This document shows, piece by piece, positions 1-64,000 of a DNA stretch of 64,000 nt. Below the pieces are notes generated by a model. It saw nothing but the letters and a program-made list of their open reading frames with translations. It did not search any database and was not told where the DNA came from. This stretch comes from Flavobacterium amnicola. GTDB taxonomy: Bacteria; Bacteroidota; Bacteroidia; Flavobacteriales; Flavobacteriaceae. The position numbers were made by a program, and so were the translations under genes. The stretch is taken from assembly GCF_004122165.1 (NCBI RefSeq), contig NZ_SBKO01000001.1, forward strand, positions 1,116,001 through 1,180,000, in the 5' to 3' direction. The first letter of the stretch is position 1; each line of letters starts with the position of its first letter.

Positions 1-164
1 TATTTATTGGAGTAAATGCGTCTATGCTTGACTTTTCTAATTTATTTGAAGGTCAGAGTTTAATTGCAATCATTGGTATTTTAGCCACCATGTGTGCTAT
101 TGTTTTGTTGTTGATTTTTAATATGTCAAGATCAATAGCGAATAAATTAAAGAAACATTCTTAA
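1..164 (+). CDS. C-terminal fragment of a membrane protein (cut by window edge)
   Basis: An open frame runs in from the left edge (codons in phase from base 3) and stops at 162-164. The visible 53 or so residues contain one clear hydrophobic helix (IAIIGILATMCAIVLLLIF) followed by a short basic tail rich in Lys and Arg, as expected for the cytoplasmic end of an integral membrane protein. The stop codon directly abuts the ATG of the next gene at 165, so the two are probably co-transcribed. Too little is visible to name the family. Confidence 0.6.
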   Translation, partial: FIGVNASMLDFSNLFEGQSLIAIIGILATMCAIVLLLIFNMSRSIANKLKKHS

Positions 165-779
165 ATGTTTGATGTTCTTATTATTGGCGGAGGAGTTTCT
201 GGGGTTTCGTGTGCTATGATTTTAGGGTCGGCTCATAAGAAAGCTTTCGTTCAAGATAAAAAAATCGCCATCATAACCCATCAAAAAGCATCATCTCTTC
301 AAGAGGCTATTTTTTATAATGCTTACGGAATCCCAGCTGGAAAGTTAGGCGCCGATTTATTAGTGGAAACTACACAACAACTTCATGAAAAATATCCGCA
401 TATTCTTCAAATCGAAGAGGAAAAAGTAATGAAAGTAACTCCTTTGGAAGAAGGGTATGAGATAGAAACGAATAAAGAGGTCTATCAAAGTAAAATAGTG
501 GTAATCGGAATTGGTTCTTCCAATTTGTTTGCCATCGAAGGATTACTACATTATGTTGAGCCGCATCAAAAATCAGTACCCGAAAAACAACGCATTCAAC
601 TTAAAAATATCGATCACAAAGTAGCAGAAGGCATTTATGTGTGTGGTACTTTAGCTGGACATAGAAGTCAATTGTCTATTGCAGCCGGAAGTGGTGCAGC
701 GGTAGCGACTGATATTTTAGTATTGTGGAACAATGGGGTAGAAACCCATAGTCATGACAGTATTAAAGTGAAGGAATAA
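165..779 (+). CDS. Short FAD/NAD(P)-dependent oxidoreductase, thioredoxin-reductase-like
   Basis: This 204-residue protein starts with a Rossmann dinucleotide-binding signature (GGGVSG, residues 8-13) directly at the N-terminus. A second beta-strand/glycine segment (VVIGIGSS) lies near 112-119 and a C-terminal GIYVCG segment near 156-161 resembles the flavoprotein motif that contacts FAD in thioredoxin reductase relatives. It is much shorter than typical thioredoxin reductases (over 300 residues), and neither a CxxC redox motif nor a separate NADPH domain is visible. It is probably a single-domain FAD-binding reductase whose electron partner is unknown. It abuts the upstream membrane-protein gene (stop 162-164, start 165) and converges on the S41 protease gene with almost no gap. 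Confidence 0.75.
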   Translation: MFDVLIIGGGVSGVSCAMILGSAHKKAFVQDKKIAIITHQKASSLQEAIFYNAYGIPAGKLGADLLVETTQQLHEKYPHILQIEEEKVMKVTPLEEGYEIETNKEVYQSKIVVIGIGSSNLFAIEGLLHYVEPHQKSVPEKQRIQLKNIDHKVAEGIYVCGTLAGHRSQLSIAAGSGAAVATDILVLWNNGVETHSHDSIKVKE

Positions 780-780
780 T

Positions 781-2355
781 TTAATTCTTCAACGCTTCTT
801 TAACCATCAAATCATCTTTCAAAACAATAAGGTAATAATATTGTTCGCCAAGTAATTGTCGGCAAAATTCGGCGGTAAGATACCGTTTCACGTAGTTTTT
901 ATTCGCCTCCAAATCCATGTAAGCATCCGATTCGTAGATGTGTTTTTTAAATAATTCAAAATAGAAATCAGCACGATTGACTTTGTCTATTATCTGATGG
1001 TATTTTAATTTGGAAAAGGCTTTTCTGTCGGTATCAATAATTTTAAACACAAAATTCATCGTTACTCCCGATTGCATTAACATTGGAACCATCTCATTTC
1101 CTTTAGTAGCTTCAATGGGAGTGAAAATATCCGGAACAATACCCCCGCCGCCATAAACGATTTTTCCTTTTGGCGTTTTGAATTTTAAGGTGTCGGCTAC
1201 CTTAATACTGTCTTTGGCGTATAATTCGCCATTATGATACCGTGCAAGGAATTCATTTAAATACTCTTCGCTGCCATTTTCGTAAGGTTTTTGTATGGAA
1301 CGACCAGTTGGTGTGTAGTAGCGGGCAATTGTTAATCGAACACTTGATCCATCTTTGAAAGGCATATCGCGTTGTACTAGTCCTTTACCAAACGAACGAC
1401 GACCAATTACTAATCCGCGGTCATTGTCTTGAATAGCTCCTGCTACAATTTCACTGGCTGAAGCCGAGTTTTCATTGATTAAAATGGCCACTTTTCCGTT
1501 TTCAAAAATACCATTTTTCGTAGCGAAGGTTTTGTCTATTTTTCCTTTTTTATTTTTGGTAAAAACAATCAACTTATTGTCTTTTAAAAAATCATCGGCA
1601 ATTTTAATAGCTTCTTCCATATAGCCACCGCTGTTGTCGCGTAAGTCTAAAATTAAACTGTTCGCCCCTTTTTTGATCAGTTGTGAAAGACCGATTTCAA
1701 ATTCCCGATACGTAGTTTCGGCAAAACGATTGATTTTGATGTATCCCGTGTTTTTATTGACCATTAGCGCAACGTCAACGCTTTTTACGGGAATGGTGTT
1801 TCGGGTAACATTGACTTTGAGTTGTTTGCCTTCCGATTTTCGGTAAATGGTAAGCAAAACATTTGAGTCAGGTTCGCCTTTCAATACTTTATAAAGTTTG
1901 TCTGAATTTACTTTTTTTCCAAAGAGTTTGTGGTTGTCGGCAAATAAAATTCGGTCGCCTGCTTTTATTCCGGCTTTCTCTGAGGGTCCACCTTTGACAG
2001 GATTAATCACGATGACAGAGTCTTTTTCAATAAAAAAATTAACCCCAATTCCCACAAAATTACCGCGCATGTCTTGAGCAGCATCTTCCGCTTCATTTTT
2101 TGCAATGTAAATGGAGTGTGGGTCGAGTTTTTCTAAAATCCCGGTAACGGTTTGATCAACAATAGAGTCGGTATTCACATCGTCTACATATTCGGAATCA
2201 ATAAAATCAATCAGTCGACTTAATTTTTGTTTGGTTTCGTTTTTGGAAGTGATTGTAGGCGATGGAGGTACTGCAATAAATATACCTCCTAGCAAAAATC
2301 CAACCGCTAGTGTTGAAAAAAGTAGTAGTGGGAGATATACTTTGTTGATCTTCAT
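781..2355 (-). CDS. S41 family C-terminal processing peptidase (CtpA-like)
   Basis: This is a 524-residue serine protease of the tail-specific (CtpA) family, which trims or degrades envelope proteins outside the cytoplasmic membrane. Residues 7-30 form a signal anchor. A PDZ domain lies at about 95-180 (GVNFFIEKDSVIVINPVKGG followed by AGIKAGDRIL). The protease core contains LILDLRDNSGG (about 234-244), the NSASASE motif with probable nucleophile Ser299, and FGKGLVQ with probable general base Lys324. These Ser/Lys catalytic residues are the ones known for this family. It is probably co-transcribed with the deaminase gene just upstream (gap of six bases). A second, larger S41 protease is encoded at 32094-34247. 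Confidence 0.93.
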   Translation of the reverse strand: MKINKVYLPLLLFSTLAVGFLLGGIFIAVPPSPTITSKNETKQKLSRLIDFIDSEYVDDVNTDSIVDQTVTGILEKLDPHSIYIAKNEAEDAAQDMRGNFVGIGVNFFIEKDSVIVINPVKGGPSEKAGIKAGDRILFADNHKLFGKKVNSDKLYKVLKGEPDSNVLLTIYRKSEGKQLKVNVTRNTIPVKSVDVALMVNKNTGYIKINRFAETTYREFEIGLSQLIKKGANSLILDLRDNSGGYMEEAIKIADDFLKDNKLIVFTKNKKGKIDKTFATKNGIFENGKVAILINENSASASEIVAGAIQDNDRGLVIGRRSFGKGLVQRDMPFKDGSSVRLTIARYYTPTGRSIQKPYENGSEEYLNEFLARYHNGELYAKDSIKVADTLKFKTPKGKIVYGGGGIVPDIFTPIEATKGNEMVPMLMQSGVTMNFVFKIIDTDRKAFSKLKYHQIIDKVNRADFYFELFKKHIYESDAYMDLEANKNYVKRYLTAEFCRQLLGEQYYYLIVLKDDLMVKEALKN

Positions 2356-2361
2356 TTTAAT

Positions 2362-2790
2362 TTATTCTAAGTCTTCAATATGCTGGACTTCTACTCCGGC
2401 TTTTAACAAAAATTGCAATCCGGAATCGTCTTTGTAACCTTCTTGATACACGACGCGTTTGATGCCCGATTGATGTATTAATTTACTACATTCTTTACAA
2501 GGCGATAGCGTGATGTATAAAGTAGCGTCTTTACATGATTGTGTCGAATTGGCTACTTTTAAAATTGCATTGGCTTCGGCATGTAAAACGTACCAATGGG
2601 TTAAATTATTTTCATCCTCACAACAATTTTCAAATCCAGATGGAGTGCCATTATATCCATCAGATATGATCATTCTATCACGTACAATAATCGCGCCAAC
2701 TTGTTTTCTTTGACAATAAGAAAGTTTACTCCACTCTTTTGCTAAACGTAAGTAAGCTTTGTCGTATTTGTTTAATTTTTGTTCTTTCAT
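2362..2790 (-). CDS. dCMP deaminase family protein (ComEB-like)
   Basis: This 142-residue protein is a zinc-dependent cytidine/deoxycytidylate deaminase. Zinc ligands and the catalytic glutamate are visible as HAEANAI (His70, Glu72) and SPCKECSKLI (Cys98, Cys101), and the N-terminal part contains GAIIVRDRMIISDGYNG, usual for dCMP deaminases. The family converts dCMP to dUMP for dTTP synthesis; the name ComEB comes from the Bacillus competence operon and does not imply a role in uptake here. It sits between hupE-like and S41 protease genes on the same strand with gaps under ten bases, so the three are probably one operon. Confidence 0.9.
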   Translation of the reverse strand: MKEQKLNKYDKAYLRLAKEWSKLSYCQRKQVGAIIVRDRMIISDGYNGTPSGFENCCEDENNLTHWYVLHAEANAILKVANSTQSCKDATLYITLSPCKECSKLIHQSGIKRVVYQEGYKDDSGLQFLLKAGVEVQHIEDLE

Positions 2791-2797
2791 TCTGATT

Positions 2798-3391
2798 TTA
2801 TCGGTGCCAAATTGGACTTTGTATGATTAACGGAGTTACCACTCCAATGATAAATGCTGACATTACGAGTGTCCAATCGCGTTTTGAAAAGCGAAAAACG
2901 GTTTGTACTATAAAAGATAGAATTAGTGCAATAAGCACCACTATCAATTGTGCGCATTCAATTCCAAGGGCGAATTCGCCTAACGGCAATAATTTATCGG
3001 AAGCATTTCCAGGTAAAATAGTTTTGAAATAGTTTGAAAACCCTAATCCGTGAATAATTCCAAATAAAAGGGTGACAATGGCCACGAGTGTAATGCTTTC
3101 GCCTTTGCTGCTTTTGCCTGCGGTGAATAAATTAAAAAGGGCAACAATTAATATGGTAATCGGAATTAAAAACTCCACTAAATTTTCTTTGATATAAATG
3201 ATTCCGTAAACGGATAATATTAAGGAAATGGTATGACCTAAAGTAAATAAACTGACTAATAATAGCCATTTTCTCCAGTCGTTGAATGTATAAGGGATGG
3301 TAATTCCGATTAAAAATAAAACATGATCGTAAGCATTAATGTCCAATACATGTCGTAAACCAATTTCGAAGTAGAGCCAAAAATCTTGCAT
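2798..3391 (-). CDS. HupE/UreJ-like integral membrane protein
   Basis: This 197-residue protein has about six hydrophobic segments and an N-terminal signature (HVLDINAYDHVLFLIG) with conserved His and Asp typical of the HupE/UreJ_2 family. Members are linked to nickel or cobalt transport in hydrogenase and urease systems, but many Bacteroidota copies have no such genes nearby and their substrate is unknown. No hydrogenase or urease gene lies in this window, so metal transport is only inferred from the family. It is the first gene of the three-gene minus-strand group; a TAAGTTTG -7-like box reads on the minus strand at 3424-3417, and three TAACC pentamers lie in its leader. Confidence 0.8.
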   Translation of the reverse strand: MQDFWLYFEIGLRHVLDINAYDHVLFLIGITIPYTFNDWRKWLLLVSLFTLGHTISLILSVYGIIYIKENLVEFLIPITILIVALFNLFTAGKSSKGESITLVAIVTLLFGIIHGLGFSNYFKTILPGNASDKLLPLGEFALGIECAQLIVVLIALILSFIVQTVFRFSKRDWTLVMSAFIIGVVTPLIIQSPIWHR

Positions 3392-3394
3392 AAG

Positions 3395-3411
3395 GGTTAG
3401 GTTAGGTTAGG
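3395..3411. repeat. GGTTA pentamer, three tandem copies
   Basis: Three perfect GGTTA units (3395-3409) followed by GG lie four bases upstream of the hupE-like start codon. On the coding strand they read TAACC. They occupy the untranslated leader between the predicted -7 box and the ATG. Confidence 0.85.
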
Positions 3412-3560
3412 AAATTCAAACTTACAAATTTATTTGATTTCCTATTTGATAATGATTCGTTTTTTAAACGGAATAGGGTGTCGCAATGTCTCTTGTTTGT
3501 TTTGGCTATAAGTAAACCTGTTGTAATTGCAATTTCTTGATTTTATTGCGAGTGACATTT

Positions 3561-3591
3561 TTTGAAAACATTTATAGATTAAGTATATTTG
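3561..3591 (+). promoter_or_regulatory. Bacteroidota-type promoter of the TerB-like gene
   Basis: TTTG at 3561-3564, a 19-nt spacer and TATATTTG at 3584-3591 match the known Bacteroidota sigma-A consensus (TTTG, about 19 nt, TAnnTTTG) exactly. The box ends 25 nt before the ATG at 3617. Confidence 0.8.
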
Positions 3592-3616
3592 TATAAAATA
3601 TTAAAAAAAACAAACT

Positions 3617-4048
3617 ATGTCATTTTCCGATTTATTTGATAGCGAATTTAAGGCCAGAAATAAAGGTCATTTTTCTGCGATTGTACGTGTTGCGATTGCT
3701 GATGGTGATTTAACTGCTGAAGAAAAACAATTTTTAGACAAATTAAAAAGCCGCCTAGAAATTTCTGATGCCGAATATGAAGAAATTCTTGAAAATCCAT
3801 TAAAATATCCAATTAATCCACCATCATTACATGTGCAACGTATTGAGCGTTTGTTTGATTTGTCAAGAATGGTGTATGCAGATCATGTACTTGGTCCAAA
3901 ACAAAAAGAAATACTTACTAAATTTGCATTAGCCTTAGGTTTTACGCCTGGAAATGTAAATTATATCGTAGATAAAGCATTGTCACTTTTAATGTTGGAA
4001 GTAGATTTGGATACCTTTGTATATGAAATGCAACATATGAACAAATAA
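3617..4048 (+). CDS. TerB-like (tellurite resistance fold) cytoplasmic protein
   Basis: This 143-residue, mostly helical acidic protein carries the TerB-type core: FSAIVRVAIADGDLTAEEKQFLDKL at residues 20-44, where an acidic turn (ADGDLTAEE) resembles the metal-binding loop of TerB/DjlA-like domains, and a matching C-terminal half (KEILTKFALALGF). There is no signal peptide. The family is widespread and its role is poorly defined; tellurite resistance itself should not be assumed. It is a single-gene unit with its own strong promoter and terminator. Confidence 0.75.
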   Translation: MSFSDLFDSEFKARNKGHFSAIVRVAIADGDLTAEEKQFLDKLKSRLEISDAEYEEILENPLKYPINPPSLHVQRIERLFDLSRMVYADHVLGPKQKEILTKFALALGFTPGNVNYIVDKALSLLMLEVDLDTFVYEMQHMNK

Positions 4049-4074
4049 AAAAAGCTCCAAATGGAGCTTTTTTA
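4046..4074 (+). terminator. Intrinsic terminator after the TerB-like gene
   Basis: AAAGCTCC (4051-4058) pairs with GGAGCTTT (4063-4070) around a 4-nt loop and is followed by T residues. Flanking A and T runs extend the stem and make it usable from both strands, which fits the convergent usp gene ending at 4092. Confidence 0.85.
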
Positions 4075-4091
4075 TTTGTTATGTGTAAGGT

Positions 4092-4916
4092 TTAGATTTT
4101 AAAAGTAATAACTGGTTTCGAAGCGTGATTTACCAATCCTTCGCTAATACTTCCGTTGAAAAAATGGTACAAGCTGGTTCTTCCATGTGTACACATTCCG
4201 ACTAAATCAGCATTAACACTATTGGAAAAATTAAGAATTCCAGTTTCAATGTTTGAGTCGTTGTAAATGTGCAATGAATAGTTGTCAATAGAATAACTTG
4301 AAACAAAATCTTTCATTGTTTTTTGTGCTTGATGTGACGTTTTGAAGCTGTTAGGCGTGTTAATCATTACCAGATCAAGATGAGAGCCAAGCATTTTGGC
4401 AAGTTTCATGACTTTTTCGAAAGAACTTCTTGTTTCTTCAGAAAAATCGGAAGCAAATACAAATCTATTGGCATTGAAATTTGGGCTGTCGTTTTTAATT
4501 ACTAAAACCGGAGCTTCAGAATTTCTGACAATCTTTTCAGTGGTAGAGCCTACTAATAATTCTTTAAATCCAGAAGCGCCATGGGAACCCATTACCACCA
4601 TGTCGATATCATAATCTTCGCTATGTTTTATGATTCCTTCAAAGGCTCTTTCGTATTTAATGGCTTCTGTAACTTTAATTCCTGTTAAATAATCTCTGGT
4701 TAAAAGTTCTTCTAACCTTTCATGCGCTTTGTTTAAGAATAGCATAATTTCAGGTATCGCCGCTCCAGAACTTACAGCATCTGCCATTTGTGACGGTAAT
4801 TCAAGCATGTGTACAATGAAAATCTCTCCGTTGTTATCTTTGGCTATTTTGGCAGCGACTTTTAGGGCGTGTTCTGCATGAGTAGAAAAATCAGTAGGAA
4901 CTAAAATTCGTTTCAT
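4092..4916 (-). CDS. Universal stress protein with two tandem Usp domains
   Basis: The 274-residue product (start chosen at MKRILVPTDFS, base 4916, the canonical Usp beginning; an upstream in-frame ATG at 4964 would add 16 atypical residues) contains two UspA folds of about 140 residues each. The first has an intact ATP-binding motif of the G-2x-G-9x-G(S/T) form (GSHG...GS). In the second (CTHG...GS) the first Gly is replaced by Cys, so nucleotide binding there may be altered. Usp proteins are cytoplasmic stress and starvation factors; the client of this one is unknown. It is transcribed divergently from rimP. Confidence 0.88.
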   Translation of the reverse strand: MKRILVPTDFSTHAEHALKVAAKIAKDNNGEIFIVHMLELPSQMADAVSSGAAIPEIMLFLNKAHERLEELLTRDYLTGIKVTEAIKYERAFEGIIKHSEDYDIDMVVMGSHGASGFKELLVGSTTEKIVRNSEAPVLVIKNDSPNFNANRFVFASDFSEETRSSFEKVMKLAKMLGSHLDLVMINTPNSFKTSHQAQKTMKDFVSSYSIDNYSLHIYNDSNIETGILNFSNSVNADLVGMCTHGRTSLYHFFNGSISEGLVNHASKPVITFKI

Positions 4917-5022
4917 AATGGTAAGGTTTATGATTAATATTCCGTTTTGCATTTTGTTTGTCACATAAAGGTAAGAAAAATATTAACATAATACAATAAT
5001 TTTATTTTTATAAAAAAAGTAG

Positions 5023-5030
5023 TATATTTG
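5023..5030 (+). promoter_or_regulatory. -7 element of the rimP-nusA-infB operon promoter
   Basis: TATATTTG matches the Bacteroidota -7 consensus TAnnTTTG. The -33 region (around 5000-5003) is T-rich but has no exact TTTG. Transcription would start near 5036, giving a leader of about 57 nt that contains the hairpin at 5061-5081. Confidence 0.65.
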
Positions 5031-5060
5031 CGCCGTTATTTAGCAGTTTATTTAAATAAT

Positions 5061-5086
5061 GAGGCACGCACAGCGTGCCTCTTTTT
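5061..5086 (+). promoter_or_regulatory. Terminator-like hairpin in the rimP leader (candidate attenuator)
   Basis: GAGGCACGC (5061-5069) pairs perfectly with GCGTGCCTC (5073-5081) around the loop ACA and is followed at once by five T residues (5082-5086). This is the form of an intrinsic terminator, but it lies between the operon promoter and the rimP ATG. There is no plus-strand gene just upstream to terminate: usp is divergent and the TerB-like gene already ends with its own terminator 1 kb earlier. The reverse-strand reading has no T-tract. It is therefore best read as a leader attenuator; NusA, encoded by this operon, is itself a termination factor. Confidence 0.7.
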
Positions 5087-5093
5087 ATACAGT

Positions 5094-5558
5094 ATGGGAT
5101 TTAAAGAAAAAGTAAAACAATTATTAGAAGAAGGTTTGGAACAATATCCAAGTCTGTTTCTTATTGATTTAAAGATTGATGATTCCAATAAAATTATTGT
5201 AACTTTAGATGGTGATACCGGAGTGCAATTGCAAGATTGTATCGATATCAGTAGGATGGTTGAGAATAATTTGGATAGAGAAGAACAAGATTTTGCTCTT
5301 GAAGTGGCTTCGGCCGGCGTCTCTTCTCCATTAAAAATGGTTCGTCAGTATAAAAAAAATATTGGTAGAACACTAAAAATTAGAACGGAAGCAGCCACTA
5401 TAGAAGCGTTGCTTGTAGATGCTTCCGATGAGAATATTACAGTTGAGTGGAGTTCAAGAGAACCCAAAAAAATAGGAAAAGGAAAAGAAACAGTGCTTCA
5501 TAACGAAAAAATCGCTTACAGTGATATTAAAGAAGCAGTTGTTACAATAACATTTTAA
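5094..5558 (+). CDS. rimP: Ribosome maturation factor RimP
   Basis: RimP assists late assembly of the 30S ribosomal subunit. The 154-residue product starting at [14 protein letters not shown] has the usual family length and motifs: [19 protein letters not shown] in the N-terminal half and [14 protein letters not shown], the RimP signature, in the middle, followed by the SH3-like C-terminal domain. The frame is open from a TTG at 5028, but that would place the start inside the -7 box, so 5094 is preferred. It is followed by nusA after 14 bases, the conserved order in bacteria. Confidence 0.95.
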
Positions 5559-5572
5559 ATTAAAGAGTTGGT

Positions 5573-6814
5573 ATGGAGAATTTAGCATTAATTGATTCAT
5601 TTTCAGAATTTAAAGACGATAAATTAATAGATCGTGTAACGCTTATGGCGATTTTGGAAGATGTGTTTAGAAATGCATTGAAGAAAAAATACGGTTCCGA
5701 TGATAATTTCGATATCATTATCAATCCTGATAAAGGAGATATGGAAATTTGGAGACGTAGAGTTATTGTTGCAGATGAGGACTTAGATTTCGAAAATGAA
5801 GAGATAACACTTTCTGAAGCTAGAAAAATCGAACCTGATTTCGAAATTGGGGAAGAAGTTTCAGAAGAAGTGAAATTAATAGATTTAGGAAGAAGAGCAA
5901 TTTTGGCCTTACGTCAAAACTTGATTTCTAAAATCCATGAACATGACAATACTAATCTTTACAAACAATTTAAAGATTTAATTGGCGATATTTACACGGC
6001 TGAAGTACACCATGTACGTCCAAGAGCGGTAATTCTTGTAGATGATGAAGGGAACGAAATTGTGTTGCCAAAAGAAAAACAAATTCCTTCCGATTTCTTC
6101 CGTAAAGGAGATAACGTTCGTGGAATTATTGAAAACGTTGAGCTTAAAGGAAATAAGCCACAAATTATCATGTCTAGAACTTCAGAAAAATTCTTAGAGA
6201 AATTATTCGAACAAGAAATTCCAGAAGTATTCGACGGATTGATTATGATCAAAAAGGTCGTGCGTATTCCTGGTGAAAAAGCAAAAGTGGCTGTAGATTC
6301 TTATGATGATCGTATTGATCCAGTAGGAGCGTGTGTGGGTATGAAAGGATCTCGTATTCACGGTATTGTTCGTGAGTTAGGAAACGAAAATATTGACGTA
6401 ATCAACTACACAACAAATACGCAATTGTATATTACAAGAGCATTGAGCCCGGCAAAAGTATCTTCCATCAAAATTGATGAAGAGAAAAAAACAGCTGAGG
6501 TTTATTTAAAATTAGAAGAAGTATCTAAAGCGATCGGTCGTGGTGGTCACAATATTAAATTGGCGGGACAACTAACAGGATACGAATTAGATGTTATTAG
6601 AGAAGGAAGTGCAGCAGAAGATGATGATGTTGAATTAACGGAATTCTCAGATGAAATCGATGGATGGATCATTGATGAGTTTGCAAAAATTGGATTGGAT
6701 ACAGCGAAAAGTATCTTAACTCAAAATGTGAACGATTTAGTGCGTCGTACCGATTTAGAAGAAGAAACAATTCTTGAAGTAATCAAGATTTTGAAAGAAG
6801 AATTTGAAGATTAA
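5573..6814 (+). CDS. nusA: Transcription termination/antitermination protein NusA
   Basis: NusA binds RNA polymerase and modulates pausing, termination and antitermination. The 413-residue protein has the N-terminal polymerase-binding domain (about 1-130), an S1 RNA-binding domain (about 135-200) and two KH domains (about 230-345; GACVGMKGSRIHGIVRELGNE, then AIGRGGHNIKLA). A short acidic C-terminal region follows; the tandem acidic repeats of E. coli NusA are not evident. It lies between rimP and infB in the canonical operon and could feed back on the terminator-like hairpin in the operon leader. Confidence 0.96.
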   Translation: MENLALIDSFSEFKDDKLIDRVTLMAILEDVFRNALKKKYGSDDNFDIIINPDKGDMEIWRRRVIVADEDLDFENEEITLSEARKIEPDFEIGEEVSEEVKLIDLGRRAILALRQNLISKIHEHDNTNLYKQFKDLIGDIYTAEVHHVRPRAVILVDDEGNEIVLPKEKQIPSDFFRKGDNVRGIIENVELKGNKPQIIMSRTSEKFLEKLFEQEIPEVFDGLIMIKKVVRIPGEKAKVAVDSYDDRIDPVGACVGMKGSRIHGIVRELGNENIDVINYTTNTQLYITRALSPAKVSSIKIDEEKKTAEVYLKLEEVSKAIGRGGHNIKLAGQLTGYELDVIREGSAAEDDDVELTEFSDEIDGWIIDEFAKIGLDTAKSILTQNVNDLVRRTDLEEETILEVIKILKEEFED

Positions 6815-6858
6815 TCACCTTTTTAATCCACAAAAATAAAATATCATAAATAAAATTT

Positions 6859-9669
6859 ATGTCTGAAGGAACAATTAGAATAAACAAAGTTTTAAGGGAA
6901 TTTAATATTTCGTTAGAAAGAGCTGTCGATTTTTTAAAGGACAAGGGGTTCACTATTGAATCTAATCCGAATACAAAAGTCACTGACGAAATATACAATA
7001 TCCTGTCAAACCAATTTGCTGGAGACAAAGGGAATAAAGATGCTTCAAAAGAAGTGAGTGAGGAGAAAAGAAAAGAAAAAGAAGCCCTGCGTATTGAGCG
7101 TGAACGCGAGCATGAACTTGAAGAAAAGCGCAAGCTTGAAGAAGAACGTGCCCGTCAAGAAGTGATTAAAGCAAAAGCTAGTATTACGGCACCAAAGCAA
7201 GTGGGTAAAATTGACTTGAATCCTGCAAAACCTGTAGAAAAAGTTGTAGAAAAACCTGCAGAGAAAAAACCTATTGAAGCAAAACCTGTTGTAGAAGCTC
7301 CTAAAGCAGAAGTGAAGCCAGAAGTAGTGAAAGAAAAAACAGCTGAAAAAGTTGCTGAAAAACCAGTAGTAGTCGCTCCAAAAACAGAACAACCAGCTTC
7401 AAGCCCTTCACAAGAAGCTGCCCCTGTAGACGAGGCTCACGAAACGCAGTACACCAAATTATCAGGTCCTACTTTTTCGGGTCAAAAAATTGATTTAACG
7501 CAATTCAACAAGCCTAAAAAGAAAATAGAGCCTAAAATTACCAACAACCAAAACGCTGCGGGTAATAATGCTAATGCTGCCGATAAAAAGAAACGTAATA
7601 GAATCCCAACGAAGCCAGGGCAACCAGGCCAAGGAGGAGGGCAACCCGGTCAAGGTGGACAAAACAGACCGCAAGGACAAGGTGGTTTTAACAAGCCAGG
7701 AGGAAGTAGACCTTTTACCAAAGGAAATAATAGTCAACGTCCTGCTATCGTCAAGGTAGAGCCATCTGAAGAGGATGTAAAAAATCAAATTAAAGAAACT
7801 TTAGAGCGTTTACAAGGAAAAGGTAACAAATCTAAAGCAGCCAAATACCGTCGTGACAAGCGTGATACGCACCGTCAAAAATCGGACGACGAACAACGAT
7901 TATTAGAAGAAGGTAGCAAAACGCTAAAAGTAACCGAATTCGTTACGGTAGGTGAAATTGCTACGATGATGGATGTGCCAATTACAAAAGTAATTGGAAC
8001 CTGTATGTCGCTTGGTATCATGGTAACCATGAACCAACGTTTGGATGCAGAAACCTTAACTATCGTTGCCGATGAATTTGGTTATGAAGTAGAATTTATT
8101 ACTACTGATATTGAAGAAAATATCGAAGTAATTGAAGATAAACCAGAAGATTTAAAACCTCGTGCCCCAATCGTTACGGTTATGGGTCACGTTGACCACG
8201 GTAAAACATCGTTATTGGATTATATCCGTAAAACAAATGTAATTGCGGGTGAGTCAGGAGGTATTACACAACATATTGGTGCTTACGGAGTAGAGTTAGA
8301 CAATGGTCAAGAAATTGCTTTCTTAGATACACCAGGTCACGAGGCGTTTACCGCGATGCGTGCCCGTGGAGCTCAAGTAACTGATATCGCGATTATTGTA
8401 GTGGCGGCGGATGATGATATCATGCCACAAACTAAAGAAGCCATCAGTCACGCACAAGCCGCTGGAGTGCCTATCGTGTTTGCGATTAATAAAGTGGATA
8501 AACCAACGGCTAATCCTGAAAAAATTAAAGAAAAATTAGCAGCCATGAATTTCTTGGTGGAAGATTGGGGTGGAAAATACCAATCGCATGATATTTCTGC
8601 CAAAACAGGATTGGGAGTAAAAGAATTATTAGAAAAAGTATTATTGGAAGCGGAGGTTTTAGAACTGAAAGCGAATCCAAATAAACCAGGGGTAGGAACG
8701 GTTGTTGAAGCATTCTTAGATAAAGGACGTGGATATATTTCTACAGTTTTGGTACAAGCAGGTACGGTTAAAGTGGGGGATTATATCTTAGCGGGAAAAA
8801 ACCACGGTAAGATTAAAGCTATGCAAGATGAACGTGGTAAAAACGTAAAAGAAGCAGGGCCTTCAACACCAATTTCAATCTTAGGATTAGATGGAGCACC
8901 AACAGCTGGTGATAAATTTACCATTTACGAAGACGAAAGAGAAGCCAAACAAATTGCAGCAAAACGTACACAGTTAATGCGTGAGCAATCAGTACGTGTA
9001 CAACGTCATATCACATTAGATGAAATCGGTCGTCGTATTGCTTTAGGTCAGTTTAAAGAATTGAACATTATCCTTAAAGGAGACGTGGATGGTTCGGTAG
9101 AAGCCTTATCTGATTCGTTCTCTAAATTGTCAACAGATGAAATCCAAGTGAATATTATTCACAAAGGGGTTGGAGCGATTACAGAGTCGGATGTTATGTT
9201 GGCTTCGGCTTCAGATGCGATTATTATCGGATTTAACGTTCGTCCTGCTGGAAATGCGAAGCAATTAGCCGATAAAGAAGAAATTGATATCCGTCATTAT
9301 TCTATTATCTATGCTGCTATTGATGATTTACGTGATGCAATGGAAGGAATGTTATCTCCTGAAATGAAAGAAGAGATCACAGGTACAGCAGAAATTAGAG
9401 AATTATTCAAAATTTCTAAAGTGGGAACTATTGCAGGATGTATGGTTACCGATGGCAAAATCTTTAGAGCAAATAAAGTACGTTTAATCCGTGAAGGTGT
9501 CGTAATTTACACTGGAGATTTGATTGCCTTAAAACGTTTCAAAGACGATGTGAAAGAAGTATCGAAAGGATACGATTGCGGTATGCAAATTAAAGGCTAT
9601 AACGATATTGAAATCAATGACGTTATTGAAGGATTTACCGAAGTTGCCGTGAAGAAAAAATTAAAATAA
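6859..9669 (+). CDS. infB: Translation initiation factor IF-2
   Basis: IF-2 is the GTPase that places initiator tRNA on the 30S subunit and promotes subunit joining. The 936-residue protein has the N-terminal IF2 domain (about 1-55), a long Lys/Glu/Pro/Gln-rich linker (about 60-320) with a Gly-Gln-Pro repetitive stretch near 255-280, then the G domain with GHVDHGKTS (G1), DTPGH (G3) and NKVDKP (G4), and the beta-barrel and C-terminal tRNA-binding domains. It is the last gene of the operon and is followed by a strong terminator. Confidence 0.97.
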
Positions 9670-9689
9670 TCACTAGATTTAGTTATATG

Positions 9690-9715
9690 AAAACCTCGAT
9701 TCGTCGAGGTTTTTT
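9690..9715 (+). terminator. Intrinsic terminator of the rimP-nusA-infB operon
   Basis: A 10-bp stem (AAAACCTCGA, 9690-9699, with TCGAGGTTTT, 9704-9713) closes a TTCG tetraloop and is followed by T residues. Confidence 0.9.
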
Positions 9716-9799
9716 GCATTTTAACTGTTTGTGCGTTTTTTCTTTTTAAAGGAAAAGATTATGATTACTTTTACACCAAACAAACAAAACTTTAAAACC

Positions 9800-10390
9800 A
9801 TGAAAAAAATTACTTTTTGCCTTGTGCTGCTTTTTAGCTGTCTCACGGCAACGAAATCTTTTGCTCAAGATGGCTACATAGGCGAAATTCGTATGGTAGG
9901 CTTTACATTTGAGCCAAGAGGGTGGGCCTTTTGTGATGGACGGATATTATCTATTGCATCAAACACAGCACTTTTTTCGATTTTAGGAACTACTTACGGG
10001 GGCAACGGTACGACAACATTTGCCTTGCCAGATTTAAGAGGAAGAGCTCCTATTCATGTTGGTGCAAGTCAAGGACCAGGCCTTTCTCCTGTTTCTTTAG
10101 GTCAAATGAGTGGTCAAGAAATTGTGACTTTAACACCACAAAATGTACCTTCACACACACATGCCATCAATGCTACTACTGCCGATGGAACTTCTGGTAA
10201 TCCAGAATCGAACATTCCAGCCAATACGAAGTTGTTAGATAAAGAGTATTCCGATGCCGCAGCTAACACTACGATGAGTCCTGCAATGGTGCAACCGGCT
10301 GGAAACAACACTCCTTTTAATAACATGCAACCTTACTTGGGAATGAATTATGTAATTTGTTTACAAGGGATTTATCCACCAAGAAATTAA
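9800..10390 (+). CDS. Secreted tail-collar domain protein (copy 1)
   Basis: From the start at MKKITFCLVLL (base 9800; the frame is open further upstream from 9731, but that would bury the signal peptide) the product has 196 residues: a signal peptide ending near SFAQ, then a phage tail collar domain (GEIRMVGFTFEPRGWAFCDG, LFSILGTTYGGNGTTTFALP, DLRGR) and the conserved C-terminal ending NNMQPYLGMNYVICLQGI. The family is often labelled microcystin-dependent protein or tail fiber protein. No other phage gene is near, and the signal peptide argues for a cell-surface or secreted role. It is the first of three paralogues in the same direction. Confidence 0.85.
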   Translation: MKKITFCLVLLFSCLTATKSFAQDGYIGEIRMVGFTFEPRGWAFCDGRILSIASNTALFSILGTTYGGNGTTTFALPDLRGRAPIHVGASQGPGLSPVSLGQMSGQEIVTLTPQNVPSHTHAINATTADGTSGNPESNIPANTKLLDKEYSDAAANTTMSPAMVQPAGNNTPFNNMQPYLGMNYVICLQGIYPPRN

Positions 10391-10410
10391 TTCAACATAA
10401 AACTTATCAA

Positions 10411-11088
10411 ATGAAAAATATACTATCAATTTTTTTGTTATTTTTTGTTTTTGCTACTAACGCTCAAACGATAAATTTCACGGGCTGTCCAAATCTTTTT
10501 GCGAGTTCATCCTATACATTCAATTTGACTGGTTCAAGTGCCGGTAGAAATATTTATACAACAACCCCGATAACTGGGGATCAATCATGTCCTGGATTAG
10601 GGGTTTGTGAATTCCAGATATCTTGGAATGCAGCCAATTCCCGTTGGGAATTTATTGCCGATGATGGAAATGGAGATTTTTCGGGGTATAATTTGATTTA
10701 TTATAATACTTCAGCGTCGACTCCAAATCCTCCAAGTTTGAGTTTGGGAGTATGGACAGAAAATGTTCCAACTACTACGGGCCAATGTGCTGGAAACTTA
10801 ACTTCAGGGAATTCAACGTTAACGGGAAGTGTTCAAAATGTTTTGGCTAGAAATGATTATATGTATGATAATTCCATTCAAATTTATCCTAATCCAGTTG
10901 CTACTGTGTTGAAAATTAATTCTCCTAATCGAATTGAAAAGGCAATGATTTATAATCTGCAAGGGCAATTAATTAGCGAGGTTAACCAATCAAATGAGTT
11001 GGATTTTTCTACTTTTCAAGCGGGGATGTATTTGGTTAAAATTATCTCTGAGAAAGGAATTAAAATTCAAAATATAATTAAACAATAA
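10411..11088 (+). CDS. T9SS type A sorting-domain protein in the tail-collar cluster
   Basis: The 225-residue product (start at MKNILSIFLLFFVF, base 10411) has a signal peptide ending near TNAQ, an extracellular domain of about 130 residues with several Cys (FTGCPNLF, DQSCPGLGVCEF, TGQCAGN) and repeated aromatic strands, and a C-terminal sorting domain of T9SS type A (IQIYPNPVATVLKI ... GMYLVKI ... IIKQ). It should be exported by the type IX system and anchored or released at the surface. I do not recognise the central domain. It sits 20 bases after tail-collar copy 1 and 6 bases before copy 2, so it is probably co-expressed with them. Confidence 0.8.
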   Translation: MKNILSIFLLFFVFATNAQTINFTGCPNLFASSSYTFNLTGSSAGRNIYTTTPITGDQSCPGLGVCEFQISWNAANSRWEFIADDGNGDFSGYNLIYYNTSASTPNPPSLSLGVWTENVPTTTGQCAGNLTSGNSTLTGSVQNVLARNDYMYDNSIQIYPNPVATVLKINSPNRIEKAMIYNLQGQLISEVNQSNELDFSTFQAGMYLVKIISEKGIKIQNIIKQ

Positions 11089-11094
11089 ACTATT

Positions 11095-11670
11095 ATGAAA
11101 AAGTATTTATATTCCATTATAACTTTATTTTTTGTAGGGTTTGGACAAGTGAGTTATGGTCAAGACGATCCAATGATTGGTGAAATTCAAATTTTTGCTG
11201 GAAACTTTGCCCCAAGAGGATGGGCATTTTGTAATGGGCAATTATTGTCTATTGCTTCAAATACAGCATTGTTTTCTTTATTAGGTACAACCTATGGCGG
11301 AAACGGTCAAACTACTTTTGCTTTGCCTGATTTGAGAGGAAGAGTTCCAGTGCATCCTAACAATACTGCAATTGTACAAGGACAAATGGCGGGCACCGAA
11401 GCGAATTCATTAACTATAAATAATTTACCTGCACATAGCCATACTATTAATGGGGTGACAACAGCAGGAAACCAGAATTTGCCAACAGGCAACTTACCAG
11501 CTGAAACAGCCACACTAGATCCTGAATATTCAAATGCTGTACCCAATGCTTTTATGGCGTCTGGAGTGATGTCTCCTGCAGGGGGGAGTCAGCCAATCAA
11601 TAACATTCAGCCAAGTGCGGGGTGTATGTATATCATTGCGCTACAAGGGATATTTCCATCAAGAAATTAA
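11095..11670 (+). CDS. Secreted tail-collar domain protein (copy 2)
   Basis: This 191-residue protein has a signal peptide (MKKYLYSIITLFFVGFG, cleavage near SYGQ) and a tail-collar domain almost superimposable on copy 1: FAPRGWAFCNGQLLSIASNT, LLGTTYGGNGQTTFALP and DLRGRVPVH, with the C-terminal block NNIQPSAGCMYIIALQGIFPSRN. The middle part between these blocks is the most variable among the copies and may be the specificity region. It starts 6 bases after the T9SS protein gene. Confidence 0.85.
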   Translation: MKKYLYSIITLFFVGFGQVSYGQDDPMIGEIQIFAGNFAPRGWAFCNGQLLSIASNTALFSLLGTTYGGNGQTTFALPDLRGRVPVHPNNTAIVQGQMAGTEANSLTINNLPAHSHTINGVTTAGNQNLPTGNLPAETATLDPEYSNAVPNAFMASGVMSPAGGSQPINNIQPSAGCMYIIALQGIFPSRN

Positions 11671-11713
11671 TAACGAATTAGTACAGTTTTAAATAATTTC
11701 AAAAGAATTAATT

Positions 11714-12307
11714 ATGAAAAATATCAAAATAATTATACTACTTTTTGTGTTGGGCTTTTTTAATCAGAAAGGCTTTTCTCAACAAGTGTTTATGGGTCAA
11801 GTTAAAGTTTTTGCTGGAAATTTTGCTCCAGCGGGTTGGATGTTTTGTGACGGTAGTTTATTGCCAATTTCGGAAAATGAAGCTTTGTTCTCTTTGCTTG
11901 GAACGACTTATGGCGGTGACGGACAAACAACATTTGCTCTTCCAGATTTTAGAGGACGTATCGTAACGGGTGCAAATAACAGTACAGGACCGGGATTGAG
12001 TAATGTGCAATTAGGACAACTATATGGATCCGAAACCAACACAATGAATATTAATCAGATGCCAGTGCATAATCATGGAATTGCCTGTGTTTCTAGTGCG
12101 GGCACATCCAATCTTCCAACAGGGAATTTGTTTGCCAATGCGGGGGTTTTAGATAAGGAGTTTGCCAATACAGCGTCAAACACCACAATGAAATCTACTA
12201 TGGTTAATCCATCTAACGGTGGGAATCAACCCTTCACTAATATGCAACCTACTCTAGGTTTAAATTATATCATTAGTTTGTACGGTGTGTATCCAACGCA
12301 AAATTAA
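11714..12307 (+). CDS. Secreted tail-collar domain protein (copy 3)
   Basis: This 197-residue protein has a signal peptide (MKNIKIIILLFVLGFF, cleavage near FSQ) followed by the tail-collar blocks FAPAGWMFCDGSLLPISENE, LLGTTYGGDGQTTFALP and DFRGR, and ends with NMQPTLGLNYIISLYGVYPTQN. It is more diverged than copies 1 and 2. It is the last gene of the cluster and meets the convergent pseudouridine synthase gene at a shared terminator. Confidence 0.85.
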   Translation: MKNIKIIILLFVLGFFNQKGFSQQVFMGQVKVFAGNFAPAGWMFCDGSLLPISENEALFSLLGTTYGGDGQTTFALPDFRGRIVTGANNSTGPGLSNVQLGQLYGSETNTMNINQMPVHNHGIACVSSAGTSNLPTGNLFANAGVLDKEFANTASNTTMKSTMVNPSNGGNQPFTNMQPTLGLNYIISLYGVYPTQN

Positions 12308-12332
12308 ATGAGTATCATTTAAAATATATTAA

Positions 12333-12367
12333 AAAAAACTCCTGTTATTGCTAACAGGAGTTTTTTT
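12333..12367. terminator. Bidirectional terminator between tail-collar copy 3 and the pseudouridine synthase
   Basis: ACTCCTGTTA (12338-12347) pairs with TAACAGGAGT (12352-12361) around TTGC, flanked by an A run on the left and a T run on the right, so it can stop transcription from both convergent genes. Confidence 0.9.
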
Positions 12368-13268
12368 ATACATTCTTCAAATTGATAATTTCTTGTTCGG
12401 TTAAAAAACGCCAATTGCCTCTTGGAAGGTTTTTTTTGGTCAAACCGGCAAAAGCCACACGATCAATCTTTAACACATCATATTTGAAACTTTCAAAAAT
12501 GGCACGCACTACTTTTACGTTTGCGGTGCGCAATTTTAAACCGATTTCAGTTTTCGGCTCACCATCCACATAACTAATTTCCTCAACAAATAAGCGATGA
12601 TTGTCTAAAGTTACACCTCCGGCTATTTTTTCTAAATCTTCGTATTTTAAATTTTTGTCTAAAGACACTTGGTACACTTTAGACGAACGTTGATTCGGTA
12701 AACTGAATTTACGAATCATATCAGTATCATTAGTAAACAACAACAATCCTGTCGTGTTTTTATCCATACGTCCTACTGGTTGAATTTTGGCATTCGTTGC
12801 GGCACGAACTAATTCGGCAACATTCCTGTGCATTTCATTTTCATCGAAAGACGTGGTGAAATTTTTAGGTTTGTTTAATAAGATGTATTCTTTTTTCTCC
12901 GGATTTAAAGTCATTCCGTCGAAATTTACCACATCACCTGGTTTTACCATATAGCCCATTTCGATGACCGGCACTCCATTTACTTTTACATTACCCGATT
13001 GGATGTAAATATCCGCATCACGACGCGAACAAACGCCTGAATTTGAAATGTATTTATTTAGACGAATTTCGTCTGTATTTTTAGGTCGTTTTGCTGTAGG
13101 ATTGGGCTTTTTGGCCACTTTATCGGTAACTACTTCTGGTTTTGCCGTAGGTTTTGCTTTTTTAGGACCTTGTGCCCTTTTGTCCATAGCAGGTTTTGGC
13201 TTATTAGAACTTGGTCTTGAGCTATTTGGTCTTGAACCACCACGTTTATTGCCTCCTGAATTATTCAT
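12366..13268 (-). CDS. Pseudouridine synthase, RsuA/RluB family
   Basis: This 300-residue enzyme should convert a uridine in rRNA to pseudouridine. A low-complexity basic N-terminus rich in Asn, Ser, Pro and Lys (about 1-65), typical of Bacteroidota homologues, precedes an S4 RNA-binding domain (RLNKYISNSGVCSRRDADIYI, about 69-130) and the synthase domain with the catalytic motif GRMDKNTTGLLLFTND (catalytic Asp169). Whether the target is 16S (RsuA) or 23S (RluB, RluF) rRNA cannot be decided from the sequence. A TATCTTTG -7-like box reads on the minus strand at 13294-13287. Confidence 0.9.
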   Translation of the reverse strand: MNNSGGNKRGGSRPNSSRPSSNKPKPAMDKRAQGPKKAKPTAKPEVVTDKVAKKPNPTAKRPKNTDEIRLNKYISNSGVCSRRDADIYIQSGNVKVNGVPVIEMGYMVKPGDVVNFDGMTLNPEKKEYILLNKPKNFTTSFDENEMHRNVAELVRAATNAKIQPVGRMDKNTTGLLLFTNDTDMIRKFSLPNQRSSKVYQVSLDKNLKYEDLEKIAGGVTLDNHRLFVEEISYVDGEPKTEIGLKLRTANVKVVRAIFESFKYDVLKIDRVAFAGLTKKNLPRGNWRFLTEQEIINLKNV

Positions 13269-13333
13269 AAATCTTTAATTTGATGCAAAGATAAGGAATT
13301 AGGATTTGGGAATTGCGATTTAGGATGGTTTGA

Positions 13334-14251
13334 TTAAATTTTCAACAAATTTCTGCCATGAATTAAAACAGAAGGATCTATCAAAACAATAGAAAATACC
13401 CCTGTGATGATAATCATTTTTAGGATATTGTGCAGTTGTAAGTATTCTTGATGGGAATTGGATTTCCACAATTTCAAAATAAAGAAAATAAGGACAATCA
13501 AACTCATGTAAAAATAAATATCCATATAACCCACATTGAATTTTTCGACCAAAATATATACGGGAATGACAGTGCCAATAGTAAGTGCCGTTATAATTTG
13601 TTTGGATATCTTTTCGCCAAATCGAACAGGAATGGTTTGGTAATCGTTGGCCATATCGCCTTTTATGTTTTCTAAATCTTTAATCATTTCACGGATGAGA
13701 ATCAGCAAAAACAAAAAGGTGGCATGGGCAAAAATAACGCTATAAAAATTTTTGAAATAGAGTAAAATTCCAAAAAAAGGTAAAACCGCAAGTAGGGAAG
13801 CAGTTAAGTTTCCGATAATTGGGTATTTCTTTAATTTATGGGAATAAAACCAAATCAGAAAAATATACACCGCAAAGAAAAGTGCTGCGCGAAAGGAAAT
13901 AATAAATGCCAAAGCTGTGGCTATAAAATTGAGTCCAAAATAAACTTGTAATTTAGTTTGCTGACTAACCAGTCGGTCCAACATCGATTTGTTAGGTCGG
14001 TTGATTAAATCTTTTTCAGAATCGTAAAAATTATTGATAATATAGCCCGAAGCAATTGTTAGGGTAGAGACAAACACAATAATAAGCAAACGCCAATCTA
14101 AGATTACTTCTAAGGCACGTTTTTCGGGCGCCAATATAAAAATAGAGGACAAATATTGTGCTAAAACAATGATGGGAATGTTATAACCACGCACCACAGA
14201 AAACAAACCGAGAATTTTCATCAGTAATAATTTTGTTTTTCTTGTAAGCAT
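13334..14251 (-). CDS. UbiA family prenyltransferase (GGGP-synthase-like)
   Basis: This 305-residue integral membrane protein has about eight hydrophobic helices and the first Asp-rich motif of UbiA enzymes in the form NNFYDSEKDLINRPNKS, with a second motif near REMIKDLENIKGDMANDY. UbiA enzymes attach polyprenyl chains to aromatic or glycerol-phosphate acceptors in the membrane. Flavobacterial homologues are often annotated as geranylgeranylglycerol-phosphate geranylgeranyltransferase, an archaeal ether-lipid enzyme, but the acceptor here is not established. It lies in line with the mevalonate genes that supply its prenyl donor. An alternative start at residue 12 is possible. Confidence 0.82.
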   Translation of the reverse strand: MLTRKTKLLLMKILGLFSVVRGYNIPIIVLAQYLSSIFILAPEKRALEVILDWRLLIIVFVSTLTIASGYIINNFYDSEKDLINRPNKSMLDRLVSQQTKLQVYFGLNFIATALAFIISFRAALFFAVYIFLIWFYSHKLKKYPIIGNLTASLLAVLPFFGILLYFKNFYSVIFAHATFLFLLILIREMIKDLENIKGDMANDYQTIPVRFGEKISKQIITALTIGTVIPVYILVEKFNVGYMDIYFYMSLIVLIFFILKLWKSNSHQEYLQLHNILKMIIITGVFSIVLIDPSVLIHGRNLLKI

Positions 14252-14295
14252 GTTTTGGCTGAAAGTTTGAGGTTATAAAAGTTTAAAGTTATTTT

Positions 14296-15234
14296 TTAAA
14301 ACTGATATACGACTTCCAATTTGTAATTTTTTAACGATTCTTTAGCTTTTGCTAGGTCTTGTGTAAAGCCTAAAATATAACCTCCACCACCTGATCCACA
14401 TAATTTTAAATAGTAATCGTTGGTGTCAATTCCGTGTTGCCAAACTTGGTGGAATTGTTCCGGAATCATCGGCTTGAAGTTGTTCAAGACTACTTTTGAA
14501 AGTTTCTTGGTATTCGAAAATAACGATTTCACATCGCCATGTAAGAAATTTTCCACACAAGCATCGGTATATTTGATGAATTGTGATTTTAGCATTTTAC
14601 GGAAGCCAGCTTCTTTCAGGTTTTCCATAAAAATACTCACCATTGGGGCGGTATCACCTACAATTCCTGAATCTAGTAAGAATACGGCGCCTTTTCCGCT
14701 AGTACTTTGTGTCGGAATTCCAGTAGCTTCAATATTGTCTTTAGAATTGATTAAAATAGGAATGCTTAAATAGCTGTTTAATGGGTCTAGGCCAGAGCTT
14801 TTTCCATGGAAAAACGATTCCATTTGAGAAAAAATCGCTTTCAGTTGTAATAATTTTTCACGGGTTAAATTTTCCAATACCGTGATTTTAGCATTGGCAT
14901 ATTTATCGTAAATCGCTGCGACTAAAGCGCCGCTACTTCCTACACCATATCCTTGCGGAATACTCGAGTCGAAATACATTCCGTTATCAACATCTGTTTT
15001 TAAGGCATTGATGTTGAAAGTAACCAATTCGGGTTGTTCCGATTGTAATTTATCCAAATAGGAAACAAAACGTTTCAAGCTTTCATTAGATTTTACCGCC
15101 TCAACAGAAGGATTTTCTTCAATTTTTAAAGCGCCATTGTAAAAGTTATAAGGAATAGCTAGTCCTTTAGAATCTTTAATGATTCCATATTCTCCGAAAA
15201 GTAGGATTTTTGAGTAGAATAGAGGTCCTTTCAT
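14296..15234 (-). CDS. GHMP kinase, probable mevalonate kinase
   Basis: This 312-residue protein begins with the GHMP-kinase start block (YSKILLFGEYGIIKDSKGLA, where LLFGEY matches the LxGEH strand), carries the ATP-binding loop GYGVGSSGALVAA (about 95-107), and has a C-terminal glycine motif (KLCGSGGGGYILGF). A segment HGKSSGLDPLNSY matches the mevalonate kinase active-site region. It would phosphorylate mevalonate in the cytoplasm. Neighbouring genes encode the decarboxylase and the UbiA enzyme on the same strand. Assignment between mevalonate and phosphomevalonate kinase relative to the second GHMP kinase (16963-17874) is by recalled annotation of flavobacterial relatives, not proof. Confidence 0.82.
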   Translation of the reverse strand: MKGPLFYSKILLFGEYGIIKDSKGLAIPYNFYNGALKIEENPSVEAVKSNESLKRFVSYLDKLQSEQPELVTFNINALKTDVDNGMYFDSSIPQGYGVGSSGALVAAIYDKYANAKITVLENLTREKLLQLKAIFSQMESFFHGKSSGLDPLNSYLSIPILINSKDNIEATGIPTQSTSGKGAVFLLDSGIVGDTAPMVSIFMENLKEAGFRKMLKSQFIKYTDACVENFLHGDVKSLFSNTKKLSKVVLNNFKPMIPEQFHQVWQHGIDTNDYYLKLCGSGGGGYILGFTQDLAKAKESLKNYKLEVVYQF

Positions 15235-15282
15235 ATGGTTAACAGTTAACGGTATTCAGTTTATTAAGGATAAAGATACAAA

Positions 15283-16365
15283 TTAAAATGACAATGCACC
15301 CATACCAATTTCGTCACAAATATATTGACCATTTTGACAATAGCCAACTAATTCGTTCTTAATAAATTGCAAAACTTTTTCTTTTACGTCTTGCGGATAT
15401 AAAACGTGTACATTCGCTCCAGCATCTAACGTAAAACATACTGGAATATTGGATTCATTTCTGAATTTCCAGATGGCATTGATGATTTCCAAGGTGTTGG
15501 GCTTCATTAATATAAAATAAGGCATTGATGTCATCATCATCGCATGTAAAGTCAAGGCTTCGCTTTCTACAATTTTGATGAAATTTTCAACATCTCCAGT
15601 CTCCAAAATAGCTTTTATTTTAGAAAGATTATCATGAGCTTGCGCGAATCGTTGTTCCGCAAATGGATGATTGTGCATCAAATCATGTCCTACTGTGCTG
15701 GAAACTTGTTTTTCGCCTTTATCGACTAGTAAAATGGTGTCTTGGTAGTTTTTAAAATTGGCATGAATCGTTGTTGGAAATGTTACACCAAATAAATCAG
15801 AACTGCCTGAAATTTCTGCATGATGGCCCCAAACGACCACTTCACCTTTGATGCTTCTGCAAGCACTTCCCGAACCCAAACGAGCTAATAAAGAGGCTTT
15901 TTGATAAAAATAGTCTTCAGAAATGGAAGGATTTAATGCTTTTTCTATACTCATCACATTCATCGCTAAAGCGGCCATTCCGGAAGCTGAAGAGGCAATC
16001 CCTGAGCTGTGTGGAAAGGTGTTTTCGGTTTCAATAGTGAAATGAAAATCTTTCAAATACGGACAATAGTCAAAAATACGTTCAAAAAATTTATGAATCT
16101 TCGGCTTGAAATCTTCTTTGGGTCTTCCTTCAAACAACAAATCGAAAGAAAAGTTACCGTCATTTACTCTCTTAACAAATCCCATTTTGGTAATGGTTTT
16201 GCAATTATTCAACGTAAAACTGATAGAAGGATTCGCTGGAATTTGATTGTCTTTTTTCCCCCAATACTTTACCAAGGCGATGTTGCTGGGTGCACTCCAT
16301 TGGAAATCCCCTTTTTCAATTTGTAATGTGTAGTTTGAAGCGATAAAATCGTTTTCTGAAATCAT
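15283..16365 (-). CDS. mvaD: Diphosphomevalonate decarboxylase
   Basis: This 360-residue enzyme makes isopentenyl diphosphate from diphosphomevalonate with ATP. Family markers are APSNIALVKYWGKKD (about 25-40), SISFTLNN, and the phosphate-binding SGIASSASGMAALAM segment (about 120-135), followed by LARLGSGSACRSI. These are diagnostic for the decarboxylase within the GHMP superfamily. It lies upstream of the mevalonate kinase gene (gap 48 bases) and is divergent from tspO. A TATCTTTG box on the minus strand at 16390-16383 is a possible -7 element. Confidence 0.95.
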   Translation of the reverse strand: MISENDFIASNYTLQIEKGDFQWSAPSNIALVKYWGKKDNQIPANPSISFTLNNCKTITKMGFVKRVNDGNFSFDLLFEGRPKEDFKPKIHKFFERIFDYCPYLKDFHFTIETENTFPHSSGIASSASGMAALAMNVMSIEKALNPSISEDYFYQKASLLARLGSGSACRSIKGEVVVWGHHAEISGSSDLFGVTFPTTIHANFKNYQDTILLVDKGEKQVSSTVGHDLMHNHPFAEQRFAQAHDNLSKIKAILETGDVENFIKIVESEALTLHAMMMTSMPYFILMKPNTLEIINAIWKFRNESNIPVCFTLDAGANVHVLYPQDVKEKVLQFIKNELVGYCQNGQYICDEIGMGALSF

Positions 16366-16405
16366 TGATGGTGAAATTTACGCAAAGATACTTTTTTTGT
16401 CTTCG

Positions 16406-16437
16406 TTGTTAAAATTAATGTTTATTCTTTACTTTTG
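16406..16437 (+). promoter_or_regulatory. Promoter of tspO
   Basis: TTG at 16406-16408, a 21-nt spacer and TACTTTTG at 16430-16437 fit the Bacteroidota consensus. The implied transcript would start near 16443, only about 18 nt before the TTG start codon of tspO. Confidence 0.6.
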
Positions 16438-16460
16438 AAATTCATTAAAATCATCAAGTT

Positions 16461-16946
16461 TTGGCAAAAATTAAACTTTCAAAAGGAATTATTTCAGTAA
16501 CAGCTTGTTTGTTGGTTGGGTTTTTATCCGGTTTTGCAACACAATCTTCTGTAAAAACATGGTTTCCCACTTTGGTTAAGCCATTTTTTAATCCGCCAGC
16601 CTGGGTGTTTGCCCCAGTTTGGACAGTGCTTTATGTACTAATGGGCGTGTCTTTTGCAATTATTTGGAGTAATGAGAAATCCAGTAGTGGTGAAAATAAA
16701 AGAAAGGCCATGTTTTTGTTCGGAATGCAATTGTTGCTCAATGCGTTATGGTCCATTTTGTTTTTTGGATTGTGCAATCCGTTTTTGGCCTTTATTGAAA
16801 TACTATTACTTTGGTTATTGATTTTCGAAACCATAAAAGCATTTGGAAAAATTGACTCATTAGCCTCGAAATTACTTTATCCTTATTTGGCCTGGGTAAG
16901 TTTTGCTACGGTGTTGAATGGAAGTATTTGGTATTTGAACCACTAA
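16461..16946 (+). CDS. tspO: TspO/MBR family membrane protein
   Basis: This 161-residue protein has five predicted transmembrane helices and the family core (VKPFFNPPAWVFAPVWTVLYVLMG, residues about 38-61, with the NPP and PVWT motifs). TspO proteins bind tetrapyrroles and related ligands and affect porphyrin or lipid metabolism. The start is a TTG at 16461: an in-frame stop lies just upstream (16446-16448) and the first internal ATG would remove the first helix. It is inserted, in opposite direction, in the mevalonate gene cluster, so a link to isoprenoid or tetrapyrrole balance is possible but inferred. Confidence 0.88.
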   Translation: MAKIKLSKGIISVTACLLVGFLSGFATQSSVKTWFPTLVKPFFNPPAWVFAPVWTVLYVLMGVSFAIIWSNEKSSSGENKRKAMFLFGMQLLLNALWSILFFGLCNPFLAFIEILLLWLLIFETIKAFGKIDSLASKLLYPYLAWVSFATVLNGSIWYLNH

Positions 16947-16962
16947 AAGTATACCGAAATTA

Positions 16963-17874
16963 CTATAAAATCATCTCAGTATAAGGAATCACAATAGAGT
17001 AGCCTCTTTCTTTAAAATAGGCTGTCGGATTTTCTTTGGCAATCACCAAAATAAAATCGCCACCCCAAGCCCCAAGACTTTTTATGGTGCCTTTAAAATC
17101 GGGGAACAAGGCTTCTTTTACGGTTTCCATCTCTAAGATGGCACTCAATTCTATTTCGTGTTGCTGCAGTGCGTTGGCAAACTCTTTTGGTTCCGCACTG
17201 GTAATGATTGTTTTTGTAATTGCGTTAATTACGGGTATAGCTCCTTGAATATTCGCTTGTTTGTTGTAATAATTGGCAATGGCGATTTTGCTACTTTGTT
17301 TCTTGTTGAGGTATACAAAATGAATTTTATCGGCAAAAGTAGGTTGGAAATCAACTGTAGAAATTACTGGTTCTCCGTTTTGCAACTCATACACAATAGG
17401 TGTGTTGTTTTGTGCGCAAGCCACATCATAACCACTGCCTCCAAAACTATTTCGAAGTAACGTAAAAGCATCGATTTGCTGCCATTGTGCGATGTTGTTG
17501 ATTAAAGTCGAAGAAGTGCCCAAGCCCCAAAATTTCGGAAAGGTCAATTCGGTTGTAATTTCATATCCATTAGACTGGGTAATGAAACTCGGATTTAACA
17601 AATACGTATGGTGTAAAATTTCAACAAGTGTCGTTTTTATTTTGTCTGCTACAAAATCTTCTTTTGCGAGAATAGAGTCAAACGAAATGATGCTTTCAAA
17701 CCAAACACTCCCGTCGCTATCATAGCTTTTCCAGGAAATGGCATTGTTTTTCCCTTCATTCACAACCAAATTCTGTCCAAACTTGGTAGGTAATGCCAAG
17801 GCTTTTGCGCCATCAAGCACCACATATTCACCTGTGATTAAGAGTTTTCCGTTGCTGTAAAAGGTTTGTTTCAT
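16963..17874 (-). CDS. GHMP kinase, candidate phosphomevalonate kinase
   Basis: From the start at MKQTFYSNGKLLITGEY (base 17874) the product has 303 residues. LLITGEYVVLDGA is the GHMP substrate/ATP strand and FWGLGTSSTLINNIAQW the phosphate-binding loop; a C-terminal SLGAWGGDFILV segment replaces the usual glycine-rich end. It is clearly distinct from the other kinase at 14296-15234. HMG-CoA reductase, mevalonate kinase and decarboxylase are all present here, so the missing phosphomevalonate kinase step is the most economical role, but the family does not prove it. An upstream extension to 17919 would translate a dispersed repeat and is rejected. Confidence 0.8.
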   Translation of the reverse strand: MKQTFYSNGKLLITGEYVVLDGAKALALPTKFGQNLVVNEGKNNAISWKSYDSDGSVWFESIISFDSILAKEDFVADKIKTTLVEILHHTYLLNPSFITQSNGYEITTELTFPKFWGLGTSSTLINNIAQWQQIDAFTLLRNSFGGSGYDVACAQNNTPIVYELQNGEPVISTVDFQPTFADKIHFVYLNKKQSSKIAIANYYNKQANIQGAIPVINAITKTIITSAEPKEFANALQQHEIELSAILEMETVKEALFPDFKGTIKSLGAWGGDFILVIAKENPTAYFKERGYSIVIPYTEMIL

Positions 17875-17878
17875 AGTC

Positions 17879-17922
17879 ATTGCGAGTAGCTTGCACTGAG
17901 CGAAGTCGAAGTGAAGCAATCT
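17879..17922. repeat. Dispersed repeat, 44-bp form with ATTGCGAG and CAATCT ends
   Basis: The element starts ATTGCGAG, ends GAAGCAATCT, and has a core (GCACTGAGCGAAGTCGAAG) that differs from the shorter copies at 49679-49700 and 51020-51041, which share its two ends. It fills the gap between the GHMP kinase and HMG-CoA reductase genes. Similar short elements are common between Flavobacterium genes, from memory. Confidence 0.7.
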
Positions 17923-17926
17923 AATG

Positions 17927-19243
17927 TTATTTTCTAATCTCGGCTAAATAGTCTACCACAGCACTGTGTGTCACCGTGTTTTTTTCAAAATATTTGACTA
18001 CTTTTTTGCGTTCGTCATCATTGGCTTGAAATTGATTCAAGATATTCATTAAGTGCATTTTCATGTGTCCTTGCTGAATACCTGTTGTAGTCAAACTTCT
18101 TAAAGCCGCAAAGTTTTGCGCCAAACCAGCCACAGCAACCACTTGCATTAATTCTTGCGCTGATGGTTTCCCTAACATTTCTAAAGCGATTTTAACCATC
18201 GGATGTAAACTAGTCAATCCACCTACGGTACCTAATGCTAATGGAATATCCATCCAAAAAGTAAAAATACCATTCTCAATTTTAGCGTGCGATAAACTGG
18301 AATACTGTCCGTTACGAGAAGCATAGGCATGAATTCCTGCTTCTACCGCTCGGAAATCGTTACCAGTAGCCAAAACTACAGCGTCAATCCCGTTCATGAT
18401 TCCTTTGTTGTGGGTAACAGCTCTGTACGGTTCAATTTCAGCAATGCGAACAGCTTGAACGAATTTTTCGGCAAATTCTTCTGGGTTGTCGATGTGTTTT
18501 TCCGCTAAATCTGAAACTTTACAAGATACTTCGGCACGAACCACACAATTGGGAACATAATTCGACAAGATGCTCATGACCACCGTGATATTTTTTTCTT
18601 CGGAAGTAAAGCTATCAAAATGTTGCGCTTCTTCTTTTAGTGTTTTCGCAAATTGCTCCAAACAAGAATTGATAAAATTAGCGCCCATCGAATCTTTAGT
18701 TTCAAAAGTCGCATGCAACTGATAGTAATTGTCTAATTCAGCCGTTTTGTCTTTCAACACAATATCTAAAATACCACCGCCACGTTTTTGCATGTTTTTT
18801 GTAATGCTTTCGGTTTCGGTGAAGAATTTTGGTTGGATGGTAGCAAAAAAGGTGGTTAGTTTTTGTTTGTCTCCTTTGTAAATAAAATGGACTTGTCCAA
18901 TTTTTTCGGTATTGAGTACAGTCGCTTTGAATCCGCCACGACTATCCCAAAATTTGGCCGATTTACTCGCGGCCGCAACTACTGAACTTTCTTCTACAAC
19001 AAAAGGAATGGTGTAACTTTTATCGTTAATAGTGAAATTTGGTGCCACACCCAATGGTAAATAAAAATTGGTGATGGTGTTTTCGATAAATTCATCGTGC
19101 AGTTTTTGCAATTCTGTATCCGAATTCCAATATTTTTTTATGATTTGAGTTGCTTCTGTTGCATTTGAAAAATGGTTGGAAGCAATCCAATTTATTTTTT
19201 CTTCTTTTGTCAGTTTAGAAAATCCACTAATGGCTTTAGTCAT
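17927..19243 (-). CDS. mvaA: Hydroxymethylglutaryl-CoA reductase, class II-like
   Basis: This 438-residue enzyme (start at MTKAISGFSKL, base 19243) interconverts HMG-CoA and mevalonate. Landmarks are the DSMGANFINSC segment near residue 184, NKGIMNGIDAVVLATGND (catalytic Lys and Asp) near 276-293, LGTVGGLT near 335-342 and GHMKMHL with the C-terminal catalytic His near 394. The length and the lack of a membrane domain match class II bacterial enzymes. It heads a minus-strand group with the GHMP kinase gene; a promoter fits at 19265-19297. Confidence 0.93.
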   Translation of the reverse strand: MTKAISGFSKLTKEEKINWIASNHFSNATEATQIIKKYWNSDTELQKLHDEFIENTITNFYLPLGVAPNFTINDKSYTIPFVVEESSVVAAASKSAKFWDSRGGFKATVLNTEKIGQVHFIYKGDKQKLTTFFATIQPKFFTETESITKNMQKRGGGILDIVLKDKTAELDNYYQLHATFETKDSMGANFINSCLEQFAKTLKEEAQHFDSFTSEEKNITVVMSILSNYVPNCVVRAEVSCKVSDLAEKHIDNPEEFAEKFVQAVRIAEIEPYRAVTHNKGIMNGIDAVVLATGNDFRAVEAGIHAYASRNGQYSSLSHAKIENGIFTFWMDIPLALGTVGGLTSLHPMVKIALEMLGKPSAQELMQVVAVAGLAQNFAALRSLTTTGIQQGHMKMHLMNILNQFQANDDERKKVVKYFEKNTVTHSAVVDYLAEIRK

Positions 19244-19264
19244 TTTGCATAAAATTTTGATTTG

Positions 19265-19297
19265 CAAAGATAAAATAAGTGATACAATTGTGGTCAA
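19265..19297 (-). promoter_or_regulatory. Promoter of the HMG-CoA reductase gene
   Basis: On the minus strand TTG (19297-19295), a 22-nt spacer and TATCTTTG (19272-19265) match the Bacteroidota consensus. The box ends 21 bases before the ATG at 19243. Confidence 0.6.
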
Positions 19298-19387
19298 TAT
19301 TCCTGTTGGAAAATGCTTTTAACATTTCATTTAGGTTTCATTTGGATTTTTTTTACTAAAATTGGGCTCTTTTAAGAATTGAAACCA

Positions 19388-21559
19388 ATGAAAAATAGAA
19401 TTTTATCTTTAGTTTGCCTTGTTGTCGTTTCCTTTTCAACTTTTGGGCAACAAAAATTAACCCTTGAGGAAATTTGGACTGGCGCATTTAGAGCCAAAGG
19501 AATGGATGCTTTAAGCGCCATGAAAAACACCAATCAATACACCGTTTTAAATTTTGATCGAAAAAACAATTCGGCAAAAATCGATTTGTATGATTATGCA
19601 ACCCTAAACAAAGTGTCTACGCTGGTAGATTCTAAAGATTCTAAAATGCTGGAAGGCATCGATAGCTATACGTTTAGCAGCGATGAAAAGAAAATATTGA
19701 TAGCCAATAATAGCGATCAAATATTCAGACATTCCTTTGTAGCGAACTATTTTATTTACGACATCGCTGCACAGAAACTAACGAAATTAGCTGATTATAA
19801 AGTGCAGGAACCAACTTTTTCACCCGATGGGACTAAAATTAGTTATGCCTTCGAAAATAATTTATATGTATATGATATTGCGACAAAAAATCATACTCGA
19901 ATTACAAAAGATGGTAAAAAGAATTCCATTATAAACGGGATTACCGACTGGGTGTATGAAGAAGAATTCGCTTTTGTGAAAGCCTTCGATTGGAATGCGG
20001 GTTCCGATAAAATTGCCTTTATTCGTTTTGACGAAACCGATGTTCCTGAATTTTCAATGGATATGTACAACCAAGGATTGTATCCAACGCAAACTGTTTT
20101 TAAATATCCAAAAGCAGGAGAAAAAAATGCAGTCGTTTCGTTACATATTTATGATGTAAAATCGGGGAACACACAAAAAATCAATTTAGACAAGTACAGC
20201 GATTTTTATATCGCGAGAATGAAATGGACCAACGATGCTAATACTTTATGTGCTCAAGTTTTAAACCGTCATCAAGATAATTTAGACTTGTTATTCGTAG
20301 ATGGTACTACTGGTGCAACCAAAGTGGTTTTGAATGAAAAAGACAAAGCCTATATAGATGTGACGGATAATTTAACCTTCTTAAAAGACAATAGTTTTAT
20401 TTGGACTTCTGAAAAAGATGGTTTTAATCATATTTACCACTACGACAAATCAGGAAAACTAAAAAATCAAATTACAAAAGGACCTTGGGAAGTGACTTCT
20501 TATTATGGTTTTGATGAGAAAAACGGAATGATTTATTACCAATCGGTAGAAAATGGATCTATTAACCGTGATGTATATGCAATCAAATTGAACGGAAGCG
20601 GTAAAAAACGTTTAACAACCCAAACGGGGACGAATAATGCTACTTTTAGTCCAAACTTTCAATATTTTATCAATTCGTTTTCAAGTGCTAAAAACGCAAC
20701 AAAATATACCTTAAACGATTCGAAAACAGGAAATGCAATCAAAACGATTGTGTCGAATGAGGACTTAGAAGCTAAATTAGCGGCATACAATCTTCCAACA
20801 AAAGAGTTTTTTGAACTTACCACTGAAAAAGGTCACAAATTAAACGCTTGGATACTAAAACCAAAAGATTTTGATGCTTCAAAAAAATACCCAGTATTTA
20901 TGTATCAATACTCAGGTCCAGGGTCACAACAAGTGGACAATACTTGGAATACAACTGACGATTATTGGTTTTCCATGTTAACTCAACAAGGTTATATTGT
21001 AGCCTGTGTTGATGGTAGAGGAACAGGTTTGAAAGGAGCCGAATTTAAAAAATGCACTCAAAAAGAATTAGGTAAGCTTGAAGTAATTGACCAAATTGAT
21101 GCGGCTAAAGTAATTGGAAACTATTCGTATGTAGATAAATCTAGAATTGGTATATTTGGCTGGTCGTATGGTGGATTTATGGCGTCTAATTGTATTTTTC
21201 AAGGAGCGGATGTGTTTAAAACAGCAATCGCTGTAGCGCCAGTAACCTCTTGGAGAAATTATGATAGTATTTATACCGAACGTTACATGCAAACACCACA
21301 GGAAAATGCAAGTGGTTATGATGAGAATTCGCCAATTACCCATGTGAGTAAATTGAAAGGTAATTTTCTTTTAATCCACGGGACTGCCGATGATAACGTA
21401 CATGTGCAAAACACTATGAAAATGATAGAAGCTTTAGTGCAAGCCAACAAGCAATTTGATTGGGCAATTTATCCAGACAAAAATCACGGAATTTATGGTG
21501 GAAAAACACGTTTGCAATTGTACACCAAAATGACGAATTTCATCAAAGAAAAATTATAA
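19388..21559 (+). CDS. S9 family prolyl oligopeptidase, dipeptidyl peptidase IV-like
   Basis: This 723-residue exported peptidase has a signal peptide (MKNRILSLVCLVVVSF, cleavage near TFGQ), an eight-bladed beta-propeller region (about 50-470, with a DPP-IV type DWVYEEEF motif that contributes the substrate-amino-end Glu pair) and a C-terminal alpha/beta hydrolase domain. The catalytic triad is visible: Ser593 in GWSYGGF, Asp668 in GTADDNVH and His700 in KNHGIYG. DPP-IV enzymes release X-Pro dipeptides from the N-terminus in the periplasm or at the surface. Start chosen at ATG 19388. Three POT peptide transporter genes follow on the same strand. Confidence 0.93.
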   Translation: MKNRILSLVCLVVVSFSTFGQQKLTLEEIWTGAFRAKGMDALSAMKNTNQYTVLNFDRKNNSAKIDLYDYATLNKVSTLVDSKDSKMLEGIDSYTFSSDEKKILIANNSDQIFRHSFVANYFIYDIAAQKLTKLADYKVQEPTFSPDGTKISYAFENNLYVYDIATKNHTRITKDGKKNSIINGITDWVYEEEFAFVKAFDWNAGSDKIAFIRFDETDVPEFSMDMYNQGLYPTQTVFKYPKAGEKNAVVSLHIYDVKSGNTQKINLDKYSDFYIARMKWTNDANTLCAQVLNRHQDNLDLLFVDGTTGATKVVLNEKDKAYIDVTDNLTFLKDNSFIWTSEKDGFNHIYHYDKSGKLKNQITKGPWEVTSYYGFDEKNGMIYYQSVENGSINRDVYAIKLNGSGKKRLTTQTGTNNATFSPNFQYFINSFSSAKNATKYTLNDSKTGNAIKTIVSNEDLEAKLAAYNLPTKEFFELTTEKGHKLNAWILKPKDFDASKKYPVFMYQYSGPGSQQVDNTWNTTDDYWFSMLTQQGYIVACVDGRGTGLKGAEFKKCTQKELGKLEVIDQIDAAKVIGNYSYVDKSRIGIFGWSYGGFMASNCIFQGADVFKTAIAVAPVTSWRNYDSIYTERYMQTPQENASGYDENSPITHVSKLKGNFLLIHGTADDNVHVQNTMKMIEALVQANKQFDWAIYPDKNHGIYGGKTRLQLYTKMTNFIKEKL

Positions 21560-21591
21560 TTAACCAACAATAGAAACCAAAACAAATAAAA

Positions 21592-23304
21592 ATGAGTGAA
21601 ACAGTAAAAACTGGACATCCAAAGGGACTTTGGGTATTATTCGGAACTGAAATGTGGGAACGTTTCAACTTCTACGGAATGAGAGCGTTATTAACGCTTT
21701 TCATGGTAAATTCTCTTTTAATAAAAGAAGCGGATGCCGCAATTATCTATGGTGGATTTTTAGCATTATGTTATTTAACACCATTGTTAGGAGGATTTAT
21801 TTCTGATAAATATTTAGGAAACAGAAATTGTATTCTTGTTGGAGGAACCTTAATGGCTATCGGACAGTTTTTATTATTTTTAAGTGCTTCAACATTCTCT
21901 ACGAACTTAGGTGGCGCTAAAACCATCATGTGGATTGCCTTATTTATTATCATTTTTGGAAATGGTTTCTTCAAACCGAATATTTCTTCCATGGTGGGAA
22001 GTTTGTATCCAAAACAAGAGAAATCGAAATTAGACTCAGCGTTCACCATTTTCTATATGGGAATTAATATGGGTGCCTTTTTAGGTCAGTTTATTTGCCC
22101 TTATTTAGGAGATGTAAAAGATGATGCAGGAGTTAGAGATATTTTTGCTTTCAAATGGGGATTCTTAGCGGCTTCAATCGCGATGATCATTGGAACTATC
22201 ACCTTTTTTATTCTTAAAAATAAATATGTTGTAAATCCGGAAGGTCGACCAATCGGTGGTTTGCCAAAACACAATACAAGTGACGATTTTGAAGAAGGTG
22301 AAACGCAAACGGCAAAATTCACTGGAAAATCAATCGGAATTGCTATCGGATTATTCGTAGCCTTATTTTTTGTATTCCGATATGTATTGGTAGGTGAGTT
22401 TGGTTTCACTTCTGTGGAAATGGGACAATTAATCAAAGGAATTATTTATCCGTTTATCTATTCTGCTGGTATTTCTTTGGCGTTCTTAATTATGAGCTCT
22501 GCCGAAAATAAAGTAGAAAGACAAAGAATTTGGGTAATCTATATCGTTTCGTTCTTTATTATTTTCTTTTGGGCTGCTTTTGAACAAGCGGGATCCTCAT
22601 TAACATTCATCGCCGATAACCAAACCGACAGACATATTTTCGGATGGGATATGCCGCCTTCAATGGTTCAAATTTTCAACGGATTATTCGTAGTAGCCTT
22701 AGCATTACCTTTCAGTTTGCTTTGGGATAAATTAAGAGCTAAAGGTCAAGAACCGGTTTCGCCTTTAAAACAAGCTATTGGTTTGGCATTAATTGCCTTA
22801 AGTTATTTCATCATCGCGCATAATGTAAAAGACTTAGGAAATTCAGGGTTGTTAGCGATCAAATGGTTGATGTTATTGTACTTAATTCAAACGATGGGAG
22901 AACTTTGTTTGTCTCCAATCGGATTGTCTTTGGTTGGTAAATTAGCACCGAAACGTTTCGCTTCATTACTATACGGAGTTTTCTTTATTTCTAATGCGGC
23001 GGGTTATGCTTTAGCAGGTTCGTTAGGAGCTATTATTCCGGCAACGGGAGATAAATTCCAAAAAGCAGAAAAACTAGGAATTAACCTTCAAGAAGTATTG
23101 GATAAAAAAGTGACATTAACTCCCGAGCAAGTAGCTTTATTCGAAAAAGAGCAATTGCCAATGGCGAATACTACTTTTGCTGGATTTGAAATTCACAATT
23201 TATACGAGTTCTTCATGGTGTTCGTAATTCTTTGTGGAGTAGCAGCTATTATCCTTGCTTTATTGTCTCCACGTTTAAAGAAAATGATGAACGGAGTGCA
23301 GTAA
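21592..23304 (+). CDS. POT family proton-coupled peptide transporter (1 of 3)
   Basis: This 570-residue inner-membrane protein has 12 or more transmembrane helices and the POT signatures EMWERFNFYGMRALL (proton-coupling ExxERF motif, about residues 17-31), GGFISDKYLGNRN and GNGFFKPNISSMVGSLY. POT carriers import di- and tripeptides with protons. It follows the dipeptidyl peptidase gene after 32 bases, so the peptidase and this carrier are probably co-transcribed as a release-and-uptake pair. It ends at a strong terminator. Confidence 0.93.
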   Translation: MSETVKTGHPKGLWVLFGTEMWERFNFYGMRALLTLFMVNSLLIKEADAAIIYGGFLALCYLTPLLGGFISDKYLGNRNCILVGGTLMAIGQFLLFLSASTFSTNLGGAKTIMWIALFIIIFGNGFFKPNISSMVGSLYPKQEKSKLDSAFTIFYMGINMGAFLGQFICPYLGDVKDDAGVRDIFAFKWGFLAASIAMIIGTITFFILKNKYVVNPEGRPIGGLPKHNTSDDFEEGETQTAKFTGKSIGIAIGLFVALFFVFRYVLVGEFGFTSVEMGQLIKGIIYPFIYSAGISLAFLIMSSAENKVERQRIWVIYIVSFFIIFFWAAFEQAGSSLTFIADNQTDRHIFGWDMPPSMVQIFNGLFVVALALPFSLLWDKLRAKGQEPVSPLKQAIGLALIALSYFIIAHNVKDLGNSGLLAIKWLMLLYLIQTMGELCLSPIGLSLVGKLAPKRFASLLYGVFFISNAAGYALAGSLGAIIPATGDKFQKAEKLGINLQEVLDKKVTLTPEQVALFEKEQLPMANTTFAGFEIHNLYEFFMVFVILCGVAAIILALLSPRLKKMMNGVQ

Positions 23305-23333
23305 AACTATTAAAAAATATTTTTATATCTTTC

Positions 23334-23365
23334 AAGCTCGAAACTACGGTTTCGGGCTTTTTTAT
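23334..23365 (+). terminator. Intrinsic terminator after the first POT gene
   Basis: An 11-bp stem (AAGCTCGAAAC, 23334-23344, with GTTTCGGGCTT, 23349-23359, one G-T pair) closes the loop TACG and is followed by a T run. Confidence 0.88.
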
Positions 23366-23392
23366 TTTTAGACCAAATTAACCTAATAAATT

Positions 23393-25051
23393 ATGTGGAA
23401 ATCACATCCAAAGGCCTTGCCTTATTTGTTTTTATCTGAAATGTGGGAACGTTTCGGTTATTATTTAATGATTGGAATTTTTACCCTATACCTTAAAGAT
23501 GTAGAAGCCGGTTTTGCCATGACCGAAGCAGAGGCTTCAGATTTGTATGGAACATTTATTGCCTTAGTATTCCTAACTCCTTTTATCGGGGGTTTAGTAG
23601 CAGATAGATATCTTGGATATCGAAATTCCATAATTTCTGGTGGAATCATGATGGGAATAGGTTATTTGATGATGGGAATTCATAATCTTCCCATGTTATA
23701 TGTCGCCATGACTTTAGTTATTGTTGGTAATGGTTTCTTTAAGCCAAATATTTCTACTTTGTTAGGTAATTTTTACAACGACGAACAATATAAAGCTAAA
23801 AAAGATGAAGGGTACAATATTTTCTATATGGGAATAAATGTTGGAGCTTTTATTTGTAACTTTTTTGGAGCTGTTTTCGAAAACTTATTTGGCTGGGCCG
23901 CTGCTTTTTCTGTCGCTGGTGTTGGTATGTTTATTGGAGTAATTGTCTTTATGTTGGGAACCAAATATTATGGTGATAAAACAGAGAAAAAAGGAACACA
24001 AGAAGGAGATATGCCTTTTTGGAAAATTGTTATGTTTATTCTAGTACCATCAGTAGTATTCGGAATTATTGGTTGGCTCATAAAAGGTGTAGCATCCGAT
24101 ACAAATTTAGATAGTGCCATTTTTGGTTCTGATAGTACCGATGCCTTTATTTTTGCTTGTATACCAGTAGTATTATTTTACTCAAGTTTATATTTTAAAG
24201 CCAAAGAAGACGATAAAAGACCTATTGGTGCTTTGTTGGCTATTTTTGCCGTGGTAATTTTATTTTGGGCTGTTTTTAAACTTAACGGATCTGCTTTAAA
24301 CAACTGGGGAGATAAATACACGAATCGTGAAGTGACAGGAATAGCAAAGAAGGTTACAGATAATATTTTTCTTACGAAAGAATTAGAATACAAAAAAGAT
24401 TCTGTTGCCTTATACGATAACGCATTTCGAATTCAAAAGAAAAACGGAGAAGTAATCAAAGAAGTGAATTATCCTTTGTACTTCAGAAACGTAGCCAAAG
24501 AAAAATTACCAAGCGAAGGGGCTAAAGTTTCCGTTTGGGCATCCAACCTAAGTCAATCAATTAATCCGTTTTGGGTAATTGCATTAACGCCTCTAATAGT
24601 AGCATTTTTCACCTTCTTGAGAAGTCGCCAAAAAGAACCTTCCACTCCAACAAAAATTGCTTTCGGATTATTAATTTCTGCTTTGTCAGTATTAGTAATG
24701 GTTTTAGCAGTTAAGGCTGGACAAAATGGTTCCGAAAAAGTATCTGTACTTTGGTTATTTGCTAATTATGGCGTAATTACTATCGGTGAATTACTATTAT
24801 CACCCATGGGATTATCTGTAGTTTCCAAATTAAGCCCAAGAAATATAACTTCTTTGATGATGGGAGGATGGTTTTTGGCAACTTCAATCGGAAATAAATT
24901 ATCGGGAGTTTTGGCCAGTATGTGGGATACCTACGATGATAAAACCGATTTCTTTTGGGTAAACTTTGGATTGCTAATGTTTGCAACCTTGTTGATGTTT
25001 GCCTTGTTGAAACAGTTGAATAAAGTAATGAAAGAAAAAGGAATTAATTAA
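23393..25051 (+). CDS. POT family proton-coupled peptide transporter (2 of 3)
   Basis: This 552-residue carrier has EMWERFGYYLMIGIFTLYL near its N-terminus, GGLVADRYLGYRN, and GNGFFKPNISTLLGNFY. It differs from its neighbours by a hydrophilic insertion of about 80 residues (roughly 300-385) between two helices, rich in Lys and Asn, which could be an external loop. The gene after it starts one base beyond its stop codon, so the two are translationally close. Substrate range is unknown; the three carriers may differ in peptide preference. Confidence 0.92.
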   Translation: MWKSHPKALPYLFLSEMWERFGYYLMIGIFTLYLKDVEAGFAMTEAEASDLYGTFIALVFLTPFIGGLVADRYLGYRNSIISGGIMMGIGYLMMGIHNLPMLYVAMTLVIVGNGFFKPNISTLLGNFYNDEQYKAKKDEGYNIFYMGINVGAFICNFFGAVFENLFGWAAAFSVAGVGMFIGVIVFMLGTKYYGDKTEKKGTQEGDMPFWKIVMFILVPSVVFGIIGWLIKGVASDTNLDSAIFGSDSTDAFIFACIPVVLFYSSLYFKAKEDDKRPIGALLAIFAVVILFWAVFKLNGSALNNWGDKYTNREVTGIAKKVTDNIFLTKELEYKKDSVALYDNAFRIQKKNGEVIKEVNYPLYFRNVAKEKLPSEGAKVSVWASNLSQSINPFWVIALTPLIVAFFTFLRSRQKEPSTPTKIAFGLLISALSVLVMVLAVKAGQNGSEKVSVLWLFANYGVITIGELLLSPMGLSVVSKLSPRNITSLMMGGWFLATSIGNKLSGVLASMWDTYDDKTDFFWVNFGLLMFATLLMFALLKQLNKVMKEKGIN

Positions 25052-25052
25052 T

Positions 25053-26558
25053 ATGGGAACAACTATACAAGAAATTCAAGATTTTAAAGGAAAGTATCCA
25101 AAACAACTTTGGTATTTGTTTTTTAGCGAAATGTGGGAACGTTTCAGTTTCTACGGTATGCGAGGTATGTTGGTGGTTTTTATGGTAAGCCAATTAACCA
25201 TGGACGAAAAAACAGCCAATCTTCAATATGGTGCGACTCAAGCTTGGGTATATGCCTTTACTTTTATCGGAGGTTTGTTTGCCGATAAAATTTTAGGGCT
25301 TCGAAAATCATTGTTTTGGGGCGGTTTGTTAATGATTGTCGGAAGTGTCATCTTAGCTATCGATCCCAAACATTTCTTTTTCATCGGAATTGGTTTTACC
25401 ATCGTCGGAACGGGTTTCTTTAAGCCAAATATTTCTTCCATGGTAGGGCAATTATACAAAGATGGAGATGCACGTCGTGATGCCGGATTTTCTTTGTTTT
25501 ATGCTGGTGTGAATTTAGGGGCTTTAATCGGAGGTTATATCTGTATTGCTGTGGCGAACGGAAATTTATGGTCTTCATTGGTGCCTGAAAGCTTACGTTG
25601 GAATTATGCCTTTGGTTTTGCAGCCATCGTAATGATAATAAGTTTGTTGACGTTTACTCAAACACAAAAAAGCTTAGGTGAAATCGGATTGTCTCCTTTA
25701 GCCCATTTAGAAGATTCGAAGCGAAAAGCATTGGAAGTGATTACTTTCATTGGTTCGTTGGCAATTGTGCCGGTAATCATTTTAATGGTGGCCAATACGG
25801 TGTATACTGATTATTTCATGATGATCATTGGTCCGGCTTCTATTCTGTATTTGTTTTACGAAATGCGTAATTTTTCAAGTGCGGAAAATAAAAAATTGTT
25901 AGCCGCTTTGGTGTTTATAATTTTCTCTATTTTCTTTTGGGCTTTTTTCGAACAAAGTGGAGGTTCCTTGAGTTTGTTTGCAGCGAATAATTTAGAAAAT
26001 ACCGTAGCAGGTGTAGAGCTAGATCCAAATGGAGTGAATAATTCAGCCAATTCGTTGTTTGTTATTGTATTTGCTGCACTTGTTGGAATGGTTTGGTTGT
26101 GGATGAATAAAAGAAAAATTGAACCCAATACAGTGGTGAAATTCGGATTGGCATTCGTGTTTCTAGCGGGTGGTTTTTGGATTTTTTATTACACTAAATT
26201 CTTTGCCGATGCTTCGGGTAAAACCTCTTTAGATTTGTTTACTTTTGGATGGTTTATCATTACTTTTGGAGAATTGTGTTTGTCCCCAATCGGGATGAGT
26301 GCCATGACCAAATTATCGCCTCAAAAGACCCAAGCTGTTATCATGGGGATGTGGTTTTTAGCCAGTGCTTACGGTCAGTATTTTGCGGGTTTATTAGGTG
26401 CTAATATTGCTGAAGCTTCCGAAAATGCTTCCAATTTAGATAAATTAATGGTCTATGCCGATGGATACAAACAATTGGCCATTTATGCACTTGTGGCAGG
26501 AGTGGTTTTAATTCTGATTTCACCATTGGTAAAAAAACTAATGCAAGAAGTTAAATAA
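25053..26558 (+). CDS. POT family proton-coupled peptide transporter (3 of 3)
   Basis: This 501-residue carrier has the motifs EMWERFSFYGMRGMLVVF, GGLFADKILGLRK and GTGFFKPNISSMVGQLY. It is shorter than the two upstream paralogues and lacks their long loop. All three genes lie in tandem, which suggests duplication followed by divergence. It is followed by a weak hairpin and then by two thioredoxin-fold genes. Confidence 0.92.
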   Translation: MGTTIQEIQDFKGKYPKQLWYLFFSEMWERFSFYGMRGMLVVFMVSQLTMDEKTANLQYGATQAWVYAFTFIGGLFADKILGLRKSLFWGGLLMIVGSVILAIDPKHFFFIGIGFTIVGTGFFKPNISSMVGQLYKDGDARRDAGFSLFYAGVNLGALIGGYICIAVANGNLWSSLVPESLRWNYAFGFAAIVMIISLLTFTQTQKSLGEIGLSPLAHLEDSKRKALEVITFIGSLAIVPVIILMVANTVYTDYFMMIIGPASILYLFYEMRNFSSAENKKLLAALVFIIFSIFFWAFFEQSGGSLSLFAANNLENTVAGVELDPNGVNNSANSLFVIVFAALVGMVWLWMNKRKIEPNTVVKFGLAFVFLAGGFWIFYYTKFFADASGKTSLDLFTFGWFIITFGELCLSPIGMSAMTKLSPQKTQAVIMGMWFLASAYGQYFAGLLGANIAEASENASNLDKLMVYADGYKQLAIYALVAGVVLILISPLVKKLMQEVK

Positions 26559-26583
26559 AACAGTAATTTCGGCACTGTTTTTG
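26558..26583 (+). terminator. Weak intrinsic terminator after the third POT gene
   Basis: AAACAGT (26558-26564) pairs with ACTGTTT (26574-26580) around a 9-nt loop, followed by a short T run. The stem is only 7 bp, so read-through into the thioredoxin genes is likely. Confidence 0.55.
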
Positions 26584-26608
26584 ATTAATCAAAAGTAAAA
26601 TTTGTGAC

Positions 26609-27067
26609 ATGAAAAAAATACTACTCATACTATTCCTTTTTTTAGGAACATTTGCTGTTCAAGCCCAAGATATCAATTGGATGTCGCTGGAAGAGGCATT
26701 GGCCAAGCAAAAAAGAGTTCCTAAGCCAATTTTTATGGATGTGTACACCGAATGGTGTGGGCCTTGTAAAATGTTAGATAAAAATACTTTTCAAGATCCT
26801 GCTGTGGTTGATTATGTTAATAAGAATTATTACGCTGTAAAATTTAATGCAGAAGGAAACTCTAAAGTAAACTATCAAGGCGCTGCGTTTAATAACCCAG
26901 GGTACGATCCCAATAGAAAAGGAAGAAATAGTGCACACGAGCTTACGAAACATTTAAAAGTACCGGGTTATCCATCCATGTATATTTTGGATAAAAAAGG
27001 GAATGTGCAGGAAACATTAGACGGATATAAAACACCTGAAGAATTATTGAAATCATTAAAAAATTAG
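26609..27067 (+). CDS. Exported thioredoxin-fold protein (CGPC)
   Basis: This 152-residue protein has a signal peptide (MKKILLILFLFLGTFAVQAQ) and a thioredoxin fold with redox motif WCGPCK (about residues 49-54) and cis-Pro segment VPGYPSMYILD near 128. The order matches thioredoxin_7/DsbD-gamma-like periplasmic reductases of Bacteroidota. It would reduce or isomerise disulfides of exported proteins. It overlaps nothing and is followed after 3 bases by a second thioredoxin-fold gene. Confidence 0.87.
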   Translation: MKKILLILFLFLGTFAVQAQDINWMSLEEALAKQKRVPKPIFMDVYTEWCGPCKMLDKNTFQDPAVVDYVNKNYYAVKFNAEGNSKVNYQGAAFNNPGYDPNRKGRNSAHELTKHLKVPGYPSMYILDKKGNVQETLDGYKTPEELLKSLKN

Positions 27068-27070
27068 AAT

Positions 27071-27601
27071 ATGAAAATAGTTAAATACCTTTCAATAGTA
27101 GCAATTGCTTTTTTAGTGTGGAGCTTTACAGCTACGAAAAATAATGAAGATAAAGGATTAGTGTGGCATACCGATATGAGAATCGCTTCCAAAATTGCTC
27201 AAAAAGAAGACAAACCCATTTTTATGTTTTTTACGGGTAGCGATTGGTGCGGCTGGTGCATTCGTTTGCAAAAAGAAGTGTTCAAAACGCCTGAATTTGA
27301 AGCGTGGGCAAAAGATAAAGTGGTGTTGGTAGAATTAGATTTTCCACGTAGAACACCACAACCTGAAAATATTAAGGCGCAAAACGATCAATTACAACAA
27401 ATGTTTGGGGTGAGAGGATATCCAACGGTTTGGTTTGTAAAATCAGGAAATAAAGATGGTAAAATAAATTTCGAGCAATTAGGCAGTACGGGTTATGTTG
27501 CAGGAGGTCCAGCAGCATGGTTAGATGGCGCCAATCAAATTGTGGCAAAATATGTTTCCAACAAAAAGAAAGCCAATAAAATCCAAAAAGTAAAAAGCTA
27601 A
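27071..27601 (+). CDS. Exported thioredoxin-fold protein (CGWC)
   Basis: This 176-residue protein has an N-terminal hydrophobic segment (about 5-22) and a thioredoxin-like domain with an unusual redox motif DWCGWCI (about 56-62) and a cis-Pro segment RGYPTVWFV near 115. The CxxC dipeptide GW differs from the GP of its neighbour, and such changes alter redox potential in the family. A basic C-terminal tail (KKKANKIQKVKS) follows. It is translated with the upstream CGPC protein and the two may act in series. Confidence 0.85.
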   Translation: MKIVKYLSIVAIAFLVWSFTATKNNEDKGLVWHTDMRIASKIAQKEDKPIFMFFTGSDWCGWCIRLQKEVFKTPEFEAWAKDKVVLVELDFPRRTPQPENIKAQNDQLQQMFGVRGYPTVWFVKSGNKDGKINFEQLGSTGYVAGGPAAWLDGANQIVAKYVSNKKKANKIQKVKS

Positions 27602-27605
27602 ATTT

Positions 27606-29645
27606 TTATTTTTTTAAACTATAAAATCCCTTTTCATAAGTGCTGTGAAAAGGGATTTTTCTTTTCAAACAAGTTTGTTTCCAAGCTGTAGTATAATTTT
27701 TAAAATTGGAAGCATCGGCAATAACGATTTCTGGATGTTGTGTGGCTAACAATCGCTCTAGATTTATTTTTGGAGAATGAGTCAAAAGCACAATATCAGG
27801 AGAAATCGAAGTGTTGTATACTGCCGAACTATCAATAACTAATATTTTCTTGTGGTTAAAATATAGGGTGTTTGATAATGGTTCTGTCTTACTGATTTTT
27901 GAATAATTGGCCGTTGCATAGGTTTGTAACATTCTTTCTTCAAAAGAATTTTTGGTGATGGCTTCCGATGCAAACAGGTTAATGGAACTGTCATTTTTCA
28001 TCGCAATAATAGATTTTTTCATCACATTAAATACAATCAATTCCCCATTTTTTTCTGAATTCCACTTGGTAGAAAATAAGATGATTTGAAACAAAAACAA
28101 ACTCGCCAATGCAGCCAATAGTTTGCTGAACTTCGGTTTTTGAATCCAAATGGTCCAACTTATAAGTATTAAATAAGCAAGCAGCATTAGCGAAAAGGAA
28201 AGCGGAATAGCAGTCAGTACAAAACTCTCTACGGAGGCAATTTTGTTAATTATAGTATTTGTTATCGTGATACATACTTCAACAGTTTTGGATAAAAGCA
28301 TTGGAATCCAATCTAAATAAGCCAAAATCATCAGTAAAGTTCCCAATGCCATGATCACGGATAGAAACGGAATAAGGATCAAGTTGGTGATAAAAAACAA
28401 TCCGGGAAACTGATGAAAATAATAAATGCTTAAAGGTAAAGTGCCAATTTGAGCGGCAAAAGAAACCGTCAAAATATTCCAGAAATAGGTAATAATTTTA
28501 TTTTTAGGCTGCCATATTTTATCCAAAAGGGGTTGTAACCATAGAATTGAGAAAACGGCCAAGTAACTGAGTTGAAATCCGATGTCGAATAAAAATAGTG
28601 GTTCGAAAAGTAATATCAAAAACAAGGAAACAATGGCGGTATGAAAGGTGTTGGTTTCTCTTTTTAAATGCATTCCAACCGCAATAAAACTAAACATCAC
28701 GGTAGAACGGACTACAGATGGCGCCAATCCAGCAACAAATGCAAATAGCCAAAGCGATAGAATCACGATAACCAATTTTGAAGTGTTTCCTAATTTTGTA
28801 TTGGGAATCGGTTGTAATAAAAAGGTAATAAAGAACAAAATAAAGCCAACATGCAATCCTGAAACTGACAAAATATGGACTGCTCCGGCGTATTGATAAT
28901 CCCGAAGCACTTCTGGCGAAATGTCTTGTTGTTGTCCTAATATTAAAGCTGTGATAACCGCTAATTCTTCTTTTTTGAAACCGGATTTGGCCAGATTTTC
29001 TACAATGGTAGTTCTGAAATTGGACGTATAATAAAAAATTCCTTTTTCTATTTTGGTGCTAATTTTTACAGCTGTAGGATCGGTATAAATTTGCGCATAA
29101 ATACCTTTGGTTTCTAAGTATTGGCCGTAATCGAATTGGTTGGGATTGTTGGGTTTAAAATGGTGAAGCAATTGATCGTGAACCAATAACTGATTTCCGA
29201 TTTTTATCGTTTTTTCAACAGAATCTTTCTTGATGTTTAAAAGGATTTTTCCACAAGAACTCTTGTTTTCTATCGAAATGACTTTCGCAAAATAGCGATT
29301 ATATTTGGCAGAGTTTTTTAGTTTTTCTAGTAGGACAAGATGAAAGTTTTTGGAGTCTTCAAAATTACTTTCGTTTTGTGTGTAATGATTTTTAAAGAGG
29401 GTTTCGTTATGGAATAGAGTCGTTGTGATTCCAATCGAAAAGAAAACCAGGTATAAGGAAATTCCAAAAGTTGAATTCGGTGTAAATGTTTTATTGGATT
29501 TATAAAAACTGTAAACACAAAACAAAAGCGTGATTCCAAGAAAAAACAAGGCAGTTGTAAGGTTTGGTTTTGCATAAAATGCCAAAAGAATTCCACCTAT
29601 AAACCAAAACGTAATTCTCGCAATCGGAAATCGGGTAATCATCAT
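27606..29645 (-). CDS. comEC: ComEC/Rec2 family membrane protein
   Basis: ComEC is the inner-membrane channel for DNA uptake. The 679-residue protein has two N-terminal helices and a DUF4131/OB-like region (about 1-190), then the Competence domain (VITALILGQQQDIS, HILSVSGLHVGFI, GLAPSVVRSTVMFS, IGFQLSYLAVFSILW; about 215-500) with many helices. The C-terminal region (about 530-679) follows the fold order of the metallo-beta-lactamase domain but has LLTHSPKINLERLL where a metal-binding HxHxDH motif would be expected, so the nuclease part appears degenerate. The start codon overlaps the lpxB stop by one base (TAATG). Confidence 0.88.
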   Translation of the reverse strand: MMITRFPIARITFWFIGGILLAFYAKPNLTTALFFLGITLLFCVYSFYKSNKTFTPNSTFGISLYLVFFSIGITTTLFHNETLFKNHYTQNESNFEDSKNFHLVLLEKLKNSAKYNRYFAKVISIENKSSCGKILLNIKKDSVEKTIKIGNQLLVHDQLLHHFKPNNPNQFDYGQYLETKGIYAQIYTDPTAVKISTKIEKGIFYYTSNFRTTIVENLAKSGFKKEELAVITALILGQQQDISPEVLRDYQYAGAVHILSVSGLHVGFILFFITFLLQPIPNTKLGNTSKLVIVILSLWLFAFVAGLAPSVVRSTVMFSFIAVGMHLKRETNTFHTAIVSLFLILLFEPLFLFDIGFQLSYLAVFSILWLQPLLDKIWQPKNKIITYFWNILTVSFAAQIGTLPLSIYYFHQFPGLFFITNLILIPFLSVIMALGTLLMILAYLDWIPMLLSKTVEVCITITNTIINKIASVESFVLTAIPLSFSLMLLAYLILISWTIWIQKPKFSKLLAALASLFLFQIILFSTKWNSEKNGELIVFNVMKKSIIAMKNDSSINLFASEAITKNSFEERMLQTYATANYSKISKTEPLSNTLYFNHKKILVIDSSAVYNTSISPDIVLLTHSPKINLERLLATQHPEIVIADASNFKNYTTAWKQTCLKRKIPFHSTYEKGFYSLKK
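27624..27663. terminator. Terminator embedded in the 3' end of comEC
   Basis: A perfect 13-bp stem (27624-27636 with 27646-27658, 9-nt loop) is followed by TTCTTTT on the plus strand. It would terminate the thioredoxin-gene transcript, yet it encodes the last residues (KIPFHSTYEKGF) of the convergent comEC gene on the other strand. Confidence 0.75.
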
Positions 29646-30763
29646 TAGCTATTCTTCAAACTTGAAACAATTAATTTTGCTGTTTTTTCACTGGCTCCCG
29701 AACCGCCTAATTTGGTTTCTAATACGTCATAATCGGCTAGAAGTTGTTTGCGGTGTTGGGTATTCAAGATTTTATTCAATTCCTTTTTAATGTTTTGAGT
29801 GTTGCATTCCCTTTGAATTAATTCGGTAACCACTGGTGCGTCCATAATAAGGTTGACTAACGAAATGTATTTCAGCGTAATAATGCGTTTTGCAATTTGA
29901 TATGAAATTGCACTTCCTTTGTATAAAACCACTTCGGGAACTTTGAACAAAGCGGTTTCCAATGTGGCAGTACCAGAAGTGACTAAAGCGGCATGGGAAA
30001 CACTTAACAAATCGTAAGTTTTATTGGAAATGAATTTGATGTTTTGATCCGATAAAAATTGTTCGTAAAAAGAATATTCTTGACTTGGAGCGCCAGCAAT
30101 CACAAATTGATACTCTGGAAAATTAGCCACTACCGAAAGCATTTCTGAAAGCATTTTCGAAATTTCTTGTTTTCGGCTTCCGGGTAATAAAGCAATGATT
30201 GGTTTTTCAGAAAGATTGTTTTCCTTTTTGAATTTTGCGACATCCGTTTTGGGACGATTTTGAATCGCATCAATAAGTGGATGCCCTACAAATTCTACTG
30301 GATAATGGTGTTTTTTCTCATAAAAATCCTTTTCAAACGGAAGAATCACATACATCTTGTCGAAATCACGTTTAATGTCTTTAATACGATTCTCTTTCCA
30401 AGCCCAAATTTGTGGTGAAATATAATAATGCGTTGGAATTTGTAATGTTTTAGCCCATTTGGCAATGCGCATATTAAAACCCGGATAATCAATGAAAATG
30501 ATGGCGTCGGGTTGAAATTGCAGTATGTCGGCTTTGCAAAATTTAAGGTTTTGCATGATGGTTTTCAAATTCATCACCACTTCCACAAATCCCATAAACG
30601 CCAATTCACGATAATGTTTTACGATGTTGCCCCCAACTTGTTTCATTAAATCGCCACCCCAAAATCGAATTTCGGCAGTTGAATCTTCTTTCAAAATGGC
30701 TTTCATTAAATTGGATCCATGCAAATCACCTGAGGCTTCTCCAGCTATAATATAATATTTCAT
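29645..30763 (-). CDS. lpxB: Lipid-A-disaccharide synthase
   Basis: LpxB joins UDP-diacylglucosamine and lipid X to form the lipid A disaccharide at the inner membrane. The 372-residue product has the family start MKYYIIAGEASGDLHGSNLM, the FMGFVEV segment, YYISPQIWAWKENRI, VGHPLID, and ALLPGSRKQEI with SGTATLETAL in the C-terminal nucleotide-sugar domain. Length is normal. It is translationally coupled to comEC downstream. The gene confirms an outer membrane with LPS. Confidence 0.96.
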   Translation of the reverse strand: MKYYIIAGEASGDLHGSNLMKAILKEDSTAEIRFWGGDLMKQVGGNIVKHYRELAFMGFVEVVMNLKTIMQNLKFCKADILQFQPDAIIFIDYPGFNMRIAKWAKTLQIPTHYYISPQIWAWKENRIKDIKRDFDKMYVILPFEKDFYEKKHHYPVEFVGHPLIDAIQNRPKTDVAKFKKENNLSEKPIIALLPGSRKQEISKMLSEMLSVVANFPEYQFVIAGAPSQEYSFYEQFLSDQNIKFISNKTYDLLSVSHAALVTSGTATLETALFKVPEVVLYKGSAISYQIAKRIITLKYISLVNLIMDAPVVTELIQRECNTQNIKKELNKILNTQHRKQLLADYDVLETKLGGSGASEKTAKLIVSSLKNS

Positions 30764-30903
30764 ATATGATGCGCTTATTGTTTTTTAAAAGTGTATAAGA
30801 ATCGCAAATTTTTATTTGTGTTTATCTCACAATATCCTATTTTCATAGGGGTTCGATGATTTTCAATTGTTTGCAACAAACTGTTTGTTGATGGCGATTT
30901 CAT

Positions 30904-31176
30904 CTAAACGAAAAGGGTAATAAAGGTTAGTAAAATAGTGGCTAAAATAACCCCTTTGGCCATAAGATCTTTGTTGAATTTAAGTAATAAAAAGAACACG
31001 CCTAAATTCAATACAGCTCCCATTGCGATAAGTTTGCCTAAAAAACCTTGTTGTTTTATGCCTTGAATTCCTTCAGCAAATCCATATTCCGTTTTGAATT
31101 CTAAAAAAAGATAAATGCCAATAATCGCAGAGATAAATCCGATGAACATTCCTATAAATAAATCTATTTTTCTCAT
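30904..31176 (-). CDS. Small integral membrane protein of unknown function
   Basis: The 90-residue product (start at MRKIDLFIG, base 31176) has three hydrophobic segments (about 6-25, 48-63 and 70-88) separated by short charged loops (EFKTEYGFAEGIQGIKQQG and KFNKDLMAKG). I do not recognise it beyond being a small flavobacterial membrane protein. Its ATG overlaps the surE stop codon in an ATGA arrangement (31173-31176), so it is coupled to surE translation. Confidence 0.75.
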   Translation of the reverse strand: MRKIDLFIGMFIGFISAIIGIYLFLEFKTEYGFAEGIQGIKQQGFLGKLIAMGAVLNLGVFFLLLKFNKDLMAKGVILATILLTFITLFV

Positions 31177-31940
31177 AAATTCCAAGTGTTAAGTTGTTGA
31201 ATGGCGTGATGTGCGGTTAAATCAAATTGCACAGGGACCACTGAAATATAGCCGTTTTGTAAGGCCCAAACATCGGTATCTTCTCCTTTGTCTAAGCACT
31301 CAAATTCACCTGCTAACCAATAATATTCTTTTCCAAAGGGTGATTGTCGCTTGTCAAATTTCTCAGCATATTTGGCTTTCGCCTGACGGCAAATGCGGAT
31401 TCCTTTTATCTCGTTTTGTTGCAATTTTGGAAAATTAACATTTAAAACAACACCTTCTGGAAGTCCGTTTCGTATTACTTCTGCTATAATTTTTTTGATA
31501 AAGGGTTTTATGGGCTCAAAATCGGCTTTCCATGAAAAATCGGCTAACGAAAACCCAATGGCAGGTATACCTTCGATGCCGGCTTCAATGGCTGCACTCA
31601 TGGTACCCGAATATAAAACATTGATGGAAGAATTGCCACCATGATTAATGCCCGAGACGCACAAGTCTATTTTTTCTTTAATGATTTCGTTTTTTGCCAT
31701 TTTTACGCAATCGGCAGGAGTTCCTGATGTAGTATACTGCGCAATTCCGTTAGATTCATTGCTGATTTTATTGATATGCAACGTGTTGTCAACGGTTATG
31801 GCATGTCCCATGCCGCTTTGAGGGCTATCGGGAGCCACCACAATAACATTTCCAATTTCATTTGCAATATCCATAAGCACTCGAATACCGGGAGCCGTTA
31901 TTCCGTCATCGTTAGTGACTAAAATCAAAGGTTTTTTCAT
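31173..31940 (-). CDS. surE: 5'/3'-nucleotidase SurE
   Basis: SurE is a divalent-metal nucleoside 5'/3'-monophosphatase with roles in stationary-phase survival. The 255-residue protein shows the family start LILVTNDDGITAPGI (metal ligands Asp11 and Asp12), VVAPDSPQSGMGHAIT, and SGINHGGNSSINVLYSGTMSAA, which holds the conserved Asn and the nucleotide loop. It is cytoplasmic. The downstream small membrane-protein gene starts within its stop codon. Confidence 0.95.
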   Translation of the reverse strand: MKKPLILVTNDDGITAPGIRVLMDIANEIGNVIVVAPDSPQSGMGHAITVDNTLHINKISNESNGIAQYTTSGTPADCVKMAKNEIIKEKIDLCVSGINHGGNSSINVLYSGTMSAAIEAGIEGIPAIGFSLADFSWKADFEPIKPFIKKIIAEVIRNGLPEGVVLNVNFPKLQQNEIKGIRICRQAKAKYAEKFDKRQSPFGKEYYWLAGEFECLDKGEDTDVWALQNGYISVVPVQFDLTAHHAIQQLNTWNL

Positions 31941-32093
31941 TGAAAAAAGAAGATAAATATCATGTGCTAAAATAGGAAAATTTATTGGTAAATGTTAAAT
32001 TTACATGTTTAACAAAAAATTATGGTCATTCCTATTTGTTGGCATGGTTTTTTGTGTACTTTAGTAATTAGTATGAATGCAATTTGGATGTTT

Positions 32094-34247
32094 ATGAAAA
32101 AGAATTATAAAGTAGTGTTACTAGTCGTTGCGCTAAGTGCAACGCTATGGAGTTTTAGACCCAAAGTACAGAGCGATCCGGAAAAAGACAAAGTCTTATT
32201 GGATTTAATCTCCTACGTTATAGAGAAAGGACACTATGATCCAGCAGTAATGGATGATACATTCTCAAAAGGTGTTTATGATGATTTTGTGGATGCCTTA
32301 GATCCGTCAAAGCGTTTTTTTATAGAGTCTGATATTAAGGAATTTAAAGTCTACGAGCTTCAAATTGATGACATGATTAGAGAAAGAGATTTGACTTTCT
32401 TTACGCTTGTTTATGAAAGAATTCAGAAAAGAATGAACGAGGCAAAGGTGATTTATAGAGCCTTAAATGACAAACCTTTTGAATTTAATTCTGATGAAAG
32501 TATCAATATTGATTCGGATAAATTGGCCATTGCTAAAAATTATACCGAATTAAAAAACAGATGGCGTTTGCAAATTAAATTGTCAACGTTGGCTTCTGTG
32601 GTTGATAAACAAAAAATAGAAAAAGAAAATAAAGCGAAAGATGCCAATTATAAAGAAAAAACTTTCGAACAATTAGAAAAAGAATCGAGAGAATCAGCTA
32701 TTAAAAATTTAGATGAATATTTTGAATTTGTAAGCGATTTGGATAGAGCCGATTGGTTTGAAGTATATATTAATTCCATTGTAAGTCAGTTTGATCCCCA
32801 TACCTTTTATTTTGCTCCTGAAGAAAAAGAAAAATTTGATATCAGCATGAGTGGAAAGCTGGAAGGTATTGGAGCTCGTTTGCAAAAGAAAAATGATCAT
32901 ACTGAAATTTCTGAGTTGATTTCAGGAGGTCCTGCATGGAGAGGAAAAGAATTAGAACCAGGAGATATTATTTTAAAAGTGGCTCAAGGGGCAAACGAGC
33001 CTGTTGAAGTAGCAGGAATGCGTTTGGATGATGTGGTTAAGAAAATTAAAGGTCCAAAAGGGACTGAGGTGAGGTTAACTGTTCGTAAAGTAGATGGTTC
33101 GACAAAAATTATAAAAGTGATTCGTGATATTGTTGAAATTGAAGAAACCTATGCGAAATCTTCAATCATTGAGAAAAATGGTAAAAAATTCGGATTAATT
33201 TATCTTCCTAAATTCTATATTGATTTTGAAAACGAAGACAATCGTGACGCTGCCAAAGATGTTGCGGTGGAAGTGAATCGTTTGAAAAATGCTGGAGTAG
33301 AAGGAATCGTAATGGATTTACGCGATAATGGTGGAGGTTCTCTTAAAACAGTTGTCGATATCACAGGGTTGTTTATTGAAGAAGGTCCTGTAGTTCAAAT
33401 TAAATCAAGCAACGGAAAAAAAGAAGTACTTTTTGATCATGATTCTAAAGTACAATGGGATGGTCCGTTAGTGGTGCTTCAAAATAATTTTTCGGCATCG
33501 GCATCGGAAATTTTTGCTGCCGCCATTCAAGATTATAAAAGAGGTGTCATCATTGGAAGCAAACAATCCTATGGTAAAGGAACTGTTCAAAACGTAATCG
33601 ATTTAAATCAGTTTCAATTTAAAGGGGGGGCTAATTATGGTGATTTAGGGGCTTTAAAAACGACTACTCAAAAGTTTTATAGAATAAATGGTGGTTCTAC
33701 TCAATTAGAAGGTGTTTCAAGTGATATCGCTTTTCCTGATCGATATTCGTATATTAAAATTGGAGAACGTGATGAGAAAAAAGCAATGCCTTGGGATAAA
33801 ATCGATCAAGCGCATTATACAGAAACTAAATCTATTTTAAATTTTGAAAACGTAGTGGCTAACAGTCAAAAACGTTTGGTGGAAAATGCACAATTTAAAT
33901 TGATTGATGAAAACGCTAAATGGATTAATGATAGAAAAGACGATAGCAACATCAGTCTTAATTTGACTAAATTTTTAGAGGAGCAAAAATCGATAGAGGA
34001 AGCTACTAAAAAATATAAAGAAATTGCAAAATATAAAAATGGTTTAGTTGTTAATCCTATTTCGGAAGAAGTTGAATTGATGAAAAATGACGCTGTTTTT
34101 TCTCAAAAGAGAAAAGATTGGTTTGAAGCAATTTCAAAAGATGTATATGTGGATGAAGCCGTTAATGTTTTAGCCGATATCAAAACATCCTCAATTAAGC
34201 CGAAATCAATTCCTGTAAAAAAACCTAAACTTTTGGTGAAATCCTAG
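32094..34247 (+). CDS. Carboxy-terminal processing peptidase, Tsp/Prc type
   Basis: This 717-residue periplasmic serine protease (start at MKKNYKVVLLVV, base 32094; upstream in-frame ATGs would precede the signal sequence) has a signal anchor, an N-terminal helical Tsp domain (about 30-230), a PDZ domain (about 235-330, GIGARLQKKNDHTEISELISGG), and the S41 core with GIVMDLRDNGGGSL, probable nucleophile Ser469 in NFSASASEIF and Lys495 in SYGKGTVQ. A C-terminal DUF3340-like region follows. Tsp proteases degrade misfolded or regulatory envelope proteins. This is larger than and distinct from the S41 protease at 781-2355. Confidence 0.94.
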   Translation: MKKNYKVVLLVVALSATLWSFRPKVQSDPEKDKVLLDLISYVIEKGHYDPAVMDDTFSKGVYDDFVDALDPSKRFFIESDIKEFKVYELQIDDMIRERDLTFFTLVYERIQKRMNEAKVIYRALNDKPFEFNSDESINIDSDKLAIAKNYTELKNRWRLQIKLSTLASVVDKQKIEKENKAKDANYKEKTFEQLEKESRESAIKNLDEYFEFVSDLDRADWFEVYINSIVSQFDPHTFYFAPEEKEKFDISMSGKLEGIGARLQKKNDHTEISELISGGPAWRGKELEPGDIILKVAQGANEPVEVAGMRLDDVVKKIKGPKGTEVRLTVRKVDGSTKIIKVIRDIVEIEETYAKSSIIEKNGKKFGLIYLPKFYIDFENEDNRDAAKDVAVEVNRLKNAGVEGIVMDLRDNGGGSLKTVVDITGLFIEEGPVVQIKSSNGKKEVLFDHDSKVQWDGPLVVLQNNFSASASEIFAAAIQDYKRGVIIGSKQSYGKGTVQNVIDLNQFQFKGGANYGDLGALKTTTQKFYRINGGSTQLEGVSSDIAFPDRYSYIKIGERDEKKAMPWDKIDQAHYTETKSILNFENVVANSQKRLVENAQFKLIDENAKWINDRKDDSNISLNLTKFLEEQKSIEEATKKYKEIAKYKNGLVVNPISEEVELMKNDAVFSQKRKDWFEAISKDVYVDEAVNVLADIKTSSIKPKSIPVKKPKLLVKS

Positions 34248-34277
34248 TCAATTATTACGTCTAGCATAGATAAATTA

Positions 34278-34304
34278 AACTCCAGAGAAGTCTCTGGAGT
34301 TTTT
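34278..34304 (+). terminator. Intrinsic terminator after the Tsp/Prc gene
   Basis: ACTCCAGA (34279-34286) pairs with TCTGGAGT (34293-34300) around a 6-nt loop and a T run follows. Confidence 0.88.
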
Positions 34305-34404
34305 ATTTTGGGGCGGTTTCAACAGAGTTATTAACAGTGTTCCTAACTGAATTTAATGAGTAGAGCATGTTGTTTGTCGAGGATTAGCGACAGTTTGTCG
34401 ATTA

Positions 34405-34439
34405 TTTTGTTAAAAGTTATTAACAAAACATCATATTTC
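34405..34439 (+). promoter_or_regulatory. Inverted repeat and possible promoter upstream of the adhesin operon
   Basis: TTTTGTTAA (34405-34413) and TTAACAAAA (34420-34428) form a perfect 9-bp inverted repeat with a 6-nt spacer. The left arm could serve as -33 (TTTG at 34406-34409) for a weak -7 box CATATTTC (34432-34439) at 22 nt spacing. An operator for a dimeric regulator overlapping the promoter is a fair inference. Confidence 0.45.
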
Positions 34440-34468
34440 TACTTTTATAGAAAAATTATCCCAAAAAT

Positions 34469-37400
34469 ATGAATAGAATTGTACCCTTTTCTAGGAAAAC
34501 GTGTTTGTTCAGTTTCTTCTTATTATTTACTACTTTCTTTTTTTCAAACTCGTTACAAGCACAATGTGCCGGTTCAGATAATTCTGTTACAATATGTAAT
34601 ATTCCTGATCCAGCCAATCAAGCAGTGAACTTGTTTGCTCTTTTAGGAGGTGCACCATTACCAGGAGGAACATGGTCAGATGATTTGTTATCTGGCGGAC
34701 TTAATCCTTTGACTGGAATTTTAAATGTGTGGCAGATTGGTGAAAGTGGCGTTTATACGTATACGTACACAGTAACCGGAGCACCAGGTTGTGTTGATAA
34801 TACTTCAGTAATTACTGTTATAGTGGGAGGTTATGCTGGTAATCCAGGGCCTAATGGTGTCGTTTGTGGTGACGAATCAAGCTATAACTTATTTCAACTT
34901 TTTAATGGAGCAGTGCAACCAGGACCTCAGTTTAACGGAGATTGGTTCAATGTAACTACAGGTACTCCTGTTTCTGGAAGTACTATCAACCCTAGTAGTT
35001 TTAATGTGACTGTTGGTACAACCTATCAGTTTTCTTATACACTTCCGGCAGTAGGGACTTGTGCGGCTAACTCGGTAAGTGCCTTTTTAACCGTTTTTCC
35101 TCCGGCAGAACCAGGAACACCAAATAATCTTGAAATTTGTAGTTCTGCTGGTTTTGCAGCTTATACGAATTTAAACTTATTTTCACTTTTAACGGGTGAA
35201 GACCCAGGAGGAAGCTGGGATGAAAATAGTGGAACAAACGAATTAACGTCGATTTCGGATTCCTTTATCAATGTCCAAAATATATACAATACATTAGGAG
35301 CTGGTGTCTATACTTTTACTTATGAAGTAAGACCAAGTAACCCAATTTGTACTGTTGAAAATGCAACCGTTACTGTTACTATTGAAGATCCTGTAGATTA
35401 TACAGGAATTGTATTAAATGTATCTCCAGATATATGTCAAGATCAAATAGCAACGGCTGTTTATACGGCAACTATTGCCCAAACACCAGCATTAATTCCG
35501 AATGGAACGTATAATGTAACGTATATTGTTTCGGGTCAAGTGACGCCTATTACTATTCCGGTTACTTTTACGGGTGGAGTGGCAACGTTTAACGTGCCAA
35601 ATGCTAACTTTCAATCGGTAGGGACTTTTACGGTTTCGGTTACTAATATTGTTGCGGCAACTGCTTTAGGGATTTGCGTGAATCCGGTACCTGTAATTAT
35701 GGATACCGTTATTGTAAGTCCAACCCCTCAAGTTACAAATGCTACTTTAACGGCAGGAAATGTTTGTCAAAACAATACAAACAATGTGAATTTGTCAAAT
35801 TTAGCACCATTAGCAGATGGAAGTTATACTATCACATATAATTTATCGGGTGCCAACACGGCCACTGCGCAAACTGCTGTAATTACAATAACAGGAGGTG
35901 TATCTAGTTTTTCAATCCCTGGAGGCTTGTTAGCCAATGCTGGTATAACAACTTGCACGGTAACAAGTATTACGAACAATACGACAACGTGTAGTGGACC
36001 AATAACTATTTCAGGTTCGTTTGAAGTTTTACCATTGCCTGTTGTTCCTGCTTTAGCGATAACAGTTGCAGATGCTTGTGAAGGACAAGATGTTCCAGTT
36101 ACCATTACAGGATTAGGAACGTTAACCAATGTTGATTTTGAATATGACTTATCAGGTGCAAATAATGCTATAAATAATATGGTTTCAGTTCCGGTTACTT
36201 CTGGAAGTGCGACTTTCAATATTCCAGCAGCCTTATTGACGAATACTGGAACTACAACTATTCAAATCACTGACTTGACCAATACTGGAAATTCATGTGG
36301 CGTAATTGTTTCAGGGGTTTCCGATTCTTTCGTAATCAATCCTAATCCAATAGCAACATTAGATTCTTCAGATGCCGACAATACGATTTGTGAAGGCGAT
36401 GCAACCACATTAACAGTTACTCCAACTAATTTTGTAGCGACAGACGCTACGTATGTTTGGACACTAAACACTGCGATAATTCCGGGAGCGTCTACCAATT
36501 CTATTCCAGTAACGGCTTCAGGAACTTATGAAGTAACCATAACTTTAAACGGATGTCCTTTGGTTTTATCAACCAGTTTTGTGGTAAATCCACTTCCGTT
36601 AGCAACGATTACTTCTTCTGATGCGGATAATACTATTTGTCAAGGAGAAATGGCAACACTCACAGTAACGCCATCAAATTTTGTGGTAACGGCTGCAACA
36701 TATCAATGGTATTTTAATGGAGGTATTTTGACAGGTCAAACCAATCCACAAATCATACCAACAGCAACCGGATTATACGAAGTAGTGATCACGTTAAATG
36801 GTTGTACATCAAATGTTGCGACAAACTTTACCATAAATCCAATTCCTGCTGCGCCAACAACGGCCAATCAGTCTTTTTGCGAAACGGATAATGCGACCGT
36901 TGCGAATTTATTGCCAAATGGTACGCAATACAATTGGTATAATTCATTAACAAGTACAACACCTCTAGCATCTACAACCGTTTTAGTTAGCGGTACTTAT
37001 TATGTTGAAGAGGTTAGTAGTGTTAATGGTTGTGGCTCTCCAAGAAGTGCCAATGTGGTTACTGTGGAAGTAGTGGCGCCACCGGTATTAACTTCCAACG
37101 GACAAAACTTCTGTGGTGCGGATAATCCAACATTACAACAATTATCGAATAATACCACTTCGGGAGGAACAGTTATTTGGTATGATGCCATGACAGGCGG
37201 AACACAACTTCCTTTGTCAACACTATTAACCGAAGGAACAACTTATTATGGGTATACTAATTCTACTACTGGATGTCAATCGGCAAACGGAATAGCGGTT
37301 ACCGTTACTTTAACAGATTGTGATGAATCCCCTGAAGATTATGGTTTTTACATCCCTGATGGGTTTTCGCCTAACGGAGATGGTGTAAACGATTCATTTC

Positions 37401-37627
37401 ATATTCCGGATATCGAATTTTTATATCCAAACTATACTATCGAAATCTATAATAGATACGGAAAACTTTTATTTGAAGGAAACAAGTCTAAAGATTGGAC
37501 GGGTAATAACTCGACGACTACCAACGTAATTGATGGTACAGCGCCAAACGGAGTCTATTTTTATGTTCTTAACTTTAATAAAGACAACAAGCCAGCGAAA
37601 CAAGGTCGCTTGTACTTAAACAAATAA
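34469..37627 (+). CDS. Large surface protein with T9SS type B sorting domain (adhesin-like)
   Basis: This 1052-residue protein has a signal peptide (about 8-32, ending SLQAQ), a long modular extracellular region and a C-terminal type B sorting domain of the gliding-motility family (GFSPNGDGVNDSFHI ... IEIYNRYGKLLFEG ... NGVYFYVL). The extracellular part is built from several repeat classes: three units of about 95 residues (about 30-310, each with a NLFxLL motif and G(G/D)W segment), three of about 100 (about 320-625), two of about 82 (about 631-793, each opening with SSDADNTIC) and two Ig-like units of about 75 (about 795-955). Type B cargo needs a PorP/SprF partner, encoded just downstream. 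It is probably a SprB-like adhesin. Confidence 0.9.
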   Translation: MNRIVPFSRKTCLFSFFLLFTTFFFSNSLQAQCAGSDNSVTICNIPDPANQAVNLFALLGGAPLPGGTWSDDLLSGGLNPLTGILNVWQIGESGVYTYTYTVTGAPGCVDNTSVITVIVGGYAGNPGPNGVVCGDESSYNLFQLFNGAVQPGPQFNGDWFNVTTGTPVSGSTINPSSFNVTVGTTYQFSYTLPAVGTCAANSVSAFLTVFPPAEPGTPNNLEICSSAGFAAYTNLNLFSLLTGEDPGGSWDENSGTNELTSISDSFINVQNIYNTLGAGVYTFTYEVRPSNPICTVENATVTVTIEDPVDYTGIVLNVSPDICQDQIATAVYTATIAQTPALIPNGTYNVTYIVSGQVTPITIPVTFTGGVATFNVPNANFQSVGTFTVSVTNIVAATALGICVNPVPVIMDTVIVSPTPQVTNATLTAGNVCQNNTNNVNLSNLAPLADGSYTITYNLSGANTATAQTAVITITGGVSSFSIPGGLLANAGITTCTVTSITNNTTTCSGPITISGSFEVLPLPVVPALAITVADACEGQDVPVTITGLGTLTNVDFEYDLSGANNAINNMVSVPVTSGSATFNIPAALLTNTGTTTIQITDLTNTGNSCGVIVSGVSDSFVINPNPIATLDSSDADNTICEGDATTLTVTPTNFVATDATYVWTLNTAIIPGASTNSIPVTASGTYEVTITLNGCPLVLSTSFVVNPLPLATITSSDADNTICQGEMATLTVTPSNFVVTAATYQWYFNGGILTGQTNPQIIPTATGLYEVVITLNGCTSNVATNFTINPIPAAPTTANQSFCETDNATVANLLPNGTQYNWYNSLTSTTPLASTTVLVSGTYYVEEVSSVNGCGSPRSANVVTVEVVAPPVLTSNGQNFCGADNPTLQQLSNNTTSGGTVIWYDAMTGGTQLPLSTLLTEGTTYYGYTNSTTGCQSANGIAVTVTLTDCDESPEDYGFYIPDGFSPNGDGVNDSFHIPDIEFLYPNYTIEIYNRYGKLLFEGNKSKDWTGNNSTTTNVIDGTAPNGVYFYVLNFNKDNKPAKQGRLYLNK

Positions 37628-37653
37628 GATAAACCTATCAAAATACAATTTAG

Positions 37654-38589
37654 ATGAAAAGAATAATAGCAATATTGGGTTTATTCCTAATTACATATAC
37701 AACTTTTGCACAGCAAGACCCACAATACACGCATTACATGTACAATATGAATGTGGTGAACCCTGCTTACGCCACCGCAAAACAATCAGTGCTTGATTTA
37801 GGTGCTTTATACAGAACCCAATGGGTTGGAGCAGTTGGTGGTCCCAAAACATTAACCGCATTTGCACACATGCCCGTAAATAAGAAAATTGAATTGGGAT
37901 TATCGGTAATTTCCGACGATATTGGTGATGGAGCAAAAAAAGAAAATAATTTATATGCAGATTTTGCTTACATCCTACAGTTTGAAGGAAGTCACAGACT
38001 TTCCTTTGGTATGAAAGCTGGATTTACAAATATGACCACTAATTTTAACGGATTTCAATTAGAGAGTGGTAATACAACTACTGATGAGGCTTTTAATCAG
38101 AACATCAACGTTTTTAAACCTAATGTTGGAGCAGGAGCATTTTATTTTACTGATAAATATTACATCGGATTATCCGTGCCTAATTTGTTACCAACAAAAC
38201 ACATAGAAGAACGTCAAGGAATTAATGCTTTGGGTTCGGAAGAAATGCACTTTTTTACTACGGCAGGATATGTGTTTCAACTGAGCGATATGTTTAAATT
38301 GAAACCAGCTGCCATGGCAAAATTTGCTAAAGGAGCACCAGTTACGGTAGATGTTTCGGCAAATGTGTTGTATAATAACCGATTTGAATTGGGAGCTGCC
38401 TATAGAATCGATGATTCGGTAAGTGGTTTGATGGCTATTAATGCTACAAAGAACTTAAAAATTGGGTATGCTTACGATCATACTTTGTCGAATTTAGGTC
38501 AGTTCAATTCAGGAACTCATGAGGTGTTCTTATTATTTAATTTGGATTTATTAGGTAAAGGGTATGACAAATCGCCACGATTCTTCTAA
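37654..38589 (+). CDS. PorP/SprF family type IX secretion outer-membrane protein
   Basis: This 311-residue protein has a signal peptide (MKRIIAILGLFLITYTTFAQ) followed by the PorP/SprF block QDPQYTHYMYNMNVVNPAYATAK and a series of amphipathic strands ending in a terminal Phe, as in outer-membrane barrels. SprF-like proteins are needed in F. johnsoniae for secretion of the type B cargo encoded next to them. Here it lies between the cargo gene and an OmpA-like gene, the usual order. The downstream gene begins 10 bases after its stop. Confidence 0.92.
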   Translation: MKRIIAILGLFLITYTTFAQQDPQYTHYMYNMNVVNPAYATAKQSVLDLGALYRTQWVGAVGGPKTLTAFAHMPVNKKIELGLSVISDDIGDGAKKENNLYADFAYILQFEGSHRLSFGMKAGFTNMTTNFNGFQLESGNTTTDEAFNQNINVFKPNVGAGAFYFTDKYYIGLSVPNLLPTKHIEERQGINALGSEEMHFFTTAGYVFQLSDMFKLKPAAMAKFAKGAPVTVDVSANVLYNNRFELGAAYRIDDSVSGLMAINATKNLKIGYAYDHTLSNLGQFNSGTHEVFLLFNLDLLGKGYDKSPRFF

Positions 38590-38599
38590 AAGTTACATT

Positions 38600-40705
38600 A
38601 TGAAAAAAGTTTTACTATCTATATTATTAGTGTTGGCATTCCAAATTACTAATGCTCAAGAAACCGATTTAGATCGCGCCAAGAAATATTTTGACCGAAC
38701 GTATTACAGCGAAGCATTGCCATTGTATGAAAATGCTGTTGAAAATAATCGGTCGCAAGAAGTGATTCAAAATATTGCCGATTGTTATTATTTTACGAAT
38801 GATTTGAAAAGTGCTCAAAAGTACTATCGTTTTTTAATCAAAAACTTCAGTAAAGATTTGCCGGCAGAATATTATTTCCGTTTTGCTCAATCTTTAAAAG
38901 CAACGGCCAATTATGCAGAAGCGAATCAAATGACCAAAGATTACTTAGCGAAATCTGGTAATACCCAGGCGTTGAACAATTTCGAAAGTGATTTGAAAAC
39001 ATTAGAAAATGTGACAGCTATTGGAGAACGATTCAAAATCAAAAATCTAGAAGTGAATACTGCTAATTCTGAATTTGGTGGGGCTAATTATAATGATAAA
39101 TTCGTTTTTGCAGGAGTAAAAAAAGAGCTTAGCATGATGGATAAAGTTTACAAATGGAATAATGAAGGCTATTTGAATGTTTTATCTATTCCTTTGACAA
39201 ACATCAATGCTAAAGATTCTATTGTGAGTTATTTTTCTGATGAGGTGAATACCAAAATGCATGATGCGACTCCATTATTTTCAGCCGATGGTAAAACGAT
39301 GTATTTTACGAGAAACTACACTAAAAAGAACGGGAAAAGAAATAAGAATAAAGAAAAAGTATCGGTACTTCAAATTTATAAAGCCGAAATGGTTAACGGC
39401 AAATGGGCTAACATTATTTCGTTACCTATAAATAATCCTGATTATTCGGTAGCACATCCAGCCTTAAGTCCGGATGGGAAAACATTATATTTTGCATCCG
39501 ATATGCCGGGAAGTTTGGGTTCTTTCGATATTTATTCGGTGGAGATCAACAATGGTAGTTTTGGAACTCCAAAAAATCTGGGAGACAAAATCAATACTAA
39601 CCGTAGAGAACAATTTCCATTTGTTTCTAAAGATGGAAAATTATATTTCTCTTCAAACGGGCATGAAGGTTTTGGTTCGTTAGATGTTTTTGTTTCTGAT
39701 ATTAATGGCGGAAATTATGCCAAACCGATTAACGTTGGATTACCTATTAACACAGGTGTTGATGATTTTGCTTTTGCGATTGATTCGGATACTAAAGAAG
39801 GGTATTTTTCTTCCAACCGTAAAGGAGGAAAAGGAAGTGATGATATTTATTCAATTCTTGAAACCAAACCGTTGATTGTAGAAGATTGTATGCAATATAT
39901 TGCAGGAACGATTACTGATGTGGATTCGAAACTTCCATTGGAAGGAGCTCAAGTGGCTTTATTTGATTTTATCAGTAAAAAAGATATTCAAAAAGTAGTG
40001 GTAGGCGCCGATGGAAAATTCAATTTTACCGTCGAGTGTGAAAAAGGATACGTAGTGAAAGCATCAAAAGATGGATTTACAGAAGATGAGCGTACTTTAA
40101 CGCTTCAAAAGGATAGAAAGAAAATCAACGAAGCTTCAATGGAATTGAAATCACTGGCTAAAATTCAAGAGGAACAAGCCGTTGCGGTTCAAGAACAGAA
40201 AAAAGCGGAAGCAGAAGCCAAACAAAAAGCGCTTGAGGAAGAAAAACTAGTAGCCGAGCAAGAAAAGAAAGAAAAAGAAGCCAAGAAAAAAGAAAAGGTA
40301 AAAGAAATTTTAGCTAAAGAGAAAGATGTAGTAGAAGAAAAAGATAAATTAGTTATCAAAACGGAACCAATTTATTTCGATTACGATTTATGGTACATCA
40401 GAAGGGATTCTAAGCCTATTTTAGACAAAGTAATCGGTTTGATGAACAAATACCCTGATATGATTGTAGAAATCGGTTCTCACACCGATATTCGTGGAGG
40501 CAAAACGTACAACAACATTTTATCTGAAAACAGAGCCCAATCGACACGTGATTATTTTATTGACAAAGGAATCAATCCAAATCGAATAAAAGCCAAAGGA
40601 TATGGTGAAAGTCAGCCCGTTGTAAAATGTGCTAATGAGGAAGCATGTTCGGAAGAGCAACACGAGTTAAACCGTAGAAGTGAATTTGTAATTAAAGATT
40701 TGTAA
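38600..40705 (+). CDS. OmpA family protein with TPR, PD40 and CarboxypepD_reg-like regions
   Basis: From MKKVLLSILLVLAF (base 38600; longer open frame from 38564 rejected because it hides the signal peptide) the protein has 701 residues: signal peptide, TPR-like helices (about 25-130), PD40/beta-propeller repeats (about 215-425, ALSPDGKTLYFASD and FVSKDGKLYFSSN), a CarboxypepD_reg-like domain (about 435-520), a Lys/Glu coiled coil (about 525-590) and a C-terminal OmpA domain (IYFDYDLWYIRRDS, IGSHTDIRGG, ENRAQ) that binds peptidoglycan. It probably anchors the adhesin/SprF machinery to the cell wall. Confidence 0.92.
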   Translation: MKKVLLSILLVLAFQITNAQETDLDRAKKYFDRTYYSEALPLYENAVENNRSQEVIQNIADCYYFTNDLKSAQKYYRFLIKNFSKDLPAEYYFRFAQSLKATANYAEANQMTKDYLAKSGNTQALNNFESDLKTLENVTAIGERFKIKNLEVNTANSEFGGANYNDKFVFAGVKKELSMMDKVYKWNNEGYLNVLSIPLTNINAKDSIVSYFSDEVNTKMHDATPLFSADGKTMYFTRNYTKKNGKRNKNKEKVSVLQIYKAEMVNGKWANIISLPINNPDYSVAHPALSPDGKTLYFASDMPGSLGSFDIYSVEINNGSFGTPKNLGDKINTNRREQFPFVSKDGKLYFSSNGHEGFGSLDVFVSDINGGNYAKPINVGLPINTGVDDFAFAIDSDTKEGYFSSNRKGGKGSDDIYSILETKPLIVEDCMQYIAGTITDVDSKLPLEGAQVALFDFISKKDIQKVVVGADGKFNFTVECEKGYVVKASKDGFTEDERTLTLQKDRKKINEASMELKSLAKIQEEQAVAVQEQKKAEAEAKQKALEEEKLVAEQEKKEKEAKKKEKVKEILAKEKDVVEEKDKLVIKTEPIYFDYDLWYIRRDSKPILDKVIGLMNKYPDMIVEIGSHTDIRGGKTYNNILSENRAQSTRDYFIDKGINPNRIKAKGYGESQPVVKCANEEACSEEQHELNRRSEFVIKDL

Positions 40706-40730
40706 TCGATAATCACATAAGGAAATAAAA

Positions 40731-40759
40731 AAAGAGGTCTACTGGTAGACCTCTTTTTT
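40731..40759. terminator. Bidirectional terminator between the OmpA-like and coiled-coil genes
   Basis: AAAGAGGTCTA (40731-40741) pairs with TAGACCTCTTT (40746-40756) around CTGG, with A and T runs on either side. It can serve both convergent genes. Confidence 0.9.
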
Positions 40760-40760
40760 G

Positions 40761-41444
40761 TTAATATTTGTAAGCTTCTTTTTCTGCTTTTTTGATTTTG
40801 TTGCGTTGTTCTTCTACTTTTTCCGTTTTCTTCTTTATTTTTTCATTCCATTTTTCAATGTCTTCCGGAGAGAGCTTTCCATTTTTGTTTAGCTTGTCAA
40901 ATTTGGCTTGGTCTTTCTCAATTTCTTTGTTTAAATCTTCTTCTTTTTCTTTAGCATTCGCCAGTTTTTCTTTGGCTTTAGCGGCTTTTTCTCTTTCTTT
41001 TTCGGCTTTCTTACGTTCTTTTTCTGCTTTTTCGCGTTCTTTCTCCATTCGTTTTCTTTCCTTTTCCATGTCTTTTAGCCTTTTTTCTTCCGCTCTTACA
41101 CGTTTCTCTTCAGCTTTTACTTTGTCTTCTTCCAGTTTTAAGGCTTTTGCTTTCGCTTTTTCAGCATTCTTAGCAGCTTTTTCCATTTCTTTTTGGGCAT
41201 CATTAGTTGCATTGCTCATTTCGTTTAATGCCCCGTTTTCTACTTTTTTTGCTGTTGTTTCAGTCAAATTTTCGTTGATTTCAGCTTCTTTGAAATCTAG
41301 TAATTGGACTGTTTTTACTTTTGCAATTGAATCCTGGTTTTTTATTGGAATTTGTTTATGAGCTTCATTTGTTATTTTTTCCTGTGCATTTGCAGACAAC
41401 CCTATAAAAGTGGCTATTCCTGCAAGAATTAATTTTGATTTCAT
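40761..41444 (-). CDS. Exported Lys/Glu-rich coiled-coil protein
   Basis: This 227-residue protein has a signal peptide (MKSKLILAGIATFIGLSANAQ) and then a nearly pure charged coiled coil from about residue 80 to the end, made of KAKEKxxK, EEKRVRAEEKR and KKAEKEREKAA type heptads. It has no catalytic motif and no Cys. I do not recognise a named family. It is probably a periplasmic structural or cross-bridging protein; the composition also suggests that homology searches will give spurious hits. It lies alone, convergent with the OmpA-like gene. Confidence 0.7.
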   Translation of the reverse strand: MKSKLILAGIATFIGLSANAQEKITNEAHKQIPIKNQDSIAKVKTVQLLDFKEAEINENLTETTAKKVENGALNEMSNATNDAQKEMEKAAKNAEKAKAKALKLEEDKVKAEEKRVRAEEKRLKDMEKERKRMEKEREKAEKERKKAEKEREKAAKAKEKLANAKEKEEDLNKEIEKDQAKFDKLNKNGKLSPEDIEKWNEKIKKKTEKVEEQRNKIKKAEKEAYKY

Positions 41445-41464
41445 TTTTATTGTTTTAAGTTTAA

Positions 41465-41496
41465 TTGAATTTTAGTCGCCGACTTAAGTATATTTG
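41465..41496 (+). promoter_or_regulatory. Promoter of the nuclease gene
   Basis: TTG at 41465-41467, a 21-nt spacer and a perfect TATATTTG at 41489-41496 fit the Bacteroidota consensus; the ATG follows at 41526. Confidence 0.7.
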
Positions 41497-41525
41497 TTTT
41501 TTAAATTTACAATTATTATTCCAAA

Positions 41526-42338
41526 ATGAGAAGAATCGGAAAATATTTATCAATAATCTGTTTTTTTTATTTGTTTGAAAGTTGCAAAATTTCAGATGAA
41601 AAGGAAAAAGATTTCGAAGTGCATTCAGTTCAACGTGATACGACTTTGGAAGCTTATTCGAATGCAGATTTTTATTTACCGACTTCTACAACTGGAGATA
41701 TAGTAAAACATAACTATTATACCTTGTCGTATAGCGAAGCTCATGAACAAGCTGAATGGGTTGCTTATGAATTAAAAAAGGAGCAATTGAGTTATACCAA
41801 CCACCGTCGTCCGTATTTTATTGAGGATCCAGAAGTGGAAAGTGGTTCTGCCAATTGGAAAAACTATATTCGCTCGGGTTATGATCGTGGTCATTTGTGT
41901 CCGGCTGGTGATCGTCGATTTTCTAAAGCGGCTTTTAATGAAACTTTTTATACTTCTAATATTTCTCCACAGAAGAACGATTTTAATGCGGGTATTTGGA
42001 ACCGATTAGAGCAAAAAACGAGATATTGGGCCAGAAAATATGATGGTTTGTATGTGGTTACTGGAGGCGTTTTGAGTGATGATTTAGATGTGATAGGAAA
42101 AGAAGATGTTGCCGTTCCGGTCTATTTTTATAAAATACTAATTGATAAATCTAGAGGAGAATATAAAGCTATTGCTTTTTTAATGCCGCATGAGGAATCA
42201 GATAAAGCCTTAAATAACTTTGTAGTTTCTATCGATATCATCGAAAAAATGACGGGTATCGATTTCTTTCCGAATTTACCGGATGCAATCGAAAACCAAT
42301 TAGAACGAAAAGCAGATTATAAAGGCTGGAGTTTTTAA
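41526..42338 (+). CDS. DNA/RNA non-specific endonuclease, predicted lipoprotein
   Basis: This 270-residue protein carries a lipobox (YLFESC, Cys20) after a short hydrophobic stretch, so it is predicted to be lipidated; acidic residues after the Cys (KISDEKEKD) resemble the Bacteroidota surface lipoprotein export signal. The nuclease domain has the DRGH motif (Asp120 to His123, catalytic His) and the metal-binding Asn region SNISPQKNDFNAGIWNRLE. The family (NUC1, Serratia nuclease type) cuts single- and double-stranded DNA and RNA. A surface-attached nuclease would feed on or defend against extracellular nucleic acid. Confidence 0.9.
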   Translation: MRRIGKYLSIICFFYLFESCKISDEKEKDFEVHSVQRDTTLEAYSNADFYLPTSTTGDIVKHNYYTLSYSEAHEQAEWVAYELKKEQLSYTNHRRPYFIEDPEVESGSANWKNYIRSGYDRGHLCPAGDRRFSKAAFNETFYTSNISPQKNDFNAGIWNRLEQKTRYWARKYDGLYVVTGGVLSDDLDVIGKEDVAVPVYFYKILIDKSRGEYKAIAFLMPHEESDKALNNFVVSIDIIEKMTGIDFFPNLPDAIENQLERKADYKGWSF

Positions 42339-42339
42339 C

Positions 42340-43596
42340 TTACCACTCATTTACTTTATTGGCATCCATTTTTACGAAAATGAAGAGCAAAATGGTGAAA
42401 CCCCACAAACTTGATCCTCCATACGATAAAAAGGGAAGTGGTACGCCAATAGTTGGGAATATCCCAACCACCATGGCAACATTTACAAAAAAGTGGGTAA
42501 ATAATACCGAAGCTACTCCATAGCCATACACGCGACTAAACTTGGTCTTCTGTCTTTCAGCTAAGTATAAGATGCGGAGTAATAAACCTGTAAAAAGTAA
42601 AATTAATACGGTAGAACCCACAAATCCCCATTCTTCTCCAACAGTGGTAAAAATATAATCGGTATGTTGTTCGGGTACAAAATTCCCTTTGGTTTGAGTG
42701 CCTTCTAACCAACCTTTTCCGAACCATCCACCTGAACCAATCGCGATTTTAGATTGGTTGGTATTGTAACCAATTCCGGCCAAATCGACTTCTTTACCTA
42801 GTAAGATATTAAATCGATCACGGTGGTGTTGCTGAAATACATTTTCAAAAACATAATCAACAGAAATAGTAAAACCTGCCATTAAAATGAAGACGATACT
42901 ACTGGCAATAATATTTCGCTTAATTTTTCTCGAATTAAAATAATGAAATAGAATCGAAAGGAAAGAGATTAAAACGACATACTGTGGTTTTAACAACAAC
43001 GACATAATAAATAAAACCACAGCTCCCAAGGCAGTCCATAAGTACCAAGAAGGTAATCCTTCACGATTTAAAACAAAAATGAACATTAAAAAGATTAAGG
43101 CACTACCAGCATCGGGTTGTAAAATGATCAAAAAGACAGGAACAAATATGATTAATAGTCCGATAATTTGATGGTTGAAATTCTTCAAATTGATTTGAGG
43201 ATCACTTAAATATTTCGCGAGCGCTAAACTAACGGCTGCTTTTGCAAACTCGGATGGCTGTAGTGTAAAAGAGCCAATGGCGTACCAACAACGTTGTCCG
43301 GCAATAGTTTTACCCAAAGGGAATAATCCAATTAATAAAAGTAAAGCCAATCCGTAAAAAACACTTGAGAAACGTTCGTAAAACTTGGAGTCGATAGTTA
43401 ATACTACTATAACTAGAATGATGGTAAAACCAATAAAAATTAGTTGCTTACCGTAGTTTTGATTGATGTCAAAAATATAACTCGAATCGGGTGTGATATC
43501 AGCTGAATAAATATTCATCCACCCTAATATTACTAATAAGGTGTAAATCAGAATGGTTATCCAGTCAATATTATTTGAAACACTTTGATTCTTCAT
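42340..43596 (-). CDS. rodA: Rod shape-determining protein RodA
   Basis: RodA is the SEDS-family glycosyltransferase that polymerises peptidoglycan during elongation. The 418-residue protein has about ten transmembrane helices and the family blocks WYAIGSFTLQPSEFAKAA, LQPDAGSALIF, and HTDYIFTTVGEEWGFVG with the C-terminal LPFLSYGGSSLWGF. It is the last gene of the five-gene cell-shape operon and overlaps mrdA by one base (both have base 43596). Confidence 0.96.
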   Translation of the reverse strand: MKNQSVSNNIDWITILIYTLLVILGWMNIYSADITPDSSYIFDINQNYGKQLIFIGFTIILVIVVLTIDSKFYERFSSVFYGLALLLLIGLFPLGKTIAGQRCWYAIGSFTLQPSEFAKAAVSLALAKYLSDPQINLKNFNHQIIGLLIIFVPVFLIILQPDAGSALIFLMFIFVLNREGLPSWYLWTALGAVVLFIMSLLLKPQYVVLISFLSILFHYFNSRKIKRNIIASSIVFILMAGFTISVDYVFENVFQQHHRDRFNILLGKEVDLAGIGYNTNQSKIAIGSGGWFGKGWLEGTQTKGNFVPEQHTDYIFTTVGEEWGFVGSTVLILLFTGLLLRILYLAERQKTKFSRVYGYGVASVLFTHFFVNVAMVVGIFPTIGVPLPFLSYGGSSLWGFTILLFIFVKMDANKVNEW

Positions 43597-45536
43597 TATT
43601 TTGCAGCATTAGCTTTTTTTATTGAATCTAATTTTTTTAAATTTTTTACTCGGAGAATTGAATCTTTTCGTAGTTTGATTTTATACATAGAATCAATATA
43701 CTTTCTTGAAAACTTATTGTATTCGTGTTGTAAACTACGATTCATCATGTTCTCTTCTCTAAATTTGTTGGTGGTTTTGCCTTTAATATATTTTTCAATC
43801 ATTAAAGAAGTGATTGGTCCGGCAATAGTGGCACCGTAACCTCCATTTTCAACAAAAACGGCAATCGCAATTTTAGGATTGTCTTTTGGGGCAAAAGCCA
43901 CAAAAATAGAGTGATCTTCTAACTGCACTTTTTTGCCATTAATTCTAGCAAAGTTTTCGGCAGTACCTGTTTTTCCGCAAATTTCAATACCTTCAACCCC
44001 AAGAAAATAGGCTGTACCCGTTTTAAATACCTCCGCTAAACCTTCAATAACAGGTTCGTAATGTTTCTTGTCAATCGTGGTAACATGTTTGGTTCTGAAT
44101 TTAGGATCGATAGCTTGCCCTTTGATTTTTTTGATGATGTGAGGTGTGTAATAATAACCTCTGTTGGCAATGGTAGCCATCATGTTCGCCAATTGAATTG
44201 GCGTCATTAAAACTTCTCCTTGTCCAATCGAATTGGAAACAATGGCAGTGGCTCTCCAGCCGCCATTAGGATAAATCTTTTCGTATGTTTTGGATGTTGG
44301 AATATTTCCTCTTCGTCCAGTTGGTAAATCATAACCCATGAATTGCCCCAATCCAAAACTTTTTAAATGATTACTCCAAGTGTCCACACCAATAGAAGGA
44401 GTGCTGAAATGATTAATGGTATTCAGGTAAGTATTTCCAAAATAGGCATTACAAGATTTTGCAATTCCCATATGTAATTTACGCATGCCGCCACCACAGT
44501 GACAACGCATAAAACGTCCACGGCCATAACTAAATCCTCCTCGACAAGCAAAAACGGTAGAAGTATCGATTACATTTTCCTGTAACCCTACCAAAGCCGT
44601 TAAAATTTTAAATGGCGAACCTGGAGGGTATTCGGCTAAAAGACTTCGGTCATATAATGGTTTTGCTAATGAATCGTTGTATAGTTTTGTGTAATTTCTA
44701 GAACGCTGACGCCCAACTAAAATATTCGGATTGTACGATGGGGCGCTAATTAAGGCAAGAATTTCACCGGTTTTGGGTTCAATCGCTATAATACCACCAC
44801 GTTTATTTTTCATTAAAGCTTCACCGTATTTTTGAAGTTCGGCATCAATGGTAAGTGTTATATCTTTACCTTGAACAGCAATCGTATCGTATTTTCCTTC
44901 TTTGTAGACGCCCATTTCGCGATTAAAACGGTCGCGCTGAATGTGTTTTACTCCTTTTTGACCTCTTAGGATTTCTTCATAGGTTTCTTCTACTCCTTGT
45001 TTTCCAAATAAATCCCCACTTTTATAATAAGGGTTTTTGTTGATTACGGCCTCGTTTACTTGGGTGATAAATCCGAAGACATTTCCACCACAATCAATTT
45101 GATAATCTCTAAGCGAACGTTGCTGAATGTAAAAACCTTCAAATTTTCGTTCTTTTTCTTGAAAAGCAGCATATTCCATTTTGTTTAGCTGACCTAAGAA
45201 AACAGAAGGAAGCAAAGGAGAATACACAACGGCCTTTTTAAGCTTTTTATGAAATTCTTCTTTCGTAATATTTAAAAGTTTGCAAAATTCAATCGTATCT
45301 AAATCTTTGATCTCACGAGGGACCACCATGATATCGTACGAAGGTTGGTTGGCTACTAAAAGTACTCCGTTTCGGTCATAAATATAACCACGCTCAGGGT
45401 AGTCGTATTTAATTTTAATGGAGATGTTTTCAGATTTTAATTTTAACTCTTCATCGATAATTTGTAAATAAAAAAGCCTTGCTATGATTAGAATAGCAGA
45501 AACTATTATCATACCGGGTAGTAATAGCTTTCTCAT
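43596..45536 (-). CDS. mrdA: Penicillin-binding protein 2 (MrdA)
   Basis: PBP2 is the transpeptidase partner of RodA. The 646-residue protein has an N-terminal membrane anchor (about 5-22), the dimerisation/pedestal region (PERGYIYDRNGVLLVANQPSYDI) and the transpeptidase domain with SxxK (Ser307-Pro-Phe-Lys310), SxN (AKSCNAYF, Ser361) and GKTGTAEN. A Cys/His cluster (Cys331, Cys345, His346, Cys347, Cys362) sits next to the active site. A basic C-terminal tail of about 55 residues extends past the domain. Overlaps mreD by 4 bases. Confidence 0.95.
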   Translation of the reverse strand: MRKLLLPGMIIVSAILIIARLFYLQIIDEELKLKSENISIKIKYDYPERGYIYDRNGVLLVANQPSYDIMVVPREIKDLDTIEFCKLLNITKEEFHKKLKKAVVYSPLLPSVFLGQLNKMEYAAFQEKERKFEGFYIQQRSLRDYQIDCGGNVFGFITQVNEAVINKNPYYKSGDLFGKQGVEETYEEILRGQKGVKHIQRDRFNREMGVYKEGKYDTIAVQGKDITLTIDAELQKYGEALMKNKRGGIIAIEPKTGEILALISAPSYNPNILVGRQRSRNYTKLYNDSLAKPLYDRSLLAEYPPGSPFKILTALVGLQENVIDTSTVFACRGGFSYGRGRFMRCHCGGGMRKLHMGIAKSCNAYFGNTYLNTINHFSTPSIGVDTWSNHLKSFGLGQFMGYDLPTGRRGNIPTSKTYEKIYPNGGWRATAIVSNSIGQGEVLMTPIQLANMMATIANRGYYYTPHIIKKIKGQAIDPKFRTKHVTTIDKKHYEPVIEGLAEVFKTGTAYFLGVEGIEICGKTGTAENFARINGKKVQLEDHSIFVAFAPKDNPKIAIAVFVENGGYGATIAGPITSLMIEKYIKGKTTNKFREENMMNRSLQHEYNKFSRKYIDSMYKIKLRKDSILRVKNLKKLDSIKKANAAK

Positions 45537-46039
45537 TTTTTACTTGGCTTGAATAAATAGATGATTATAATACTTACTATCAACGTGAAAATGGAAGACA
45601 ATAGTGTTCTCCAAAGTGCATCTAGTATAAAACTAAATTTAAAGAATTCTAGTATAAATAAAACAAGATGGTGCGTTAAAATAGAAATAAAAATAAAGGT
45701 AAAACGCTCTGGTGAAAGTTTATCGTTAATTTTAATCGTTTGGTATTCATAACTCAAACCAAAGGCAAATTTGAAAAAGGTTGGCCTTAAATTAGCCAAA
45801 ATAAGGCAGGCTGCTGCGTGAACACCTCCAGAATTTTCAAACATATCGATGGTTAAACCTAAAAAGAAACTTGCCACTAATAGCCCAGCACGATTGGAAT
45901 TAACGGGATATAATAAAATAAATAGGATATACGGAAATGGATTGACAAATCCGAACAAATCGATATTGTTAAAGATAACAACTTGAGCAGCTATCAATAA
46001 CACAAACCTAACGATATTAAAAAGTATAGCGCTATTCAT
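45533..46039 (-). CDS. mreD: Rod shape-determining protein MreD
   Basis: MreD is a small integral membrane protein of the elongasome. The 168-residue product has five hydrophobic segments, including FVNPFPYILFILLYPVN and FSFILDALWRTLLSSIF. It has weak sequence conservation, so the name relies largely on position between mreC and mrdA and on the helix pattern. It overlaps mreC by 8 bases and mrdA by 4, so the three are translationally coupled. Confidence 0.9.
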   Translation of the reverse strand: MNSAILFNIVRFVLLIAAQVVIFNNIDLFGFVNPFPYILFILLYPVNSNRAGLLVASFFLGLTIDMFENSGGVHAAACLILANLRPTFFKFAFGLSYEYQTIKINDKLSPERFTFIFISILTHHLVLFILEFFKFSFILDALWRTLLSSIFTLIVSIIIIYLFKPSKK

Positions 46040-46862
46040 CTTTTTTTGTGGTTTCTGCTTCCAATTTATTTATTTCATCAATTTCTTTATTTGAAATGAT
46101 GTACACATGATTAAGGTTCGTCATATCTGTAAATAAACGAACATCTAACGTGTAATAATTAGTTTCGGTATCGATGTAAATTTTATCAATGATTCCAACT
46201 GGAATGTTTTCAGGAAAAATAGTAGAACGTCCACCAGTTACAATGGTATCTCCTTTTTTTACCGAAGCCAATCTTGGAATTTCTCTCAACTGTACATAAC
46301 CTGCATTTTTTGCGTTCCAAATCATCGATCCAAAGTGATTCGTGCGTTTTACTTTGGCGTTTATTTTTGATTTAATGTTTAAAACACTGATAATGGTAGC
46401 GTATCTTGGGGATACTTTCTCAATTACACCTACAATACCTTGACTGCTCACTACTCCCATATCTGGTTTGATTCCTTTTATGGCGCCAGAATTTATGGTC
46501 AAATAATTTTCAGCTCTGTTGTAGGAATTATTGATGACTTTCGATTGAATCACATCAATTTTGTCATACGCCTTTACAGAATCTTTAGCTAGGGTGGAAG
46601 TGCTGTCTTTTTTGTTGTAAAGCAGCTTTTTTAAGTAAGCATTTTCTTTGGCTAATTTTTCATTTTGATCTTCTAAGCTAAAGTAAGTGTTCACTTCATT
46701 AATTTCACTATACACCGAACCACTGATGGCATTAGTCGAATTTACCATTTGACTTCTGTGGTAGGAGTGCGATTGAATGGTTAGTACTAATGAAGTTGTC
46801 AAAAGCAGCAAAAACAGCAATCGATAGCTGTTTTTAAGTATAAAATTAAATATTTGCTGCAT
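46032..46862 (-). CDS. mreC: Rod shape-determining protein MreC
   Basis: MreC is a bitopic periplasmic scaffold that activates PBP2-RodA. The 276-residue protein has an N-terminal helix (about 12-30), a coiled-coil stretch (about 55-75, DQNEKLAKENAYLKKLL) and the beta-barrel periplasmic domain (LTINSGAIKGIKPDMGVVSSQGIVGVIEKVS and VKKGDTIVTGGRSTIFPENIPVGII). A charged tail ends the protein. It follows mreB after 78 bases. Confidence 0.95.
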   Translation of the reverse strand: MQQIFNFILKNSYRLLFLLLLTTSLVLTIQSHSYHRSQMVNSTNAISGSVYSEINEVNTYFSLEDQNEKLAKENAYLKKLLYNKKDSTSTLAKDSVKAYDKIDVIQSKVINNSYNRAENYLTINSGAIKGIKPDMGVVSSQGIVGVIEKVSPRYATIISVLNIKSKINAKVKRTNHFGSMIWNAKNAGYVQLREIPRLASVKKGDTIVTGGRSTIFPENIPVGIIDKIYIDTETNYYTLDVRLFTDMTNLNHVYIISNKEIDEINKLEAETTKKDE

Positions 46863-46940
46863 TGAATAAAATTAAAATTTATGAAACCAATGTAAAATGA
46901 CAGGCGCAAAATAAATTTGTTTACTGTCTTTTGGAATTTG

Positions 46941-47969
46941 TTATTTAATTAAGATGCTTCTGTATTTGGTTAAGTTTTTAAGTGCCATTCCTGTTCCGCG
47001 AACAACCGCTCTCAAAGGATCTTCAGCAATAAAAACTGGTAAATCTGTTTTTTGAGAAATACGTTTGTCTAAGCCTCTTAACATCGAACCTCCACCGGCA
47101 AGATAAATACCTGTGTTGTAAATATCAGCAGCTAATTCTGGTGGCGTTTGTGATAACGTTTCCATAATCGCATCTTCAATACGTTGAATCGATTTGTCTA
47201 AGGCTTTGGCTATTTCTCTTGAGGAAACTTCTACTTGTTTAGGTTTGCCCGTTAACAAGTCACGTCCTTGAACCGACATGTCTTCCGGAGCAGCATCTAA
47301 ATCTTCAATAGCAGCACCAATTTCAATTTTAATTTTTTCAGCAGTCGTTTCTCCTACGAATAAATTGTGTTGCGTTCGCATGTAGTAAATGATGTCGTTA
47401 GTAAAAACGTCACCGGCAATTTTTACCGATTTGTCACACACAATTCCACCTAATGCAATTACTGCAATTTCGGTTGTACCACCCCCTATGTCTACAATCA
47501 TATTTCCTTTCGGTTGCATAATATCGATACCAATACCGATAGAAGCAGCCATAGGCTCATGAATTAAGTATACTTCTTTTCCGTTTACACGCTCAGCAGA
47601 TTCTTTTACCGCACGCATCTCCACCTCTGTAATTCCAGAAGGAATACAAATAACCATACGTAATGCTGGCGTGAATAAACGTTTTTGTAAAGCAGGAATA
47701 CTTCTGATAAGCATTTTTATCATTTGCTCCGAAGCATCAAAATCGGCAATAACTCCGTCTTTCAACGGACGTATTGTTTTAATATTTTCGTGTGTTTTTC
47801 CCTGCATCATATTCGCTTCTTTTCCTACGGCAATAATTTTGCCAGTAATACGGTCGCGGGCTACAATTGAAGGGCTATCTATGACAACTTTATCGTTGTG
47901 AATAATTAGCGTATTTGCGGTTCCAAGGTCAATCGCGATGTCCTCGGTCATGAAATCAAAAAATCCCAT
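46941..47969 (-). CDS. mreB: Rod shape-determining protein MreB
   Basis: MreB is the actin-like ATPase that organises cell elongation. The 342-residue product has the family's N-terminal phosphate-1 block (DIALDLGTANTLI-like: AIDLGTANTLIIHNDK), IADFDASEQM, LIHEPMAASIGIGIDI, the phosphate-2 block MIVDIGGGTTEIAVIALGG, and the adenosine block IYLAGGGSMLRGLD. The operon (mreB, mreC, mreD, mrdA, rodA) is transcribed on the minus strand from a promoter fitting at 48016-48048. Confidence 0.97.
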   Translation of the reverse strand: MGFFDFMTEDIAIDLGTANTLIIHNDKVVIDSPSIVARDRITGKIIAVGKEANMMQGKTHENIKTIRPLKDGVIADFDASEQMIKMLIRSIPALQKRLFTPALRMVICIPSGITEVEMRAVKESAERVNGKEVYLIHEPMAASIGIGIDIMQPKGNMIVDIGGGTTEIAVIALGGIVCDKSVKIAGDVFTNDIIYYMRTQHNLFVGETTAEKIKIEIGAAIEDLDAAPEDMSVQGRDLLTGKPKQVEVSSREIAKALDKSIQRIEDAIMETLSQTPPELAADIYNTGIYLAGGGSMLRGLDKRISQKTDLPVFIAEDPLRAVVRGTGMALKNLTKYRSILIK

Positions 47970-48015
47970 ATTTTTCTGTAAGGGTTTATTTATTTAAAGT
48001 AGATAATTCTAAACG

Positions 48016-48048
48016 CAAAAGTATAAAAATAATTTGGTTTAATTCAAA
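48016..48048 (-). promoter_or_regulatory. Promoter of the mreBCD-mrdA-rodA operon
   Basis: On the minus strand TTTG (48048-48045), a 21-nt spacer and TACTTTTG (48023-48016) match the Bacteroidota consensus. The leader before the ATG (47969) is about 40 nt. Confidence 0.65.
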
Positions 48049-48050
48049 AT

Positions 48051-48085
48051 AAAAACGCAGCAAATTAAAAAGAATTGCTGCGTTT
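48051..48085 (-). terminator. Intrinsic terminator of purH
   Basis: AAACGCAGCAA (48053-48063) pairs with TTGCTGCGTTT (48075-48085). On the minus strand the hairpin is followed by a T-rich run; on the plus strand it is not, so it acts for purH. It lies next to the mreB promoter. Confidence 0.82.
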
Positions 48086-48111
48086 GTGAAATATATGTTT
48101 TTTTGTTTTTT

Positions 48112-49644
48112 CTAATGCTTGAAATGTCGAATTCCAGTGAAGACCATGGCGACATTATTTTCGTTGCAATAGGCGATACTTAACTCGTCTTTTATAGAAC
48201 CTCCAGGTTGAATAACCGCTGTGATTCCGGCATTTTTCGCAATTTCAACACAATCTGGGAAAGGGAAAAAAGCATCACTCGCCATAACCGATCCCTTTAA
48301 ATCAAATTGAAAAGAATTGGCTTTTTCAATCGCATGACGCAATGCATCAACTCGTGAAGTTTGTCCCGTTCCTGAAGCTAATAATTGACCGTTTTTAGCC
48401 AAAACAATTGTATTCGATTTTGTGTGCTTGCAAATTTTAGAAGCAAACAATAAATCGTCAATTTCTTGAGCTGTCGCTGTTTTCGTAGTGGTTGTTTTTA
48501 GGATTTCCTTTGTATCGGTAATTAAATCCTTGTCTTGAACCAAAACTCCATTTAAACAAGTACGTACTGAAGTTTTGGATAATGCTACTTCTTTTTGAAC
48601 TAAAATGATTCTGTTTTTCTTTTCTTCTAAAATGGCTAGAGCGCTACTGTCGTAACTTGGCGCGATAATCACTTCGCAAAATAATTTATTAATTTCTTCT
48701 GCCGTTGCTAAATCAATATTTCCATTCGCAATTAAAACACCTCCAAAAGCCGAAGTCGGATCACCCGCTAACGCATCCAAATACGCTTCTTTCATCGTTT
48801 TACGTGTCGCAATTCCACAAGCATTATTGTGTTTTAAAATAGCAAACGTTGGGTTGTCGTTTTTAAATTCACTCATTAAATTTACAGCAGCGTCGACATC
48901 TAATAAGTTGTTGTATGATAGTTCTTTACCATGTAACTTGTCGAACATCTTTTCAAAATCACCGAAGAAGAATCCTTTTTGGTGTGGGTTTTCCCCATAA
49001 CGAAGAATGTCACATTGGGTTTCGCTAATTTTTAAAACCGCTTCTTCTTGATTTTTGTTGAAATAATTAAAAATCGCCGAATCGTAATGTGAAGAAACAT
49101 TAAAGGCTTTTGCTGCAAAAGTGGTTCTTTGTGCTAGAGTAGTTGCTCCGTTTTGAGTGGAAATAATATCTAAAAACAATGGGTATTCATTCACCGAAGG
49201 TACAATTACTGTGTCTTTAAAGTTTTTGGCAGCAGCACGAATTAATGAAATGCCTCCGATGTCAATTTTTTCAATAATATCAGCATCACTAGCTCCAGAA
49301 GCTACTGTTTTTTCAAAAGGATATAAATCAACAATAACCACATCTATTTGCGGAATTTCATATTCTTGCATTTGAAGAATATCTTGTTGATTGTCTTGGC
49401 GATTCAAAATACCACCGAAAACTTTTGGGTGTAATGTTTTAACTCTTCCGCCTAAAATGGAAGGGTAATTGGTTACATCTTCAACAGGGACTACAGGAAT
49501 GCCAAGATTTAGAATGAATTCTTCGGTGCCACCAGTAGAATAAAAAGTTACATTTTGTTTGTGAAGTTCACGAACGATTGGTTCAAGTCCGGTTTTGTCA
49601 AACACAGAAATTAGTGCTGATTTAATAGATTTTGTAGTGTTCAT
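48112..49644 (-). CDS. purH: Bifunctional AICAR formyltransferase/IMP cyclohydrolase
   Basis: PurH performs the last two steps of IMP synthesis. The 510-residue protein (start at MNTTKSIKSALISVFDKTG, base 49644; the open frame runs to 49680 inside a dispersed repeat and is rejected) has the N-terminal cyclohydrolase/MGS-like domain (FYSTGGTEEF, HPKVFGGIL) and the C-terminal AICARFT domain (RYGENPHQKGFF, LKHNNACGIA with catalytic Lys and His, SDAFFPFPD, VIQPGGSIKDE). Cytoplasmic; monocistronic here. The -33 element of its promoter lies inside the repeat at 49679-49700. Confidence 0.96.
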   Translation of the reverse strand: MNTTKSIKSALISVFDKTGLEPIVRELHKQNVTFYSTGGTEEFILNLGIPVVPVEDVTNYPSILGGRVKTLHPKVFGGILNRQDNQQDILQMQEYEIPQIDVVIVDLYPFEKTVASGASDADIIEKIDIGGISLIRAAAKNFKDTVIVPSVNEYPLFLDIISTQNGATTLAQRTTFAAKAFNVSSHYDSAIFNYFNKNQEEAVLKISETQCDILRYGENPHQKGFFFGDFEKMFDKLHGKELSYNNLLDVDAAVNLMSEFKNDNPTFAILKHNNACGIATRKTMKEAYLDALAGDPTSAFGGVLIANGNIDLATAEEINKLFCEVIIAPSYDSSALAILEEKKNRIILVQKEVALSKTSVRTCLNGVLVQDKDLITDTKEILKTTTTKTATAQEIDDLLFASKICKHTKSNTIVLAKNGQLLASGTGQTSRVDALRHAIEKANSFQFDLKGSVMASDAFFPFPDCVEIAKNAGITAVIQPGGSIKDELSIAYCNENNVAMVFTGIRHFKH

Positions 49645-49666
49645 TGTGTTGTTGTAAATTGTTTTG

Positions 49667-49697
49667 CAAAAGTAGGGCATTGCAAGGAACGAAACAA
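49667..49697 (-). promoter_or_regulatory. Promoter of purH, with -33 inside a dispersed repeat
   Basis: On the minus strand TTG (49697-49695), a 20-nt spacer and TACTTTTG (49674-49667) match the Bacteroidota consensus. The TTG belongs to the repeat at 49679-49700. Confidence 0.55.
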
Positions 49698-49700
49698 TCT
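49679..49700. repeat. Dispersed 22-bp repeat, left copy
   Basis: It begins ATTGCAAGGAAC and ends GAAACAATCT. It differs from the copy at 51020-51041 at one base (A instead of G at position 6). The ends ATTG and CAAT are complementary, giving a small inverted terminal pair. Confidence 0.8.
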
Positions 49701-49766
49701 AATTTTTGCTTTTTTAATTGTAACAAATGATTTAAATACGCTACTAACCTTAAAAGCCTTTTAAAA

Positions 49767-51017
49767 ATGATGATCTATTTACGCTTGCTTACAGAAAGTT
49801 TTGGTTTTGCAATAAATGCATTACGAAATAATAAATTGCGTACATTACTGTCATTACTGGGGGTTACAATTGGTATTTTTTCTATCATAGCGGTACTGGC
49901 AGCCGTAGATTCTTTGGATAGAAAAATTAAAGGAGATTTAAGCACACTTGATAAAAATTCTATTTATTTAATGAAGTTTTCTTTTGGGCCTTCCGATATC
50001 CCGGATTGGAAAACCGACCAATTTCCTAATGTTACCTATGATGAGTTTGAATATTTGAAGAAATCCTTGAATGACCTTGATGCGATGTGTTTTCAAATGT
50101 TTACTAAAAACGAGAATATAAAATATGAAGGTAAAACAGTAAGTTCTGTAAATATAGGGCCAACTACCTATGAGTTAGAAGATGTTCAAATGTTGGAATT
50201 TCAAAAAGGGCGTTTTTTTAATGAATCAGAGTCAAATTCAGGCACTGCTGTTATTGTTTTAGGACATGAAATTGCCAAGAGTTTATTTGAAAACTTTGAC
50301 CCTTTAGGAAAAAAAGTACGTTTGTACGGTCAAAAATTTACAGTTATCGGGGTGATGAAAAAGAAAGGAGCCGGTATTTTTGATAATAATGAAGATACCT
50401 CAGTTTATATACCTGTCAATTTTTTGAGAAATTTGTATGGTGACAATAACGAATTAATTACGCCTGCAATATTAATAAAGCCTGTTGATGGTGTTGATAT
50501 TGAGGCTTTTAAAGGAGAATTGAGCCAAAAATTAAGACAATTTAGAGGGGTAAAAGTAGGGGAGATCGATAATTTTTTTATTAATGTGCTTTCAGGATTT
50601 ACCGATATGTTGGATGGGATTATTTCTGGACTTCGTATGGGCGGGATTATTATTAGTTTGTTTTCCTTTCTAGTAGGTGGGTTTGGAATTGCCAATATTA
50701 TGTTTGTTTCGGTGAAGGAACGAACGAATTTGATTGGAATTCAGAAATCACTTGGAGCTAAAAACAAATTTATTTTGCTTCAGTTTTTATTTGAAGCGGT
50801 GACGCTTTGTGTGATTGGTGGATTAATTGGAATTGTTTTAGTATGGATAATAACCAGCGTATTATCACAAGCGCTTGAGTTTGATTTTGTGCTCAGTTTT
50901 GCCAATATTATGTGGGGTTTTGGCTTGTCTGTAATTGTTGGACTAATTGCTGGAATTATACCTGCCATTTCTGCCTCAAAATTAGATCCAGTAGAAGCGA
51001 TTAGAAGTGGTATGTAA
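49767..51017 (+). CDS. ABC transporter permease, MacB/FtsX-like
   Basis: This 416-residue protein has the MacB_PCD/FtsX layout: an N-terminal helix (about 15-45, NNKLRTLLSLLGVTIGIFSIIAVLAAV), a periplasmic domain of about 220 residues with TAVIVLGHEIAKSLFENFDPLGKKVRL, three C-terminal helices and the closing KLDPVEAIRSG motif. Such permeases work with a separate ATPase in lipoprotein, peptide or drug export; no ATPase gene is adjacent. It is bounded on both sides by near-identical 22-bp repeats in the same orientation. The start may be ATG 49767 or the next codon. Confidence 0.9.
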   Translation: MMIYLRLLTESFGFAINALRNNKLRTLLSLLGVTIGIFSIIAVLAAVDSLDRKIKGDLSTLDKNSIYLMKFSFGPSDIPDWKTDQFPNVTYDEFEYLKKSLNDLDAMCFQMFTKNENIKYEGKTVSSVNIGPTTYELEDVQMLEFQKGRFFNESESNSGTAVIVLGHEIAKSLFENFDPLGKKVRLYGQKFTVIGVMKKKGAGIFDNNEDTSVYIPVNFLRNLYGDNNELITPAILIKPVDGVDIEAFKGELSQKLRQFRGVKVGEIDNFFINVLSGFTDMLDGIISGLRMGGIIISLFSFLVGGFGIANIMFVSVKERTNLIGIQKSLGAKNKFILLQFLFEAVTLCVIGGLIGIVLVWIITSVLSQALEFDFVLSFANIMWGFGLSVIVGLIAGIIPAISASKLDPVEAIRSGM

Positions 51018-51019
51018 TT

Positions 51020-51041
51020 ATTGCGAGGAACGAAACAATCT
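51020..51041. repeat. Dispersed 22-bp repeat, right copy
   Basis: It begins ATTGCGAGGAAC and ends GAAACAATCT, starting only three bases after the permease stop codon. It is in the same orientation as the copy at 49679-49700. Confidence 0.8.
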
Positions 51042-51050
51042 TATATTATA

Positions 51051-51085
51051 AAAAAAATCCCGTCTTGTTTTACCAGACGGGATTT
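51051..51085. terminator. Terminator of accD, also usable by the permease gene
   Basis: AAATCCCGTCT (51055-51065) pairs with AGACGGGATTT (51075-51085) around a 9-nt loop. The A run at 51051-51057 gives a T run for the minus-strand accD transcript; the plus strand has only a weaker T-rich stretch. Confidence 0.85.
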
Positions 51086-51091
51086 GAATTT

Positions 51092-51946
51092 TTATCTTAT
51101 TTCTTGATTCAGAATTAAATCGATGTATAAATTGATTTTGTTTTTTAACTCTTTTCTGTGTGAGATAAAATCAAGGAAACCGTGATCTAACACGAATTCT
51201 GCCGTTTGGAAACCTTCTGGTAAATCTTTTCCGGTCGTATCTTTTACCACACGTGGTCCCGCAAATCCAATTAAGGCTCCTGGTTCAGCGATATTAATAT
51301 CACCAAGCATGGCATAAGAAGCGGTTGTTCCACCAGTGGTTGGATCAGTACATAAAGAGATGTACGGAATTTTGGCTTCTGCTAATTGTGCTAATTTTGC
51401 AGAGGTTTTGGCTAATTGCATTAACGAATAAGCAGCTTCCATCATACGCGCTCCTCCTGATTTTGAAATCATCACAAACGGCACATTGTTTTTAATCGAA
51501 TAATCAATTCCACGAGCAATTTTTTCACCTACAACAGCTCCCATAGATCCCCCAATAAAGGCGAAGTCCATACAACAAACGACTAGGTCTTTTCCTTTCG
51601 ATTTTCCAACTGCAGTACGAACCGCATCTTTCAATTTGGTTTTGCCAATTGCATCCACTAAACGATCAGAATACTTTTTAGTATCCTCAAATCCTAGCGG
51701 ATCCTTAGCAGTCATATTAGCGTCTAGTTCGGTAAACTGATTCTCGTCAAATAATATTTCAAAGTATTCTTTACTACCAATTCGTACATGAAAATCATCT
51801 TCTGGGCTTACCCATAAGTTCTTTGCTAATTCTTCAGCATCGACAATTTTACCTGTTGGGGATTTGTACCATAATCCTTTTGGTACGTCCATTTTATCTT
51901 CGGTAGCAGTAGTAATTCCTTTTTCTTTTCTTTTAAACCAAGCCAT
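51092..51946 (-). CDS. accD: Acetyl-CoA carboxylase carboxyltransferase subunit beta, without zinc ribbon
   Basis: AccD with AccA transfers CO2 from biotin to acetyl-CoA to make malonyl-CoA for fatty acid synthesis. The 284-residue protein has the carboxyltransferase core ([64 protein letters not shown]). In the position of the N-terminal zinc ribbon, known in E. coli AccD as two CxxC pairs, this protein has SPTG (29-32) and SPED (47-50), so all four Cys are absent. The usual GLW...KSP frame around them is retained. CTTCTAA heptamers lie directly upstream of its ATG. Confidence 0.94.
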
Positions 51947-51953
51947 AGTTAAG

Positions 51954-51981
51954 TTAGAAGTTAGAAGTTAGAAGTTAGAAG
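51954..51981. repeat. Heptamer array: four perfect TTAGAAG units
   Basis: Four consecutive TTAGAAG units (CTTCTAA on the coding strand of accD) end seven bases from the accD start codon. They lie in the leader or promoter region of accD. Confidence 0.9.
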
Positions 51982-52027
51982 GATTAATCCTTAAAATCTA
52001 ACATCATTATTAATATTCTTTTCTTCG

Positions 52028-52062
52028 TACTTTGTACTTTTTACTTTGTACTTTGTACTTTT
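52028..52062. repeat. Heptamer array: five TACTTT[G/T] units
   Basis: Five in-phase heptamers (TACTTTG, TACTTTT, TACTTTG, TACTTTG, TACTTTT) fill the region from 52028 to the fbaA stop codon (TTA on the plus strand at 52062-52064). They lie upstream of accD and downstream of fbaA on the minus strand. Confidence 0.88.
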
Positions 52063-53129
52063 TATAATGTGTTTACGTTATTTAAATCGGCAAAAGCCTG
52101 TTCTAATCTTGTGTTGAAAGTAACTTCTCCTTCACGAACCCATTTTCTCGGGTCGTAGTGTTTTTTATTTGGAGAATCAGCGCCATCTGGACTTCCAATT
52201 TGTGTTTTTAAATAATCAATTTTTGAAGTCATATAGTCACGAATTCCTTCAGTAAACGCGAATTGTAAATCGGTATCAATATTCATTTTGATTACGCCAT
52301 ACGAAATAGCTTCTCTAATTTCTTCTAAAGTAGAACCAGAACCTCCGTGGAAAACAAAGTCAACAGGGTTGTGTCCTGTATTAAATTTATTTTGAACATA
52401 ATCTTGAGAATTTTTCAAGATTTTTGGAGTCAATTTTACATTTCCTGGTTTGTATACGCCGTGGACGTTTCCAAAAGCAGCTGCGATAGTAAATCGAGGA
52501 GAAACTTTCATCAATTCTTCATAAGCATAAGCTACTTCTTCTGGTTGCGTGTATAATTTTGAACTATCCACATCACTGTTGTCTACTCCGTCTTCTTCAC
52601 CACCAGTTATTCCTAATTCAATTTCCAAAGTCATACCCATTTTGCTCATTCTCGCTAGGTATTCTTTGCAAATTTCTATGTTTTCTTCAATTGGTTCTTC
52701 AGACAAATCAATCATGTGCGAAGAATATAAAGGTTTTCCTGTTTCTGCAAAATGTTTTTCAGAAGCCTCTAATAATCCATCAATCCAAGGCAATAATTTT
52801 TTAGCACAATGGTCCGTATGTAAAATAACAGTAGCGCCATATGCTTCGGCTAAAGTATGAATATGTTTTGCTCCAGCTACTGCACCAGCAATTGCCGATT
52901 TTTCATTTGCATTCGATAAACCTTTACCAGCATTAAATTGCGCTCCTCCATTTGAAAACTGAATAATAACAGGGGCATTTAATTTGGCTGCGGTTTCTAA
53001 AACACCATTAATAGTGCTAGATCCTACAACATTTACTGCAGGTAATGCAAAACCTTTTTGTTTTGCATAATTAAAAATCTCTTGAACTTGGTCGCCAGTT
53101 GCAACTCCTGGTTTTATGTTATGTGCCAT
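52062..53129 (-). CDS. fbaA: Class II fructose-bisphosphate aldolase
   Basis: The enzyme splits fructose 1,6-bisphosphate in glycolysis and works in reverse in gluconeogenesis. The 355-residue length and the segments ALPAVNVVGSSTINGVLETA, VILHTDHCAKK (zinc His), GITGGEEDGVDNSD (catalytic region), IAAAFGNVHGVYKPGNV and VFHGGSGSTLEEI with MNIDTDLQ are those of the E. coli FbaA type (class IIA). It lies upstream of accD on the minus strand, with repeat arrays between them. Confidence 0.95.
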   Translation of the reverse strand: MAHNIKPGVATGDQVQEIFNYAKQKGFALPAVNVVGSSTINGVLETAAKLNAPVIIQFSNGGAQFNAGKGLSNANEKSAIAGAVAGAKHIHTLAEAYGATVILHTDHCAKKLLPWIDGLLEASEKHFAETGKPLYSSHMIDLSEEPIEENIEICKEYLARMSKMGMTLEIELGITGGEEDGVDNSDVDSSKLYTQPEEVAYAYEELMKVSPRFTIAAAFGNVHGVYKPGNVKLTPKILKNSQDYVQNKFNTGHNPVDFVFHGGSGSTLEEIREAISYGVIKMNIDTDLQFAFTEGIRDYMTSKIDYLKTQIGSPDGADSPNKKHYDPRKWVREGEVTFNTRLEQAFADLNNVNTL

Positions 53130-53170
53130 TTGATTGATTTTTTTAAGAGGACAAAATTACAAATTTACTT

Positions 53171-55717
53171 TTAGAACGGATAGTTTATACCAATATTTAA
53201 AACCGATTTATTTAATGCCATTTCTTTGAACCAGCGTTTACTAGTGTCAAGCGAAGGATTATACGTTTTAAATCCGAAATCCAAACGCGCTACAAAGAAA
53301 CTAAAATCATATCGAAATCCAATACCGGTGCCGAGTGCTAAACTTTCCAATGACTTTATTCCTGAAAAAATTTTGGCTTCATCGGTTTCACTATCCAGAA
53401 CGTTCCAAATATTACCACAATCGGCAAAAAGAGCTCCGTGAAAGTTTCCGAAAAATTTAAAACGAAATTCGGCATTCAAGGTGATTTTCATATTGGCTTC
53501 GTTAAAATCGTTTAATCCACCCGATTTTCCGGGGCCTAAACTGTAAGATTGCCAACCACGGTTGTCGTTAGAGCCTCCTGCAAAATAACTTCGAGAAAAA
53601 GGAATCGATTGGGAGTTTCCATAAGGGATTGCTAATCCAAAAAAACTATGGACAGCAAATACTTTGTCTCTTTTTAAATCCCAATGTTTTACAAAATCAA
53701 ATTCGCCTTTCACATATTGGGAGTATTGTAATCCGAAAAGATTTCTCGAACCGTCCAAACTTTTGGGTTGGTTGCTGACATTTGCTAATAAGGAAAGCGT
53801 GTTTCCTGCCAATTCAATTTTGCTTTTGAAACTGTAAAATTGTTTGTCGAAAAAATCGGTTTGCGACGTTTTAGAATAGACAAAATTGGAAGCAAAAATC
53901 AAGTTGTTTTCCGTTAACCTGTCTTTACGCTCTTTAATACTTTTTATGATTTTATAGTCGTTTCCATTGATGTCTAAATTGGGTAATAATCCGTTCAAAG
54001 CATAGTCAATAAATAAATCAGCACCTCCTTCATCTTTGGTTAAATTTCCATTTTCATCTAAAATTAAAGGGTCGTCATTATAAATTTGAGCCAAATCATT
54101 CAATCGATTATAGGTTGAGGTATAGACATTGAAGTAATTGGCAATGTTGATGTTTTTGACATATTGAACGTTTAACAAGTCAAATTTTACACTGGTACTT
54201 TTACTAGGCACCCAATTGTAATTAATATATGAGGTGAAGCTTTCTTTGTCTAAACCGATGTTTTGTTGTTTAGCAAAACCTGCACTAATAAGTGTATTAG
54301 GGAACATGGTTTTAGGAATTATTTTTTCAGTATTGAAAGGAGAAAACAGTCTTGGAAAAGAAAGTCGTAAATCCGATCCAATTTCGGTAATGTTGAAAAA
54401 GCGATTGTCGGGGTTGGCTAAATCTTTTGAAGAACCAATATTCCCTCTAATTCCTAGTTCTAATGTTTCAGCACCTCTAAATATGTTTCGAATGGAAAGC
54501 GAAGTATTCCCGGAAATACCAAAATCTTGAATGTTCGAATGTGTAAAATCGGCGTTGGCCTTAAATCCATACTTGTCTTTTGAAGTTAAATAAATGTTTG
54601 CAGTTAAGGTTTCATTTTCCGGATTTTCGGTATAAACGATGTTGGGAAAATTAAACACTCTTAAATTGCTTAAGGAACGAAGTGTTTGTGTTCTTCTTTC
54701 TTCGCTAAACAAACTGTCTTTTTGAATAAAAACGGCATCGGCAAGGGCTTTTGGGCGGTAGCGTAGTTTGTTGGTGCTGTAAATGTTGAAATTTTTATAA
54801 GTGGCGCTATCGGTATAGTATTTTTGATTTTTGGTGGCCAAATCGTTCGTATAAATATTTACTTTGTCGATTTTATAAATTTTGAATGGTTGTGTTACAG
54901 TTGTATCACCCTGTTTTATTTTTCTATCCGATATTTTTATAACAACAGGCATTTTTAAGGAGGCCGTGTCCATCACAAATAAAATATTTTGTTGCTGAAA
55001 ATGGTATACTCCTTTGTTTCGGAAATAATTGGTAAGTCTGCTGATTTCGTTTTTTACGATTTCATCATTAAATTGTTGTCCTTGTTTTACCAAAGATTTT
55101 TTTTCAGTCAATGTGTATAAAGAATCTAAATCTGGACTTTCAATGTCTTTATGTATTGTGTCTAAAAAAGAAGGTTCCCCTTTGGTTAAGGAATAATCAA
55201 CAGTCGCTCTTTTCTTTTCTAAATAATTGATTTTATAATTGGATTTGGCTCTGAAATACCCCTGATTAAAATAATGAGCTTTTAATCTTTTTAAGGTTCT
55301 TTTGGTTTTTGTAGTGTCAATTATTACAGGAACTTCGCCTGTTTTTTTTAAAAAATTATGCCAACCGGAATACCAAAATGATTTGCCTAACCGATGGACT
55401 TGTTTTTGCGATAACCATTTTGATGCTCGAGCATACTTTTCCGGATTATTGGTGTATTTTGCTTTGAAAACAGAATCCATATTCTCTTTGGCTAAATTGT
55501 ACATGTGTAGCCTTAGTTTGAAGCCTAAAAGACTCGAATTGGGTTGTTGTACTAATTGTTCAATAATAGCTTCGTCTTTGATGTTTTTTCCGTCGACTTT
55601 TACTTTGTTTTTCGTTAATAAGTGTTTTTCGGAAGGAACCTTTTTTACAGCATCACAGGCCGAAATAAGGACAGCAATAAGAACGAGTATTGATATTTTT
55701 GAAGAGAGATTGTGCAA
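53171..55717 (-). CDS. BamA/TamA family outer-membrane protein, lipidated (TamL-like)
   Basis: This 848-residue protein has an N-terminal lipobox (LISAC, Cys21), POTRA-like domains (about 30-360, with a short opening domain LLTKNKVKVDGKNI and repeats such as KKTGEVPVIIDTTKTKRTLKRL), and a C-terminal Omp85 barrel that includes the conserved FSRSYFAGGSNDNRGWQSYSLGPG loop motif, ending in Phe (NIGINYPF). A lipidated TamA homologue is known in Bacteroidota as TamL. Its partner tamB is not adjacent here. It would insert proteins in the outer membrane. A promoter with 17-nt spacing lies upstream at 55736-55764. Confidence 0.88.
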   Translation of the reverse strand: MHNLSSKISILVLIAVLISACDAVKKVPSEKHLLTKNKVKVDGKNIKDEAIIEQLVQQPNSSLLGFKLRLHMYNLAKENMDSVFKAKYTNNPEKYARASKWLSQKQVHRLGKSFWYSGWHNFLKKTGEVPVIIDTTKTKRTLKRLKAHYFNQGYFRAKSNYKINYLEKKRATVDYSLTKGEPSFLDTIHKDIESPDLDSLYTLTEKKSLVKQGQQFNDEIVKNEISRLTNYFRNKGVYHFQQQNILFVMDTASLKMPVVIKISDRKIKQGDTTVTQPFKIYKIDKVNIYTNDLATKNQKYYTDSATYKNFNIYSTNKLRYRPKALADAVFIQKDSLFSEERRTQTLRSLSNLRVFNFPNIVYTENPENETLTANIYLTSKDKYGFKANADFTHSNIQDFGISGNTSLSIRNIFRGAETLELGIRGNIGSSKDLANPDNRFFNITEIGSDLRLSFPRLFSPFNTEKIIPKTMFPNTLISAGFAKQQNIGLDKESFTSYINYNWVPSKSTSVKFDLLNVQYVKNINIANYFNVYTSTYNRLNDLAQIYNDDPLILDENGNLTKDEGGADLFIDYALNGLLPNLDINGNDYKIIKSIKERKDRLTENNLIFASNFVYSKTSQTDFFDKQFYSFKSKIELAGNTLSLLANVSNQPKSLDGSRNLFGLQYSQYVKGEFDFVKHWDLKRDKVFAVHSFFGLAIPYGNSQSIPFSRSYFAGGSNDNRGWQSYSLGPGKSGGLNDFNEANMKITLNAEFRFKFFGNFHGALFADCGNIWNVLDSETDEAKIFSGIKSLESLALGTGIGFRYDFSFFVARLDFGFKTYNPSLDTSKRWFKEMALNKSVLNIGINYPF

Positions 55718-55735
55718 ACTGAAAGAAATTTAATT

Positions 55736-55764
55736 CAAAAATACACTTTTTTATGGTTAGCAAA
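55736..55764 (-). promoter_or_regulatory. Promoter of the TamL-like gene
   Basis: On the minus strand TTTG (55764-55761), a 17-nt spacer and TATTTTTG (55743-55736) match the Bacteroidota consensus, 18 bases upstream of the ATG at 55717. Confidence 0.6.
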
Positions 55765-55886
55765 AACCAAATGAATCGTATTTCACTCAATTTATTAAAT
55801 TTTACTTATATTGGAGTAAATAATAGATTAACTAATATAAAATTTTTATTTTTGCATTTCAATTTTACAGAAGACACATATATACT

Positions 55887-56864
55887 ATGAGAACGATACA
55901 ATTTAGAGAAGCAATTGCTGAAGCCATGAGTGAAGAAATGCGCCGTGACGAATCGGTGTATTTAATGGGTGAAGAAGTGGCCGAATACAATGGAGCGTAC
56001 AAAGCTTCTAAAGGAATGCTGGATGAGTTTGGACCGAAACGTGTAATAGATACTCCAATTGCCGAATTAGGTTTTGCTGGTATTGCTGTTGGTTCTGCTA
56101 TGAATGGTTGTCGTCCTATTGTGGAATATATGACATTCAATTTCTCACTGGTTGGGATTGATCAAATTATAAATAACGCAGCAAAAATGCGTCAAATGTC
56201 GGCGGGACAATTTCCAATGCCGATGGTTTTTCGTGGACCAACTGCTTCTGCAGGACAATTAGGGGCAACACACTCACAAGCTTTTGAAAACTGGTTTGCT
56301 AATACTCCAGGATTAAAAGTGGTGGTGCCAAGTACAGTTTACGATGCGAAAGGTTTATTGAAAGCAGCTATTCGTGATAACGATCCGGTTATTTTCATGG
56401 AAAGTGAGCAAATGTATGGGGATAAAGGAGAAGTGCCGGAAGGAGAATATACAATTCCGTTAGGAGTAGCTGATATTAAAAGAGAAGGAACCGATGTGAC
56501 TATTGTTTCTTTCGGAAAAATCATCAAAGAAGCGCATATTGCAGCCGAAGAATTAGCAAAGGAAGGTATTTCTTGTGAAATTATCGATTTACGTACGGTT
56601 CGTCCAATGGATTATGATTGTATCATTTATTCGGTGAAAAAAACAAATAGATTAGTAGTGTTAGAGGAAGCTTGGCCATTCGCATCTGTTGCTTCAGAAA
56701 TTACGTATATGGTACAAGAAAGAGCTTTCGATTATTTAGATGCTCCAGTACAAAGAATTACAACTGCCGATACGCCTGCGCCGTATTCGCCAACTTTATT
56801 GAAAGAATGGTTGCCAAACGCACAAGACGTGGTAAAGGCGGTTAAGAAAGTAATGTATAAATAG
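55887..56864 (+). CDS. pdhB: Pyruvate dehydrogenase E1 component, beta subunit
   Basis: PdhB with PdhA forms the thiamine-diphosphate E1 of the pyruvate dehydrogenase complex. The 325-residue protein has the transketolase-type beta layout: the opening REAIAEAMSEEMRRDESVYLMGEEVAEYNGAYKASKG, TPIAELGFAGIAVGSAMNG, then RGPTASAGQLGATHSQAFENWF, and the C-terminal domain DVTIVSFGKI with SVASEITYMV. PdhA and E2 genes are not adjacent. A candidate -7 box TATTTTTG lies at 55847-55854. The 2-oxo acid branched-chain enzyme is the alternative, but the family fit is to pyruvate. Confidence 0.93.
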   Translation: MRTIQFREAIAEAMSEEMRRDESVYLMGEEVAEYNGAYKASKGMLDEFGPKRVIDTPIAELGFAGIAVGSAMNGCRPIVEYMTFNFSLVGIDQIINNAAKMRQMSAGQFPMPMVFRGPTASAGQLGATHSQAFENWFANTPGLKVVVPSTVYDAKGLLKAAIRDNDPVIFMESEQMYGDKGEVPEGEYTIPLGVADIKREGTDVTIVSFGKIIKEAHIAAEELAKEGISCEIIDLRTVRPMDYDCIIYSVKKTNRLVVLEEAWPFASVASEITYMVQERAFDYLDAPVQRITTADTPAPYSPTLLKEWLPNAQDVVKAVKKVMYK

Positions 56865-56885
56865 ACTGACTTAGACCTTGTAGAA

Positions 56886-56924
56886 GTCTAGTGTTCTAAT
56901 GATCTAAGAAGTCTAAAAGTCTAA
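56886..56924. repeat. Degenerate short tandem repeat, TCTA-ending units
   Basis: Five TCTA ends recur at 56887, 56895, 56903, 56912 and 56920, so the unit is about 8 bases with one 9-base step. It lies between pdhB and the terminator at 56941. Confidence 0.65.
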
Positions 56925-56932
56925 AAAAAAAC

Positions 56933-56940
56933 TATATTTG
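56933..56940 (+). promoter_or_regulatory. Possible -7 element upstream of the DUF5686 gene
   Basis: A perfect TATATTTG lies directly before the hairpin at 56941. No TTTG or TTG is found at the right distance upstream, so promoter function is uncertain. Confidence 0.35.
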
Positions 56941-56969
56941 AAAACTCCATCTATTTGATGGAGTTTTCA
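56941..56969 (+). terminator. Intrinsic terminator of pdhB
   Basis: AAAACTCCATC (56941-56951) pairs with GATGGAGTTTT (56957-56967) around TATTT. The T-rich tail is short. It follows the pdhB stop by about 75 bases. Confidence 0.7.
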
Positions 56970-57020
56970 TTTGAAAAAAGCGGAATGATTATTGTTTTGT
57001 TCCGTTTAAAAATAAGTCCC

Positions 57021-59489
57021 ATGAAAAAAATAATTCTTTTCTTTTTTATAATCCTGGTTAATGTTGCTTATTCACAAACAAAAGTAAGTGGTGTTGTTTA
57101 TGATGATACGAAGCAAACAGTGCCCTATGCTAATATTTGTTTTAAAGGAACTCGTGAATGCGTAACTTCAGATGAGAATGGGCGATTTTATATTCAATCG
57201 GAAAACAATCATACGGTTTTGGTAATATCCTACGTGGGGTATACTACTACAGAGATCAAACTTAACAAAGCGGTAAGCTACGATTTGAAAGTGGTTTTTG
57301 GAGGTAATAACATCTTAGATGAAGTCAAAGTATACGGAGGAAAAACTTCCAAGAAGAACAATCCAGCACTAGATATACTGAGAAAAATTTGGGAGAAAAA
57401 ACGCAGTAACGGATTGTATAAATTCAATCAATATGCCATGAAAAAGTACGAAAAAGTCGAATTCGATATGAATTCAATCGATTCGGCTTTTATGAAAAAT
57501 CGTGTTTTTAAAGGATTGGAATTTATTTTCAAACAAGTAGACACCTCTAAAATTACCGGGAAAACGTATTTGCCAATTTTTATAAACGAATCGTTATATG
57601 ACGTTTATGGAGACAATACGAATGGGAAGAAAAAAGAAGTGCTAAATGCGAACAAAAATTCAGGATTAGGAGAAGGCGCTGGGGTAGAAACATTTATCAA
57701 AGACTTGTATTCCGATTATGATATTTACAATAATTACCTGAACTTTTTCGATAAGAACTTCGTAAGTCCATTGTCTAAAACAGGAATTAATACCTATAAT
57801 TATGTTTTGGCCGACAGTACGTATATCGATAATAAATGGTGTTACAATATTGTGTATTATCCAAGACGTAAGAACGAATTGACTTTTAAAGGAGATTTTT
57901 GGGTAAACGATACCACTTTTGCCATCAAAAAAATCAACATGGCAGCATCAAAAAGTGCCAATATTAACTGGGTAAAAGATATTTATATCGAACAGGAATT
58001 TGATGTGCTTAACGATTCTGTTTTCTTATTGAAAAGAGATTATATGATGTCTGATTTTGCTTTAAATAAAAAGGAAAAATCAAAAGGAGTGTACGGAAAA
58101 AGAACTACTATTTATAGCGATCATAAGTTTAATGAAGTTAAGCCTGAGAAATTTTATAAAGAAAGTGTGAACGAGTTTGATGCATCTGTCTATAAAAGAG
58201 ATGAGGCCTTTTGGGAGGAAAACCGCATGGAAAATCTTAGTAAAGATGAACTAGGGGTTTACAAAATGCTAGACACCTTAAAAACGGTCGGAAAATTTAA
58301 GCGATTGTACAACCTAACTACGATTTTAGCCAGCGGTTATATTCAGAAAGGACATATTGATTTCGGACCAATTTACTCCATTTTTGGCAACAATGATGTT
58401 GAAGGACAACGTATTCGTCTGGGTGGAAGAACTTATTTTAGTGCGAATGATAAATGGCGAATTGAAGGGTATACTGCTTATGGATTTAAAGATAATAAAT
58501 TCAAATATGGTCTTTCTGGAAAATGGATGATCGACAAGAAAAACCGAATTATCTTGAGTGCAGGAAATCGTCGCGATGTAGAGCAAATAGGGGTGAGTTT
58601 AACAGCTTCTAATGATGTTTTAGGACGAAGTTTTGCCTCTTCTTCTGTGTTTGCTAGTGGTGATAATAGTAAATTGACTAACGTGAATCTTTCGGCTTTT
58701 TCGGCAGAAATCGAACCGGTAAAAAGTTTGGTTTTTAAAACGGGATTGTCAATTAGAACTTTAGAATCGGCTTCACCTACCTTTAGTTTGGATTATAAAA
58801 TTGGGTCAAATGTCTTTTCGAAAATCAATCAATCGGAATTGTCCTTTGGAGTAGATTATACTCCTAAAAAGAAAACAGTGGGATATGGGGTAGAACGCTT
58901 GGAAGTGGATAATAATTATTCCAGAATTTTTGTCAATTATAGCCAAGGAGTTAAAGGTCTTTTTAATAGCGATTTCGATTATAGTAAGTTGCAATTGTAT
59001 TACCGCCAACCGATTTATATGGGAGGAATGGGACGTTTGTTTGCGACTTTCGAAACGGGTAAAATATTCGGAACTGTGCCTTTAGGGTTAATGGCGGTGG
59101 TGCCTGGAAATCAATCGTATTTTGTGATTGATAACACCTATAATTTGATGAATTACTACGAATTTGTTACCGATCAATATACCTCACTTCATTTGGAACA
59201 GCATTTTAATGGTCGAATTTTTTCTAGAATTCCCTATGTGAAAAAACTAAATTGGAGAGAAATTGTTGGAGTGAAAGCGGTTTATGGAAGTGTTTCCGAT
59301 GAAAACAAAGCAATTAATGCTTCTGGACTAAATTATTTGGCACCAACCAAAGGGTATATTGAATATCATGCCGGAATTGCCAATATTTTCAAAGTATTCC
59401 GAATTGATTTCGCTTGGAGAGGAAATTATCTTGAATTGCCAGATGCGAAAAAATTCACGGTTAAAGGAGGTTTCGGGTTCTATTTTTAA
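57021..59489 (+). CDS. DUF5686 outer-membrane protein with CarboxypepD_reg-like N-terminal domain
   Basis: From MKKIILFFFIILVNVAYSQ (base 57021; a longer open frame from 56955 overlaps the pdhB terminator and is rejected) the protein has 822 residues: signal peptide, a CarboxypepD_reg-like domain (about 20-105, VSGVVYDDTKQTVPYANI, where KVYGG follows), and a long DUF5686 region whose C-terminal half is a series of amphipathic strands ending FGFYF. A C-terminal Phe is the usual outer-membrane barrel end. Function is not known; TonB-linked surface import or processing is a guess from relatives. The glycosylase gene overlaps it by one base. Confidence 0.85.
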   Translation: MKKIILFFFIILVNVAYSQTKVSGVVYDDTKQTVPYANICFKGTRECVTSDENGRFYIQSENNHTVLVISYVGYTTTEIKLNKAVSYDLKVVFGGNNILDEVKVYGGKTSKKNNPALDILRKIWEKKRSNGLYKFNQYAMKKYEKVEFDMNSIDSAFMKNRVFKGLEFIFKQVDTSKITGKTYLPIFINESLYDVYGDNTNGKKKEVLNANKNSGLGEGAGVETFIKDLYSDYDIYNNYLNFFDKNFVSPLSKTGINTYNYVLADSTYIDNKWCYNIVYYPRRKNELTFKGDFWVNDTTFAIKKINMAASKSANINWVKDIYIEQEFDVLNDSVFLLKRDYMMSDFALNKKEKSKGVYGKRTTIYSDHKFNEVKPEKFYKESVNEFDASVYKRDEAFWEENRMENLSKDELGVYKMLDTLKTVGKFKRLYNLTTILASGYIQKGHIDFGPIYSIFGNNDVEGQRIRLGGRTYFSANDKWRIEGYTAYGFKDNKFKYGLSGKWMIDKKNRIILSAGNRRDVEQIGVSLTASNDVLGRSFASSSVFASGDNSKLTNVNLSAFSAEIEPVKSLVFKTGLSIRTLESASPTFSLDYKIGSNVFSKINQSELSFGVDYTPKKKTVGYGVERLEVDNNYSRIFVNYSQGVKGLFNSDFDYSKLQLYYRQPIYMGGMGRLFATFETGKIFGTVPLGLMAVVPGNQSYFVIDNTYNLMNYYEFVTDQYTSLHLEQHFNGRIFSRIPYVKKLNWREIVGVKAVYGSVSDENKAINASGLNYLAPTKGYIEYHAGIANIFKVFRIDFAWRGNYLELPDAKKFTVKGGFGFYF

Positions 59490-60100
59490 TGAAAGAATCG
59501 GTTCAATATCTTATTCAAAAAGACAAAATTTTTCAACAAATTATTGATGAATTTGGTTTTCCTGAAATCATTCCTTCTCGACCAGAAGGTTTTGAAACTT
59601 TAGTTTTACTAATATTGGAGCAACAAGTATCCATCGATTCGGCGAAAGCCACTTTTCTTCGAATGCGAAATGGAGTTGCCAATATTCAGCCTTCTGTTTT
59701 AATTGCAGTATCTGAAGAAGAATTTAGAGCTTTTGGGGTAAGCCGACAAAAAGCAAAATACATCAAATGCTTGTCGGAAGCTATTTTGGACAAAAGTCTC
59801 GATTTGGAAAGTCTTGCCTCGAAATCTTCTGATGAAATCCGTTCCGAACTCATCAAAATTAAAGGAATTGGCAATTGGACCATCGATGTCTATTTGATGT
59901 TTAGTTTGCAATCGCCCGATGTATTGCCAATTGGTGATGTGGCTATTGTAAACACGATGAAAGAGCTACTCAATATCCACGATAAAATGGAAATGGAAGC
60001 CTATGCAACATTGTGGTCACCTCATAGAACCATGGCTTCTTTCTTGCTTTGGCATCATTATCTTCAAAAAAGAGGCAGAAAAATTACGTACCAGTACTAA
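59489..60100 (+). CDS. DNA-3-methyladenine glycosylase II-like (HhH-GPD)
   Basis: This 203-residue protein has the helix-hairpin-helix GPD fold: FETLVLLILEQQVSIDSAKATFLRM, then the hairpin IKIKGIGNWTIDVYLMF (about 121-138) and catalytic Asp150 in PIGDVAI. It excises alkylated bases such as 3-methyladenine from DNA. It is shorter than E. coli AlkA (282 residues) and lacks the N-terminal domain, matching the compact bacterial forms. Its ATG overlaps the stop of the DUF5686 gene (TAATG), so the two are coupled, a coupling with no clear functional logic. Confidence 0.9.
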   Translation: MKESVQYLIQKDKIFQQIIDEFGFPEIIPSRPEGFETLVLLILEQQVSIDSAKATFLRMRNGVANIQPSVLIAVSEEEFRAFGVSRQKAKYIKCLSEAILDKSLDLESLASKSSDEIRSELIKIKGIGNWTIDVYLMFSLQSPDVLPIGDVAIVNTMKELLNIHDKMEMEAYATLWSPHRTMASFLLWHHYLQKRGRKITYQY

Positions 60101-60111
60101 GTCATAAAAAA

Positions 60112-60157
60112 CTTTTGACTTTTAGCTTCTAACTTCTAACTTTTTACAGTACTTTTG
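60112..60157 (+). repeat. Heptamer array in the ppa promoter region
   Basis: Five in-phase heptamers run from 60112 to 60146 (CTTTTGA, CTTTTAG, CTTCTAA, CTTCTAA, CTTTTTA). They are followed by TACTTTTG (60150-60157), a good -7 box, which lies 30 bases before the ppa ATG. CTTCTAA is the same heptamer, in the same orientation to the gene, as in the accD leader. Confidence 0.8.
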
Positions 60158-60187
60158 CACCCTCAAAAAATGTAAAAGATTAAAAAA

Positions 60188-60718
60188 ATGACTGCAGATA
60201 AGGTAAAAACTTTCGATGTATTAGTTGAAATTCCAAGAGGAAGTAGAAATAAATATGAATACGATTTCGATTTAAAAAGAATGCGTTTCGATCGTATGTT
60301 GTTTTCATCAATGATGTATCCAGCTGATTATGGTTTTATTCCAGAAACCTTAGCTTTAGACGGAGATCCGTTAGATGTATTAGTGTTAGTAACAAAGCCA
60401 ACATTTCCTGGTTGTGTGATTGAAGTAAAACCAATTGGTGTTTTCCACATGGCCGATGATAAAGGTCCAGATGAAAAAATTATTTGTGTACCGGTTTCAG
60501 ATCCAATCTGGAATTCTTTGAATGATTTATCCGATATTAATGATCACTTATTGAAAGAAATCGAGCACTTTTTCCAAGTGTACAAAGATTTAGAAAACAA
60601 ACAAGTGGATGTAGAAGGTTGGGGAGATGTAAACGAGGCAAGAGAAATCATCAAACAATGTGTAGATCGTTTCGATGCTATTGAAAATAAACCAGCAGGA
60701 TTGTTTAGTATAAAATAG
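60188..60718 (+). CDS. ppa: Inorganic pyrophosphatase, family I (soluble)
   Basis: The enzyme hydrolyses cytoplasmic pyrophosphate to phosphate, pulling biosynthetic reactions forward. The 176-residue protein has the family I blocks NKYEYDFDLKRMRFDRML, YPADYGFIPETLALDGDPLDVLVL (metal-binding Asp residues in DGDPLD) and KGPDEKIICVPVSDP. Its gene lies 1 kb upstream of the membrane pyrophosphatase gene. A -7 box and heptamer array lie upstream; a terminator follows at 60744-60783. Confidence 0.96.
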   Translation: MTADKVKTFDVLVEIPRGSRNKYEYDFDLKRMRFDRMLFSSMMYPADYGFIPETLALDGDPLDVLVLVTKPTFPGCVIEVKPIGVFHMADDKGPDEKIICVPVSDPIWNSLNDLSDINDHLLKEIEHFFQVYKDLENKQVDVEGWGDVNEAREIIKQCVDRFDAIENKPAGLFSIK

Positions 60719-60743
60719 TTACTTTATAAAATGTATTTATAAT

Positions 60744-60783
60744 AAAGGTGTTAGATTTGTAAAATAATCTAATGCCTTTTTTT
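60744..60783 (+). terminator. Intrinsic terminator of ppa
   Basis: AAAGGTGTTAGATT (60744-60757) pairs with AATCTAATGCCTTT (60766-60779) through two G-T pairs, and is followed by a T run that reaches the next gene's start. Confidence 0.82.
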
Positions 60784-61641
60784 ATGATGAAAAAATACTT
60801 TTACTTCTTAGTTGGAATTTTTAGTTTTCCATTCACTTTTGGACAAACATTAAGTTCTGCTCCAACTCTAACTTTTACAAGTAATACTGGAATTTCTGCC
60901 GATAATATCGCTACCGATGGTGAAGGTGGTTCGGTAAATATTACGGATATTGATATTCAAATTTATAACATTTCAAATACAGCTGGTGCTTTTGTTTCTC
61001 CGTTGTCATGGGAAAATGCTGGTTTTTACACCGCAGGTACCTACACGGGATTAACAGCAAATGTAGGGACAGGAACAAAAGGAATGCTTATAAAATCGGT
61101 TAGTGGTGCCGAGTTTAAGCTTCATCAGTTTGCATATTTAAATTGGGGAGAAAGTCAAACTGATGGCGCAGTAAATACAATTAAAGGATATAGAAATGGG
61201 ATTGAAGTAGCGTCTACAACATTTCAAGGCTATAACAATCCTTTTTTATCCAATACAATTCTCTTATCCACAGCATTTGAAAATGTAGACGAGGTTCGAT
61301 TTTATATTTCTGCAGGTGGCTATCAAGGAGCTCAACAATACAGTAATCACAGTATTAATGCTATTCAAGTAAGTAGCCCAGTTTTAAGGTTGAGTGAATT
61401 TGAATTAAAGTCTAAAATTCAAGTGTATCCAAATCCAACGTCAAATAACGTGAAAATTGATTTTCAAGATTTAGAACAAGTTAATGTGGAAGTTTTGGAT
61501 GTTAACGGTCGAAAGTTGTTTTCTCAACAACTTGAGAACAATTCGAATGCTATCAATATTGAAGACTTGTCATCAGGAATCTATATCTTTAAAATGCATT
61601 CGAATCAAGGGACTTCTATTAGTAAAGTAATAAAGAATTAA
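60784..61641 (+). CDS. T9SS type A sorting-domain protein
   Basis: From MMKKYFYFLVGIF (base 60784; ATG 60787 is an equal choice, and the open frame from 60772 is rejected because it lies in the ppa terminator) the protein has 285 residues: signal peptide ending near TFGQ, an extracellular domain of about 185 residues rich in Thr, Gly and Asn (LTFTSNTGISADNIATDGEGG), and a type A sorting domain (IQVYPNPTSNNVKIDF ... LDVNGRKLF ... GIYIFKM). It is exported by the type IX system. I do not recognise its central domain. It lies alone, between ppa and hppA. Confidence 0.8.
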   Translation: MMKKYFYFLVGIFSFPFTFGQTLSSAPTLTFTSNTGISADNIATDGEGGSVNITDIDIQIYNISNTAGAFVSPLSWENAGFYTAGTYTGLTANVGTGTKGMLIKSVSGAEFKLHQFAYLNWGESQTDGAVNTIKGYRNGIEVASTTFQGYNNPFLSNTILLSTAFENVDEVRFYISAGGYQGAQQYSNHSINAIQVSSPVLRLSEFELKSKIQVYPNPTSNNVKIDFQDLEQVNVEVLDVNGRKLFSQQLENNSNAINIEDLSSGIYIFKMHSNQGTSISKVIKN

Positions 61642-61660
61642 AATATAATTGAATGTAATT

Positions 61661-61697
61661 AAAAAAGGCAATATTCTTAATTGAGTATTGCTTTTTT
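61661..61697 (+). terminator. Intrinsic terminator after the T9SS protein gene
   Basis: AAAAGGCAATA pairs with TATTGCTTTTT across an A-T rich loop, with one G-T pair, followed by T residues. It separates this gene from hppA. Confidence 0.75.
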
Positions 61698-61754
61698 ATT
61701 TACATTCAATTTGTTACATTTACGAATATTAACTAATTAACCAACAAACAAATT

Positions 61755-64000
61755 ATGAATTCAATGATGATTTATGTGCCAATTATCATGGCTCTTGTAG
61801 GGCTTGTGTTTATGGCAATGAAAAGGGCTTGGGTGCTCAAACAAGATGCTGGAGACGGCAAAATGAAAGAAATTTCAGATTACATTTATGAAGGTGCTTT
61901 GGCTTTCCTTAAAGCAGAATACCGCTTGCTGACTTTCTTCGTAATTGGAGCCAGTTTAGCTTTAGCAGGTATTTCATTTATTGTGCCTACAACTCATATT
62001 CTAATAGTAGTCGCATTTATTTTCGGAGCTTTCTTTTCGGCTTTAGCAGGAAACATGGGAATGAAAATTGCGACTAAAACAAACGTAAGAACAACACAAG
62101 CGGCTCGTACCAGTTTGCCTCAAGCATTAAAAGTATCTTTTGGTGGTGGAACAGTAATGGGGTTAGGTGTTGCAGGCTTAGCGGTATTAGGTCTTACAGG
62201 GTTTTTTATCATTTTCTTTAAAGTGTTTATGGGAGGCGTTTGGACGTCTACCGAAGATATGACTATTGTACTTGAAACATTGGCTGGTTTCTCTCTTGGA
62301 GCAGAATCTATCGCTTTGTTTGCTCGCGTAGGTGGTGGTATTTATACCAAAGCGGCCGATGTGGGCGCTGACTTAGTAGGAAAAGTGGAAGCAGGAATTC
62401 CTGAAGATGATCCTCGTAATCCAGCTACTATTGCTGATAATGTTGGTGATAACGTAGGTGACGTTGCAGGTATGGGGGCTGATTTATTCGGTTCATACGT
62501 TGCAACTGTACTAGCTGCGATGGTTTTAGGGAATTATGTTATTAAAGATATGGGTGGTGCTATCCAAGACCATTTTGGCGGAATTGGGCCAATCTTATTA
62601 CCAATGGCAATTGCTGGTTTTGGAATTTTATTTTCTATCGTAGGAACGATGTTAGTAAAAATTTCTAGTGATGATGCTAAAGAAGCGGAAGTGCAAAAAG
62701 CATTAAACATTGGGAACTGGGTTTCGATTGCGTTAACGGCTGTTTGTTGTTTCTTTTTAGTACAACAAATGTTACCTGAGGTAATGACTATGGAATTCTT
62801 CGGAGAAGGGGCACAACAAATTTCTTCAATGCGTGTGTTTTACGCAACTTTAATCGGACTTTTTGTAGGTGGAGCGATTTCATCGGTAACAGAATATTAT
62901 ACTGGATTAGGAACGAAGCCTGTATTGGCAATTGTTCAAAAATCATCAACAGGAGCAGGGACGAATGTAATTGCAGGTTTGGCAACGGGAATGATTTCTA
63001 CTTTTCCAACCGTAATTTTATTTGCGGCTGCCATTTGGTCAACCTATGCGTTGGCTGGATTTTATGGTGTGGCTTTAGCAGCATCAGCTATGATGGCAAC
63101 AACAGCAATGCAATTAGCAATTGATGCTTTCGGGCCAATTTCTGATAACGCGGGTGGTATTGCTGAAATGAGTGAACTACCAAAAGAAGTTCGTACAAGA
63201 ACGGATATTTTAGATTCAGTTGGAAATACAACAGCAGCAACAGGTAAAGGTTTTGCCATTGCTTCGGCGGCATTGACGTCTCTGGCATTGTTTGCTGCGT
63301 ATGTAACATTTACAGGAATCGATGGAATTAATATCTTCAAAGCGCCTGTATTAGCGATGCTATTCGTGGGTGGAATGATTCCAGTAGTTTTCTCTGCTTT
63401 GGCTATGAATTCAGTGGGTAAAGCGGCTATGGATATGGTATATGAAGTACGTCGTCAGTTTAAAGAAATTCCAGGAATTATGGAAGGAACTGGACGTCCT
63501 GAATATGGTAAATGTGTTGAAATTTCTACCAAAGCAGCATTACGCGAAATGATGTTGCCAGGTATTTTAACGATTGGTTTTCCTATTGCAATTGTACTTG
63601 TCGGTAAATTAGTTTATGGTGATAACAATCAATTAATTGCGGAGATGTTAGGAGGATATATGGCCGGAGTTACCGTTTCAGGGGTACTTTGGGCAGTTTT
63701 CCAAAATAATGCTGGTGGCGCTTGGGACAATGCTAAAAAATCATTTGAAGCTGGAGTAATGATTAACGGAGAAATGACTTACAAAGGTTCTGATGCGCAC
63801 AAAGCGGCAGTAACTGGAGACACAGTTGGAGATCCTTTCAAAGATACTTCAGGGCCTTCAATGAATATATTAATCAAATTGACATGTTTGATTGGTTTGG
63901 TAATTGCGCCAATTTTAGGAGGACATTCGGCAGGAAAAGCAAAAGAAGATTGTTGTGCTAAAGTTGAAAAGTGCGAGATCAAAATGATGAAATGTGACAT
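61755..64000 (+). CDS. hppA: Membrane-bound ion-translocating pyrophosphatase (runs off the window)
   Basis: The frame opens at ATG 61755 and is still open at the right edge (748 residues seen). The product has the many-helix integral membrane form of H+/Na+-translocating pyrophosphatases, with the active-site blocks [20 protein letters not shown] (about 195-214) and [20 protein letters not shown] (about 218-237), and [19 protein letters not shown]. The motif [10 protein letters not shown] (490-499) has Ala494 where K+-independent enzymes have Lys, which marks the K+-dependent type. Ion specificity (Na+ or H+) is not decided. Past the usual end the last residues form a Cys-rich tail (Asp, Cys-Cys, then single Cys spaced 4-8 apart). 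Confidence 0.95.

Follow-up and report, generated by a model that had tools for sequence, protein, structure and literature searches.

Why does a terminator-like hairpin stand between the promoter of the rimP-nusA-infB operon of Flavobacterium amnicola and the first gene of that operon? The operon encodes the general factors NusA and IF-2, and its control has, to our knowledge, been tested in few bacteria. We analysed this locus within a stretch of 64,000 nucleotides (the window) and compared its leader with those of related genomes. The hairpin, which is retained in flavobacterial relatives, probably acts as a feedback brake like those described in other bacteria. By analogy with such systems, we consider it reasonably likely that the leader carries an intrinsic-terminator attenuator with NusA as the best candidate for the factor that sets termination.

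Anatomy of the rimP leader

The operon is located on the plus strand and consists of rimP (5094-5558, start codon ATG5094), nusA (5573-6814) and infB, encoding IF-2 (6859-9669). The product of rimP scores above the Pfam cut-off for RimP_N and just below that for the RimP C-terminal model. The product of nusA, the candidate feedback regulator, was recognized by the Pfam models NusA_N and KH_5, with two NusA KH models scoring below their cut-offs, and infB was assigned by Pfam IF-2. RimP comparison identified F. terrae and F. luminosum as the nearest named loci (82% each). Upstream of rimP, TATATTTG at 5023-5030 of the plus strand reads as a -7 box of the Bacteroidota primary sigma factor, whose consensus TAnnTTTG sits at -12 to -5 in F. 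psychrophilum (PMC9723704). Since TATATTTG fits this consensus, transcription is predicted to start at the G at 5035 on the same strand; the base at the predicted start is a purine (G or A) in every one of the 35 distinct genus leaders and in 120 of 127 others.

Consensus scan and folding both identified a terminator hairpin at 5061-5081 (plus strand) with a perfect stem of 9 bp and a loop of 3 nt, GAGGCACGC-ACA-GCGUGCCUC (in the letters of the window GAGGCACGC-ACA-GCGTGCCTC). It is followed on the same strand by the U-tract UUUUUAUA at 5082-5089, which is interrupted after five U (T5 at 5082-5086, then ATA). The initial annotation had described this stem, loop and T5 between the -7 box and rimP, and the coordinates it gave are correct. 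The predicted leader of 54 nt folds with a minimum free energy of -20.4 kcal/mol (z = -6.50), and none of 200 shuffled sequences reached a value as low. In the 4 kb scanned, seven terminator-like sites were counted, the leader hairpin among them, compared to 2.5 (sd 1.6) in shuffled sequences. A strict hairpin with T-run no more than 150 nt upstream was found for 3 of 50 predicted genes of the window, and the other two cases are end terminators of the preceding plus-strand genes (infB and the gene at 21592-23304). The leader hairpin is strong: on trimmed stems it reaches -15.9 kcal/mol, whereas 13 terminators at gene ends in the window average -9.8 kcal/mol. Its U-run of 5 is slightly shorter than their mean of 5.5.

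A leftover terminator of an upstream gene was considered as another reading of this structure. As had been annotated, the neighbouring Usp gene (4092-4925, minus strand, assigned by Pfam) is divergent from the operon, and the TerB-like gene has a terminator of its own, located by terminator scan at 4048-4073. Furthermore, 180 of 194 regions could be anchored (the 14 for which the pattern gave no anchor were left uncounted), and in 175 of these 180 a -7 box ends 14-34 nt 5′ of the stem, with a rate of about 2% in shuffled sequences. A promoter box thus intervenes between the hairpin and any upstream gene, which disfavours a leftover terminator, in agreement with the initial annotation.

Two further groups of genes in the window caught our attention. 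At 21592-26558, three tandem plus-strand genes have similar N-termini (EMWERFxxY), which we take to be typical of proton-dependent peptide transporters. At 9731-12307, three of four plus-strand open reading frames share a motif like GWAFCDG...ALFSLLGTTYGGNG, presumably that of tail-collar-like proteins.

Conservation among relatives

A strict hairpin with T-run no more than 150 nt upstream of rimP was detected in 161 of 175 flavobacterial relatives and in 1 of 875 dinucleotide shuffles, and by eye the remaining 14 carry bulged, mismatched or shorter versions of it. This set consists of the 140 genomes of a 149-genome family sample that had a RimP match, the window's own included and the 9 without match left out, together with 24 further members of the genus, 5 genomes from other families and 6 more members of genus or family. 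Locus L258 was left out, being from the same genome as L040. The hairpin is present in both loci that are cut at contig ends (L050 and L060). Exact stems are GAGGGGAC/GTCCCCTC in 125 relatives, all 125 of the form GAGGGGAC-N(3-7)-GUCCCCUC, GAGGCACGC/GCGTGCCTC in 9 and GAGGGAAGC/GCTTCCCTC in 4, and each of the other 37 has an inverted repeat followed by a T-run, judged by eye and uncontrolled, some of these repeats being bulged, mismatched or short. Among the 141 of the 175 relatives that have one of three exact 3′ arms, 120 carry TTTTTATA directly 3′ of the stem.

The hairpin was also encountered beyond the family. It passed the strict test in 2 of 3 further members of the order and in 14 of 16 genomes from other orders of the class (shuffles 1/80). 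Among 24 distant members of the phylum, drawn from 86 with a RimP match, 10 were positive (shuffles 0/120) and 14 failed the strict test, and a looser test that accepts 7 of 8 pairs and was run without shuffle control was positive in 23 of these 24.

Evidence for a hairpin at the RNA level

The leader alignment of Flavobacteriaceae called for in the initial annotation found the stem kept, with compensatory changes, and the T-tract mostly kept. In 121 distinct hairpin rows, 98.8% of cells are paired, as opposed to at most 73.8% when the partner strand is slid; the rows are the distinct matches to a hairpin-like pattern from 194 regions, and the exclusion of non-matching regions inflates the percentage paired. 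Changes on both sides were seen in 5 of 8 pairs, and compensatory cells, which are sequences and not independent events, numbered 36 compared to 3.2 (sd 1.6) in shuffles. The loop varies from 3 to 7 nt among the 125 relatives with identical stems, and 11 of the 121 rows have G.U as their outermost pair; both features point to an RNA element and away from a DNA palindrome. A palindrome just downstream of the promoter that is bound by a dimeric repressor would agree with an inverted repeat held at near-constant distance from the promoter box, but the variable spacer in otherwise identical hairpins and the asymmetric G.U pairs rule out a DNA operator for practical purposes, and the T-tract is one-sided as well.

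The spacing between the end of the stem and the point where the RimP match begins is looser than the near-fixed distance between box and stem. In 138 relatives it has a median of 18 nt and a range of 10 to 71 nt, and it reaches 109-113 nt in L072, L078 and L200; match starts in general may lie a few codons off the true start. The hairpin thus keeps its place relative to the promoter more closely than relative to the start codon, and this speaks for an action on transcription. In L053, L072, L078, L200 and L206 the hairpin stays near the promoter box and rimP follows 55-113 nt further on, which leaves room for an extra leader segment. Taken together, the analysis supports the leader hairpin as a real, conserved, terminator-like element at the RNA level and not a leftover terminator.

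Core sequences and their replacement

An exact search for GAGGGGAC...GTCCCCTC through 99 genomes of the order gave a single copy in each of 29, always directly upstream of rimP in the correct direction; the reversed control pattern had a match in 1 of the 99. The exact pattern is absent from the other 70 genomes. In the genus of the window, the core is a different one in many members, including the window itself; the stems of the window and of these others have GGCACGC/GCGUGCC or GGGAAGC/GCUUCCC. The pattern GAGGCACGC...GCGTGCCTC occurs once each in 23 of 121 genomes of the genus, and the copy in one of them (G439, locus L278) lies away from rimP. The shorter GGCACGC pattern was found at 32 places in 30 of the 121 genomes, rimP leaders included. 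Of the 31 loci that were read (one copy in G012 was left out), 23 are rimP leaders, the window's own among them, and 8 are away from rimP. Seven of these eight hairpins are preceded by an A-rich stretch, followed by a T-run and resemble ordinary terminators, so that the CACGC core of genus leaders apparently serves elsewhere too, as an ordinary terminator. The genome of the window itself holds a second GGCACGC hairpin, GGCACGCATTGCGTGCC (L032:1501-1517, corresponding to G000:C30:1578-1594), between two converging open reading frames, with A5 before and T4 after it; its core and loop match exactly those of the rimP leader hairpin in L012 and L021.

When mapped onto a rimP-nusA tree with 26 members of the genus, the cores GGGAC, GAAGC, CACGC and one other require 9 changes, where 3 is the minimum. 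In shuffles the mean was 11.6, with values as low as 9 in 5 of 200, and the observed distribution is therefore more clustered than chance. The well-supported sisters L020 and L021 differ in the core despite nearly identical flanks. The core sequence can thus be exchanged, whereas the base GAGG/CCUC, the U-tract and the position are retained. Discrete core types interconvert repeatedly in Flavobacterium with nearly constant flanking letters, as seen for the window's hairpin (5061-5081) and the leaders of L020/L021 and L008/L010. Because of the nine core changes, and because 8 of the 31 CACGC loci lie away from rimP, we considered that cores might be copied by templating from elsewhere in the genome. 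Such copying may have occurred, but the 32 GGCACGC places in 121 genomes are a small number, and a limited repertoire of efficient terminator cores would account for the changes equally well.

Core replacement also bears on whether the hairpin is an RNA operator, at which RimP, IF-2 or NusA would act on translation start or RNA stability and not on termination. A stem that is identical in 125 of 175 relatives and an exact motif found solely before rimP are what a protein-binding site would look like. However, the distance between stem and rimP is loose for a block of initiation, the core has been replaced in many Flavobacterium and the U-tract is left unexplained, and we therefore regard this operator as improbable.

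A bolder version of autoregulation may also be considered. The hairpin might be a class-wide, single-copy, operon-specific autoregulatory RNA in which an operon product (NusA or RimP) reads both the sequence and the fold of the GAGGGGAC hairpin, and in Flavobacterium the core would have been exchanged repeatedly between a small number of discrete palindromes (GGGAC, GAAGC, CACGC) without change of base, U-tract or position. We put this forward as a tentative possibility. If true, the natural series of cores would make it possible to tell recognition of a specific sequence from generic NusA-stimulated termination.

The 5′ helix and the proposed leader peptide

Predicted folds place an A/U-rich helix, P1 (GUUAUUUAG...UUUAAAUAAU, 5035-5060, plus strand), at the 5′ terminus of the transcript, adjoining the main hairpin. 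Flavobacterium leaders usually start with such a helix of 8-9 bp at the predicted 5′ end, which is rare in other genera. A P1 of at least 6 bp was found in 28 of 35 distinct genus leaders (0.084 in shuffled sequences) as opposed to 7 of 127 outside the genus (0.019 in shuffled sequences). P1 may protect the 5′ end, and we have demoted it from a part of the core mechanism to a feature of the genus.

With two adjacent hairpins, the leader could also be an unregulated leaky terminator or structural element that fixes a constant read-through or protects the 5′ end of the mRNA. P1 would indeed cover the extreme 5′ end in most genus leaders, and the predicted folds show no antiterminator (in either minimum-energy or centroid structures) and no ligand-binding fold. 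Yet P1 is rare outside the genus whereas hairpin and U-tract persist there, a stability hairpin needs no U-tract although TTTTTATA follows the stem in most relatives, and the exclusive occurrence of the exact motif at rimP (29/29) fits better to control by a product of the operon. An unregulated element appears rather unlikely to us on these grounds.

The initial annotation had further proposed that a leader peptide is translated across the hairpin. The frame is present: ATG5059 opens 18 codons that end at 5115 (plus strand). Its translation would melt the stem and couple the state of the ribosome to termination, and in favour of such a switch, of 30 genus members inspected 28 could be anchored and 27 of these have an ATG before the stem, as do 26 Flavobacterium loci with the pattern in a second set (33 of 71 loci inspected). 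However, 21 of the 27 genus frames share the reading frame of rimP (offset 0), and 20 continue into it without a stop. In the second set, the frame of F. hydatis runs into rimP too, and separate frames vary from 4 codons (MRHA* in F. franklandianum) to 18 (F. terrae); an ATG is found before the stem in just 58 of 127 relatives outside the genus, and in L072 and L078, with the hairpin 109 nt before rimP, the ATG frames end before the hairpin. Neither start codon, nor length, nor frame is kept in the alignment of relatives, and a conserved short reading frame overlapping the terminator, as known from trp-type attenuators, was not detected in these leaders. We therefore reject the frame at 5059-5115 as a functional part and hold a leader-peptide attenuator to be very improbable. 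In many Flavobacterium the pre-hairpin ATG is in frame with rimP (e.g. L005:1960-1998), and an N-terminally extended RimP is conceivable.

Comparison with known leaders

The closest described system is the rimP-leader of Naville and Gautheret (2010, PMC2965389), who named NusA as the best regulator candidate. It is an attenuator with a short terminator hairpin, a G-rich 5′ arm, a C-rich 3′ arm and a T-stretch, located 4-130 nt before rimP in rimP-nusA-infB operons and without a larger conserved element (PMC2965389). In the window, a short terminator hairpin with such arms and a T-stretch likewise lies directly upstream of rimP in a rimP-nusA-infB operon, and no other helix is conserved beyond the genus, P1 being kept within it. 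The two differ in the core: the rimP-leader signature is GGGc/gCCC (PMC2965389), the flavobacterial family has GAGGGGAC/GUCCCCUC instead, and the window's own stem GAGGCACGC is without GGG. The words 'Bacteroidetes' and 'Flavobacteri' do not occur in the main text of PMC2965389.

None of 41 family genomes exceeded the curated cut-off of 47 bits for the Rfam family RF01770 (rimP), a negative that says little on function because just 1 of 14 control genomes passes. Under stricter filters, the matches listed for RF01770 included no weak match at the rimP leader of the window. A permissive Rfam scan of 4800-5400 gave 5 matches, all far below the gathering scores and none to the rimP family. By analogy we file the hairpin as one that would work like rimP-leader, and we claim no Rfam membership.

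A structured 5′ element without Rfam hit has been reported upstream of rimP in F. psychrophilum and in other genera of the Flavobacteriaceae (PMC9723704). The passage on this element gives neither a sequence, nor a mechanism, nor a tie to rimP-leader, and we infer that it is very likely the same element as this hairpin. The main text of PMC7366714 does not contain rimP or nusA, and nothing on the rimP leader was found in PMC8060035. Among the matches listed in our literature search, which left preprints, most subscription papers and supplements outside its reach, no paper linked rimP-leader to the flavobacterial element or described its anatomy in Bacteroidota. In Bacillus subtilis, NusA-stimulated intrinsic termination in the nusA leader is described as established (Mondal 2016, via PMC12288461). 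Both operons would use intrinsic termination in the 5′ leader as the means to control transcription into nusA; the control is experimental in B. subtilis (PMC12288461) and deduced in Flavobacterium.

Proposed mechanism

A conserved terminator before housekeeping genes that is not accompanied by an RNA switch would imply partial or factor-set termination. NusA is a natural candidate for the factor since it has been proposed for rimP-leader and is described as established in the B. subtilis leader, which makes NusA control of leader termination plausible by analogy. We infer that the hairpin stops part of the transcripts in living cells, under the control of NusA. RNA polymerase would start near 5035 and form the A/U-rich 5′-terminal helix, followed by the very stable hairpin and UUUUUAUA. 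At some rate, a short RNA of about 52-54 nt would then be released in place of entry into rimP-nusA-infB. No alternative fold would be required; a termination factor would set the stopping fraction. High NusA would lead to stopping and low NusA to read-through, and NusA would thereby hold its own level.

Several points count against this attenuator. A hairpin so close to the 5′ end might instead act on the stability of the mRNA or on its translation. The GGGGAC core of most relatives suggests recognition beyond generic NusA-stimulated termination, although this core has been replaced in many members of the window's genus. Finally, the hairpin is strong here and the only interruption is in the U-tract.

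Implications

Bacteroidota use a different promoter type (PMC9723704), and their ribosomes do not recognise Shine-Dalgarno sequences (PMC9976891). The core replacements in Flavobacterium provide ready-made compensatory variants for the old proposal that the stem is recognized in a sequence-specific manner. A hairpin so conserved in Bacteroidota would suggest that feedback termination ahead of rimP has an earlier origin and a broader distribution than the cases studied by experiment.
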